Of a stretch of DNA of 45,999 nucleotides, positions 1 to 45,999 are shown in pieces. The number at the start of each line of letters is the position of its first letter. The first letter of the stretch is position 1. A model generated the notes under the pieces. That model searched no databases and was not told the DNA's origin. It saw only the letters and a list, made by a program, of their open reading frames with translations. The stretch is from positions 1 through 45,999 of the forward strand of contig NZ_JABKCA010000046.1 of NCBI RefSeq assembly GCF_013166655.1, read 5' to 3'. Made by a program: the position numbers and the translations under genes. This stretch comes from Lentimicrobium sp. L6. Lineage in GTDB: Bacteria > Bacteroidota > Bacteroidia > Bacteroidales > UBA12170.

Positions 1-41
1 TTGACAAATATTTTTGCGTAAAAATCAATTCCCCCAGAATT

Positions 42-556
42 TCAACTTGACCCGAAGTTATTCAATCGTTTATCAAATTCATCAGGCCTTTTCTGACACT
101 GTCAATTTATGCAATTCTGATTCGCTTATATGGTTCTGAAAGAATCTGATAATTCTTCCAAACCATCTTATCTACTTTTAACTTTTTTATGATGTCTTCC
201 GGAAATACGAATTCCTGTTGAATTATTTCTAAAACCTTATTCCTAACGGAGTCGTGAATCAAATGGTTTTCAAAAAGCCATTTTAAACGTTCAACATTTG
301 GTTGTGAGAAAGACGAATACTTTCGTCTTTTACAAAATCTTTGAATAGTAGTCTCATCATTTAGTGATTTAACCGTGCTGTCAATCCATCCAAAGCAAAG
401 CACTTCTTCAACCGCATCATTATACAAAATTCGTATCTTGCCTGTCTTCTTTAATGGATATTCCAACCAAATATCATCTTCGACCTCAAAATTTGTTTTG
501 AGCCAATTTCTCCATTCTTTTCTGTCAATAAAGTATTTTGTTGATATATCGTTCAT
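42..556 (-). pseudogene. YdeI/OmpD-associated family protein, C-terminus broken
   Basis: The readable part (ATG at 556, stop at 107, 149 residues) matches the YdeI-like family: an N-terminal half with VEEVLCFGWIDS and RFCKRRKYSSFSQPNVER, then PEDIIKKLKVDKMVWKNYQ and SEPYKRIRIA. Family members normally continue with a W/Y-I-(D/E)-x-A-R-K-R-P-E-E-F-x-K-R-L tail of about 30-40 residues. Here a TAA stop falls exactly after IRIA. Beyond it the same frame gives IDSV, and then a shifted frame gives QKRPDEFDKRLNNFGSS before a TGA at 42-44. So the expected tail is still present but separated by a nonsense codon and a one-base-type frameshift. The family is loosely linked to stress or peptide resistance; no reaction is established. 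The protein may still fold without its tail, so 'pseudogene' is an inference. A sequencing error could explain the frameshift but less easily both lesions. Confidence 0.7.
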
Positions 557-717
557 TTATTTAATTGCTGCCAAGGGCTGTTTTCATCTAAAAACCAACG
601 AAAATCCGAAATTCTGACCAAATATAAGGCCTTTTATTTTGTCATTCATTAATTCTCTTTCGTATCTAGCTTATCCAAAACACGACGCGTACCAAAACCT
701 ACTACTATGCATTTTTT

Positions 718-1272
718 TTATTTTGTCATAGCATACACTTGACATGGTTTTCCTGTCGAAGTATTTTTAATATCGATCTTAATTTTGATCTTGGTTATTA
801 ATTCTGCAATAGACTGGTTCATAAAAATATTTTCAACAACAAAGCAGCCATTAGCCTCACATTTCTTATCGAATTTTATATGCTCATTGCCATGATTTCC
901 AATGCCACAAGCATCTATTAAAATAAATCTTGGCTTTAAAGACAAAATAAAATCAAGAACCTTTTCTGATAGAAAGGTATTTACTTCACCGTATTCTTTT
1001 GTGCCATATCCAAATTTATTCAAGACATTTGTATAGAGAATAAAAGCTTTACCTTCCATATCCATTTTTTCCAATTCATTTATTTCAGGCATATGCTTAA
1101 AACACTTAATTAATTCCACTTCTAATTCATATACAGATTCACTGGGTGAGGCTGTATAACAATCAATATGTGTACCAATATGTCCTAAAGCATTTACAGA
1201 ATCCGATTGTGTTTTCGCCCATAAATATGACGGATGCTCACTAGATAGTTCTAAACTTAATTTATGTATCAA
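718..1272 (-). CDS. Cyclase-family protein (kynurenine formamidase-like fold)
   Basis: A 184-residue cytoplasmic protein of the metal-dependent cyclase family (PF04199), which includes kynurenine formamidase KynB. The N-terminal half has the metal-site signature HIGTHID (about residues 31-37). The C-terminal half has the family block ACGIGNHGNEHIKFDKKCEA followed by GCFVVEN. The classic motif is HxGTHxDxPxH, and the last histidine is replaced here (HIGTHIDCYTA). This may be a subfamily with altered metal binding, so substrate should not be assigned. The start ATG at 1272 gives a full-length product without a signal peptide. The gene lies alone on the minus strand, about 200 bases after the start-distal hydrolase gene. 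A hairpin (1291-1320) sits just upstream of its start. Family assignment is firm, function open. Confidence 0.8.
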   Translation of the reverse strand: MIHKLSLELSSEHPSYLWAKTQSDSVNALGHIGTHIDCYTASPSESVYELEVELIKCFKHMPEINELEKMDMEGKAFILYTNVLNKFGYGTKEYGEVNTFLSEKVLDFILSLKPRFILIDACGIGNHGNEHIKFDKKCEANGCFVVENIFMNQSIAELITKIKIKIDIKNTSTGKPCQVYAMTK

Positions 1273-1474
1273 TACTTTTTCTTTTTAATTGCCCACAAAA
1301 TTCAAATTCTTTTTGCGGGCGTATTAATATATCCAGTTGGCATTAGCGGAGTAAAATCTTCTTCAGCTGTACAAAATACCAACCATTATTACAATTCATT
1401 ATTCCCTAGTTTTATTCTTTCAAAATGAATTAAACAAAAACAAAAATGCATGGAGAACACAGTATTATGATGCC

Positions 1475-2260
1475 TTACTGCTTTTTCTTCTGTCGAAACA
1501 ACCACTCTATCATTAAAGGATCGCTATAAGCCGCAATCCATGAGAAATGCCCTACTTCAGGATAATAAGTAAGTCCGGGATGCGCACCAACATCTATCAA
1601 GGCCTGCAGCATATCCACAGAATACTGAGGATCAACCGAAGTATCCTCAGCTCCATGAAAAATCCAGATTGGAATATCTTTAATTAGAGGAGCGGTGGTC
1701 GGGTCTCCTCCGCCACAAACGGGAACTGCTGCAGCAAATAAATCAGGGTATCGAGCCATGGCATCAAAAGTACCTAAACCTCCCATTGATAATCCTGTAA
1801 TATAGATGCGTCTTGTGTCTACGGAATAGTCTTTTATAAGTTGTTCGATGAGTTGAACAAGTAATTCCATAGGCTTGGTTGGGATATCTTGCATTTGGAT
1901 GCTGCCACTTGTTTCATCAAAAAGAAAGTTGGCCCAGCTTTCACCTGAAGGACATTGAGGAGCCACCACAAATGAACTATGCATTTTCATTTGTTCACTA
2001 GTGGCAAAATTCTTCACTCCCCATTTTAATTGTGCCTCGTTATCGTTTCCCCGCTCACCAGATCCATGAAGAAAAACCACCAAAGGAAGCTCGCGCATGG
2101 TATTATAATCTGGAAATAGAAATCTATAATTCAGTGTATCTTGTCCACTAACAAACTTCTCTAAACTAAAAAGTGAAGGCTGAGCGTAGCCAGTAAAAGA
2201 GTTAAATAAAAGAATTTGTGCTACGATAAATACCCATATTATTAAGGAAGACGTTTTCAT
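1475..2260 (-). CDS. Secreted alpha/beta hydrolase (prolyl oligopeptidase / esterase-like)
   Basis: A 261-residue serine hydrolase with an N-terminal signal peptide (MKTSSLIIWVFIVAQILLFN..., cleavage probably after GYA), so exported to the periplasm or beyond. The oxyanion-hole segment is VFLHGSGERGND (about residues 63-74), the nucleophile elbow is TGLSMGG, the acid is in FHGAEDTSVD, and the histidine is in EVGHFSW near the C-terminus. This arrangement is that of the LpqC/PHB-depolymerase or CE1-like esterases, often annotated 'prolyl oligopeptidase family serine peptidase' or 'phospholipase'. It most likely cleaves esters, such as feruloyl or acetyl groups on polysaccharides, but the sequence does not tell which. 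It is followed on the same strand by the cyclase gene and preceded by a proline-iminopeptidase-like gene; spacing does not force an operon. Confidence 0.85.
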   Translation of the reverse strand: MKTSSLIIWVFIVAQILLFNSFTGYAQPSLFSLEKFVSGQDTLNYRFLFPDYNTMRELPLVVFLHGSGERGNDNEAQLKWGVKNFATSEQMKMHSSFVVAPQCPSGESWANFLFDETSGSIQMQDIPTKPMELLVQLIEQLIKDYSVDTRRIYITGLSMGGLGTFDAMARYPDLFAAAVPVCGGGDPTTAPLIKDIPIWIFHGAEDTSVDPQYSVDMLQALIDVGAHPGLTYYPEVGHFSWIAAYSDPLMIEWLFRQKKKQ

Positions 2261-2322
2261 GCTTTCTGGTTTTGAAAATGTTCAATTTTATTAAAACTCA
2301 CCTCATGTAAATAGCTTTAATA

Positions 2323-3264
2323 TTAAGCTTTTTTAGTAGTTGTAGTAATTCTTTTCAATTCACTGATAAGGTTTTTTTTAGTTTCTATATCAGAAGAAGA
2401 ATGCCCTGCATTAGTTATATTCAATTTGGAATTATTTAATTTGGAATGCAATCGAAATGCTTGTGTTGGTGGACAAATAAAATCGTATCGTCCTTGTACT
2501 ATGGAAGTTTTAATATGGGCAATTTTATCAATATTATCCATGATATAATCTTCAGGAATGAAGCAGTTATTTTTAATATAATAAGCCTCGAGTATGGCCA
2601 TAGATTTAAATGATAAGGTATTTAAGGAATCCTTAGGATCTGCTATTTTATTGATGGTATAAAAAGACATCTCATAATAAGCCCATTCGTAAGCATATTT
2701 ATCACTCCTCTCTTTATTGTTCGATAGCATTTGTTCCAAATAGTAATTCACCGGATTTTCTCCTTCGGGTACTAATTTGGCAAACCGGTCCCAAACATCT
2801 GGAAAGAATTCCTTTATTCCCCCATTTATATAATGATCCAATGCATATTTATTGGCTAGCCATATTCCTCTCAACACCAAACCCAATACTCGTTCGGGAG
2901 AATGGATGGCATAAACCAATGCCAGTGTACTTCCCCAAGAACCACCAAAAACATAGACCTTATCAAAACCCAAATCATCCAGTATTGTATTTATATCTCC
3001 AATGAGGTCTTGTGTAGTATTGTTCTCAACGGAGCCAAATGGTTTACTTCTAGACGTTCCTCTCTGATCGAAAAAAATAACATTATACCTTTTTTTATTA
3101 AAGAATTTCTTGTCTTTATCTGAAAAACCAGCTCCAGGTCCACCGTGCAAAAAAAGCACAGGAATTCCTTTGGGATTTCCATATAACTCAAAATACAAGG
3201 AGTGATTATTAGAAATTTCTAGATAGCCTTGTTTGTATGCTTGATCATTTTTTTGTGTTGTCAT
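2323..3264 (-). CDS. Proline iminopeptidase-like alpha/beta hydrolase (peptidase S33)
   Basis: A 313-residue cytoplasmic hydrolase matching proline iminopeptidase in length and motifs. HGGPGAGFSDKDKKFF holds the oxyanion-hole HGGPG, FFDQRGTSRS follows, the nucleophile motif is GGSWGSTLAL, the acid is in GRYDFICPP and the histidine in NAGHSSSD. Family members release N-terminal proline from peptides. Some S33 enzymes hydrolyse other amides or esters, so the symbol pip is withheld. No signal peptide is present. The start ATG at 3264 is followed by a short polar stretch typical of the family. The gene runs on the minus strand upstream of the secreted hydrolase, with 62 bases between them, compatible with co-transcription. 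Confidence 0.85.
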   Translation of the reverse strand: MTTQKNDQAYKQGYLEISNNHSLYFELYGNPKGIPVLFLHGGPGAGFSDKDKKFFNKKRYNVIFFDQRGTSRSKPFGSVENNTTQDLIGDINTILDDLGFDKVYVFGGSWGSTLALVYAIHSPERVLGLVLRGIWLANKYALDHYINGGIKEFFPDVWDRFAKLVPEGENPVNYYLEQMLSNNKERSDKYAYEWAYYEMSFYTINKIADPKDSLNTLSFKSMAILEAYYIKNNCFIPEDYIMDNIDKIAHIKTSIVQGRYDFICPPTQAFRLHSKLNNSKLNITNAGHSSSDIETKKNLISELKRITTTTKKA

Positions 3265-3310
3265 AGTTTAAGATTATAATATTTGATTTTATTTGAGTGA
3301 TTATATCCAC

Positions 3311-3318
3311 CAAAAGTA
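3311..3318 (-). promoter_or_regulatory. Putative Bacteroidota -7 box for the proline iminopeptidase gene
   Basis: Read on the minus strand, this site is TACTTTTG, a full match to the Bacteroidota -7 consensus TAnnTTTG. It lies about 47 bases upstream of the start codon at 3264. I do not see a matching TTTG -33 element at the usual 19-base spacing, so this is a weak call. Confidence 0.3.
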
Positions 3319-3561
3319 TTATATTTCTTGTAAGAGTCTATTAACTCTTAGTACCAGAAGTATCCACATCATCAATTCAGATACAACATGGAACTTTTGT
3401 AAATTTAATAAAATATTTTATGTGATAAAAAGGTAATAAAATACCTTTACGTATTCTCTAATATCAGTACTAATTCATAATCCTATTCTTTATTTGAATT
3501 TTATTTATTTTCAGAAACCAGAAAGAAAGTATAACAATCAATCTAATTATAATAAGTCAGA

Positions 3562-4377
3562 CTACAAATCATCTATTAAAAGCTTAGCTGCGGCCACGGT
3601 CACAGAAACTTGATAATAAAAGCCTAAGTTTATTCCTGTTTTAATAGAACTGGTAAAATAATCTAAATATAATTCATCATTATTAAAGGGTAAACATAAA
3701 TATTTGAGCTTGTTTTCGTCTTTTTTTAGTTTTTCACAAATAGTTAGAATAGCTTTTACCTCTTGACTTTTAACATCAACTAGCAACCTATAATCATATT
3801 GATATACCTGCTCAAATGTAGTTTTCATGAAAGGTAATAACTCATAACCATCTAAAACCTTATTTTTTTTTACTACTGAATATTCTTCAGTGAGAAAAGC
3901 ATATTCAGTTTCATTTGTCTTTATTACACTTGATGTAAAACTAAAAACATTTGGTATCTTACTGCGAAGAAGACGGATTGAAGTATTAAAAAGGATACTT
4001 GATTTTGAGTATCTTAAATTTTGTACATCTTCAGCAAATTCATTCATAAGTTCCTCATTATTTATTGGCATACATAGGTACTGAACCTTATGTCTTTTAT
4101 TATCTTTCCCTTTAATTATTATTAAGACTGCTTTTACTTTCTGAGTATTAACTTTTTTAAACAATTGGAATTCGCAAGAGTACTCATCATTATTTGCTAT
4201 TTTGTTTGGATATATCTTATAACCATCTAACATTCCAAAGTTATTTTCTTCATTATACTTTTTTGTAAGAAACTCATATTCTTCATTTGTTGTTTTAATT
4301 GAACTTTCTTTTTTAACACTTTGGGCAAAAGAAATAATAGATATGAGCAATAAAATGATTGTATTTATATTCTTCAT
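3562..4377 (-). CDS. Secreted protein of two tandem repeats, function unknown
   Basis: A 271-residue protein with a clear signal peptide (MKNINTIILLLISIISFAQ). After it come two homologous units of about 115-120 residues, roughly 24-145 and 148-271. Matching pieces are EEYEFLTKKY and TEYAFLTEEY, GMLDGYKIYP and KVLDGYELLP, QKVKAVLIIIKG and QEVKAILTICEK, KVQYLCMPINNEEL and KLKYLCLPFNNDEL. The duplication is inside one gene and divergent, so it is old. I do not recognise the family. No catalytic motif, lipobox or T9SS tail is visible, so a periplasmic location is likely. It stands alone on the minus strand, divergent from the DUF5723 gene. Confidence 0.8.
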   Translation of the reverse strand: MKNINTIILLLISIISFAQSVKKESSIKTTNEEYEFLTKKYNEENNFGMLDGYKIYPNKIANNDEYSCEFQLFKKVNTQKVKAVLIIIKGKDNKRHKVQYLCMPINNEELMNEFAEDVQNLRYSKSSILFNTSIRLLRSKIPNVFSFTSSVIKTNETEYAFLTEEYSVVKKNKVLDGYELLPFMKTTFEQVYQYDYRLLVDVKSQEVKAILTICEKLKKDENKLKYLCLPFNNDELYLDYFTSSIKTGINLGFYYQVSVTVAAAKLLIDDL

Positions 4378-4654
4378 TAATGATAATGGCTTATGCTTGT
4401 TGGTTTTAAATGTTTGCTAAATTCGAATACAAAAGTGTATTTCAAATTTAACTCTATCCAGCAAAATTAACTATTCAGTTCAGTTACTCAAAATATATAC
4501 TAATAAATATACATGTTAAATCTTACCAAATAATTCCACTTCATGCTCTCACAAACCAAAAAAATCACTAACTTTAATTGCTTTATTAATATTTAGAATA
4601 CTAATTTTCAATTATTTCGGTTTTAAATGAAGTACAATTATTGGAAAGATTTTA

Positions 4655-6142
4655 ATGCGAAAAGGACTTATCATCATATTAATCAGTTGGGTTTTCATAA
4701 ACCAAGCTTCCACACAAGAAATGGCAGGCTTGGTTCATTCTAATCATGCTGGTACCGATGTGCTATTTTATAACCCAGCAGGCATGCATCATCAAAAAGA
4801 TTGGCTTTCGATACATTTGATTACTGCCGATATTTTTCTTTCCAATGATTATCTATATTTGTCCAAAGAGGAATTCAAATTCTTTGACCTCATTTCCGGC
4901 AACTTAGATATACCAATGCATCCCACAGGATATAGTAATGGTGAAAGGCCATTTTACATCTACGATAAAACGGCGAAAACAAGACTCGATTTCGATATTA
5001 AAATACAAGGCCCTTCAGCCATGTATGTCAAAAACCAGCATGCCTTTGGTATATTTACAGCGGCTAAAAGCTTTATGCATATCAGAAATATTACTAAAGA
5101 ACTCGGAAAAACCATTTACTATGGTTTTGGTTACGGGCCTCAACATGATGAAGCTTATAATATTAAGAGTTTTAATACCAGCTATATTGGATATGGAGAA
5201 GTTGGTATTAGTTATGCGTATCAACTCAATCAACTTTTATTTAACAATTGGAATTTTGGGATTAGTATAAAAAGATTATTTGGTGTGGGTGGAACCTATT
5301 TTCATGCCGCAAGCTCAGAATATAATGTGGTAAATGATACTACTCTCGATATTTATTCTCTAGATGCGAATCTGGGTTTTGCCTTCCCCTCTGATTATGA
5401 TACGGATGAATTTCCATCAGGGGCTCTAATAAACGGGAAAGGCTGGGCTTTTGATTTAGGTGTAGAATATCAGGCGTTACTAGACAGGCAAGGCAAAACG
5501 CAAACGACAAGAACCTGTGGGCAAAGACATTACGATTATAAATACAGAATCGGGGTGAGTTTAATGGATATTGGATATATTAGTTTTAAAAATAATGCCC
5601 AGCTTCACGAATATGCAAATACAGACTATACCTGGGAAAACATAGATACTTCCAAATACGAAAATTGGAATGCATTTATTCAAGACATCAGCTATCGTTT
5701 TTATGGAGATCCGAATGCCACCTTAAAAGATACCAAATTTAAAATGTGGCTCCCCTCCTCTTTAAACATCAATGCAGATTATAATTTCGAAAATGGAATA
5801 TATGCCAATGCTAGCTTTGTATATAATTTTCCTTTTAATGGTAATTATATGCGAAAACCAACCATAATTTCATTGACTCCGCGCTATGAGAAGCCTAATA
5901 TAGAAGTAAGCTTACCCCTAAGTCTTTATCAATGGAAATATCCGAGAGTTGGCTTGGCAGTTCGCTTGTACTATTTCACCATTGGTAGTGATTATTTCAC
6001 CTCCTTAATGGGTTGGCACGATTTCAATGGAATGGATTTATACTTTTCTATTAAAGTAAACATAGGCAAAGGAAGCTGCGAGAAAAGAAATAAAATTAAT
6101 CCTTGTGGTGACGCATTTAATAAGTTCCCTTGGTCGAAATAA
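4655..6142 (+). CDS. DUF5723 family outer-membrane beta-barrel protein
   Basis: A 495-residue protein with a signal peptide (MRKGLIIILISWVFINQAS, then TQEMAGL). It starts the mature part with a typical FYNPAGMHH element, as in PorV/FadL-like and DUF5723 barrel proteins. The rest alternates aromatic and polar residues in short beta-strands (GFGYGPQHDEAY, WNFGISIKRLFGVGG, YANASFVYNFPF) and ends with repeated strand-like segments (VGLAVRLYYFTIGSDYF, MDLYFSIKVNIGKG). This fits an outer-membrane barrel about 20 strands long. The role of the family is not known; members occur in T9SS-bearing Bacteroidota. The ATG at 4655 directly precedes the signal peptide, so the start is well supported. It stands upstream of the DUF4251 gene with 175 bases between, so separate transcription is likely. 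Confidence 0.8.
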   Translation: MRKGLIIILISWVFINQASTQEMAGLVHSNHAGTDVLFYNPAGMHHQKDWLSIHLITADIFLSNDYLYLSKEEFKFFDLISGNLDIPMHPTGYSNGERPFYIYDKTAKTRLDFDIKIQGPSAMYVKNQHAFGIFTAAKSFMHIRNITKELGKTIYYGFGYGPQHDEAYNIKSFNTSYIGYGEVGISYAYQLNQLLFNNWNFGISIKRLFGVGGTYFHAASSEYNVVNDTTLDIYSLDANLGFAFPSDYDTDEFPSGALINGKGWAFDLGVEYQALLDRQGKTQTTRTCGQRHYDYKYRIGVSLMDIGYISFKNNAQLHEYANTDYTWENIDTSKYENWNAFIQDISYRFYGDPNATLKDTKFKMWLPSSLNINADYNFENGIYANASFVYNFPFNGNYMRKPTIISLTPRYEKPNIEVSLPLSLYQWKYPRVGLAVRLYYFTIGSDYFTSLMGWHDFNGMDLYFSIKVNIGKGSCEKRNKINPCGDAFNKFPWSK

Positions 6143-6204
6143 AATTATTGAGAGCTCTGAATTTGAAACTTAAGGGTTATTTTTTATTGTGTCTTTGAAA
6201 TGGA

Positions 6205-6290
6205 ATAAGTCAACAGTGAACAACTAAAAGTTAATAGTTGTAGAACTATTAGCTACTAGTTATTAACTTCAGACTGTAAACTAAAATTCC
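6205..6290. repeat. Low-complexity intergenic repeat (CAACAGTGAAC / AGTTAATAGTT family)
   Basis: Between two genes lies a stretch rich in permuted words AGTTA, TTAAT and AACAGTGA. Near-identical words occur after other genes in this window: GTTAACAGTGA at 6877-6887, and its exact reverse complement at 38630-38640. This looks like a decayed dispersed intergenic repeat typical of this phylum. No coding potential. Confidence 0.4.
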
Positions 6291-6317
6291 CTACTTTTAT
6301 AAACTAAATAATCTATC

Positions 6318-6869
6318 ATGAAAAAATTCATATCAATACTCATTATTTTGGCTTTTTGTTTTCAAGTAAATGCTCAAGAAACCAAATCAAAAAAAGAAAT
6401 TAGAGCTGAGAAAAAAGCTCAAGAAAAAGCTGAACAAGATGAACATAGGTTGGTTCAGGAACAATGGGTTCTGGATACAACTTTTGTATTGGAAGCTCAA
6501 AGAGTAACAAATAAGATTGGGGAGGTTTTTCAATTAAACTCCACTATCAATTTTGTATATGTGAATAATGGGAAAGCTACTATCCAATTAGGTTTTGATC
6601 AGTTAGTGGGTTGGAATGGTGTAGGTGGTATGACCATAAGTGGAAGAATCACTAAATATGAAATAGAGGATGAAAAGAAAAACAAACCCATCTTCATCAG
6701 AATGAGCATACAAGGCTCCACAGGAATGCAAGACCTCACCATTTGGATCAGCAGCAATGGAAACGGAGAAGCCACCATAGTAGATATGAGAGGGAATAGA
6801 ATTCAATTCTCTGGTGATATTGTTTCTGTAGATAAAACTCGCACTTTTAAAGGCATGGAACTTTACTAA
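6318..6869 (+). CDS. DUF4251 domain-containing secreted protein
   Basis: A 183-residue protein. Residues 1-20 are a signal peptide (MKKFISILIILAFCFQVNAQ). Residues about 21-48 form a highly charged helix (KSKKEIRAEKKAQEKAEQDE), followed by the DUF4251 domain with VLEAQRV, NSTINFVYVNNGKATIQLGF, GRITKYEIEDEKKN, FIRMSIQGSTG and AHTIV-like C-terminal strands ending SVDKTRTFKGMEL. The family is common in Bacteroidota and has no established function; the fold is likely an all-beta periplasmic domain. The gene sits between a DUF5723 barrel protein and the B12 riboswitch. TACTTTTA about 25 bases upstream is a near-consensus -7 box. Confidence 0.8.
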   Translation: MKKFISILIILAFCFQVNAQETKSKKEIRAEKKAQEKAEQDEHRLVQEQWVLDTTFVLEAQRVTNKIGEVFQLNSTINFVYVNNGKATIQLGFDQLVGWNGVGGMTISGRITKYEIEDEKKNKPIFIRMSIQGSTGMQDLTIWISSNGNGEATIVDMRGNRIQFSGDIVSVDKTRTFKGMELY

Positions 6870-7036
6870 ATGAATCGTTAACAGTGAGAGCTAGCAGCAA
6901 ATAATTGTTGCAAATAAGTGATAGGTTTATATAAACTATTATCTATTAATGAATAACTATCATTTTCGTTATCCTTACCTAAATAAAATTTTAATTTTAA
7001 CAATATCCTTCCAAATATTTATATAATTTCGCAGCC

Positions 7037-7246
7037 ATGTTGACGGTTCTCTCCAAAGATTTCTGAGGAGGGTGAAAAGGGAATCCTGTTTAATTCAGGA
7101 GCTGTTCCCGCAGCTGTAAGTCTATAACATTTGAGACTCTTAATGCCATTGTATCTTTTATAGATATGAGAAGGCCACTCAAAATAAAGACAAGCCAGAA
7201 GACCTGCCCAAAACACGAATTTCAAAGCTTTCGGGATAAAAGCTGT
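7037..7246 (+). promoter_or_regulatory. Cobalamin (B12) riboswitch
   Basis: All the landmark pieces are readable in order. GGGTGAAAAGGGAATCC begins the core. The P4-like hairpin is CCTG...CAGG. CTGTTCCCGCAGCTGTAAG (from 7102) is the conserved CTGTnCCGCnACTGTAA-type block, and the B12 box AGCCAGAAGACCTGCC is at 7193-7208. The AGCTG/CAGCT stem (7100-7104/7111-7115) presents loop TTCCCG. A later hairpin, AGCTTT/AAAGCT (7226-7231/7239-7244), presents loop CGGGATA. TCCCG and CGGGA are complementary, which reproduces the L5-L13 kissing loop by which known cobalamin riboswitches couple adenosyl- or methylcobalamin binding to expression. The only gene downstream is the secreted beta-propeller-like protein at 7330. 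The likely response is repression by B12. Confidence 0.93.
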
Positions 7247-7329
7247 AGATCGATGGACCTTCCATTTTTCTTCAATCGTTCCTGTGAGTTTTGAGGAATA
7301 AATTTTATTTATCCTTAAAACAATTTAAA

Positions 7330-8598
7330 ATGAAAAAAAATTACTTTTTGGCTCTATTATTACAAGCATTTGTAATATTAGGAATAGGGCAATCTGTCAA
7401 CCAAATCGTGGTGGGCAATGGCGGAATTTATAATAATGACGCCGACCATGTGATGGTCACTGGTATAAACCCAGAAACCTATACCTCCACCCTTATTGGT
7501 GAAGTGGTAAAAGAATCCATGCAAGATTTAATAGTGGTTGGTGATTATGCCTATGTGGCTGCGGAAGACAGCTTGGCAAAGTTTAACCTGATTACCAATA
7601 CTAAAGAAATAGCTATCTATCATGGTTATTTAAGTAGATTATATTATGCCAATGATATGATTTATGTGAGTTTAAGAAGTGATGCAACAGGTGTTCCTGC
7701 TGATGGTAAATATTTAAAAGCCTTCGACATGAATTTGAACCTAGTATATGAAGCTGAAGGAATTAGTACTGATGCTGCAGGAATGCTGATGTATGAAGAT
7801 TCCTTATACGTTGCAGTTTCTGGTGACTGGGCAGCTACTGAAGGGAAATTGGCAGTAACAAATAGTGATTTAAGCTTTGTAAGAGAAATAAACTTAGGTA
7901 CTGATGCCGTAGGAATTATTGATTTATTTGAAGGAGAAAACGTTATTTATAGCGTTAATAAATCACCTTATGGTGCCACAACAGGTTCTATTTCTACCTA
8001 TAACATTGCTACAACTACTTGGAACACTCAATCACTTAATCATGTGGTTGGTAAAGGTGTTAGAAAAGTCGGAGACCTCCTCTATTTGGGTTTAGATTAT
8101 GGTATTGGTTCATATGATTTATCAACATCAACGGTTGTTAATAATCAAATTATTGCAGACCCAGGTTCAGCCAGTTACATCAATATTGCTGCTGCTGTTT
8201 TTGATGAAATCAATGAACGTTTTTATGTGACTATTACCGACTATTTTTCCCTAGGTGAGGGAAGGGTTTATGATATTGATGGGACTGTTTTAGGAAACTT
8301 TGAAGCCTCTGTTTCAGCTGAAGCAATGGCAATTCATTATGCCAACAACACAGGGCTTTCCACTCTAAAAAACAATAGCTTAAACATTTATCCTAACCCT
8401 TGTCAAAACTTCATTCATATCGGAGCATATCAACAATTGAATTGGATAGAGATTTATAACCAAACAGGTCAATTGATCAAAAGAATACATAATCCTCAAT
8501 CTTCTTTTATTGAAGTTAACGAGCTTAAAGCAGGAATTTATTTTATAAAAACTCAATCACAAAGTGGCATTCATGCAGCTAGGTTTTTGAAAAAATAA
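7330..8598 (+). CDS. T9SS-secreted beta-propeller-like protein under B12 riboswitch (BtuG-like candidate)
   Basis: A 422-residue protein with signal peptide MKKNYFLALLLQAFVILGIG, a body of about 320 residues, and a T9SS type A sorting domain at the C-terminus (LNIYPNPCQNFIHI, then GQLIKRI, LKAGIYFIKT and a final basic RFLKK). The body has regularly spaced strand clusters such as LIVVGDYAYVAAEDSLAKFN, MIYVSLRSDA, DSLYVAVSGDW, VIYSVNKSPYG and DLLYLGLDYG, the look of a YncE/DUF5074-type beta-propeller. An in-frame TTG at 7291 is possible, but ATG at 7330 directly starts the signal peptide and leaves the riboswitch free. The cobalamin riboswitch upstream and the fold suggest extracellular cobalamin binding, as shown for the BtuG propeller lipoproteins of Bacteroides. 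This is inference: no BtuB gene lies in the window. A terminator follows. Confidence 0.8.
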   Translation: MKKNYFLALLLQAFVILGIGQSVNQIVVGNGGIYNNDADHVMVTGINPETYTSTLIGEVVKESMQDLIVVGDYAYVAAEDSLAKFNLITNTKEIAIYHGYLSRLYYANDMIYVSLRSDATGVPADGKYLKAFDMNLNLVYEAEGISTDAAGMLMYEDSLYVAVSGDWAATEGKLAVTNSDLSFVREINLGTDAVGIIDLFEGENVIYSVNKSPYGATTGSISTYNIATTTWNTQSLNHVVGKGVRKVGDLLYLGLDYGIGSYDLSTSTVVNNQIIADPGSASYINIAAAVFDEINERFYVTITDYFSLGEGRVYDIDGTVLGNFEASVSAEAMAIHYANNTGLSTLKNNSLNIYPNPCQNFIHIGAYQQLNWIEIYNQTGQLIKRIHNPQSSFIEVNELKAGIYFIKTQSQSGIHAARFLKK

Positions 8599-8667
8599 GA
8601 GAATCGAATAAAAAATCAAGGCTTTATTTAGCATGATTTCATAAGAAAAGAAAATACACGATTAATA

Positions 8668-8702
8668 GGCTTCCACAATCATTTTGTGGAAGCCTTTTTT
8701 TT
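8668..8702 (+). terminator. Rho-independent terminator after the B12-controlled gene
   Basis: A perfect 11-bp stem GGCTTCCACAA/TTGTGGAAGCC with a 5-base loop, followed by eight T. It closes the riboswitch-controlled gene as a single-gene transcription unit and insulates the chemotaxis operon that begins at 8786. Confidence 0.93.
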
Positions 8703-8720
8703 AAGAATAATTTTACAATT

Positions 8721-8752
8721 ATTGGACATTCTAATTATTTTTCATATATTTA
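8721..8752 (+). promoter_or_regulatory. Putative promoter of the chemotaxis operon
   Basis: ATTG at 8721-8724 and TATATTTA at 8745-8752 are separated by 20 bases. This resembles the Bacteroidota primary sigma consensus TTTG-N19-TAnnTTTG with one mismatch in each box. It lies between the terminator and the first gene of the operon, with a predicted 5' leader of about 25 bases. Position and spacing fit, but base composition makes chance matches easy. Confidence 0.4.
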
Positions 8753-8785
8753 CCTAAGAGATTTTATAGAAATTTAGAACTCGAA

Positions 8786-9088
8786 ATGAACAATTATAAG
8801 CTAGAATACCAAAAAGATGAGAATAACCAAATGAATCAACTTACCTTTAGTGGTGAGCTATCCTTCGGTCATATTCAATATATTAAAGATGAAACAGACG
8901 AATATACCCGTGTAAACAAGCCCCTTCAACTGATCATTAAAGATGTGGAAATGCTTGATTTAAGCTTTATTCAGTTTATTATTGCCTTAAAAAACCATCA
9001 TCCAGAAAATAAAATCACATTAAATATTAATGATGAAATACTAGATCTCATCAAAGTATCTGGATTTTACGAAATATTAATATCATAA
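8786..9088 (+). CDS. STAS-domain protein, first gene of the chemotaxis operon
   Basis: A 100-residue single-domain protein with the STAS layout: strands LTFSGELSF (19-27) and PLQLIIKDVEMLDLSFIQFIIAL (46-68), and a last strand-helix KITLNI...LIKVSGFYEIL. The conserved motif around the usual phosphorylatable serine reads DLSFIQ, with S60 in place. STAS proteins are switched by serine phosphorylation or act as scaffolds; in bacterial chemosensory clusters they often sit next to CheA. It ends 8 bases before the CheY-like gene and so is the first gene of a tightly packed operon. No anti-sigma kinase of the RsbW type is in the window, so its partner is unknown. CheA or the hybrid kinase are candidates. 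Confidence 0.75.
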   Translation: MNNYKLEYQKDENNQMNQLTFSGELSFGHIQYIKDETDEYTRVNKPLQLIIKDVEMLDLSFIQFIIALKNHHPENKITLNINDEILDLIKVSGFYEILIS

Positions 9089-9096
9089 AATAAGAG

Positions 9097-9462
9097 ATGA
9101 AGAAGACCATAATAATCGTTGATGATTCAAACAGTATCAGGAATTTAGTGGAGTTTACTCTAAATAACGCTGGATTTCACGTGATTTCTGCTACCAATGG
9201 CAAGGAAGCATTAGAACTATTTAATGGACAAACAGTGCACCTTTTACTCACTGACCTTCATATGCCCATCATGAGCGGAATGGAATTAATAGCAGAGGTA
9301 AGAAAACTTGAGGAATACAAGTATGTACCCATCCTCTTTTTAACCACTGAAACTCAAGTAAGTATTAAAAAAGAAGCCAAGGATCTTGGAGCAACGGGGT
9401 GGATAGTGAAACCATTTAATGGAGACAAATTAATTACTACTATTAGAAAAGTAATCAGATAA
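9097..9462 (+). CDS. CheY-like single-domain response regulator
   Basis: A 121-residue receiver domain with nothing attached. Acidic pair D9-D10, phospho-acceptor D53 (LLLTDLHMP), switch threonine T83 (LFLTTET) and conserved lysine K105 (IVKPF) are all in place. It is the second gene of the operon, 10 bases before cheA, and is the obvious phosphotransfer target of CheA. With no flagellar genes in the window, the output could be gliding, twitching or a non-motility process. It resembles CheY of the CheA-adjacent type, but the receiver alone cannot separate motor control from phosphate-sink roles, so the symbol is left out. Confidence 0.88.
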   Translation: MKKTIIIVDDSNSIRNLVEFTLNNAGFHVISATNGKEALELFNGQTVHLLLTDLHMPIMSGMELIAEVRKLEEYKYVPILFLTTETQVSIKKEAKDLGATGWIVKPFNGDKLITTIRKVIR

Positions 9463-9472
9463 TTAGAAACCT

Positions 9473-11653
9473 ATGGAAATGGACGAACTCATACAAGGAT
9501 TTCTAGATGAAGCTAATGAACTCATAGTCAACATTGAGGATTCTCTTTTCAATTTAGAAAAGCAACCTGATGACCAAGAAGCTATAGCCTCTGTTTTTAG
9601 GGTCATGCATACCTTAAAAGGTAGTGGTGCTATGTTTGGCTTTTCATCTGTATCTTCTTTTACCCATCATCTAGAAAGTATATATGAGCAAATTCGTTCC
9701 CACAAAATCAAGCTTTCTAAAGAAATTCTCAACCTTACCTTCGAATCTATCGATCTTATTAAAAAGCTTTTAGAAACGACTGAAGCACCTACCGCAAGTG
9801 TAAAATTAGAATATGACCGACTTATCACTGAATTCGAGATTATTTGTAATAATCATCCTGCTCAAGAAGCGCCAATTAAGGCTTTAGAAAAAATTGAAAT
9901 CGATCAGACTCCAACATATTATATCTGTTTTGAACCTAACGAAGGTATTATGCAAAACGGAACAAACCCTTTATACCTTATTGATGAACTGATTTCTTTA
10001 GGGAACGGAAAGGTATTTACCCACATTGAGAATATTCCCAATTACAGAAATTTATTGGTGAAAAACTGCTATGTAAGTTGGGAAATTATCTTGAATACAA
10101 AAGATGAGCTGAGCGATATTTTAGATGTTTTTATTTTTGTTGAGGATGAAAGCAAAATAGAAATACAAAAAATTAGTGATATCAATTTATTAAGACACCT
10201 TGAGTTTGTCGAACAACTACCCAAATACATAGGAAGTAGCGAAGGAAGTGCCATATTAGAATTACAAGAATTTGCTTCACAACTAGAAATTTCTCAAGCA
10301 AATAACACAGCCTCCAATGCTAAACACATAGCTCCCATTATAGAAGAATCATTAGAATTAAAACTTGAGGAGGACAAAAAAGAAGAAATTACTAACCTAG
10401 CCAAAGACATAGACCAAAAAAATGAACAAGTAAAAATAGAGGAGCCTAAAACAGCTGAAACCGTTGTTAATCTAACCACAACCACTGAAACTTCAACAAA
10501 AAGCAAAGGTAGTTCTAGTATCCGAGTAAGCAGTGATAAAGTAGAAACATTAATCAATTTGGTGAGTGAAATGGTAACCATTCAAGCACGCTTGAGCCTT
10601 TTGTCAAAAGAAGCACAAAATCCAGAGATTATAGAAGTGGCCGAAACCTTAGAGAAACTTACTCGTCAACTTCGTGATAATGCCTTTGAGATCAGCCTAA
10701 TTCCTATTTCTAGTTTAGTCACCAGATTTCAACGCCTCATTCGTGATTTATCCAAAGAACTAAATAAAGAGATTGAATTTATTGCCGAAGGAACCGATAC
10801 GGAATTAGACAAAACTATTATCGAGAGCCTAGCGGATCCATTGATGCATATTTTTAGAAATGCAATAGATCATGGCATAGAAAGTACCGAAGACAGGTTG
10901 AAATCTGGTAAAACGGCAAAAGGCACCCTCAAATTCAAAGCATATTATTCGGGCACCAGTGTTTATATTGATATTATAGATGATGGGCAAGGAATAAACA
11001 CCGAGAAAGTAAAAGCTAAGGCTCTATCACAAGGACTAATAAATGAGAAGCAAAACCTCAGCACAAAACAAATTAACGAACTCATTCTTTTACCTGGGTT
11101 CTCCACCGCAGACAATGTCACCGATATTTCTGGGCGAGGAGTAGGCATGGATGTGGTGAAGAAAAATATCAATAAAATACAGGGTGAAATTGAAATCAAT
11201 TCAGTGCTAGGACAAGGAACAACATTTTCATTAAAACTTCCACTCACGCTTTCTATCATCGATGGGCTATTGGTAAGAATAGATAAAATAGAATATATCA
11301 TTCCAATCTTGGTGATTAAGAAAGTATCACCAATGAGACACCAAAATGTTTCCAGTGCATTTAATAATACCATCATAATTGATGGGGAACAACTACCTTT
11401 CTTAAACTTAAGGGAAGAGTTTAATATACAAACCAAAGCACCCGATTTAGTAGAAGTTGTAGTAGTGAACTATGGGAGTAGGCAAGTTGGAATTATCATT
11501 GATAGAGTGATACGAGAATCACAAGTGGTGGTAAAATCCATTGGCAAACACTTTAAAGACCAAGAAATAATTTCTGGTGCCAGTATTATGGGTGATGGAA
11601 GTGTGGCTTTGGTTTTAGATACAAACAAGATAATAGATAAATACTCAAGATAA
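9473..11653 (+). CDS. cheA: Chemotaxis histidine kinase CheA
   Basis: A 726-residue kinase with full CheA architecture. The Hpt (P1) domain is at about 1-105 with phospho-acceptor H46 in MHTLKGSGAMFGF. A folded region at about 145-240 (YYICFEPNEGIMQNG...) sits where P2 is expected. A charged linker of about 240-345 is rich in E and K. The P3 dimerisation helices start near 349 (SIRVSSDKVETLINLVSEMV). The ATPase follows with HIFRNAIDHGIE (N box), DDGQGI (G1) and GRGVGMDVV (G2). A CheW-like regulatory domain runs from about 594 to the end. It autophosphorylates in response to the MCP and passes phosphate to CheY and CheB. ATG at 9479 is an equally good start two codons later. cheW follows after 4 bases. 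Confidence 0.96.
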   Translation: MEMDELIQGFLDEANELIVNIEDSLFNLEKQPDDQEAIASVFRVMHTLKGSGAMFGFSSVSSFTHHLESIYEQIRSHKIKLSKEILNLTFESIDLIKKLLETTEAPTASVKLEYDRLITEFEIICNNHPAQEAPIKALEKIEIDQTPTYYICFEPNEGIMQNGTNPLYLIDELISLGNGKVFTHIENIPNYRNLLVKNCYVSWEIILNTKDELSDILDVFIFVEDESKIEIQKISDINLLRHLEFVEQLPKYIGSSEGSAILELQEFASQLEISQANNTASNAKHIAPIIEESLELKLEEDKKEEITNLAKDIDQKNEQVKIEEPKTAETVVNLTTTTETSTKSKGSSSIRVSSDKVETLINLVSEMVTIQARLSLLSKEAQNPEIIEVAETLEKLTRQLRDNAFEISLIPISSLVTRFQRLIRDLSKELNKEIEFIAEGTDTELDKTIIESLADPLMHIFRNAIDHGIESTEDRLKSGKTAKGTLKFKAYYSGTSVYIDIIDDGQGINTEKVKAKALSQGLINEKQNLSTKQINELILLPGFSTADNVTDISGRGVGMDVVKKNINKIQGEIEINSVLGQGTTFSLKLPLTLSIIDGLLVRIDKIEYIIPILVIKKVSPMRHQNVSSAFNNTIIIDGEQLPFLNLREEFNIQTKAPDLVEVVVVNYGSRQVGIIIDRVIRESQVVVKSIGKHFKDQEIISGASIMGDGSVALVLDTNKIIDKYSR

Positions 11654-11657
11654 TTTT

Positions 11658-12101
11658 ATGAAAAAGCTTTCGTCATATCTAACCTTTCAACTGGGAAAAG
11701 AGAAGTTTGCTGCAAATATTGCAAATGTACTCCATATACTTGGCGTTCCTCAAATTACTGAACTACCCAATTCCCCTGCTCATATTAAAGGTGCTATCAA
11801 TTTACGTGGAAAGGTACTTACTGTAATTGATCCTCACATGAAATTTGAAATTGAAAGTCAAGAAATCACCAAAAACTCATGTATTGTAGTCTTAGAAATG
11901 GAATATGAATCGGATAGACTGGAGATAGGAGCCTTAGTAGATTCCGTTGACAAAGTGATTGAAATAACTGAAAATGAGTTATTGCCTCCTCCTGATTTAG
12001 GAACAAAATTTAAATCAGAATATATTGAAAATGTCATCAATATAAATGATGAATTCATTATGGTACTCAATATAAAAAATGTCTTTACTTCAGAATATTA
12101 A
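11658..12101 (+). CDS. cheW: CheW coupling protein
   Basis: A 147-residue protein consisting of one CheW domain. YLTFQLGKEKFAANIANVLHIL opens the first beta-barrel, PNSPAHIKGAINLRGKVLTVID is the classic CheW signature, and LPPPDLGTKF with a final VLNIKNVF closes the second barrel. It bridges the MCP cytoplasmic tip to CheA at the inner face of the membrane. The start ATG is 4 bases after the cheA stop, so translation is likely coupled. The receptor gene follows 27 bases later. Length and motif order are standard, with nothing odd. Confidence 0.95.
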   Translation: MKKLSSYLTFQLGKEKFAANIANVLHILGVPQITELPNSPAHIKGAINLRGKVLTVIDPHMKFEIESQEITKNSCIVVLEMEYESDRLEIGALVDSVDKVIEITENELLPPPDLGTKFKSEYIENVININDEFIMVLNIKNVFTSEY

Positions 12102-12128
12102 TATTAAAAAAATAGAAAACTACATCAT

Positions 12129-13787
12129 ATGAAAAATCTAAACGTTTCAACCAAGTTGATCATCCTTATCATTACCATGGGAATTATGGGAACATTTGTT
12201 GGAATTTTTGGCATTAACAAAATCCAACAAACTAATGTCAAACTCGAACAAACCTATAAAAACGCTTTGATCCCATTTCAGTATCTGAAAAACATTTCAG
12301 ATGTGTATGCTATTGAAGTACCCAAAACAGTGGATAAAATATATGCTGGCGAACTGAGCTGGTTGTCAGGAAAAGAAAAAATTGAATTAGCCTTAGAAAA
12401 TGCAAATCTTCAATGGGCAGAATTTAAGAAGCTCCCTAAGCAAGAAAGAGAAAATATGATGGTTTCAGAACTAGAGCTTCAATTTATTAGTGCTCAGGCA
12501 AATCTCGAAAACCTCAGACAAGTCTTGATTTCTAGAAATTCTGATGCCCTGAAAAATTACAATACCAGTAGCTTGAATTTGGTCATCACACCTATTAGCA
12601 GAAAAATTCAAGAACTCAGTAAGTTTCAAATTGAAAAAGCAGGTGTGATTTACGAGAAGAGTCTCGAGAATTTCAGGACAGCTGTCATTACCTTTATCAT
12701 TATCCTATCCATAGGTGTGGTAGTAAGTATGCTAATGGCTATCTACATATTAAAAGGAATCAATAATTCTTTAAAAACAGCAAACGATACCATCGATAAA
12801 TTATCCAAAGGTGATTTAAGTGTGGTCATTGAAGAGCAAGGCGATTATGACTTTGGAAGGTTGATAAATAATCTACGTCATTTATCTGAAAGACTAAAAG
12901 ATGTTTTGGTCACTGCTCAAACAGCCAGTGCCAATATCGCCATCACAAGTCACGAGATGAGTAGCAACAGTCAACAAGTAAGTCAAGGCGCCACAGAACA
13001 AGCCGCATCAGTAGAAGAAATGGCCGCTAGCATGGAAGAAATTTCTAGTAATATTCAACAGAATACTGACAATGCACAAAAAACTCAAAAAATATCATCT
13101 AAAGCAGCAGTAGAAATTGAGGAGGGGAGCCAAAATATCAATATCACTGTAGATAGCATGCAAACTATTGCTGAGAAGATCAGCATCATCGGTGAAATTG
13201 CCTTCCAAACTAATATTTTAGCATTAAATGCAGCTGTGGAAGCCGCACGGGCAGGTGAACATGGAAAAGGATTTGGAGTAGTTGCTGCCGAAGTGGGTAA
13301 ACTAGCCGAAAGAAGTAAAATTGCTGCAGCAGAAATAGACGAGCTTAGTAAATCGGGTGTAGATATTGCCTTAAAATCGAAAACCATGCTTTCCAAATTT
13401 GTTCCAAGCATTGAGGAAACTTCAAAACTTGTAGAAGAGATTAGTAATGCCAGTGTAGAACAAAATGCAGGTGTGGAACAAATCAATGATGCCATTCAAA
13501 TGCTAAACCAAGTGACGCAACAAAATGCAGCCTCAAGTGAAGAAATGGCAACTGTTTCAGAACAACTAAGTGCTCAAGCCGAACAACTTAAGAAAACTAT
13601 TTCTTTCTTTAAATTAGGAGATGCAGTTGATATTCCTTCTGAGCAATATAATCAGCAACGTCCAACCAAATTTATTGAACCCAGTCGTCAAACTTATAGT
13701 CCACCAAATAACACCTATAAATCAGAAGGATTTGATCTAGACCTGTCTAAAGGGGATAAAATGGATGATGACTTCGAAACATTTTAA
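12129..13787 (+). CDS. Methyl-accepting chemotaxis protein (4HB-MCP) with CheR-binding tail
   Basis: A 552-residue transmembrane receptor. TM1 is about residues 8-30. A periplasmic four-helix-bundle sensor (4HB_MCP type) spans about 31-183, and TM2 about 184-210. A HAMP domain follows to about 260, then the signalling coiled coil with hairpin tip [20 protein letters not shown] near residues 356-375. The helix arms contain glutamate/glutamine pairs ([17 protein letters not shown]) suited to CheR/CheB/CheD modification. After the coiled coil comes a disordered linker ending DFETF, which fits the CheR/CheB-tethering pentapeptide pattern x-aromatic-x-x-aromatic (NWETF in E. coli). It is the only receptor in the window and lies directly before cheR. 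The ligand is not predictable from the 4HB domain. Confidence 0.95.
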
Positions 13788-13790
13788 ACT

Positions 13791-14651
13791 GTGAACTACC
13801 AAACCAAATCAACGGCATATAAAGCTCAAATGAGCCTGCTTGAGTTCAGGAAAATTAGTGAATTTATCCAAAATAACTTTGGCATCAAACTCCCCGATCA
13901 AAAAAGGATCATGGTTCAGGGACGTTTGCATAAACGGCTGGCTACATTAGAAATGACCAGCTTCGGGCAATATGTTCAATATCTATTTTCAGAGGAAGGC
14001 ATGCGAAAAGAAATCCCTGTAATGGTTGATTTGATCTCTACCAACAAAACCAATTTCTTCAGAGAAGCTGTCCATTTCAATGTACTTACAGATGTGGTAT
14101 TAGAGGAATTTACCAAATCTAAATCATATAGCACATTTAGAGTATGGAGTGCTGGTTGCAGTAGTGGTGAGGAAGTCTACACTTTAGCCATAGTCATTAA
14201 TGAGTATTTACAAAATCACAAAGGTTATAATTACCGCCTGTTTGGAACTGATATTAGCCGTAGAATGCTTGAAAAAGGCAACAAAGCCATATACGATACT
14301 AGAGATGTGGAAACCATCCCCTTCCATCTGAAAAAAAAGTACTTACTCAAACATAAAAACAAACAGATTCAAAAGATTAGAATAACACCAGAGCTTAGGC
14401 ATAAAGCGGATTTTGCCTATTTGAATTTCATGGATCAAGAATATAATGTAAATCAGATGTTTGATGTGGTTTTTTGTAGAAATGTTTTGATATATTTCGA
14501 GAAAAAAGTACAAGAAGAAGTCATCAGAAAAATACTAAAAAACACAAAACCAGGAGGATACCTCTTCCTTGGACATTCAGAGTCTATTAATGATATGGAC
14601 CTACCTTTAGAAAAAATATCTCCAACTGTGTTTAAGAAAAAAAAGCAATAA
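13791..14651 (+). CDS. cheR: Chemotaxis protein methyltransferase CheR
   Basis: A 286-residue S-adenosylmethionine-dependent methyltransferase that adds methyl groups to glutamates of the MCP. The N-terminal helical domain contains FGIKLPDQKRIMVQGRLHKRL. The catalytic domain has RVWSAGCSSGEEVYTLAI (SAM-binding, about 116-133), FGTDISRRML, and the late motif FDVVFCRNVLIYFEKKVQEE. The ORF begins with GTG at 13791, three bases after the MCP stop; ATG at 13830 (codon 14) is the alternative and would still keep the family core. The N-terminal domain normally binds the receptor tail region, so the longer start is preferred. It is followed by the pseudokinase gene after one base. Confidence 0.94.
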   Translation: MNYQTKSTAYKAQMSLLEFRKISEFIQNNFGIKLPDQKRIMVQGRLHKRLATLEMTSFGQYVQYLFSEEGMRKEIPVMVDLISTNKTNFFREAVHFNVLTDVVLEEFTKSKSYSTFRVWSAGCSSGEEVYTLAIVINEYLQNHKGYNYRLFGTDISRRMLEKGNKAIYDTRDVETIPFHLKKKYLLKHKNKQIQKIRITPELRHKADFAYLNFMDQEYNVNQMFDVVFCRNVLIYFEKKVQEEVIRKILKNTKPGGYLFLGHSESINDMDLPLEKISPTVFKKKKQ

Positions 14652-14652
14652 T

Positions 14653-15504
14653 ATGGATACAGAACAACATAACGAACAAATATCTAGACTTAAAGAGGAA
14701 AATGATTATTTGATGAAACAATTAGAAAAGACCAATGAGAAGCTCAAAGAATCTGATGCTTTCAAAAGTCATTTCATCTCCAATATCACCAATGAAATCA
14801 TTAATCCATTTGCATCCATATTAGGTATATCAAAAAATATAAGCCTTCTCGACGAAAAAAGATTAAGCCAGATACATAGCATGTCAAACCTTATTTATAA
14901 TGAAGCTTTTGACCTTGATTTTCAATTGCAAAATATTTTTTCCGCTGCTAAAATAGAATCTGGCGAAATGAATATGGAATTATCCTCAATAAATCCAACG
15001 GAGATAGTAGAAGAAATAATAGAATCCTTAAGATTTAAATCGGAAAAGAAAAATCAATACATAGAACTTGAAATCGATAACCATCTAGCATACAACCTAG
15101 TCACTGATAAAGACAAATTTCAAATCATAATTAAAAACTTAATTTCCAATGCCATTATATTTGGTTATGAAAAAACCAAAATTAGTGTAACTATGAAACA
15201 AGTTGAAGAAAAGTTAATGGTACAAATTTCCAATATAGGCGACCAAATGGATGAAGAGGAATTGAATCTCATTTTCGATAGGTTCACTAAATTAGACAAA
15301 ACCATCAACAGCATAAATCAAGGGCATGGCTTAGGCCTTAGTGTGACTAAAGCGTATCTTGAATTTTTAGAGGGCGAAATAGAAGTCTATAGCAATGAAA
15401 CCGAAGGTAATGTGTTTAAAATATTTATCAGTGCTATTGCTAACGACGAAGATACTTTGATTAGAGAGGACGATTTATTTATTGATGATTCAGAACTTTT
15501 TTAA
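14653..15504 (+). CDS. Histidine-kinase-like protein lacking the phospho-acceptor histidine
   Basis: A 283-residue soluble protein. Residues 5-38 are a coiled coil (LKEENDYLMKQLEKTNEKLKE). A HisKA-like helix follows, in which the H box reads SNITNEIINPF, so the position of the phospho-acceptor histidine (S/T-H-E-I/L-R-x-P) is N47. The ATP-binding half is better kept: N box KNLISNAIIFG, an F box-like NLIFDRFTKLD, and a good G2 box QGHGLGLSVTKAYLE. The G1 box is altered (ISNIGDQM). It can therefore probably bind nucleotide but not autophosphorylate in the usual way. Lying between cheR and cheD, with a 1-base overlap to cheD (TAATG), it is part of the chemotaxis unit. It may act as an allosteric partner of CheA or of the hybrid kinase, or as a nucleotide sensor. 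Function is inferred. Confidence 0.85.
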   Translation: MDTEQHNEQISRLKEENDYLMKQLEKTNEKLKESDAFKSHFISNITNEIINPFASILGISKNISLLDEKRLSQIHSMSNLIYNEAFDLDFQLQNIFSAAKIESGEMNMELSSINPTEIVEEIIESLRFKSEKKNQYIELEIDNHLAYNLVTDKDKFQIIIKNLISNAIIFGYEKTKISVTMKQVEEKLMVQISNIGDQMDEEELNLIFDRFTKLDKTINSINQGHGLGLSVTKAYLEFLEGEIEVYSNETEGNVFKIFISAIANDEDTLIREDDLFIDDSELF

Positions 15505-15974
15505 TGGGAGATCAGTCAAAAATATTCATCTATCCAGGAAAGCTTTTCGCATCGAAAAGCCCCATCCTCCTATCCACTATTTTGGGGTCTTGTGTAGCAG
15601 TTTGCTTATACGATGACGTGAAAAAAATAGGTGGAATGAATCATTATATGCTGCCTCTTTGGAATGGAGAAGGCTTAGCATCTCCCAAATATGGGAATGT
15701 AGCTATAGAAGCATTAATTACAAAAATGTTATTCTTTGGATGCAAAAAAAGAAATATAAAAGCCAAGGTTTTTGGTGGAGCAAGCGTTATCAAAACCAAC
15801 CACGATTTATATAATATTGGAGAGAGAAACATACAATTAGCAGAACATATTCTAGAAAAAGAAAATATAAAGATAGTAGCCAAGTCTGTAGGGGGATTTC
15901 ATGGGCGGAAAATATTAATGAGTACCGATAATTTTCAGGTAAGACAGAAATACATCGAAAAGAAAAACTTTTAA
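15504..15974 (+). CDS. cheD: Chemoreceptor glutamine deamidase CheD
   Basis: A 156-residue protein matching CheD. The catalytic cysteine is C30 in LGSCVAVCLYD and the catalytic histidine H47 in IGGMNHYMLP. KVFGGASVI, NIGERNIQ and VGGFHGRKILM are the other family blocks. It deamidates selected glutamines on the MCP signalling helices to glutamates, making them methylation sites, and in some bacteria takes part in CheC/CheY feedback. No cheC is present here. The ATG overlaps the pseudokinase stop by one base, so translation is coupled. cheB starts one base after its stop. Confidence 0.94.
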   Translation: MGDQSKIFIYPGKLFASKSPILLSTILGSCVAVCLYDDVKKIGGMNHYMLPLWNGEGLASPKYGNVAIEALITKMLFFGCKKRNIKAKVFGGASVIKTNHDLYNIGERNIQLAEHILEKENIKIVAKSVGGFHGRKILMSTDNFQVRQKYIEKKNF

Positions 15975-15975
15975 G

Positions 15976-17043
15976 ATGAACTATTCAAAAACCATAAAAG
16001 TATTGATAGTAGACGATTCTATAAGCATTAGAAATCTATTGGAATCCTACCTCTCTCATGACCCTAAAATTGAAGTCATTGGCAAAGCAGCAGATCCATA
16101 TCAAGCTGCAGAAATGATTAAAAAACAAATTCCAGATGTCATTACATTAGATATTGAAATGCCGAGAATGGATGGACTTACTTTTTTAAAAAAAATCATG
16201 ACTCAACACCCAATTCCCGTTATTATAGTATCCAGCTTAACAAGTAAAGGTGCTAAAGCAACTATTAAGGCTTTAGAATATGGAGCTGTAGAAATTCTTC
16301 AGAAACCTATTCAATATGGGAATACCAAAGAGGAAACCATTCATTATTTAACTACTAAAATTAAAGTAGCCCATTTTGCCAGAGTAAAATCTCGTAAATC
16401 AAAATCTTACGATGTGCTTCCTAAACTTTCTGCGGATGCCATATTGAAGAAAAAATCCTTCTATATCAACCAATCTACTACTGATAAAGTGGTGGCTATA
16501 GGAGCCAGTACAGGAGGAACGGAAGCCATATTAGAAGTTATAAAAACACTAGACACCAATACAACAGGTATTGTTATTGTTCAACATATTCCAGCACATT
16601 TTACTAAAGCATTTGCAAACAGACTTAACGAAATTTGTCCTTTATTTGTAAAAGAAGCGGAGAATGGCGATTTTATCAGAAATGGTTTAGTTTTAATTTC
16701 TCCAGGCGATAAACACATGGTAGTAGAACACATGGCTGGTAGAAATAAAGTGAGGTTAATGGATGGCCCACCGGTAAATAGGCACAGGCCATCGGTGGAT
16801 GTATTATTTCGTTCCATGGCTAACAAAATAGGACATAAAGGATTGGGAGTTTTACTAACAGGCATGGGTGATGATGGGGCACAAGGTCTTTTAGAAATGA
16901 AAGAATCAGGAGCGCAAACCATTGCACAAGACGAAAAATCATGTGTGGTTTATGGTATGCCACGAGAAGCCGTAAAGCGGAATGCCCAATTATATAGCAT
17001 GAACCTAGTATCTATAGCAGAATTTATAAAGAAATTCAGATAG
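15976..17043 (+). CDS. cheB: Chemotaxis methylesterase/response regulator CheB
   Basis: A 355-residue two-domain enzyme. The receiver domain has acidic pair D13-D14 and phospho-acceptor D59 (VITLDIEMPRMDG). After a linker comes the methylesterase with catalytic S178 (IGASTGGTEA), H204 (VQHIPAHF) and D300 (GMGDDGA). The 26- and 96-residue spacings equal those of the Salmonella enzyme (S164, H190, D286). It removes methyl groups from the MCP when phosphorylated by CheA, giving adaptation together with CheR. The gene overlaps the next start by one base (TAG/GTG), so the hybrid kinase is translated from the same message. Confidence 0.95.
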   Translation: MNYSKTIKVLIVDDSISIRNLLESYLSHDPKIEVIGKAADPYQAAEMIKKQIPDVITLDIEMPRMDGLTFLKKIMTQHPIPVIIVSSLTSKGAKATIKALEYGAVEILQKPIQYGNTKEETIHYLTTKIKVAHFARVKSRKSKSYDVLPKLSADAILKKKSFYINQSTTDKVVAIGASTGGTEAILEVIKTLDTNTTGIVIVQHIPAHFTKAFANRLNEICPLFVKEAENGDFIRNGLVLISPGDKHMVVEHMAGRNKVRLMDGPPVNRHRPSVDVLFRSMANKIGHKGLGVLLTGMGDDGAQGLLEMKESGAQTIAQDEKSCVVYGMPREAVKRNAQLYSMNLVSIAEFIKKFR

Positions 17044-18572
17044 TGAACACTAAGAAAAAAATATTAATTATTGAGGATGACCCTAATATCATTGCATTTT
17101 ACAAAAGTGCATTGAAGGAAAAATACGCCTTGATGATAGCAAAGAATGGGAAAATCGGCCTCACTAAAGCCTGGGCCAATAGCTTCGACTTGATACTCCT
17201 CGACATTGAATTGGGAGACATTAGTGGCATCACCATTTGTGGGAAACTAAAAAAGCATCCAAGCACTAACTTAGTGCCTATTATTATTGTTTCTGCCATT
17301 GAAAAAGTGGAAAGCACTATTGAGTCATTTAATAGCGGAGCTTCCGATTTCATCAAAAAACCTTTCCATCCAGAAGAACTCATCAAGAGAATCGAAGTCC
17401 ATTTAAAGATGAACGAGATGAATCTCAGGCTAAGAAACCAAGCAATGGCCACTCGTAAATCAAAAACGGAATTCTCTCAATTTATCTCCTCCTTGGCTCA
17501 TGAGCTCAGAAGCCCATTGAACTCTATCATAGGTTTTTCAGAAATATTAAAGGACCCCAAATTAAACCAAGAAGACAAAAACAACTTCCTACGTTTCATT
17601 AATCAAGGAGGTCAAAACCTTTTAGGCTTACTCAACGATTTAATTGATTACTCTAAAATAGAAGCAGAAAATCTAAGTGTTCATTTTAGTAAGGTAGACC
17701 TAAATAAAGAACTGAAGGAAATGACTAATCATTTCATAGATGATATGCACAAGCATGGACACATTGATAAAGAACTAATATTCAATCCAATAAAAACAGA
17801 GGGCTCTGTTTTTATTTATACTGACATTGTTCGTTTTCTGCAAATCATTAAAAACTTTATCGAAAATGCCATTAAATATACAGCTGAGGATGGCTGTATA
17901 GAAATTGGTTTCAAATTAGAAAAGAATAATGAAATCAAAGTTTTTGTGACAGATGATGGCATAGGCATGAGCTCTGAGGAACTAGAAAGTCTATTTAGCA
18001 TGGATAGCTATAGTGGAGGACTGATTCAAATTAAAAAGTCTGGAAAAGGTTTGGGAATGGCTGTTTCTTATAAACTTAGTGAACTTATTGGTGGTAGAAT
18101 TGATGTTCAAAGTACAGAGGGTTTAGGTAGTACTTTTAGTATCATCCTTCCACTCAACTTTATGGATGAGGAAAAAATAAACCAGATACAACAAGTTCAA
18201 AGCTATGACTGGAGTAATAAACTCATCTTAATTGCTGAAGATGTTATGGTGAATTATCTGTTTTATGTGGCGCTATTAAAGAAAACCAATGTAAAACTCA
18301 TTCATGCTAAAAATGGCTTGGAGGTTTTAGATTTATTAGAAGAATATTCTCCTGACCTCATTTTAATGGATATGGTGATGCCTAAAATGGATGGATTGGA
18401 AGCTACTTTACAAGTAAGAAAGTATTATCCTATTATTCCAATTATTGCACAGAGTTCCATTGCGAGTAGAGAGGACAAGGAAAACATTTATAAGGCCGGC
18501 TGTAATGATATTATTACTAAGCCTATTAAACCACAAATTTTATTGGATAAGATCAATCGGTTTTTTGAATAG
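17043..18572 (+). CDS. Hybrid histidine kinase, REC-HisKA-HATPase-REC
   Basis: A 509-residue soluble kinase, last gene of the chemotaxis operon. An N-terminal receiver (1-120) has D54 as acceptor. A HisKA follows with an intact H box, LAHELRSPLN (H153), then an HATPase with ENAIKYT, DDGIGMSSEEL and GKGLGMAVSYKL. A C-terminal receiver has acceptor D443 (LILMDMVMPKMDG). There is no membrane segment or PAS domain, so input probably comes through phosphorylation of the first receiver, for example by CheA, or from partner proteins. The start is GTG at 17043, overlapping the cheB stop by one base. Next to a pseudokinase in the same operon, it is a likely side branch out of the chemosensory pathway towards another output. 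The Hpt and final regulator are not in the window. Confidence 0.93.
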   Translation: MNTKKKILIIEDDPNIIAFYKSALKEKYALMIAKNGKIGLTKAWANSFDLILLDIELGDISGITICGKLKKHPSTNLVPIIIVSAIEKVESTIESFNSGASDFIKKPFHPEELIKRIEVHLKMNEMNLRLRNQAMATRKSKTEFSQFISSLAHELRSPLNSIIGFSEILKDPKLNQEDKNNFLRFINQGGQNLLGLLNDLIDYSKIEAENLSVHFSKVDLNKELKEMTNHFIDDMHKHGHIDKELIFNPIKTEGSVFIYTDIVRFLQIIKNFIENAIKYTAEDGCIEIGFKLEKNNEIKVFVTDDGIGMSSEELESLFSMDSYSGGLIQIKKSGKGLGMAVSYKLSELIGGRIDVQSTEGLGSTFSIILPLNFMDEEKINQIQQVQSYDWSNKLILIAEDVMVNYLFYVALLKKTNVKLIHAKNGLEVLDLLEEYSPDLILMDMVMPKMDGLEATLQVRKYYPIIPIIAQSSIASREDKENIYKAGCNDIITKPIKPQILLDKINRFFE

Positions 18573-18777
18573 AGATTGGTATAAATCAGTTCATTTCGGT
18601 TACTTTAATAATTATTCTATTTCTCTAAACGTGCCCTAAGGGGCTTGTAAAGTCTAATTTCAAATGGCCGAAGTTTAGGGAAGCTGACAGTATAATCACA
18701 ATTTCGCTAAAAAAACATAAATTCTATTTATAATTCTGAAATTGAATTAATTTCGCCTATCAAAACTTTTTTCAATA

Positions 18778-20778
18778 ATGAATATGCGAAAAATCATTAT
18801 TTTTATTTCTTTCCTAATCATAGGAGCTACTAGCTTTGCCCAGGTGAATACCCAGCGGTTTTTAGCTATGGGGCGAACCGACCTATTCAACGATAATTAT
18901 TCGGAATCCATAAAAAACTTAACTACGGCTATTAAAGCTGAACCTGACAAGTTTGAGCCCTACTTTTTTAGAGGGTTAGCTAAATATAGCTTGGGTGATT
19001 ACGAAGGTGCCATTTCTGATTTCACTAAATCTATAGAAATTAATCCCTATTTCAGTTATAATTACCAATACAGAGGAATTTCAAAATCACAGCTCAACAA
19101 ATTCCATGAAGCTCTAAAAGATTTTGCCCTAGCCATTCACCGTGGACCCAATAACTCCGATGTATTTGTGAATAGAGGAACCACCAAAATCCAGCTCGAC
19201 ATGTACGAGAATTCTCTACATGATTTTGATACCGCTATTATCCTGGATAAGAAAAATGAGTTGGCTTATATCAATAAATCATATGCCTTATATAAACTGG
19301 AGCAGCATGATGCAGCTTTAGACCAAATAAATAAAGCCATTCGCCTTAACTATTTAAACAAAACGGCCTACCAAAGACGTGGAATGCTCAAGTTTGAAAT
19401 GGAGAAATATGAGGACGCCATATTCGATTTAGAACTGGCCATGAAATTAGATGATGAAGACCCCATACTCTATTTCTTTAGAGCCCTAGGTAGATATAAC
19501 TTAGGTGATACTATAGGAACATATGCTGATTATGAAAAAGTTTTAGAATTGGATCCCAATAATGCCCTAACTTATTATAACCGATCTATTTTAAAAACGG
19601 AGCAAAAGGATTATAAAGGAGCTATTAAAGATTTGAATAAGGTGGTGCAGATCAATAAGAGTAATATTTATGGCTGGTATAATCGAGGTGTAGTGAAATA
19701 CATGTCTGAGAATTACAAAAGTGCCGAACGTGACTTCACTAAAGCCATTGGCTTATTTCCAGACTTTGCTCAAGCTTATTTAAATCGTTCTGCAGCACGT
19801 CATGAGATGAATGATGAAAAAGGTGCTTATGCAGATATGGAATCAGCCAAAGAAATAAAAGAGCGTTTTAATAATATGCCTCCTGATAGTATTCCCCTCA
19901 TGTATAAGGACAGTATAGAATTTACCAAGCTTATTGCTTTTGAGAGTGATTTTAATAATGCAAATGCAGAGGATGGTTATCTACAATTTAAGAATGTATA
20001 CGTGGAATTGGAATCTAATTTTGTGATTTCTATGTTAGCAAGTGACGAAGATACTTATATCGAAGCCAAAAGAAAACAATATTATATCAAAGAGATCGTG
20101 GAGTATAATCAATCGAAACTAGCTGATCACAAATTGGCATTTGGTTTGACTAAAGAAATAAACGAATTAAGTCCAAAAAAATCAGCGGAGATTCTAGCGA
20201 GAATGGATTCTACGCTACAAGATAATCCCAATAATCCATTTAACTATCTCTATATAGGAATTCTAAATGAAAGACTTGGGAATTTTGAAGAAGCAGAACG
20301 TAGCTATCAATATGCGGTCAAATTGGATCCTACTTTTGGGTTTGCCTATTTAAACTTGGCCAATGTGGTGTATCTCAATATCATGAAAAATCATGAACGA
20401 AATATAGAGGCGAAACCCAATATTACTCGACAGGACATAGAAGATATAGAAGAAAAGGAAGAGGTTTATGATATTCCACAGCTAAAAGAAGCCATTAATT
20501 ATTATAATCAAGCTTTGCAAATCTATCCCAATTTAGGTTTTCTTTATTATAATAGAGGCAACTTACAAAACAAGATGCAAAACTATATGGAAGCCATTGA
20601 TGATTATAATAATGCCATTAAGCATCAACCTGATATGGCTGAGGCCTATTATAATAAAGGATTAACTTTGCTCCTTCTTAAGGACAATGAAAACGCCTGC
20701 CCTAACTTGAGTAAGGCTGGTGAATTGGGAATTAGTTCTTCCTATAATTTAATTAAAAGATATTGCACAAAAAATTAA
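18778..20778 (+). CDS. Secreted tetratricopeptide-repeat protein
   Basis: A 666-residue protein with a signal peptide (MNMRKIIIFISFLIIGATSFAQ) followed by a long array of 34-residue TPR units, for example AYYNKGLTLL, AIDDYNNAIKHQPDMAEAYYNKG and AISDFTKSIEINPYFSYNYQYRG. The array has two blocks, about 25-360 and 480-660. They are separated by a non-TPR helical region (about 365-475) containing a charged DDEDTYIEAKRKQYYIKEIVEY-like segment. TPR solenoids mediate protein-protein contacts; periplasmic ones often serve envelope assembly. ATG at 18784 is an alternative start. The gene lies 205 bases after the chemotaxis operon, and a short TAATTTCG box upstream suggests its own promoter. It is followed by nitroreductase after only 4 bases. 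Confidence 0.88.
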   Translation: MNMRKIIIFISFLIIGATSFAQVNTQRFLAMGRTDLFNDNYSESIKNLTTAIKAEPDKFEPYFFRGLAKYSLGDYEGAISDFTKSIEINPYFSYNYQYRGISKSQLNKFHEALKDFALAIHRGPNNSDVFVNRGTTKIQLDMYENSLHDFDTAIILDKKNELAYINKSYALYKLEQHDAALDQINKAIRLNYLNKTAYQRRGMLKFEMEKYEDAIFDLELAMKLDDEDPILYFFRALGRYNLGDTIGTYADYEKVLELDPNNALTYYNRSILKTEQKDYKGAIKDLNKVVQINKSNIYGWYNRGVVKYMSENYKSAERDFTKAIGLFPDFAQAYLNRSAARHEMNDEKGAYADMESAKEIKERFNNMPPDSIPLMYKDSIEFTKLIAFESDFNNANAEDGYLQFKNVYVELESNFVISMLASDEDTYIEAKRKQYYIKEIVEYNQSKLADHKLAFGLTKEINELSPKKSAEILARMDSTLQDNPNNPFNYLYIGILNERLGNFEEAERSYQYAVKLDPTFGFAYLNLANVVYLNIMKNHERNIEAKPNITRQDIEDIEEKEEVYDIPQLKEAINYYNQALQIYPNLGFLYYNRGNLQNKMQNYMEAIDDYNNAIKHQPDMAEAYYNKGLTLLLLKDNENACPNLSKAGELGISSSYNLIKRYCTKN

Positions 20779-20782
20779 GATC

Positions 20783-21406
20783 ATGGATAAGTTATTTCAA
20801 ATTATTAAAGAAAGTAAGAGAGTAAAAACCGTTGTAAGTTTGAATGAGTTAAGCCAACACCGTTGGAGCCCTCGTTCTTTTGATGAAAAAGAAGTAGAGA
20901 TGGAAAAACTGATGAGTATGATGGAAGCAGGCAGATGGTCGGCTTCAGCATTTAATGAGCAACCTTGGAGATTCATCATTGGTTTCAAAGGTGATGATAC
21001 TTTCAATAAGATGGTAGATACCATGGTGGAATTCAATCAAAACTGGGCGAAAAATGCTCCTGTACTTATTTTGAACATCTGTAAAAACAATTTCACACAC
21101 AATAATACTATAAATGACATGGCTAAATACGATGTAGGACAAGCTGTTGCCTCCTATTGCTTAGAAGCCGTTCATCAAGGGTTGACAACTCATCAAATGT
21201 CGGGATTCGATGCGAAAAAAGCAGATGAAAGATTTAATTTGGGAGAAGCATTTAGTAGCTTGAGTATAACTGCCCTAGGCTATTTAGGAAAGCCAGATGC
21301 TTTACCTGAGGAACTCTTTAAAGTTGAATTACAAAACAGAATGAGAAACCAAATGGAGAAAGTGGTTTTTACTGACGAACTCAACAAAACTCCATTTACT
21401 CTTTAA
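20783..21406 (+). CDS. Nitroreductase-family FMN oxidoreductase
   Basis: A 207-residue flavoprotein of the nitroreductase superfamily. HRWSPRSFDEKEVE and MEAGRWSASAFNEQPWRFIIG carry the FMN phosphate-binding arginine and the SxxNxQPW motif. AVASYCLEAVHQGLTTHQMSGFD and ALGYLGKPD are the other family blocks. Members use NAD(P)H to reduce nitroaromatics, quinones or related acceptors; the real substrate is not visible. It is cytoplasmic. The start lies 4 bases after the TPR gene and the M28 lipoprotein follows 10 bases later, so the three form one operon, although they do not suggest a common pathway. Confidence 0.9.
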   Translation: MDKLFQIIKESKRVKTVVSLNELSQHRWSPRSFDEKEVEMEKLMSMMEAGRWSASAFNEQPWRFIIGFKGDDTFNKMVDTMVEFNQNWAKNAPVLILNICKNNFTHNNTINDMAKYDVGQAVASYCLEAVHQGLTTHQMSGFDAKKADERFNLGEAFSSLSITALGYLGKPDALPEELFKVELQNRMRNQMEKVVFTDELNKTPFTL

Positions 21407-21416
21407 AACTATTTTC

Positions 21417-22421
21417 ATGAAATTTCATTATTCCAGCTTATTTATATCGCTATTCGCATTTGTCATATTAGCCTCCTCTTGTGATTCTTCATCGACTAGT
21501 CAGGAAAAGGAAAGTAAAAAAACGGAGGAGGTCAAGAATGTAGTGATTCCTATATTTAATGCTGATTCTGCGTATAAATTTGTAGCGGAGCAAGTGGCTT
21601 TTGGTCCACGAGTACCTAATACAAAAGAACATATTGCAGGTGGACTTTATTTGGAGAAAACCCTCAAACGTTTCACTCCTGATGTTTTGGTTCAAGAGTT
21701 TCAAGCCAGAGCTTATAATGGTACAGTGTTGAATGGGAAAAACTTCATAGCACAGTTCAATAAAGAAAAAAGCAAGAGAGTTTTATTGGCAGCCCATTGG
21801 GATAGTCGCCCCTATGCCGATCACGATCCAGATGAAGCCAATTATCACACGGCCATAGATGGAGCTAACGATGGAGCTAGTGGAGTTGGCGTTTTAATGG
21901 AATTGGCACGTCTAATGTCTAAGCAAGCCCCCGATGTGGGAGTTGATATCGTTTTCTTCGATTTGGAAGATTATGGAATGCCAAGATTTGCCGGTGATGG
22001 GGATAATGAATCTTGGGCTTTGGGATCTCAACATTGGGCCAATAATCCAATGCCAGTAGGCTATAATGCCAATTTCGGAATCTTATTGGATATGGTAGGC
22101 GCTCAAGGCATCATCTTTAAAATGGAACATTATAGCATGTATTATGCTCCACATATCGTGAAAAAAGTATGGAAACAAGCTAGCTTATTAGGCTATGATT
22201 CTATTTTTCTTTTTGAAGAAGGTGGTTATGTCATGGATGATCACATCCCCGTAAATCAAGTTATGGGAATCCCAATGATTGATATTATCCATTATCATGA
22301 ATCCAGCGAATCCACATTTTTCCCTCACTGGCACACCGTAAACGACAATATGGATGCCATTGACAAAAGTAGCCTAAGAATTGTTGGTGAGACTGTAACT
22401 TCTGTGGTTTATTATGAATAA
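21417..22421 (+). CDS. M28-family lipoprotein, glutaminyl-peptide cyclotransferase-like
   Basis: A 334-residue lipoprotein: signal peptide with lipobox LASSC, so anchored in the envelope. The zinc-peptidase fold carries AAHWDSRPYADHD (His and Asp ligands), GANDGASGVGVLMELAR, VFFDLEDYG (catalytic acid), LGSQHWANNP, LLDMVGAQG and the final ligand in HWHTVNDNMDAIDK. The LGSxHWA block and the single-zinc layout are closer to glutaminyl-peptide cyclotransferases than to aminopeptidases. These convert N-terminal glutamine of exported proteins to pyroglutamate. That would suit a T9SS-bearing cell, where signal peptidase often leaves an N-terminal Q (several proteins in this window have cleavage sites before Q). 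The link is inference. The downstream terminator at 22440-22476 ends the operon. Confidence 0.88.
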   Translation: MKFHYSSLFISLFAFVILASSCDSSSTSQEKESKKTEEVKNVVIPIFNADSAYKFVAEQVAFGPRVPNTKEHIAGGLYLEKTLKRFTPDVLVQEFQARAYNGTVLNGKNFIAQFNKEKSKRVLLAAHWDSRPYADHDPDEANYHTAIDGANDGASGVGVLMELARLMSKQAPDVGVDIVFFDLEDYGMPRFAGDGDNESWALGSQHWANNPMPVGYNANFGILLDMVGAQGIIFKMEHYSMYYAPHIVKKVWKQASLLGYDSIFLFEEGGYVMDDHIPVNQVMGIPMIDIIHYHESSESTFFPHWHTVNDNMDAIDKSSLRIVGETVTSVVYYE

Positions 22422-22439
22422 ATGATAACATGTTAAATT

Positions 22440-22476
22440 TAAAAAACGCAAGTCATTGGACTCGCGTTTTTTTTGT
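22440..22476 (+). terminator. Terminator between convergent genes
   Basis: An AAACGC-A-AGTC stem pairs with GACT-CGCGTTT around a short ATTG loop, then eight T. It stops the plus-strand operon ending at 22421. A run of A on the left side lets it work, less ideally, for the minus-strand phoH gene beyond. Confidence 0.75.
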
Positions 22477-22541
22477 GTGTTTAGGTCTTTTTGCTTTGTG
22501 AACAGCTATTTTATCTCAAACACAAAGAAACTCATAGTAGC

Positions 22542-23882
22542 TTACAACATCTCATTGGCCAAATTAGCCAAATCACTACGTTCCCCTTTTTCCAGTTGAA
22601 CATGAGAATAGAGCGGATGTCCTTGGATTTTATCAATCAGATAAGATAAGCCATTACTTTGACTATCTAGATATGGTGTATCTATTTGGTAGATATCACC
22701 AGTGAAAACGATTTTTGTTCCCTCTCCTGCCCTAGTGATTACCGTTTTAACCTCATGGGGAGTTAAGTTCTGGGCTTCATCTACAATAAAGAATACATTA
22801 GAAATACTTCTACCTCGGATATAAGCCAAAGGAGAAATGACTATTTTCTCATTTTCCATGGCCGCTTTTATATTCTGATATTCTTTATCCCTTTCTGAAT
22901 ATTGATTTCTAATGAATTTCAAATTATCATAAAGGGGTTCCATATATGGTGTAATCTTCTCTTTGGCATCGCCCGGAAGAAAACCAATATCCTTATTACT
23001 TAATGGAACTATGGGACGACTTAGGAAGATTTGTTTGAAATCTCTTCTTTGCTCCAATGCTCCTGCCAATGCAAGAAGAGTTTTTCCAGTTCCGGCTATT
23101 CCTTGCAAACTCACTAATTTTACTTCCGGATTTAATAAGGCATGAAGCGCAAAAACCTGTTCCGCATTTCGTGGCATAATACGATGAATGGCCTGTTTGT
23201 CTATACGCTCTATTCTATCTAAAGTGGGATTATAATACCCCAATACTGAGCTCTTATTACTCTTAAGAATAAAGTACTGATGTGGCTTGATATTTTCAAA
23301 GTCTAAATCTTGCCGATCGCAGTATCCGTTTTGATAGATTAAATCGATAACTGCACTATCCACATTATCTACTCTAGCTTTTCCGGTATATAGATTATCT
23401 ACATTCAGAATCTTTCCGGTTTGAAAATCTTCGGCAGAAATATTTAAAGCTTTTGCTTTTATCCTAAGGTTTATATCTTTAGTGACCATGATTACTGGCC
23501 TCTTTGGAAATTCATGCTGCAAAGAAATAGCTACATTCAAAATTTTATGGTCTGCCTTGTTGACTCCATAAACTTTTTCGGCATCCACATTTCCATTTGA
23601 AGACTTGGTTTCCATCACTACTTTAAATTTCCCTTTCTGGTCTCCTCCAATTTTTTGCCATTTTGTTAAAGTGCCTTTATCGGAAAGAGAATCCATAATG
23701 CGAATAAACTCTCGAGCTTGAAAATTCTTGGTATCATTTCCTTTTTTAAAATTGTCCAATTCCTCTAAAACAGTAATAGGAATAGCTACATCATTATCGT
23801 CAAAACTATTAATAGCATCGTGACTATAAAGAATTACGGAAGTATCTAATACGAATATTTTTTTGATTTTAGATTTGGCCAT
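22542..23882 (-). CDS. PIN-PhoH ATPase (PhoH2-like)
   Basis: A 446-residue cytoplasmic protein with two parts. The N-terminal PIN nuclease-like domain (about 1-150) contains KIFVLDTSVILYSHDAI, with a later acidic VTKDINLRIKA. The C-terminal PhoH ATPase has Walker A LQGIAGTGKTLLALA and Walker B FFIVDEAQNLTPHEVK, then RAGEGTKIVFTGDIYQID. PIN-PhoH proteins (PhoH2) are reported to unwind and cut RNA using ATP. They are not the phosphate-starvation PhoH alone. The start at 23882 directly precedes a lysine-rich N-terminus. It is transcribed away from the structured-RNA gap, and divergently from the VF530 gene. Confidence 0.93.
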   Translation of the reverse strand: MAKSKIKKIFVLDTSVILYSHDAINSFDDNDVAIPITVLEELDNFKKGNDTKNFQAREFIRIMDSLSDKGTLTKWQKIGGDQKGKFKVVMETKSSNGNVDAEKVYGVNKADHKILNVAISLQHEFPKRPVIMVTKDINLRIKAKALNISAEDFQTGKILNVDNLYTGKARVDNVDSAVIDLIYQNGYCDRQDLDFENIKPHQYFILKSNKSSVLGYYNPTLDRIERIDKQAIHRIMPRNAEQVFALHALLNPEVKLVSLQGIAGTGKTLLALAGALEQRRDFKQIFLSRPIVPLSNKDIGFLPGDAKEKITPYMEPLYDNLKFIRNQYSERDKEYQNIKAAMENEKIVISPLAYIRGRSISNVFFIVDEAQNLTPHEVKTVITRAGEGTKIVFTGDIYQIDTPYLDSQSNGLSYLIDKIQGHPLYSHVQLEKGERSDLANLANEML

Positions 23883-24281
23883 GGTTCTATTTTTAAGTGA
23901 ATATTAGTTCGCTAGTGTGCTCTAACAACTAGCACCATTTAAAATTAAAAAAAATTTAATAGAGGGGATATAATAATTATTAGGACTTATTAACGGTAAA
24001 AAGTTCAAGTAATATCGATACTCATTATGCAAATATCATAATTACAGATATATAAAATTAGTGAAAACGGAACCTCATTTTTTTGTTTTACCAAAGTAAT
24101 ACTTTTTCTACAATTGTAAATGATTTCTTTTTTTGAATATTAATAAATTAAAAATGAATAATCTTTGGTAAACGTATTTATGAAAATCCTATATTTACTA
24201 ATTATTAGTGAGTTATATCGTAGGGATTTAGTTCAACAATGTATAAAAAAACAACTGAAACACTAGTAAAATCAAAGCTTT
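23883..24281. other. Long intergenic gap, left part (no gene seen)
   Basis: An AT-rich stretch between the phoH start and the structured-RNA candidate. I see no open frame with coding character and no repeat. On the plus strand TTTG at 24164-24167 and TATATTTA at 24190-24197 (22 bases between) form a weak promoter-like pair pointing at the RNA candidate. Confidence 0.4.
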
Positions 24282-24452
24282 TAGCCCACTTCAACTTTCT
24301 TGTATCTTGACAGGAATGTGCCGCACTTCCTGCTACTATTCCTAGCCTTTGATTAAAAGCATATGGAGACTGAATAGTAGACAAATGGGATTGAGCTTAT
24401 TTTGCCTGTAATAATAAGCAAGTAAATAAGAGTTCTAATACAAGAATGGCTA
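24282..24452 (+). ncRNA. Candidate structured RNA (multi-branched), identity unknown
   Basis: Four nested helices can be read directly. A closing stem pairs TTCTTGTAT (24297-24305) with ATACAAGAA (24438-24446), prolonged by TAGCC (24282-24286) with GGCTA (24448-24452). Inside come three hairpins in a row. The first is CAGGAA-t-GTG/CAC-TTCCTG (24311-24332, loop CCG). The second is CTACTATTC/GAATAGTAG (24333-24341/24372-24380). The third is GCTTATT/AATAAGC (24395-24401/24413-24419). Two perfect 9-bp pairings plus adjacent hairpins in 170 bases are more than an AT-rich gap should give by chance. It could be a free small RNA (6S or another regulatory RNA) or a leader of the VF530 gene at 24546. 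No U-run terminator follows. Strand is not certain because stems are symmetric; plus is chosen from the weak upstream promoter and gene direction. Confidence 0.5.
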
Positions 24453-24545
24453 GTTATGAATATCTAGATACCTTAATATTTATCCGGAATTCGGAATTCA
24501 AGCAATATCATATTATAAACAAATCTATTAAAACAATCACCAATA

Positions 24546-24908
24546 ATGGATATAGAAAACGATCATAAGACGGAGTCAACTGATGCACAGAAGCAATCGA
24601 ACGAGCTTTCATATGCAGAACTCAAACCAAAGACCAATGAAGATCTGAATGCTAAAAGACCAGCTAGACGAAAAAGGAGGCAAGCAACCGAAGAACAACT
24701 TGCCAACCCTCTACATGGGGTAAAACTGGCTCAGATATTAGAAAGTCTAGTAGAGAATTATGGCTGGGAATACCTGGCAGAGCATGTCAATATTCGCTGT
24801 TTCAAATTTAATCCTACCATGAAATCAAGCCTGGGTTTTTTAAGGAGAACGCCATGGGCTCGAGATCAAGTTAAGGAATTCTATGTAAAGATGTTGGAAG
24901 AGGATTAA
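24546..24908 (+). CDS. VF530 (DUF2132) family DNA-binding-like protein
   Basis: A 120-residue protein. The first 50 residues are polar and basic (KRPARRKRRQ) and probably disordered. Residues about 52-120 are the VF530 domain: NPLHGVKLAQILESLVENYGWEYLAEHVNIRCFKFNPTMKSSLGFLRRTPWARDQVKEFY. This follows the family almost word for word. The domain is named after a Vibrio fischeri protein of known structure; DNA binding has been suggested but the role is unsettled. Most homologs lack the basic N-terminal extension, so it is a lineage addition that could strengthen nucleic-acid binding. The gene follows the structured-RNA candidate by 93 bases and stands alone. Confidence 0.85.
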   Translation: MDIENDHKTESTDAQKQSNELSYAELKPKTNEDLNAKRPARRKRRQATEEQLANPLHGVKLAQILESLVENYGWEYLAEHVNIRCFKFNPTMKSSLGFLRRTPWARDQVKEFYVKMLEED

Positions 24909-24959
24909 ACACGATGGTACGAAAGTATCATAGCTTTATTTTATAAATGAAATTCATTC

Positions 24960-25045
24960 TAACAATTACCCAATATGGCAGGAAGCCAGAAGTAGATTTA
25001 CTACTAGCTTCTGACTCCCGACTTCGAACCATGAAACTTGTAGAA
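24960..25045. repeat. Decayed GAAGCCAGAAGT / CTTCTGACTCCCGACTTC intergenic repeat
   Basis: Between the VF530 and methyltransferase genes lie GAAGCCAGAAGT (24979 on) and TTCTGACTCCCGACTTCG, pieces of the tandem GAAGTCGGAAGTCAGAAG-type sequence familiar from intergenic regions of this phylum. A related AAGTTAGAAG doublet occurs at 40870-40890. No gene here. Confidence 0.35.
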
Positions 25046-25160
25046 ACTGAAACACCAAAGTAAATAATTTAAAAAACGAATGAGCCCTATTATTCCAAAG
25101 AAATATGCATCTTTGCTTTGACAGAATAGAATTTGTCAAAAACAATATCAAAACCAAAAA

Positions 25161-25787
25161 ATGATTTGTACACTTTGCAGTTCTGAACTAATAAACAAAA
25201 AAGATGCATATTATTATCATTGTGATACTTGTAAAGCCTTGGTAAAAGACAAAAAGTATTACTTATCTTCCGACGAAGAAAAAGCAAGATACGAAACTCA
25301 TAATAATGATGTAAATGATATTGGATATCAGAACTTCACCTTACCCATAACTAATTATGTAACGAAGAATTGCTCACCAAATCATAAGGGATTAGATTTC
25401 GGAAGTGGTACTGGCCCCGTGATTTCAAGTATGCTGAAGAAGCTAGGATTTGATATTGAGCAATATGATCCATTTTTCGCGCCCAATCCTAAGCCATTGA
25501 TTCATCAATACGACTATATTTTGAGTTGTGAGGTATTTGAACATTTTCATCAGCCCAAATTAGAAATTGATAGACTTTTTTCTTTATTGAATAAGAATGG
25601 AATACTACTAATTATGACCATGTTGTATATTGAAAATATTGACTTTGGGGGATGGAATTACAGAAACGACGATACCCATGTTTTTATTTATAGAAAGGAA
25701 ACTATAGAATATATTGCAGAGGAATGGAAGCTAGAAATCGATGTTCTGACTGATAGGCTTATTGTGCTAAGGAAGCTGAGAGAATGA
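25161..25787 (+). CDS. SAM-dependent methyltransferase with N-terminal zinc ribbon
   Basis: A 208-residue cytoplasmic protein. Residues 3-24 form a CxxC...CxxC zinc ribbon (C3, C6, C21, C24), followed by a class I methyltransferase: motif I GLDFGSGTGPVISSML, an acidic motif II in DIEQYDPFF, DYILSCEVFEHFHQP and LLNKNGILLIMTML. The zinc knuckle in front of a type-11/12-like methyltransferase recalls enzymes that modify RNA, protein or small molecules after recognising their substrate through the ribbon, but the target is unknown. The start ATG lets the first cysteines be included, supporting it. It is followed after 93 bases by truC; co-transcription is possible. Confidence 0.82.
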   Translation: MICTLCSSELINKKDAYYYHCDTCKALVKDKKYYLSSDEEKARYETHNNDVNDIGYQNFTLPITNYVTKNCSPNHKGLDFGSGTGPVISSMLKKLGFDIEQYDPFFAPNPKPLIHQYDYILSCEVFEHFHQPKLEIDRLFSLLNKNGILLIMTMLYIENIDFGGWNYRNDDTHVFIYRKETIEYIAEEWKLEIDVLTDRLIVLRKLRE

Positions 25788-25880
25788 AGATTAGAGTACA
25801 AAGTTAGGAGTAAAGAGCTGGAAGTTCAAAGTTAACAACTAGTACTTAAGCGTTGGAATAAATAAATAAATTTACTGCTT

Positions 25881-26594
25881 TTGAAATTAGAAATATTATA
25901 CCAAGACGATTACCTAGTGGCTATCAATAAACCCAATGGTCTGCTGGTTCACCGTACCAAGATTGCAAATGACGCCACTGAATTTGCCTTACAAATATTG
26001 CGTAACCAATTAGGCAGAAAAGTATTTCCCGCTCATCGCATCGACCGTAAAACAAGTGGTATTTTATTATTCTCCTTGGATGAAAATACCGACAGCCTTA
26101 TGCAACAACAATTTTCTGAAGGCAAAGTGGATAAAAGATATTTGGCCATCGTTAGAGGTTTTACACCAGATGAAGAATTAATAGATTATCCTCTGAAAAA
26201 AGAAAATGGCAAATTACAAGAAGCCATCACCAAATATAAAACTGTGGATCGTAGCGAACTTGAAATTCCATTTTCGAGGCATCCAACATCTCGTTATTCG
26301 CTTTTAAATGTGGAGCCTTTAAGTGGTAGAATGCATCAGATTAGAAAACATTTGGCTCATATTCATCATCCCATCATAGGCGACAGACCACATGGTTGCA
26401 ATAAGCAGAATAAACTATTCAAAGAAAAGTGGAATATGATGAGCATGATGCTGCATGCGCGTTCGATTACATTTTTTCACCCTATCACTAATAAGAAAAC
26501 CAATATTATTGCTCAACCTTCAGAAGAGTTCTTAAGGACCACTCAATTCCTTGGATTAAAAAATGATACTTTCAGAGATTTATCAAATCTATGA
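25881..26594 (+). CDS. truC: tRNA pseudouridine synthase TruC-like (RluA family)
   Basis: A 237-residue pseudouridine synthase. The N-terminal LEILYQDDYLVAINKPNGLLVHR and catalytic-aspartate motif HRIDRKTSGILL match TruC, which makes pseudouridine 65 in several tRNAs. Other RluA blocks are DKRYLAIVRGF, RYSLLNVEPLSGRMHQIRKHLAHIHHPIIGD and MLHARSITFFHP. No S4 domain is present, as expected for TruC and unlike RluD. The start is TTG at 25881, the only codon that gives the full family N-terminus. The protein is cytoplasmic. It ends about 95 bases before the stop of the convergent T9SS cargo gene. RluA-family paralogs with rRNA targets are the alternative. Confidence 0.85.
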   Translation: MKLEILYQDDYLVAINKPNGLLVHRTKIANDATEFALQILRNQLGRKVFPAHRIDRKTSGILLFSLDENTDSLMQQQFSEGKVDKRYLAIVRGFTPDEELIDYPLKKENGKLQEAITKYKTVDRSELEIPFSRHPTSRYSLLNVEPLSGRMHQIRKHLAHIHHPIIGDRPHGCNKQNKLFKEKWNMMSMMLHARSITFFHPITNKKTNIIAQPSEEFLRTTQFLGLKNDTFRDLSNL

Positions 26595-26688
26595 GCTAAG
26601 AATTTGAAATTCAGAAATAAAATCAAAAACAAGAAAACAAAAATCTGATTTATAGAAGACTAAATCGCTAGCCAATTGAAAGAAATTC

Positions 26689-29487
26689 CTATTTGGATAG
26701 CCACACTTTTTTTGTGATTTGCTGATGCTCTGTAATGAGTTTTATTACATAAATTCCGGAAGTCACATTATGATATTTATTAATCACTTCTTTTTCATAA
26801 TCATAAGATGCTATCAACTTACCTTCAACAGTATATATAGAATATGAAAAGGTGTTGTTTTCAGAAAGTTCAAGTGTGTTTTTTATAGTTAATGCTCCTT
26901 TACTTGCAAATATCAGCCAGGTATTATCTGCTAATTTTTCTTCTATGCCAACACCCTCGGCAAACACAATTTCGAATCTGTTTTCAATTACGTTGTCAGT
27001 ATTATAGAAGTTAAGTTTGGTATATTTCCTTAAATCATAATAAGAACTTGTTGTTTTGTCGTATAAATTAATTGGCTGGTCTTCCTCAAAAGAGTCTATA
27101 CCATGAAATGTTAGCGAGTAGCTTTCTTGTTTTCCAAACCTGATAGACATGTCATACCTTCCTTCGATCATATTGACAGGTAAAGTATTGATGCTATAAT
27201 CATTGTTCTGAAAAGAGAGCCATGCATCTGCAATCTTATCATTATTAGAGGTGAATTTTATAGCATCATAATGTCCATCATAATCTGATGTTGCTTTTTC
27301 ATGAAACTTCAAAAACACTTTATCCGTCACCCCATAACTTGTTGAAGTTTCAACTACTAATTGGTTTAGTTGCTCCTTAACTTCTGGTTGATATTCATCA
27401 TAAATCTTCCCTTTATTTGATTTATAATACAAATGTGAGCTATCAGCAACCCTTGAATCTGGCGTAAATGTGATATCTAAATTGGGCTCGTTTACGTGAA
27501 TAAAGAAAGCTTGTCCGGCTGGGATAAACCTAGATGCTGTTCCAACTCCATTATTATAAAAGATATACTGACCATTCTCAACATCCCAATAATGTATGGC
27601 TTTATCTATTCCTAATGGTAAATTATCTTGAATCACTCCCCAATCCATTGATGCGGTATACGGATTTCCAACTAAATTATAACCTTCCCATCCAGCTCCA
27701 CTTGTAAAATCTAAATTTTGAATAGTGACATCACCCGTATTCAGCTTTCCAGTTACATTGACAGTGTGACCAAAATTATCTAATAACATAAGAGCATAGC
27801 CTTTACCAGCTGATAGAATTTCGTCGGTAGTACTAATGTATGCCCAATTACCAACTGGTTCATCCCAATATTTTAAGTATTGATTCATTAAATCTCCTGA
27901 TTGAAAATCAGAAACAGCAGGAGAAAACAAATGCCATATTCCATTATCTGGGATTCCACTAATCGTAGCCATATATCTCTCAACCTTTGCATCTCCAATT
28001 ACTGTTCCTTCAGGAATAAAAGTTGCCGCTCCAGCCGCGTCCGATTCAATACTAAGAGTCGCTCCACTAGCAACAGTAACATCATTCGTGACTTTTAAAA
28101 TATTGTCAGATGCAACAGTGAAATTAGCACCTGGTTGAATAGTTAGGGTGTTGAAAAAGTATGGGAAGCGGTAAAGAGCCCAGCTGGGTGAGTTCGCACT
28201 TCCTGAAGGAACGACTACATTGGCACCAGCATCTGGAACAAATGAAGTTCCTTTACTAGAGACGGTCCAATTTTGATAATTATCCCAGTCGGTATCATTT
28301 TGGCCATTCCAATAATAGTATTCATTATGAATACCAGGAGTAACATCATAATAATTTGTGGCGTAGGCCGTACTAATAATCCATTCGTCTAAAATCATTG
28401 AATTCTGGTCTTCTATAATATTCGCTTTCCTAACTGCATGTTTATTAATATATTCCCATTCCTTCCCTGTACCATCAGCTTTTATTACTCCATAGGTATC
28501 CAGCCTAGTATAAGCTGCTTTATTCCTTTTGTAAAGCAGTATAATGGCATCAGTGCCATTTAACCATGAAGGATCAATTCCACCATCTGATTGATTGGCA
28601 GTAAAGCCATAAGTTCTATAGAAATCAATGGCATTAGGTGCATAAATAAACTTTTCGCCTGGTTCGATGGACCCCACAAGGTTAATTCTTTGTGTATTTC
28701 TATAGAATCCTAAATAATAGCTTGTTAAATCAATGGTTTCATCACCTGCATTATAAAGCTCAACAAACCTACCTTCCGCCTCATTTACTGGGTAAGCCAC
28801 TTCTGAAATCAACAACTTCCCTCCTCCTATTGTATTGGATTCGTCAATTGATACATTATCAATATACCAAGAATCGCCATCATCATTAGTCATAACAAAA
28901 GCAATATAAACACTTTGTCCATCAAATGCACTTAAGTCTATTTCTCTTAATGAATATGCAGTTGAAAATGAAGATTCTCCATAACTAGCAATGATGTTAA
29001 AATCAGAATGCAAGCTTTGAGAATTGGTGGAAATCCTTATACTATAATCACTTCCATATTCAGTAGTATAATCTTGCTTTTCAAAGAAAGATAAGGTTGA
29101 AATCGACCCAAGGGTAATTAATGGACTTACTAGCCAATCTTCAAGTATTGTTCCACCTATATTTTCCCAATATACCATGGCTCCATTTTTGTCATAACCA
29201 CCATTCTTATTAATATCCCAATCATAATTTATACCTGCCCCATTAATACCTCTATATGTGATCCAGTCGGTTGGCGGGAAAGTTCCATTGTCGAAATATT
29301 CTAAAAAAGGTAGAATATAACTGTTTTTTTGCTTTGTCTGCTTATTGGCTGAATCATTTTGCATCGATATATCTGAAGATTCAGACTGAGTTTTATCATT
29401 GTCTATTTTCTGTCCAATAACATTTTGTGCATTTAAGGAGGTGAAAAAAAGTATGAAAACTAATAAATCAAATATTCGCTTAATCAT
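26689..29487 (-). CDS. Large T9SS-secreted protein with choice-of-anchor and lamin-tail domains
   Basis: A 932-residue exported protein. Residues 1-21 are the signal peptide (MIKRIFDLLVFILFFTSLNAQ). A Ser/Asn/Lys-rich linker leads to a choice-of-anchor J / MAM-like beta domain (about 55-220: FPPTDWITYRG, DWLVSPLITLGS, VYIAFVMTNDDGDSWYIDNVSI). Next comes a lamin-tail domain (about 225-330: KLLISEVAYPVNEAEGRFVELYN). A beta-rich segment with cell-surface repeats follows (VPDAGANVVVPSG, ATLSIESDAAGAATF). The C-terminus is a T9SS type A sorting domain (IYTVEGKLIASYDYEKE, SGIYVIKLITE, ending KVWLSK). It is therefore delivered to the cell surface or medium. No enzyme motif is recognised; adhesion or matrix binding is likely. 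It is separated from the thioredoxin operon by about 375 bases. Confidence 0.88.
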   Translation of the reverse strand: MIKRIFDLLVFILFFTSLNAQNVIGQKIDNDKTQSESSDISMQNDSANKQTKQKNSYILPFLEYFDNGTFPPTDWITYRGINGAGINYDWDINKNGGYDKNGAMVYWENIGGTILEDWLVSPLITLGSISTLSFFEKQDYTTEYGSDYSIRISTNSQSLHSDFNIIASYGESSFSTAYSLREIDLSAFDGQSVYIAFVMTNDDGDSWYIDNVSIDESNTIGGGKLLISEVAYPVNEAEGRFVELYNAGDETIDLTSYYLGFYRNTQRINLVGSIEPGEKFIYAPNAIDFYRTYGFTANQSDGGIDPSWLNGTDAIILLYKRNKAAYTRLDTYGVIKADGTGKEWEYINKHAVRKANIIEDQNSMILDEWIISTAYATNYYDVTPGIHNEYYYWNGQNDTDWDNYQNWTVSSKGTSFVPDAGANVVVPSGSANSPSWALYRFPYFFNTLTIQPGANFTVASDNILKVTNDVTVASGATLSIESDAAGAATFIPEGTVIGDAKVERYMATISGIPDNGIWHLFSPAVSDFQSGDLMNQYLKYWDEPVGNWAYISTTDEILSAGKGYALMLLDNFGHTVNVTGKLNTGDVTIQNLDFTSGAGWEGYNLVGNPYTASMDWGVIQDNLPLGIDKAIHYWDVENGQYIFYNNGVGTASRFIPAGQAFFIHVNEPNLDITFTPDSRVADSSHLYYKSNKGKIYDEYQPEVKEQLNQLVVETSTSYGVTDKVFLKFHEKATSDYDGHYDAIKFTSNNDKIADAWLSFQNNDYSINTLPVNMIEGRYDMSIRFGKQESYSLTFHGIDSFEEDQPINLYDKTTSSYYDLRKYTKLNFYNTDNVIENRFEIVFAEGVGIEEKLADNTWLIFASKGALTIKNTLELSENNTFSYSIYTVEGKLIASYDYEKEVINKYHNVTSGIYVIKLITEHQQITKKVWLSK

Positions 29488-29863
29488 AGATAGTTTGTTT
29501 TACATTCAACGCATAAATTTACATCTTAATGCAACTCTCCATCCGAACTGTTTATATATTAGACGCTTAGACTCACAACTCCATATTATGGACATTGTGC
29601 GGTTTTTGGAATATTTTGATAGAATGGCTACCTGAAGGACTTTGTCCTATTTTTGGAAAAAACAAGAGATATAAACAACCTGCTGATTTTATAATTTTAA
29701 TTACCAAAACAGATTGTTTTTTCTAATATTTACCGTAGAAAAAGACTTGATTTGCTCATTAGTACTTGAACTAGATACTTATATCATTATCCTAGAAAAC
29801 TAATAACTTATTAATTGATGTATGAAGGTTATTGGTTAAAATCCGATATGATTTTGGTTAAAC
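29488..29863. other. Intergenic gap, no gene seen
   Basis: About 375 bases between two minus-strand genes. It holds the promoter region of the large T9SS cargo gene (a TAAATTTA box reads on the minus strand near 29517-29524). A small AAAACA/TGTTTT hairpin lies at about 29706-29720. I find no open frame with coding character, repeat or RNA gene. Confidence 0.4.
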
Positions 29864-30403
29864 CTAATTACCATTTTTCTTAAGTTCCTGAAATATCAAT
29901 TCTTTCATCTCATTAAACTCATCGAGCTTAAAAAGACGTGTTAAAGCTATAATTTCGCCCTTTTTATTGATGATGATGTTTCTGGTAACTCCTGCTCCTT
30001 CTTGGGCATATTGATGAAATATGGAACCATCCTCATCATATCCTAAAGGATAAGTAATTTTCATATCCTTACCGAATTTGTTTACTGTTTCTGGACTTTC
30101 TTTAAAATCCATCCCTATGACCATAAAATCATCATTTTTTAATTTTTGCCAAATGTCTTTCTCTATAAATGGCATTTCCTTACGACAAACACTACACCAA
30201 CTGGCTGTGAATTGCAGCATGATTACTTTATCTCTATTTTCAGATAATTTAAATGTAGTCCCATCACTTAGTGTAGTTTCAAAATTGGGAGCCATATCCC
30301 CTACCTTTACTATGTATTGATGCTCGTAAACTTTTTGTGCTTGTGAACTGAAAACAAAAAGGGATACAATAATTAGAAGGATGGTTTGTGTTGATCTAGT
30401 CAT
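29864..30403 (-). CDS. TlpA-like thioredoxin-fold protein
   Basis: A 179-residue periplasmic thioredoxin of the TlpA/ResA type. The signal peptide is MTRSTQTILLIIVSLFVFSSQA, the N-terminal extension is VGDMAPNFETTLSDG (AhpC/TSA-like), and the active site is FTASWCSVCRKEMPF, a reducing CxxC. KKGEIIALTRLFK follows in the C-terminal half. TlpA-type proteins reduce disulfides in envelope proteins or deliver electrons to c-type cytochromes. The gene is last of a three-gene unit (DUF1684, large thioredoxin, this), 21 bases after its neighbour, so redox work on exported proteins is the common theme. Confidence 0.9.
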   Translation of the reverse strand: MTRSTQTILLIIVSLFVFSSQAQKVYEHQYIVKVGDMAPNFETTLSDGTTFKLSENRDKVIMLQFTASWCSVCRKEMPFIEKDIWQKLKNDDFMVIGMDFKESPETVNKFGKDMKITYPLGYDEDGSIFHQYAQEGAGVTRNIIINKKGEIIALTRLFKLDEFNEMKELIFQELKKNGN

Positions 30404-30424
30404 TACTTTCTGGTTTAGAATCCT

Positions 30425-31852
30425 CTAATCTTTTTCTTCTCGCATTTTCTTATGATTTTCGATAAATTCGGGTAATTGTTCACTAACCAATCGTTTTGCA
30501 ATAATCTTCTTGTTTTTATCTAAAACCACAATAACTGGCGTTGTAAAAATATTATAGAGTTCATGATAATCTGTGGTATAGGATCTAGGTCCATTCACAT
30601 TAATAAAATTCATCTTCTTCTCACGTATATACTTTTTCATATCTGCTAAATTTGAATCTGCGCAAACAGTATATACTTCAACATCCAATTTCTCAGCGTA
30701 TTCATTATAGAATTCTACCAATTTTGGAGATTCCTTTTTACAATGCCCACATTGTGGATCCCAGAAATAAATAATGGTATACTCATTTTTAATATCGAAA
30801 AGACTCTGGGGTTGTAGATTGGTATCTTGCATTATCATATTCTTTGCCAAATTACCAATTAAAACCACTCTCCTTTTATCGGATTCTTCAACAATGTTTT
30901 TAATCACATCTTCGTGCAACCAAGGTGCTTTGCCTTTAGAAAAGTAATTATCGGAAAGATAAACTAAAATAGCATCATGCCCCATTATTTGACTCTCGTC
31001 AAACTTTACTGTTAAGTGCCAAAGTGTAAACTTATACAAATCGCCTGTTTCGTTCATTTGAGACAAAAGATGATCGATTTCATAAATAATACTATCTGCA
31101 TCTTTACTTACCACTTTATCAAAATAAGTATCTAATTTTTTATGAAAGACTGGTGTTCTGATTAATCTATCATCACCTAAATCAACTGCATCCCAATAAT
31201 GAGCTTTATAATAACGGAAAGGATAAGAAGAATCTTTACTTCCATCGGGTAATGTTAATAAAGTGTCAGGAAAAGAAGCTTCTTTAATCAAACCAAAAAA
31301 CTTAGCCAAAAAAGTTTGAGGATGATCCTTTATCAGGTTCTCTTTATAATCATTCATTTCGGTGTTAATCACCTGAATTTGGTCACGAATTATCTGAGTG
31401 GAATCAGAACCTTTTTCCAATGCTCTTAGACGAGCATTTAATGGTTGTAATTTTTCGTATAGTTGAGACGAGTATTTCAAGTAGTCATAAAACAATACAT
31501 TTTCAGCACTGTTGGTCACTTCCATATTTGCGATATAGTCTGGTCCATTGCTCTCCAACTTTAGGTCTCTACTATCAGAAACTAAGAACTCTAAAATGCT
31601 TTTCTTAGACTGATCGACCACAATATATAGTCCACCATCAAGTTTTTCATCTTTCTGAAAAACAAAACTTCCTTTGCCTTTTACATAGGCAGTATCGGCC
31701 AAATAGGTTTTATCGCCATAATAATTGGCAAGATAGAGAACAGAATCAGCTTTTTCTTTAAGTTTTACTTCAAATTTATATTTGTAATTGACTTGGGATA
31801 AACCCAAAAAAGAGATACTTATCAATGCAATTAATAAACTTATGTGTTTCAT
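30425..31852 (-). CDS. Large TlpA-family protein, DUF4369-DUF5106-thioredoxin
   Basis: A 475-residue exported protein when started at the ATG at 31852 (MKHISLLIALISISFLGLSQ). A start 16 codons upstream (31900) would overlap the DUF1684 gene and hide the signal peptide, so it is rejected. Domains: DUF4369 at about 20-105 (YKYKFEVKLKEKADSVLYLA, KLESNGPDYIANMEVT), DUF5106-like helices at about 110-260, and a C-terminal thioredoxin domain at about 325-475 with YFWDPQCGHCKKESPKL as the CxxC site and TTPVIVVLDKNKKII. Such proteins are frequent in Bacteroidota and act as envelope thiol reductases of unknown substrates. It lies between the DUF1684 and short TlpA genes, with gaps of 13 and 21 bases, in one operon. 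Confidence 0.9.
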   Translation of the reverse strand: MKHISLLIALISISFLGLSQVNYKYKFEVKLKEKADSVLYLANYYGDKTYLADTAYVKGKGSFVFQKDEKLDGGLYIVVDQSKKSILEFLVSDSRDLKLESNGPDYIANMEVTNSAENVLFYDYLKYSSQLYEKLQPLNARLRALEKGSDSTQIIRDQIQVINTEMNDYKENLIKDHPQTFLAKFFGLIKEASFPDTLLTLPDGSKDSSYPFRYYKAHYWDAVDLGDDRLIRTPVFHKKLDTYFDKVVSKDADSIIYEIDHLLSQMNETGDLYKFTLWHLTVKFDESQIMGHDAILVYLSDNYFSKGKAPWLHEDVIKNIVEESDKRRVVLIGNLAKNMIMQDTNLQPQSLFDIKNEYTIIYFWDPQCGHCKKESPKLVEFYNEYAEKLDVEVYTVCADSNLADMKKYIREKKMNFINVNGPRSYTTDYHELYNIFTTPVIVVLDKNKKIIAKRLVSEQLPEFIENHKKMREEKD

Positions 31853-31865
31853 ACTATTCGTCATT

Positions 31866-32477
31866 TTAGTGTACATCAGGATATTTTTTCTCCCCTGCAT
31901 TTATAGCAATTGGTAATGAATTCTCGCGGGGAGGAATTACACAACTCCATCGGTGATTATAAGCACAATAAGGATTATAAGCCTTATTAAAATCGACAAT
32001 AAAAGTCTTGGTTTCAGGGATTTTAAAATCGATATAGCGGCCTCCTCCATAAGTTAATACCGTAGAATTATCATCAGTAAATGGCAAGAATAGAAAATCT
32101 TTATACAAGCTATCTTTTTGATGATTAATATTTTGATATGCTTTTAATCGAAACTTTTTCCCATCAAGCTCAAATACTACATTCCCAAATACTTTATAAT
32201 CTGGTAATCTATCAGTGGATGTTTTTAGCTTAATAATCGCTCCAGTATCTTCATATTCTAGATGAGCTTCCACCATGTATTTTTCATCTATTTCAAAATA
32301 TTCAAGACCAATAAAATGGTCAATCTGATCACTACTTAAAGGGCTTTTATCAATGACTCTAAAAGTACTATCCTTTGAAAGGCGATCTTTAATAATCTCA
32401 TCTTTATAAGCTTGTCGGTTAGGCTGACAAGAAATAGAAGAGATTAATACAAGCATACTAAAAATGAGATTTTTCAT
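31866..32477 (-). CDS. DUF1684 lipoprotein
   Basis: A 203-residue lipoprotein (lipobox ISSIS-C, residues 12-17). The DUF1684 domain has FIGLEYFEIDEKYMVEAHL, KFRLKAYQ, LFLPFTDDNSTVLTYGGGRYIDF and the terminal block FNKAYNPYCAYNHRWSCVIPPRENSLPIAINAGEKKY, with conserved cysteines in the CAYN and SCVIPP region. The fold is known from several structures but the function is not. Being first in an operon with two thioredoxins, with C-containing motifs, it could be a substrate or partner of them; that is inference. It stops 31 bases from the PepSY gene's terminator. Confidence 0.85.
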   Translation of the reverse strand: MKNLIFSMLVLISSISCQPNRQAYKDEIIKDRLSKDSTFRVIDKSPLSSDQIDHFIGLEYFEIDEKYMVEAHLEYEDTGAIIKLKTSTDRLPDYKVFGNVVFELDGKKFRLKAYQNINHQKDSLYKDFLFLPFTDDNSTVLTYGGGRYIDFKIPETKTFIVDFNKAYNPYCAYNHRWSCVIPPRENSLPIAINAGEKKYPDVH

Positions 32478-32534
32478 GAGGTAAAAGTAAGAAATCTATT
32501 GAAAATAGAAATGCTCATTTTTTGTTAAACAAAT

Positions 32535-32566
32535 AAAAAAGCCGTTTGAGTTCAAACGGCTTTTTT
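32535..32566. terminator. Bidirectional terminator between PepSY and DUF1684 genes
   Basis: Perfect inverted repeat: AAAAAAGCCGTTTGA pairs with TCAAACGGCTTTTTT around a 2-base centre, so A-runs and T-runs flank the GC stem on both strands. It ends the minus-strand PepSY transcript and isolates the thioredoxin operon that starts at 32477. Confidence 0.92.
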
Positions 32567-32569
32567 ACT

Positions 32570-33127
32570 CTATCTAAAGAAGAATAGAAAAACGAGCGGA
32601 ATAATGATTCCCAAGGCCAAATAAACACCTCCTCTTCCTTTTATTCCTTTCTTTCCTTTATTCATGATTATTCCTGAAATAGCAAGAATAATAAGTGCTC
32701 CAGCAAAAATATCGGAGAACCATTTCCACCAACTTCCTGGATTATAGTGTAAATAATTCATATAAAAGAAAATAGGCCTTCTTTTTAGTGTTTCAACGCT
32801 AGCATCTCCTGTTTCAGTATTTAATAATACTGAACCATTTTTAATAAATATTTTCAGCAATCCAGGACGCATATAATAATACTTCTTAAACTTTGCATCC
32901 TGATCAACCAAATCTAATAACTGATAAACTTGTTCATCATTCACATCATTGTACACTTCCGGATTACTGATTTCGTAATAAGAATTTTCAATTTGGTAAT
33001 TGGGATTCCAATCCTTTATATGGTTAATGGCAATACCACTTAATGCATAAATAATGGTCATACCAAAAAAGAAAAATCCAAAATCACGATGGATAAATCT
33101 ATTCCATTTTCTCCAATTAAATTTCAT
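32570..33127 (-). CDS. PepSY-associated transmembrane protein (PepSY_TM-like)
   Basis: A 185-residue inner-membrane protein. WRKWNRFIHRDFGFFFFGMTIIYALSGIAINHI is the first TM helix with the family's RxxHRDxG motif. A periplasmic PepSY-like part of about 100 residues follows (DDEQVYQLLDLVDQDAKF). NYLHYNPGSWWKWFSDIFAGALIILAISGIIM gives the second TM with another His-rich motif, and VYLALGIIIPLVFLFFFR the third. PepSY_TM proteins occur next to iron-uptake receptors or haem reductases and may reduce siderophore-bound iron through histidine-bound haem. No receptor is nearby. The gene follows the His-rich OB-like lipoprotein (78 bases) and precedes a terminator, so the two could be a unit acting on metals or redox. 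Confidence 0.85.
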   Translation of the reverse strand: MKFNWRKWNRFIHRDFGFFFFGMTIIYALSGIAINHIKDWNPNYQIENSYYEISNPEVYNDVNDEQVYQLLDLVDQDAKFKKYYYMRPGLLKIFIKNGSVLLNTETGDASVETLKRRPIFFYMNYLHYNPGSWWKWFSDIFAGALIILAISGIIMNKGKKGIKGRGGVYLALGIIIPLVFLFFFR

Positions 33128-33142
33128 ATATATAAATTTAAA

Positions 33143-33184
33143 AAGCTTGCCTTCACCTCATAAAATATGAATGTCGACAAGCTT
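33143..33184 (-). terminator. Possible attenuating hairpin between the lipoprotein and PepSY genes
   Basis: On the minus strand an AAGCTTG/CAAGCTT stem encloses a second TCATA/TATGA stem. It is followed by TTTAAATTT rather than a clean T run. It sits between two same-strand genes and may lower read-through. Confidence 0.4.
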
Positions 33185-33205
33185 ATTTATTCCTTGTTAA
33201 TTTTA

Positions 33206-33817
33206 CTATTTTGCTTCTTTATAAGACTTAGCAAGAATAGAGTAGAAAGATAAATACCCTTTTTCAGAATCTTTAACTTGTGCTCTTAGGTCAGCAATTT
33301 GAGCTAATTCAGTAGCACAACTACCTTCTACCTCTTGGTGGCTATCGCCTTCATGATCTGCATGAGCATCTCCTTCACCTTCGTGTCCACCTTTATGCTT
33401 CATTTCTTCTTGAGCAGGATTTTCAGCTAAAACATCAGCTTCTAATTTGTCAAGTTCAGCCATGTCAACTTTGTATTCTTCAAGAATACCAACAACTACA
33501 TAATCGCTACCTTCCATTTCTAAGTTGAAATTTCCGCTTTCGTCTGTTGCGGTTACTTTTAATCTAAAATCTGGATCATCACCAGTGATAAACATTTTAG
33601 TTCCACCGTGTTTACAAGTATGGACTACAGTTCCTGTAACTTCTACAATTTGGTCGCCTAAACCTTCAGCAGTTGCATCAAAGTTGTTAATATCTAAAGC
33701 TTTTGGTGCCATCTCAGCTGTTTTTTCAGCTTGTTCTCCTTCATTAGCTGGTGCTGGGCAATCACAAGATACCCCAATTAGAGCCATCACAACTAAACTA
33801 AATAATAATTTTTTCAT
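33206..33817 (-). CDS. His-rich OB-fold-like lipoprotein
   Basis: A 203-residue lipoprotein when started at ATG 33817 (MKKLLFSLVVMALIGVSCDC, lipobox IGVSC). An upstream in-frame ATG (33892) would prepend 25 residues before the signal peptide and is rejected. Residues about 50-135 look like a small beta-barrel of the OB type: QIVEVTGTVVHTCKHGGTKMFITGDD, RLKVTATDESGNF, YVVVGILEEYKVD. The CKHGGTKM stretch is a possible metal site. Then comes a His/Glu-rich segment (HKGGHEGEGDAHADHEGDSH, about 155-175) typical of metal-sequestering proteins. The C-terminal helix is LRAQVKDSEKGYLSFYSI. Family role unknown. It lies immediately upstream of the PepSY_TM gene on the same strand, consistent with a periplasmic metal or redox module. 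Confidence 0.75.
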   Translation of the reverse strand: MKKLLFSLVVMALIGVSCDCPAPANEGEQAEKTAEMAPKALDINNFDATAEGLGDQIVEVTGTVVHTCKHGGTKMFITGDDPDFRLKVTATDESGNFNLEMEGSDYVVVGILEEYKVDMAELDKLEADVLAENPAQEEMKHKGGHEGEGDAHADHEGDSHQEVEGSCATELAQIADLRAQVKDSEKGYLSFYSILAKSYKEAK

Positions 33818-33990
33818 TGATTGTTTTTTTGATTTAAATTCAAATGCATAGTTACATATTATCCATTTTAGAATCAATATGAATACTTCCAAAAAGAATA
33901 ATTAACATCTCTTTAACGAAGCCCATAACACCCTTACTATCTATGTGTTACACATGTTATTTATTATAAATAAAAATACTTTTGGAATCA

Positions 33991-34629
33991 TTAAACTAAA
34001 ATAGAGTTTAAGTCAGTATAAACTTCCATTTTTGACTTCTTTAAACGATTAAAATCTTGATGTCCATTGGCTATTAGCACAATATCCAAATTTAATTTAT
34101 CCGCCACTTCTTTATCATGTAGTGTATCTCCAAACATGATTGTCTCCTTCGTTGAAATCTGGTATTCCCGCATCATTTGAATACCCCTATCAATTTTTCC
34201 AGCAGCCAGGTGATTATCAATACCATAAACGGCTTCGAAAAAGTGACCGATTTTATAGTCTTTCATGGCTTTGACCAATGCCTGATGCTCCATAGCTGAT
34301 AAAATATATTGCCGCTTTCCTTGACGTTGAAAATGCATTAAAGCAGGAATTGCATCCACATGAAGTTCACAATCGGGTAGCTCTTCAAAATACAAATCCA
34401 TAAAATCATGGCCAATAATATTGAAAGGATCTTTACTAAAGTTTATACCTATTTTTTCATAATAATCTTGAACAGGAAAAGTGAAGACTTCTTGGTATCT
34501 TTTTTTAGTCAGTAAAGGAATGTTTCGGGATCTAAGAAGTTGATTCATACACTTAATACACATATCCACATCGTTGAGCAATGTTCCATTCCAGTCCCAT
34601 ATGACGGTATTATATCGATTGAATTTCAT
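33991..34629 (-). CDS. HAD-superfamily phosphatase (phosphoglycolate phosphatase-like)
   Basis: A 212-residue cytoplasmic HAD hydrolase. Motif I is VIWDWNGTLLND (nucleophile D at about 11 and general acid D at 20 positions as in the family), with cap region YYEKIGINFSKDPFNIIGHDF. Motif II is in YILSAMEHQ and motif IV is MFGDTLHDKEVADKL. WDWNGTLLND rather than FDLDGTL marks the phosphoglycolate phosphatase-like branch. Phosphate release from small metabolites is certain in kind, the substrate is not. It is divergent from the SNF2 helicase, with about 186 bases between them. Confidence 0.9.
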   Translation of the reverse strand: MKFNRYNTVIWDWNGTLLNDVDMCIKCMNQLLRSRNIPLLTKKRYQEVFTFPVQDYYEKIGINFSKDPFNIIGHDFMDLYFEELPDCELHVDAIPALMHFQRQGKRQYILSAMEHQALVKAMKDYKIGHFFEAVYGIDNHLAAGKIDRGIQMMREYQISTKETIMFGDTLHDKEVADKLNLDIVLIANGHQDFNRLKKSKMEVYTDLNSILV

Positions 34630-34815
34630 GTCTGCAAGATAAGAAGAGATCCTAGAATGAAGAATGATTACTCTATTATTATTGAATAAAACTTCGGCTG
34701 AATCAATGACCCTCTATAAAAAAACATATTGTTGCGATAGTAAAAAAATATTTTAATATCATAGAAGAGAGAAAAAACAAATACTTTTACCGGTTGGAAT
34801 TATTAAATGTGAAGA

Positions 34816-37800
34816 ATGAATATTAGATTAGGAAATACTAAAGATTATATTGATAAATATGTAAATTCTCATGCCACTTCAGTAGTTGTAAAACGAGGAA
34901 AGCAGATGTATCGTTCCGGCAAAGTAGATTTTGAGGACTATTCCGAAAGAACTGATGGATGGAGCTTCTCTGTTCATGGTACCATGAAATATCGAATTAT
35001 CATTTTAGGAGTGGATAATCTAAATATAGAAACTTCATGTACCTGTCCATTCGATTGGGGCAATTTATGCAAACACAGTATTGCAGCCCTCTATTTTGTG
35101 TCCGACAATATTGGAAATCAACCAACTCTTCTTGAATCAAAAAATAGCTTTTCACATTCCATAATAGCTTCTTCAAATCAAGTTGGAATTCGAGAAGATT
35201 ATGAAATCACTGACTATAACACTATTACTGCTCAATTTATAAAAGATAATTTACCCACTGCACTATACGAGCAATTAATTTATTATCACTACAATAACAT
35301 CTATTCTTCTTTAAAAACAGACCATAATTCTATTGTTTTTATAGCGCCCAACAACAAACCAATTATCACTTTTTATTTATCTGAAGGAAAAGTTTTTATT
35401 TCAAGTACTAAAAAAACATACAACAAACATTTATCTATAGAGGAAGCTCAATGTTTGTATTCCATTGCGAAATCAAATAGTCCCGATATTTTAGAGTATG
35501 TCTTCAGTGGAAAACTTTTAGAAAAAGAGAAGGAAACCTTAAACTCCTATGGTTTGTTTGAAAATATCAAATTTGAAGATTATTTCTATTATATTTTTGA
35601 CAAAACGCATGGAATAACTTGCCACGAAAAAAAGGTATTGAGTGGTATTATTCCAATTATTGATACGCTTACGAATCAACACCTAAGTTTAATTGATAAA
35701 ATAAACAATGACATTGAATTCATAAATCACCTAAATACAAATAGCGAAGAGAGGAGAATTGGTTTTGTTATCAAAGAAAAATGGGATTCCTATTATAACT
35801 ACATGGATAAATCTGATGAATCGCAGGATTTTCACAAAGGATTTGAAATTGTACCTATCATTGGGAAAACCAATAAGCAAGGAACCATTTTATCAACACA
35901 TATTAAAGAATATCTTCCCGAGCTGAGCGAAACCAATCTGATAAAAAAAGATGCGAAAGCAGAAAAGATACTAGGTATTTTAAATCAATATGAAAATACA
36001 AATAATGAAGAAACAAAGTTTCTATTACTAAAAGAGACTTATAACTTATTAATTGGTCAAACCTTTGTATATGGTTCCGATACTCCATCTTTTGAGGTAA
36101 AGAAAAAACACTTAATAGATATTAACCTTTCACAAGAGCCACTGGACATTAAATTTGAAGTAGAGAAAGAGCAATCGTTTCTGCTTTTGAAAATGAAATA
36201 TAAAATTGGGAATGTGGTATTTGATAGAACAAAAAGTGAAGAAAATGTTTTAGACAATTGTATTCACCAAATTAATGGGCATCTTCATTTTGTAAAGAAT
36301 TATAAGGCCGCCCAATATATTTCTCAGTTTCCAGAAAATTTAAAGATGGTTACCGATCATCAAGAGCAATTCTTTAAAAAGGTAATAGAACCGATTTCTA
36401 AGAACTTCGAAATTCATTACAGTGATCAAACATATATAAAAGAATCTGTAGAATTAGATTTTCATAGAAGGCAATTATTTCTATCCGAAAAAAACGAACA
36501 CATTCTATTTACGCTTTATGTGGTTTATGACAATGATTTTTCAACCTCTTTAAATACTACAGGCCATATTCTCTCAAAAAACGGAAACACCATTACAGAA
36601 TACAAAAGGAATTTCGAACTTGAGGATGATTTTATTGAAGTATTGGCTCAGTTACATCCCAAATTTGAGTTACAAAAAAACCGCAAGCTGTTTTATCTTC
36701 ATCACAGCGATTTTACTGAAAACATGTGGTTTTATAAATTTTTCGATCATCTTCAAAATAACAATATCGAAGTTTATGGTCTCAAAGATTTGAAAAACTT
36801 TAAATACTCTCCATACAAAGGAAAAATCAGCACCTCCGTTTCTTCAGGTCAAGATTGGTTTGATGTAAATATCAATATTCGATTTGGTGATAAGCAAGCC
36901 AGCTTAAGCGATATTAAGAAGGCAGTGATCAATAAGCAGCGGTTTATACAATTATCTGATGGTTCTGTTGGAGTATTACCTTCCGAATGGTTTCATAAGT
37001 TAGAGAAGTATTTTAGGAATGGTATTGTGAAGAAGGATAAGCTAGAAATCTCCAAGCTTCACTTTTCGGTGGTTGACGAGCTTTTTGAAAATATTGATGA
37101 TGAAAAGGTCATACTTGAAATAGCTGAGAAAAGAAGACGTTTACAAAGCTTCACTGAAATTTCAAAAACAGATATTCCAAAAGAGATTACGGCTGATTTG
37201 CGCCATTATCAAAAAGAAGGTTTAAACTGGTTAAACTTCCTTGATGAGATGCAATGGGGAGGAATTTTAGCGGATGATATGGGATTAGGAAAGACCTTAC
37301 AAATATTAACTTTTCTGCAATATCAAAGCAATAAGAAAAAGTCTACGAGTTTAATCATAGTCCCCACCACCCTACTCTTCAATTGGGAAAACGAAATACA
37401 AAAGTTCGCCCCCCAATTAGAAGCTACCTATTACTATGGAACAAACAGAAACAAAGACACAGCTCATTTCAAAGATTTCGACCTTGTTTTCACCACTTAT
37501 GGAATTCTATTACGCGACATTGAAAGCCTGAGCCAATTTAAGTTCAACTATGTAGTGCTAGATGAATCACAAGCCATCAAAAACCCTGCTTCCAGAAGAT
37601 ATAAAGCAGCCAATCTGATCAATGCCCGAAATAGGATAGCACTCACCGGAACACCTATAGAAAATGGTACCTTCGATTTATTTGCTCAGATGAATTTTGT
37701 AAACAAAGGATTCTTTGGAAGTCCTGCAAATTTTAAAGATAATTATTCCAATCCTATTGATAAAGAAGCAAACGAACTGATTGCTGGAGAATTACACAGA

Positions 37801-38583
37801 ATAACTCATCCATTTATACTCAGAAGAACAAAAGAGAAAGTGGCGCAAGAACTACCGGATAAAACTGAAGATATAATCTATTGTGAAATGGAAGCCGGAC
37901 AGAGAAAAGTCTATGATGCTTACCGAAATGAGTTTAAAAACCAATTACTCCATAAAATTGAAGATGAAGGCATCAATAAATCGAAAATGATGGTTTTAGA
38001 AGCCTTAACTCGCCTGCGCCAAATATGTGACTCTCCTTCTCTACTTAATTCTAACGATATAATAGAAACCCAATCCATAAAAATCAAAGAAATCATCCGT
38101 CATATCACCAACAAAACGGGGGATCACAAGATTTTAATATTCTCGCAATTTGTAAAAATGCTGGCTCTTATAAAAGATGAATTGGATAAAATTAATATCG
38201 ATTATGAATATCTCGATGGGAAAAGCAGTGTAAAGCAAAGGGAAAATTCGGTGAATAATTTTCAAGACAATAACGATTTAAGGGTATTCCTCATCAGTTT
38301 AAAAGCAGGAGGAACAGGACTTAATCTTACTGCAGCAGATTACGTATACATTATAGATCCTTGGTGGAATCCCGCTGTCGAAAATCAAGCCATCGACCGT
38401 TGTTACCGTATTGGCCAAGACAAAAAAGTATTCGCTTATCGTATGATTTGTAAAAACACTGTGGAAGAAAAAATCATCAACCTACAGAATAAAAAGAAGA
38501 AAATAGCTGGCGATATTATACAAACTGATGAAAACATCATGAAGACTTTAGATACTAAAGATATTCAGGAATTGTTTTCTTAG
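34816..38583 (+). CDS. SNF2-family helicase with SWIM zinc finger
   Basis: A 1255-residue DNA-dependent ATPase. An N-terminal SWIM finger (C75, C77, C85, H87 in TCTCPFDWGNLCKHS) is followed by a long N-terminal region (about 90-770) without recognised catalysis. Then comes a SNF2 core: Q-like RHYQKEGLNWLNFL, Walker A ILADDMGLGKTLQIL (about 818-830), VVLDESQAIKNP as the DExx box, and SRRYKAANLINARNRIALTGTPIEN. The C-lobe has LIFSQFVKML, YLDGKSS and ISLKAGGTGLNLTAADYVYIIDPWWNPAVENQAIDR, ending RIGQDKKVFAYRM. This is the bacterial SWIM-SNF2 type (RapA-related), probably remodelling nucleoprotein or RNA polymerase complexes. The ATG at 34816 starts directly after a short leader; no operon partner is seen. 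Confidence 0.94.
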   Translation: MNIRLGNTKDYIDKYVNSHATSVVVKRGKQMYRSGKVDFEDYSERTDGWSFSVHGTMKYRIIILGVDNLNIETSCTCPFDWGNLCKHSIAALYFVSDNIGNQPTLLESKNSFSHSIIASSNQVGIREDYEITDYNTITAQFIKDNLPTALYEQLIYYHYNNIYSSLKTDHNSIVFIAPNNKPIITFYLSEGKVFISSTKKTYNKHLSIEEAQCLYSIAKSNSPDILEYVFSGKLLEKEKETLNSYGLFENIKFEDYFYYIFDKTHGITCHEKKVLSGIIPIIDTLTNQHLSLIDKINNDIEFINHLNTNSEERRIGFVIKEKWDSYYNYMDKSDESQDFHKGFEIVPIIGKTNKQGTILSTHIKEYLPELSETNLIKKDAKAEKILGILNQYENTNNEETKFLLLKETYNLLIGQTFVYGSDTPSFEVKKKHLIDINLSQEPLDIKFEVEKEQSFLLLKMKYKIGNVVFDRTKSEENVLDNCIHQINGHLHFVKNYKAAQYISQFPENLKMVTDHQEQFFKKVIEPISKNFEIHYSDQTYIKESVELDFHRRQLFLSEKNEHILFTLYVVYDNDFSTSLNTTGHILSKNGNTITEYKRNFELEDDFIEVLAQLHPKFELQKNRKLFYLHHSDFTENMWFYKFFDHLQNNNIEVYGLKDLKNFKYSPYKGKISTSVSSGQDWFDVNINIRFGDKQASLSDIKKAVINKQRFIQLSDGSVGVLPSEWFHKLEKYFRNGIVKKDKLEISKLHFSVVDELFENIDDEKVILEIAEKRRRLQSFTEISKTDIPKEITADLRHYQKEGLNWLNFLDEMQWGGILADDMGLGKTLQILTFLQYQSNKKKSTSLIIVPTTLLFNWENEIQKFAPQLEATYYYGTNRNKDTAHFKDFDLVFTTYGILLRDIESLSQFKFNYVVLDESQAIKNPASRRYKAANLINARNRIALTGTPIENGTFDLFAQMNFVNKGFFGSPANFKDNYSNPIDKEANELIAGELHRITHPFILRRTKEKVAQELPDKTEDIIYCEMEAGQRKVYDAYRNEFKNQLLHKIEDEGINKSKMMVLEALTRLRQICDSPSLLNSNDIIETQSIKIKEIIRHITNKTGDHKILIFSQFVKMLALIKDELDKINIDYEYLDGKSSVKQRENSVNNFQDNNDLRVFLISLKAGGTGLNLTAADYVYIIDPWWNPAVENQAIDRCYRIGQDKKVFAYRMICKNTVEEKIINLQNKKKKIAGDIIQTDENIMKTLDTKDIQELFS

Positions 38584-38592
38584 GCTACATTG

Positions 38593-38620
38593 TTTGTGGT
38601 TTGTGGTTTGTGGTTTGTGA
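38593..38620. repeat. 7-bp tandem repeat, four units
   Basis: TTTGTGG repeated three times plus TTTGTGA, directly after the helicase stop codon. A microsatellite of this kind can vary in number; here it is outside any gene, so it should have no coding effect. Confidence 0.85.
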
Positions 38621-38629
38621 CTGAACTGC

Positions 38630-38668
38630 TCACTGTTAACTTTTAACTATTGATTATTAACTAAAACC
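38630..38668. repeat. TCACTGTTAAC-type intergenic repeat (copy)
   Basis: TCACTGTTAAC is an exact 11-base reverse complement of GTTAACAGTGA at 6877-6887, followed by TTTTAACTATTGATTATTAACT-like sequence as at 6205-6290. It lies between the convergent helicase and aminotransferase genes. Confidence 0.45.
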
Positions 38669-39456
38669 TCATGAAACAAAGAGTGAACTCTACCAAGTAA
38701 TTCATCTTTCTCATCAAACTGAACATTACCAATGGAACGAATGGGAAGAACTCCTGGGGAGGTCCCGCAAATAAATGCGGCTTGATATTTTGATAATTCT
38801 CTATAATCTATGGAATCGAAAACAATAGGGATTGCATGTTTTTCACAAATCTCTAATACCTTCAATCTGGTGATTCCTCCCAAAACCAAATGGTCTGGAG
38901 CGGTGTATAGTTTATGATCCTTAATGAAAAAGAGATTGGAGCGACTACCCTCGGTGATTTGGTTTTTCTTGTTGACTAATATGGACTCAAAAACCTCCTC
39001 CAACTTTATCTGCTCGTTGGCTTTTTTTCTTAGACTGGCCTGATTTACTTTTAAGCTGGGATTTTCTCTTTCTTCGAATAATAAACTACAACAGACTCCT
39101 CTATTATAATCTTCCTTGGATGGATAATGACTCTCTATGGGAAATACAGCCCTTTTATCTTCTTGAATGATGATTTTTATATTGATGTCCCCTAAAGCAT
39201 TTTCTTTTATTAGTAGTTCTATCTCACGCTCCAATAATGACGTATTTAGAGGAGGGTAATTTAAAGCATAACAGCTTTTCACCAATCGTTGGATATGATG
39301 ATGGAGAAATATGGCTTTTGAGTTGATCAGCCTGATGACTTCATAGGCATATTTAGTAGGAAATATAGATTCTATTTCTTGAGCTGATAGACTAGTTATT
39401 TCACCAATTAAAACTCCTATATTTCTCATAACACCTGATATTTTTGGGAATAGCAA
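38647..39456 (-). CDS. Class IV aminotransferase-like protein
   Basis: A 269-residue PLP-dependent enzyme of fold type IV (branched-chain or D-amino-acid aminotransferase, 4-amino-4-deoxychorismate lyase). YAYEVIRLINSKAIFLHHHIQRL is the N-terminal block. The lysine in LRKKANEQ (about residue 150) is my candidate for the PLP Schiff base. ITEGSRSNLFFIKDHKL is the signature, LVLGGITRLKVLE the phosphate-binding turn, and FICGTSPGVLPIRSI the C-terminal block. The substrate is not readable; pabC-like or amino-acid conversion are both possible. The ATG at 39456 is used, with ATG ten codons later as alternative. The gene is convergent with the helicase and divergent from hydE. Confidence 0.85.
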   Translation of the reverse strand: MLFPKISGVMRNIGVLIGEITSLSAQEIESIFPTKYAYEVIRLINSKAIFLHHHIQRLVKSCYALNYPPLNTSLLEREIELLIKENALGDINIKIIIQEDKRAVFPIESHYPSKEDYNRGVCCSLLFEERENPSLKVNQASLRKKANEQIKLEEVFESILVNKKNQITEGSRSNLFFIKDHKLYTAPDHLVLGGITRLKVLEICEKHAIPIVFDSIDYRELSKYQAAFICGTSPGVLPIRSIGNVQFDEKDELLGRVHSLFHEVLVNNQ

Positions 39457-39675
39457 ATATAAGCTTTAAAATAAGATCGTTTTACTCAATAATTAAGATG
39501 GGATCTAAAAAGTCTAGGAACTAAAAGTATCAATTTCAATTTTTATCAGAACAATCCAACCCGAAAAACCATCATATCATTCAAATATTTTTTTGTCTAA
39601 AATAGAATCCGAAAAAACTAGAGAACATTTGACAGTTCTTTAACATTCACAGAGGCCTCCAGAAATAAAAAAATG

Positions 39676-39683
39676 TATCTTTG
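39676..39683 (+). promoter_or_regulatory. Consensus -7 box for hydE
   Basis: TATCTTTG is an exact TAnnTTTG match. The expected start site a few bases downstream (near 39690) leaves a leader of only about 12 bases before the TTG start codon at 39702. No -33 TTTG is seen at the usual distance. Confidence 0.5.
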
Positions 39684-39701
39684 TTCGCTAAATAACAGCC
39701 A

Positions 39702-40790
39702 TTGAAAACACTAGAAAACATACTGAATCAGAGCACTTTCACTAAGGAAGACCTGGTATATTTATTGGGCTTAAAAGGCGAAGAAAGAAGTCTTTTAAGA
39801 AAGAAGTCTGCTGAAATTAAAAATGAGACTGTCGGGAATAAAGTCTATTTCAGAGGGTTGATAGAATATTCCAATAAATGTAAAAAAGACTGTTATTATT
39901 GTGGTGTTCGTGCTTCAAATTCTCATCCCTCCCGATATCAATTGGAGGATGCCGAAGTATTAGAAGCCGCCAAATTTGCCCACGATAATAAATTTGCTTC
40001 TTTGGTGATACAGTCGGGGGAGAGAAGCGATAAAGCATTTATTGCCAAGATTGAATACCTACTTCAGGAAATTATGAAAATGTCCAATAATGAATTGGGA
40101 ATTACTCTTTCTTGTGGTGAGCAAAGCCTAGAAACTTATAAAAGATGGAAAGCCGCTGGAGCCAGAAGATATTTACTTCGTATAGAAACCAGTAATAGAG
40201 AACACTATTCCAAATTACACCCCAATGATAGCCTCCATGATTTTGATGAAAGAATAGCGGCATTGAAAAGACTCAGACAAGTAGGATATCAAGTAGGAAC
40301 GGGAGTAATGATCGGACTCCCCTTTCAAACCCTAGAAGACCTAGCCAATGATTTGCTTTTCTTTAAAGAACTGGATATCGATATGGCTGGAATGGGTCCA
40401 TTTATAGAGCATAAAGAAACCCCACTATACCCTCATCGCAATGAATTAATGACTTTGCAGCAACGTTTCGACCTCTCCTTAAATATGGTAGCTTTGCTTC
40501 GTATTATGATGAAAGACATTAATATTGCAGCCACTACCGCCATGCAAGCCATTGACCCACAAGGGCGTGAAAAAGCTTTATTCATTGGTTCAAATGTGAT
40601 TATGCCCAATCTCACTCCAGTGAAATACCGTGAAGATTATCTTCTCTATCAAGACAAACCTTGTATTGATGAGGAGGCCGATGAATGTCAGAACTGCTTA
40701 GAAGCCAGAATTCATGTGGCTGGTGGCGATATTGGTTATAATGAATGGGGCGATAGCTTGCATTTTGCAAAAAGAACAAAAGGAGAATAA
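39702..40790 (+). CDS. hydE: [FeFe]-hydrogenase maturase HydE (radical SAM)
   Basis: A 362-residue radical SAM enzyme. The [4Fe-4S] cluster motif CxxxCxxC is C60, C64, C67 in NKCKKDCYYCGVRASN. A second cluster site, C321, C329, C332 in PCIDEEADECQNC, has the same C-x7-C-x2-C spacing as that of Thermotoga HydE (C311, C319, C322). LSCGEQSLETYKRW, RRYLLRIETSN, IGLPFQTLEDLANDL and MPNLTPVKYREDY are further HydE blocks. HydE helps build the diiron subcluster of the H-cluster together with HydF and HydG. Neither of them, nor a hydrogenase gene, is in the window, so HydE is encoded apart. The start is TTG, and no ATG alternative preserves the N-terminus. PylB-like enzymes are a more distant alternative. 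Confidence 0.9.
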   Translation: MKTLENILNQSTFTKEDLVYLLGLKGEERSLLRKKSAEIKNETVGNKVYFRGLIEYSNKCKKDCYYCGVRASNSHPSRYQLEDAEVLEAAKFAHDNKFASLVIQSGERSDKAFIAKIEYLLQEIMKMSNNELGITLSCGEQSLETYKRWKAAGARRYLLRIETSNREHYSKLHPNDSLHDFDERIAALKRLRQVGYQVGTGVMIGLPFQTLEDLANDLLFFKELDIDMAGMGPFIEHKETPLYPHRNELMTLQQRFDLSLNMVALLRIMMKDINIAATTAMQAIDPQGREKALFIGSNVIMPNLTPVKYREDYLLYQDKPCIDEEADECQNCLEARIHVAGGDIGYNEWGDSLHFAKRTKGE

Positions 40791-40909
40791 TTGGGTATAA
40801 AAGAATAGAGCATTAGAAATACATAGGTTTTAATTCAAATAACATTCGTCATTATAAAAAATATGGACGGAAGTTAGAAGTTAGAAGACAGAAGAAAAAA
40901 CTCAACAGG

Positions 40910-41590
40910 ATGAAAAATTACGCTTTAATTTTAGCCGGTGGTTCTGGGAATAGAATGCAAGAAGAAACCCCTAAAGCATTTCTTGAAATCAATCAGAAAT
41001 ATTTAATTGAATATTCCATCCTTAAATTCTCTGAACACCCTCAAATTGACAAGATTATATTGGTGGTTCCAAAAGATTATTTAAAAATAACGGAGGAGCT
41101 TGTTAAAAATAAAAAATATCAAAAAGTAAGTGCAGTAAAACAAGGTGGAACGAGTAGGTTTGAGAGTAGTAGAATAGCAGTTAACACAGTAGAGGAAGAC
41201 CAATCCAAAGTACTTATTCACGATGCTGCCAGACCTTTCATTACTCACAAAATCATTAGCCAATGCCTAGAATCATTAGAACAATTTGATGCTCTGAATC
41301 TATTGAGTCCAATTAGCGACACGCTCATCCAACTCCAAGACAATCAGATCATAGGAAATGTAGACAGAGCCCTTTACAGACAAGCTCAAACGCCACAATC
41401 CTTTCAGCTAAATACCATTAAAAAAACACATGAAGCCGCTCTTTCCGATGATATTGAAACCATTACCGATGATTTTAATTTAGTGTTGAAATACCAAACA
41501 GGGACTTGCTCTTGGGTGGAAGGAAATAGAATGAACTTCAAAATCACTTATCCTGAAGACTTGGAGCTGGCTCGTTTACTACTTCACTAA
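40910..41590 (+). CDS. ispD: 2-C-methyl-D-erythritol 4-phosphate cytidylyltransferase IspD
   Basis: A 226-residue cytoplasmic enzyme of the MEP isoprenoid pathway, joining CTP and MEP. The N-terminal nucleotide-binding loop is ILAGGSGNRMQEETPKAFLEI, with the CTP and substrate contacts in VKQGGTSRFESSR and VLIHDAARPFIT. The C-terminal NVDRALYRQAQTPQSFQ and TDDFNLVLKY, then ITYPEDLELARLLL, match IspD rather than TarI. No IspF fusion is seen. The ATG at 40910 follows hydE by about 120 bases, with a GAAGTTAGAAGTTAGAAGACAG-like repeat between, so independent expression is likely. It precedes the sigma-54 regulator gene. Confidence 0.92.
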   Translation: MKNYALILAGGSGNRMQEETPKAFLEINQKYLIEYSILKFSEHPQIDKIILVVPKDYLKITEELVKNKKYQKVSAVKQGGTSRFESSRIAVNTVEEDQSKVLIHDAARPFITHKIISQCLESLEQFDALNLLSPISDTLIQLQDNQIIGNVDRALYRQAQTPQSFQLNTIKKTHEAALSDDIETITDDFNLVLKYQTGTCSWVEGNRMNFKITYPEDLELARLLLH

Positions 41591-41676
41591 ACCTTCCTTT
41601 AAAAATTTGATAACTTAGCCTCCCCTATCACTTTTATTAAATCGATATATTTGTACTCCTATTAACCACATGAACA

Positions 41677-43575
41677 ATGAATCCCAACCATCAAAAAGAT
41701 ATTATTTCTCGCTCTCATCAACGAAGTAAGGCATTTGGAGTAGAAAAGGAAAGAGTCTATTCTAAAAAGATATTACCTCATCATCAACTGCAGAGGATTC
41801 TAGAAAATTCAAATAGTCTCTTACAGCTTTCCATGCCTTTTATCGAGAATATTTATAAGATTCTAGCCCAATCTGGATTTATCATTGTCTTGACTGATCA
41901 TGAAGGCTGTATTCTTTACATCAAAGGAGAAGAAGAAACCGTAAAAGCCGCCCATGAAATCAATATGATACAAGGCGCCTATATGGATGAGAAAAGCATA
42001 GGAACCAATGCTATGGGAACAGCCATAAGTGAAGATATGGCGGTTCAGATTACAGCCAAAGAGCATTTTGTTTCTGCCTACCATAAATGGACTTGTTCAG
42101 CCGCTCCCATACATAATTGCAAAGGAGAGATTATTGGAACACTGAACCTTACTGCTGATAAAGTTCATGTGCATCCACATACTTTGGGTTTGGTTATTTC
42201 TGCGGTTCAAGCTATAGAGCATCATTTGAAAAATATAGATATCCAGAAACAATTAGTGAATTCTCAAAACTATGCTTTTGCATTAATGAACCACCTTTCT
42301 TTTGGTGTGTTTGCCATAGATGAAGAGGATAATATCCTTTGGGCAAATGATACTGCTTGTAGGATTATCAATATCAAAAGAAGTTTAATTATTCACAAAC
42401 CCTTTATTGAATTATTAAAAAAATGGAATGTGATCAAACATAGCCTCCTCCAAGGGAAGCAATATTTTGATCAAGAAGAACAATTTAATTTGCCAGACAT
42501 TCAAGACCGCTTCTTCTTCAATTGTTATAAAATGAAGTCGGAAGCTCATGATAGACCCGGATTCTTAGTCACCTTTCATGCCATCAATCGCTTTATCCAA
42601 TTAGCAAATAAAGTGAGTGGATTAAAAGCTAAATATAGTTTCGATGATATCATCTGCAAAAGTCAGAAGATGAAGGAAATTGTAGAATACGCAAAAGTAG
42701 TTTCTAATAATCCTTCTACCATTTTAATCACTGGGGAAAGTGGTACTGGAAAAGAAGTCTTTGCACAAAGCATACATCAAGCAAGCGAGAGAAGAGAATC
42801 AAATTTTGTGGCCATCAATTGCGGAGCCATCCCCTCCGAATTAATAGAAAGCGAACTCTATGGTTATGAGGATGGTGCTTTTACTGGCGCAAAAAAAGGT
42901 GGAAAGCAAGGCAAGTTTGAGTTGGCAAATGGAGGAACCATCTTTCTAGATGAAATTGGCGAAATGCCTATGGACATGCAAGTTAAACTACTCAGGACCA
43001 TACAAGAAGGCTATATCGTAAAAGTGGGCGGTAATCAACCTATCGATATCAATACGCGAATTATCGCTGCCACCAATAAGGATTTGAAAGTAGAAATTGA
43101 TAAGGGGAACTTTAGACTAGACTTATTTTATCGACTCAATGTGATAGAAATAAATATTCCTTCACTGAAAGATAGAAGAGATGATATTATTCCTCTTACG
43201 CGCTATTTCTTGCAGTTAAAAGCGCAAAAACTGGCCAAAAGTTTACCCCAAATTCCAGACAGCACTTATGAGGAAATGCTGAATTATCAATGGCCTGGAA
43301 ATATTCGAGAATTGGAGAATTTTGTGGAAAAGGCTGTTATTCTAAATGGCCAAGTGGGTATCGAGAAACGAATAGAAAACAATACCTCAGGTCCACTTAC
43401 TCCTTCAATCCCCCATTCTACAAGAATAAAAACGCTTCAAGAAGTAGAAAAAGATAGTATTAAAGCGGCCATCAATCAATTGGATGGTAATATGACACAA
43501 GTAGCTAAAGCTTTAAATATTGGACGAAATACTTTGTATATGAAGATGAAGAAGTATCAGATTTCTCAGGATTAG
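41677..43575 (+). CDS. Sigma-54-dependent transcriptional activator (AcoR-like)
   Basis: A 632-residue regulator. The N-terminal GAF-type sensor (about 50-200) carries the AcoR-like blocks [14 protein letters not shown] and [21 protein letters not shown]-like region (about 205-300) follows. The AAA+ domain has Walker [14 protein letters not shown] (about 351-363), [17 protein letters not shown] with the sigma-54-contacting GAFTGA loop at about 400, Walker [13 protein letters not shown] and the arginine finger region [11 protein letters not shown] Fis-type HTH (about 590-630: [19 protein letters not shown]) closes it. AcoR homologs switch on acetoin, alcohol or aldehyde dehydrogenases; the adjacent iron ADH, with its own -24/-12-like promoter and upstream sites, is the natural target. 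The inducer is unknown. A TATATTTG box lies 24 bases before the start. Confidence 0.93.
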
Positions 43576-43579
43576 TTTG

Positions 43580-43830
43580 ATAGCTATTTCATCCGCGGAT
43601 TGCACTGATTAACGCGGATTATAAATTCATTTTTAGATATAAGAACAATAGCATCCTAATAATTATTATAGATTCCTCGCTTCGCATCGGAATGACCAAT
43701 TTATTGTCAACGAAATAGGAAGAAGGGCTTTGCTTTTGTCATTGAAAAAAGCAAAGCCCTTCTTCCATCCTAAAATAGTATACACACTGTATTTCTGAAC
43801 ACAATGCAATGAAGTGAAGAATCTTTTGTA
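43580..43830. repeat. Remnants of dispersed repeats after the sigma-54 regulator
   Basis: Three pieces resemble repeat units common in intergenic DNA of this phylum. They are CATCCGCGGATTGCACTGATTAACGCGGATT-like sequence (43591 on), GATTCCTCGCTTCGCATCGGAATGAC (43671 on) and CTGAACACAATGCAATGAAGTGAAGAATCT (43795 on). I call them from memory of such units, not from a search. No gene is present. Confidence 0.35.
43718..43766. terminator. Large 20-bp hairpin
   Basis: GGAAGAAGGGCTTTGCTTTT at 43718-43737 pairs perfectly with 43747-43766 around a 9-base loop. No T run follows on either strand, so it is not a textbook terminator. It may still stop read-through from the regulator gene or be a mobile or repeat remnant. 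Confidence 0.4.
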
Positions 43831-43893
43831 AAATGAAACATGTATCAGATAGTATGGAGTAAGAAAAAAGTCATAATATCCTCACACCTCACT

Positions 43894-43927
43894 GTTCTAT
43901 TATATGACACCGTTCTATATTATGACA
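43894..43927 (+). promoter_or_regulatory. Tandem upstream activator sites for the alcohol dehydrogenase
   Basis: Two 16-base units, GTTCTATTATATGACA (43894-43909) and GTTCTATATTATGACA (43912-43927), repeat with an 18-base period and differ only at two adjacent positions. An inverted partial copy, AGTCATAATAT, lies at 43869-43879. The first, extended by one base, is an imperfect palindrome TGTnnTATnATAnnACA. They lie about 100-130 bases upstream of the -24 box, a normal place for enhancer sites of a sigma-54 activator such as the one encoded just upstream. Confidence 0.6.
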
Positions 43928-44025
43928 GTATTTCGAGTTGCAATTGTAATTATTCAGTACATCTCAATTTTCTACAATATCAAACAATCCCCATATCACT
44001 CTGAATATCTATCACTTATATTTCG

Positions 44026-44041
44026 TGGCACGAGTCTTGAA
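44026..44041 (+). promoter_or_regulatory. Sigma-54 (-24/-12) promoter-like site
   Basis: TGGCACGAGTCTTGAA against the consensus TGGCACG-N4-TTGC(A/T): the -24 half is perfect and spacing exact, while the -12 GC reads GA. The start site should fall near 44052, 25 bases before the ATG of the alcohol dehydrogenase. Confidence 0.7.
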
Positions 44042-44076
44042 AAAGGAAGCTTGAAAACATTTAAAAAACAAGCTAT

Positions 44077-45240
44077 ATGAATAGGTTCACCTTACCAAGA
44101 GATATTTACTACGGAAAAGGATCTCTAGAAGTACTAAAAACAATTAAAGGAAAAAAAGCAAGCATCGTAATTGGAGGAGCCTCTATCAAGAGATTCGGAT
44201 ATTTACAGAAACTTGAAGACTATCTAGCAGAAGCCGGAATAGAAACTCAGTTGATCGAGGGAGTGGAGTGCGATCCATCAGTGGAAACAGTGATGAAAGG
44301 TGCCAAAATGATGCAAGAATTCCAGCCTGATTGGATTGTTTCTATTGGAGGGGGCTCTCCTATTGATGCCGCAAAAGCCATGTGGGTTTTCTATGAACAT
44401 CCAGAAGCCGATTTCAAAGAAATTGCCAAGCCTTTCAATATTCCTGAACTTAGAAATAAAGCCAAGTTCATTGCCATCCCAACTACCAGTGGAACTGCAA
44501 CAGAAGTAACTGCTTTCTCAGTTATCACAGATTATTCAGAAGGAATTAAATATCCTTTAGCTGATTTCGAAATCACTCCAGATATCGCTATCCTTTGCCC
44601 TGAAATTGCCTATCATATGCCAAAGCAATTAACAGCTTTTACTGGAATTGATGCTTTAACTCATGCCACTGAAGCTTATGTAGCTTCTAATGCCTCTGAC
44701 TTTTCAGATCCTTTGGCTCTAAAATCTATTAAAATGATTTTTGATAACTTGATGGATTCCTATAATGGAAAAGAAGAAGCCAGAGATAAAATGCATACCG
44801 CACAATGTTTAGCAGGAATGGCTTTCTCCAATGCTCTATTGGGAATTTGCCACAGTATGGCTCATAAATCTGGTGCTATTTTCCATGTTCCTCATGGCTG
44901 TGCCAATGCTATTTATCTTCCTTATGTATTAGAATACAACAGAACATCAGTTGAAGCTAAATATGCTGAAATTGCAAGATTCATTGGATTAAAAGGAAAT
45001 ACAGATAAAGAATTAGTGGATGAATATATCCTTCAAATTCAGAAAATGAACGAGCAATTGGAAATACCTAAAACTTTAAAAGAGTTTGGTGTGGAAGAAA
45101 AAGACTTTACCGATAACTTAGAAAGAATTTCTGAGAATGCAGTTTTAGATGCCTGCACTGGATGTAATCCAAAAGAAACCACCAAAGAAGACTTCATGAA
45201 ATTATATTCATCAGCCTTTTATGGAGAAGTGAAATTTTAA
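44077..45240 (+). CDS. Iron-containing alcohol dehydrogenase
   Basis: A 387-residue group III Fe-ADH. NAD(P)-binding is at SIGGGSPIDAAKAMWVFYEHP (about 88-108). IPTTSGTATEVTAFSVIT follows, then the iron ligands in GIDALTHATEAY and GICHSMAHKSGAIFHVPHGCANAIYLP, and a late CTGCNPKETT segment. Such enzymes oxidise or form short alcohols (ethanol, butanol, 1,3-propanediol) in fermentation. The C-terminal DACTGCNPKE matches a Bacteroidota/Clostridia-type branch. The gene is expressed from the sigma-54-like site upstream. It ends at a strong terminator, so it is a single-gene unit. With hydE nearby, mixed-acid or alcohol fermentation with hydrogen release is a reasonable guess. Confidence 0.93.
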   Translation: MNRFTLPRDIYYGKGSLEVLKTIKGKKASIVIGGASIKRFGYLQKLEDYLAEAGIETQLIEGVECDPSVETVMKGAKMMQEFQPDWIVSIGGGSPIDAAKAMWVFYEHPEADFKEIAKPFNIPELRNKAKFIAIPTTSGTATEVTAFSVITDYSEGIKYPLADFEITPDIAILCPEIAYHMPKQLTAFTGIDALTHATEAYVASNASDFSDPLALKSIKMIFDNLMDSYNGKEEARDKMHTAQCLAGMAFSNALLGICHSMAHKSGAIFHVPHGCANAIYLPYVLEYNRTSVEAKYAEIARFIGLKGNTDKELVDEYILQIQKMNEQLEIPKTLKEFGVEEKDFTDNLERISENAVLDACTGCNPKETTKEDFMKLYSSAFYGEVKF

Positions 45241-45272
45241 TTTAATTGCCATTGAATTAGAGTATTTGAAAT

Positions 45273-45307
45273 GGAGGCTGTGTAAATTACAGCCTCCTAT
45301 TTTTTTA
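45273..45307 (+). terminator. Rho-independent terminator after the alcohol dehydrogenase
   Basis: A 9-bp perfect stem, GGAGGCTGT/ACAGCCTCC, with a 7-base loop and TATTTTTTT. It ends the Fe-ADH unit and lies next to the convergent lipoprotein gene, for which it could also serve in part. Confidence 0.88.
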
Positions 45308-45721
45308 TTACTCTTTCTCCAATGCCTCTTCGTAATCGACATCAGTGAATATATAATCATATTGGTAATCATAATCATTTAACTGACCACCAGACCACGA
45401 TTCTGAATAAAACATGTTTCTTGAAATATCTTGATTCGCCACCCTAAAATGTGTTATAGAAACAGTGTCGTTAAAAACAACTTGTAATGAATCAGCATAA
45501 AAAACTGGAGGGGGAACCACACCAGATCTATCTGAGCGATGCTCCTTGTTATAGCCACCTACATCTAGAATAATAGGCTCTCTTAATTTTCCTTTGTTAT
45601 ACAAATAAATATCAATTGAATGGCTTGAATTATTTCTTATAAAGTAGTCTCCGCTATAACTAGGATCCTGACATGAAGCAACTAATATTACTATAATAAT
45701 TAATGCAATTATATTTTTCAT
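45308..45721 (-). CDS. Small lipoprotein, tandem paralog 1, function unknown
   Basis: A 137-residue lipoprotein (MKNIIALIIIVILVASCQDP, lipobox LVASC). The mature part has a beta-rich look, DYFIRNNSSHSIDIYLYN and LQVVFNDTVSITHFRV, and ends with the acidic IFTDVDYEEALEKE. I recognise no family. A second copy of the C-terminus (41 residues visible) occurs on the same strand at the window edge, so this is a duplicated lipoprotein. It is convergent with the alcohol dehydrogenase. The start ATG gives a complete lipoprotein signal. Confidence 0.75.
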   Translation of the reverse strand: MKNIIALIIIVILVASCQDPSYSGDYFIRNNSSHSIDIYLYNKGKLREPIILDVGGYNKEHRSDRSGVVPPPVFYADSLQVVFNDTVSITHFRVANQDISRNMFYSESWSGGQLNDYDYQYDYIFTDVDYEEALEKE

Positions 45722-45874
45722 ATTTAACAGATTTATAAATTAAAGAAAAAATTCAAATAAACATCAATATGTTTATCAGTCATATTTGAAGGCTTATGGG
45801 CTTTGAGTTTTGTTCTTAAACTTGTTAAGCCATAGGAGAATTTAATAATATTAGACTCCAAGTAGGCTGCATTT

Positions 45875-45999
45875 TTACTCTTTCTCCAAAGCCTCTTCGT
45901 AATCCTCATCAGTGAATATATAATCAAACTCATTATGATATTCCGACAATTGACTAATCCAAGAACTAGACAAAAACATATTTCTATTTACATCTTCAC
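45875..45999 (-). CDS. Small lipoprotein, tandem paralog 2 (cut by window edge)
   Basis: Only the 3' end lies in the window. The 41 readable codons give EDVNRNMFLSSSWISQLSEY, then HNEFDYIFTDEDYEEALEKE and stop (TAA at 45875-45877). They match the end of the neighbouring lipoprotein (QDISRNMFYSESW, QYDYIFTDVDYEEALEKE) in most positions. The gene runs beyond 45999, so its start and lipobox are not visible. It is transcribed towards paralog 1. Confidence 0.8.
   Translation of the reverse strand, partial: EDVNRNMFLSSSWISQLSEYHNEFDYIFTDEDYEEALEKE

Follow-up and report, generated by a model that had tools for sequence, protein, structure and literature searches.

The locus studied here raises the question of what a protein with a type IX secretion system (T9SS) sorting tail does when its gene lies directly behind a cobalamin (B12) riboswitch. 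The window, that is, the whole stretch of DNA analysed, is the entire contig C46 (45,999 bases) of a 5.14 Mb genome in 195 contigs. A preliminary description, made from the sequence of the window, proposed a candidate extracellular B12-capture protein. Our analysis supports this reading as largely right, based on the predicted propeller, profile matches to BtuG and linkage to riboswitches and btuB, with binding itself as a candidate property. The T9SS-tailed, BtuG-like propeller probably serves B12 capture.

A riboswitch, one putatively exported protein and a terminator

The cobalamin riboswitch aptamer lies at 7027-7225 on the forward strand, where it matches the full RF00174 model (1-189) with 100.3 bits (E 4.8e-24), well within the covariance model membership set by its gathering score of 31.5 bits. 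It is the sole Rfam match in the window at gathering thresholds. The preliminary description had recognized the riboswitch; the start that it gave, 7037, falls within the aptamer, and the start codon of the gene is at 7330. Sequence reading, folding and alignment delimit an expression platform at 7226-7329 (forward strand), which consists of an L13 hairpin and a stem-loop right before the start codon. CGGGA (7232-7236), in the hairpin loop right after the aptamer, is complementary to UCCCG (7106-7110) in the L5 loop, and both stretches are identical in two relatives in a leader alignment of 85% mean column identity, which bears out the L5-L13 pairing described earlier. The platform region 7226-7345 folds with a z-score of -2.6.

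The gene (ATG 7330, stop 8598, forward strand) encodes 422 residues and has homologs of 79% and 55% identity. An intrinsic terminator follows at 8667-8702 on the same strand, with a stem of 12 pairs and a T-run at 8667-8695; the region 8655-8710 folds at -20.5 kcal/mol (z -6.3), and none of 200 shuffles was equally stable. As had been described, a single gene stands between riboswitch and terminator, since the next one, STAS-like, begins at 8786. The observation of a riboswitch, a T9SS-tailed gene and a terminator is confirmed. Downstream, the stretch 8786-13787 holds a chemotaxis-like cluster of STAS-like, response regulator, CheA, CheW and MCP genes; compared by size and order alone, similar ORFs occur 3' of the gene in one relative (L091) and partly in another (L092). 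The window contains 46 ORFs of at least 90 aa, overlapping ones included, and a Pfam scan of 20 of these besides the gene detected no TonB receptor, in line with the earlier statement that btuB is not in the window.

The export signals agree with the preliminary description as well. Residues 1-21 (7330-7392, forward strand), judged by eye, resemble a signal peptide and contain no lipobox cysteine, while residues 353-422 (8386-8595, forward strand) form a T9SS type A C-terminal sorting domain (PF18962, 8.2e-12; TIGR04183, 1.6e-13). Two full-length genes for PorU-type T9SS sortases (NF033707) lie in tandem elsewhere in the same genome (G000, contig C5, 66439-73158), and the protein thus has the PF18962/TIGR04183 tail of a type A cargo in a genome with a T9SS, as judged by the sortase. 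Among the relatives described below, the tail is present in 22 of 23 and 34 of 34 members of two sets that both include the window protein, and a lipobox-like pattern is found in 1 of 56 full-length members as opposed to 10 of 15 operon BtuGs. A T9SS sortase occurs in 21 of the 21 order genomes with a strong family match and in 259 of 295 across the order, a contrast too weak to prove that the family depends on T9SS.

Type A tails are usually attached to surface lipopolysaccharide, although T9SS cargo can also be released. The first of these properties speaks against, and the second for, a mainly released, diffusible or vesicle-borne B12 scavenger rather than a cell-anchored protein, a possibility that we regard as rather unlikely. 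Vesicles of B. thetaiotaomicron, which deliver B12 through BtuJ according to excerpts of PMC12751083, would provide a precedent for it.

The predicted propeller body and its relation to BtuG

The body (residues 22-337; 7393-8340, forward strand) has no Pfam match above the curated cut-off and no NCBIfam match. AlphaFold2, with three sequences as input (the window protein, L044 and L045), models a propeller for the full-length protein (pLDDT 65.6, pTM 0.64) and, for the body alone (pLDDT 74.9, pTM 0.80), 28 strands. Read off the strand list, these make up seven four-stranded blades, the last strand closing the first blade, and the body is predicted to fold as a seven-bladed beta-propeller. When the body model is compared with the PDB using Foldseek, a comparison that the preliminary description had proposed for BtuG, BtuG3 from the BtuB3G3-cyanocobalamin complex ranks first (8p97_B, E 3.3e-11, TM 0.77/0.73). 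Designed eight-bladed propellers are close behind in E-value with lower TM, and the next highest TM among the best 50 matches, 0.69-0.71, belongs to three chains of BtuK1, entitled 'B12 Binding protein'. For the weaker full-length model, BtuG1 with cyanocobalamin ranks fourth, behind designed propellers by E-value, and its TM is the highest among the best 50 matches. The best 50 matches in a viral structure library are generic propellers only. Because model confidence is moderate and propellers look alike, the evidence from sequence matters.

When the window protein and the BtuG of its genome were compared directly by BLASTP, no match appeared, so that the link to BtuG is visible through profiles and structure only. 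The order-level profile A5, built from 24 family bodies, aligns end to end over 296 columns with profile A6 of 15 operon BtuGs (BtuG/DUF5074), with an hhalign probability of 98.2% (E 3.1e-14), and the class-wide profile A12 aligns with BtuG/DUF5074 over 215 columns with 99.2% (E 9.8e-20); both support the relationship to BtuG suggested earlier. The identity of the operon DUF5074 proteins as BtuG was confirmed on one of them, from L082, which matches BtuG structures with E-values around 1e-84 to 1e-80. Seven lactonase propellers of the same order, aligned as a control, reach probabilities of 11% and 2.7% against the two family profiles and 61% against BtuG itself. On the strength of these far lower values against the family, the reading as a generic propeller without a particular link to BtuG was rejected.

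Among PDB sequences, A12 matches BtuG chains, 3dsm and 8p97 among them, along almost the full domain with E-values between 1.8e-8 and 2.9e-7; the surface-layer propeller 1l0q outscores them (6.6e-12), with a best stretch that covers half of the domain. BtuG is not among the best 60 of the 73 PDB matches of A5, where kelch-type propellers come first, and BtuK1 appears neither in the A12 search nor among the same 60 matches of A5. Blade 1 of the family often reads NGGxY/F or NEGxY/F where BtuG has NEGNF, and the window protein is about 14-15% identical to BtuG. Homology to BtuG across the whole domain is thus found by profiles, through hhalign, PDB sequence matches and a negative control family.

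The propeller is therefore a distant relative (paralog) of the surface lipoprotein BtuG. It is not BtuG in the strict sense, because two defining features, a DUF5074 match and a lipid anchor, fail: the search for DUF5074 (PF16819) suggested in the preliminary description returned no match in the window protein at E<=1, and the domain does not appear among the listed families of two member sets (23 and 34 proteins) at E<=0.01. The protein likely works like BtuG.

Some seven-bladed propellers are enzymes, and the tetrathionate hydrolase 7cqy is among the best 50 PDB matches of the body model (rank 27, TM 0.58). Sulfatase-modifying-factor-like (FGE) genes, moreover, directly follow the family gene in the riboswitch units of three loci (L187, L191 and L202). 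Both observations could fit a B12-regulon enzyme, on the surface or outside the cell, that would free or remodel corrinoids instead of serving as a binding protein. This we consider highly improbable: the B12 binders stand clearly above 7cqy in TM, and the lactonase propellers give no convincing match.

The ligand pocket allows a closer comparison. The residues around the ligand of BtuG2 are Trp194, Tyr239, Trp272, Tyr316 and Tyr335 (PMC10404256, in excerpt). In the profile alignment, only Tyr335 of the five has an aligned aromatic partner in the family: Y305 in the window protein, a position that is aromatic in 56 of 58 family bodies. Near Trp194, the family has W167 three residues further on (aromatic in 53 of 58 bodies); Tyr239 falls in a gap, beside an SPYG common to both families; and Trp272 and Tyr316 have no counterpart. 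Among the BtuGs, Tyr316 is kept in 15 of 16 and Trp272 in 1 of 16. The window body is acidic (40 D+E, 15 K+R), as the binding face of BtuG2 is described to be (PMC10404256, likewise in excerpt), but net charges range from -39 to +3 in the family and from -21 to +6 in the operon BtuGs. The partial pocket and the acidity are suggestive of cobalamin binding but do not prove it.

The incomplete match to the BtuG2 pocket is also what would be expected of a propeller that binds no corrinoid of its own and serves as a surface partner of BtuB-BtuG or of the operon's other T9SS protein, for example as a scaffold, lid or docking element. Kelch-type propellers, the best sequence matches of A5, bind proteins, which points the same way. 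In the B12 operons of B. thetaiotaomicron, BtuK2 and BtuL did not bind according to excerpts of PMC12751083, BtuK2 in spite of its similarity to BtuK1, showing that homology is no guarantee of binding. However, the structures with the highest TM to the body model are B12 binders, and many loci have no btuB in the stretch examined, which would be odd for an obligate receptor subunit. We judge such a non-binding partner to be unlikely.

Relatives across Bacteroidia and B12 genes of the same genome

We analysed 57 loci, namely the window and two more of its genus, 21 of the order from 20 genomes, which leave out the two weakest matches (20-21 bits), and 33 of the class, one each from 33 of the 64 other genomes with matches at E<=1e-10 (the 29 strongest and 4 lower ones). 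The body is present in 3 of 11 genomes of the genus, and a family match is found in 23 of 295 genomes of the order and, at E<=1e-10, in 65 of 395 of the class. Scanning the named genomes gave no match with the single protein and two relatives with an alignment as query; a scan of viral contigs found no family member.

A riboswitch lies directly upstream of the family gene at 48 of the 57 loci: all three of the genus, 17 of 21 in the order, on the same strand, and 28 of 33 in the class, where the riboswitch and btuB rates come from sampled loci and may be lower among remote members. In the same transcription unit it is found at 51. These include L090, in which a 192-aa ORF separates riboswitch and gene, and two class loci (L197 and L213) whose riboswitch heads a btuB-led cluster containing the family gene. 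At the remaining six, three in the order and three in the class, no riboswitch was detected in the unit; the order loci (L078, L080 and L086) show none even at E<=0.5 in about 16 kb each, and keep the usual operon despite this. L205 has nearly no upstream sequence, owing to a contig end, and was scored as a miss. Genomes searched whole contain 0-4 matches to RF00174 (in some genomes, among 70 candidates scored), with none in G208 and G292 in this search. The propeller family is thus found across Bacteroidia and is usually under a B12 riboswitch.

A BtuB-like receptor is encoded in the cluster at 29 of 57 loci (17 of 21 in the order, 12 of 33 in the class); receptors were assigned by comparison with the BtuB-like protein of the window's genome, which among B12 models matches TIGR01779 best (1.1e-29) but stays below that model's cut-off. 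At 15 of the 21 order loci BtuG is present besides the receptor, and the usual arrangement there is riboswitch, family gene, a gene for a protein of about 325 aa, btuB and btuG. In the window's genus the gene stands alone. Overall, 28 of 57 loci have no btuB in the stretch examined, among them the window, L091, L092, L075, L076, L083 and 21 of the 33 class loci, which is no proof of absence because the stretches were unequally long and contig ends cut several of them short. The four genes scanned after the family gene of L207 contain no cobalamin-salvage family.

The inspection of homologs proposed in the preliminary description therefore links the family to both riboswitches and btuB. That the riboswitch is a chance neighbour of a protein unrelated to B12 has next to no probability in our view. 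Six loci without a riboswitch in the unit and the lack of an adjacent btuB in the window would fit such a coincidence, but a riboswitch directly upstream at 48 loci, with 0-4 per genome searched whole, and btuB at 29 would not, and on the former count it was rejected. A B12-independent isozyme under B12 control was likewise rejected, the protein being a secreted propeller that lies within the btu operons of many relatives.

The protein of about 325 aa is a candidate for a further B12 protein. It carries a T9SS tail in 17 of 17 cases and has no Pfam body (L070 10791-11762, L082 2260-3237 and 15 other order loci), and it sits between the family gene and btuB at the 17 order loci with btuB and at 7 class loci. 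The family itself varies in architecture. In L090, a BtuH-like domain and the family propeller are joined in a 1437-aa frame that ends at a contig end. In variants of about 550-570 aa (L070, L072, L074, L087, L088 and L089), a further domain of some 150 aa separates the propeller from the tail; it has no Pfam match (L070, L089) and no PDB match better than E 0.076 (L070). A 955-aa member (L187 3681-6548) behind a riboswitch contains two family propellers in tandem. A separate 910-aa protein behind a cobalamin riboswitch (L093 8429-11161, genome G002) carries both a T9SS tail and a canonical DUF5074 (BtuG) domain and is followed by btuH-like, btuB and btuG genes; BtuG-type domains thus either came to use the T9SS route repeatedly or diverged while using it.

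Within the genome of the window there are four RF00174 matches, located in the window and on contigs C2, C4 and C97. On C2, the riboswitch precedes genes for an 807-aa T9SS protein, a BtuB-like receptor, a DUF5074 BtuG and an MFS protein, so that the receptor, which the preliminary description had placed elsewhere, is encoded on this contig. The 807-aa protein (L025 8491-10914), the first gene product of the btuB-btuG operon, is BtuH-like and T9SS-tailed; its first 330 residues match residues 394-658 of 8blw (3.5e-35) as well as 7biz (5.4e-28). The PDB calls these entries simply 'YncE family protein' and 'Cell surface protein'; we take 8blw to represent BtuG1 including the BtuH domain fused to it, and 7biz to be BtuH2. 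This assignment also leans on excerpts of PMC10404256 and PMC8941943. On C4 and C97, each riboswitch stands before a Diphthami_syn_2 gene that overlaps a gene for a BtuF-like binding protein (L026 8740-10571, L027 3068-4896). The genome also encodes a B12-dependent methionine synthase. Together with the window, the C2 genes give this genome T9SS-tailed BtuH-like and BtuG-like proteins plus a BtuG of the ordinary lipoprotein type; as the latter is kept, the window protein is an addition to BtuG, not a substitute.

A proposed role in B12 capture and known systems

The computed features, that is, the riboswitch, the T9SS tail, the sortase of the genome, the homology to BtuG and the conserved linkage to riboswitches and btuB, point to a likely function: the gene would be repressed by cobalamin and encode an extracellular, BtuG-like protein that captures corrinoid and passes it to BtuB-BtuG. 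The direction of regulation would follow the riboswitch systems of B. thetaiotaomicron (PMC12751083 and PMC6143338, in excerpt): at low cellular B12 the riboswitch would be unbound and the gene expressed. The protein would then leave the cytoplasm by Sec and be directed by its C-terminal tail to the type IX secretion system, and the mature form would end up on the cell surface or, in part, in the medium or in vesicles. There, we infer, the propeller would bind corrinoid and hand it over to the BtuB-BtuG receptor encoded on C2.

According to excerpts of PMC6143338, PMC8941943, PMC10404256, PMC12751083 and PMC13398666, BtuG, BtuH, BtuJ and BtuK are known as lipoproteins of gut Bacteroides, and the type IX route would represent a different anchor. 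The family suggests that T9SS-bearing Bacteroidia place B12-capture proteins outside the cell by this route. It yields a specific set of candidate corrinoid binders, suggests what a body that lacks Pfam and NCBIfam models probably does, and bears on the competition of bacteria for corrinoids. In the openly licensed literature, searched by titles and the beginnings of abstracts, we found no description of a T9SS-exported BtuG-like protein; 'T9SS', 'type IX' and 'sorting' do not occur in the main text of PMC12751083 or PMC13398666. Papers that combine B12-related and type IX secretion terms include PMC9723704 and PMC12578637.

More broadly, many Bacteroidia may capture B12 at the surface with a second system that relies on type IX secretion, parallel to the lipoprotein one and acting as an antenna that feeds BtuB-BtuG, a proposal to which we give somewhat less than an even chance. 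Its parts would be the BtuG-like propeller, T9SS-tailed BtuH homologs such as that on C2, and, from the same riboswitch operons, the unassigned T9SS protein of about 325 aa. Such a system would form a dense corrinoid antenna, attached to the surface or released, as the corrinoid counterpart of hemophores.

A related case on the heme side is HBP35 of Porphyromonas gingivalis, whose C-terminal domain we take to be a T9SS tail. HBP35 is hemin-binding, with a conserved C-terminal domain proposed to serve in cell-surface attachment (PMC2907840, in excerpt). Unlike the window protein, it has a thioredoxin-like motif and binds heme rather than corrinoid.

Closer similarities exist to the B12 proteins of Bacteroides. 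BtuK1 of B. thetaiotaomicron (9S6C), with its TM of 0.69-0.71 to the model, binds B12; in contrast to the window protein, it is a lipoprotein (PMC12751083, in excerpt). BtuG1 fuses BtuG and BtuH (PMC10404256 and PMC12751083, in excerpt), and L090 similarly joins a BtuH-like domain to the family propeller in one frame, although the order of the domains is reversed, Ig-like stretches lie between them and the frame stops at the contig end.

With BtuG itself (3DSM, 8P97), the window protein shares the seven predicted blades, a blade-1 motif of the NEGxF/NGGxY type, full-length profile homology, B12-riboswitch control and, among its relatives, clustering with btuB. It differs from BtuG in its low identity and in having a C-terminal type IX tail in place of a lipobox and a DUF5074 match, and its genome encodes a DUF5074 BtuG alongside it.
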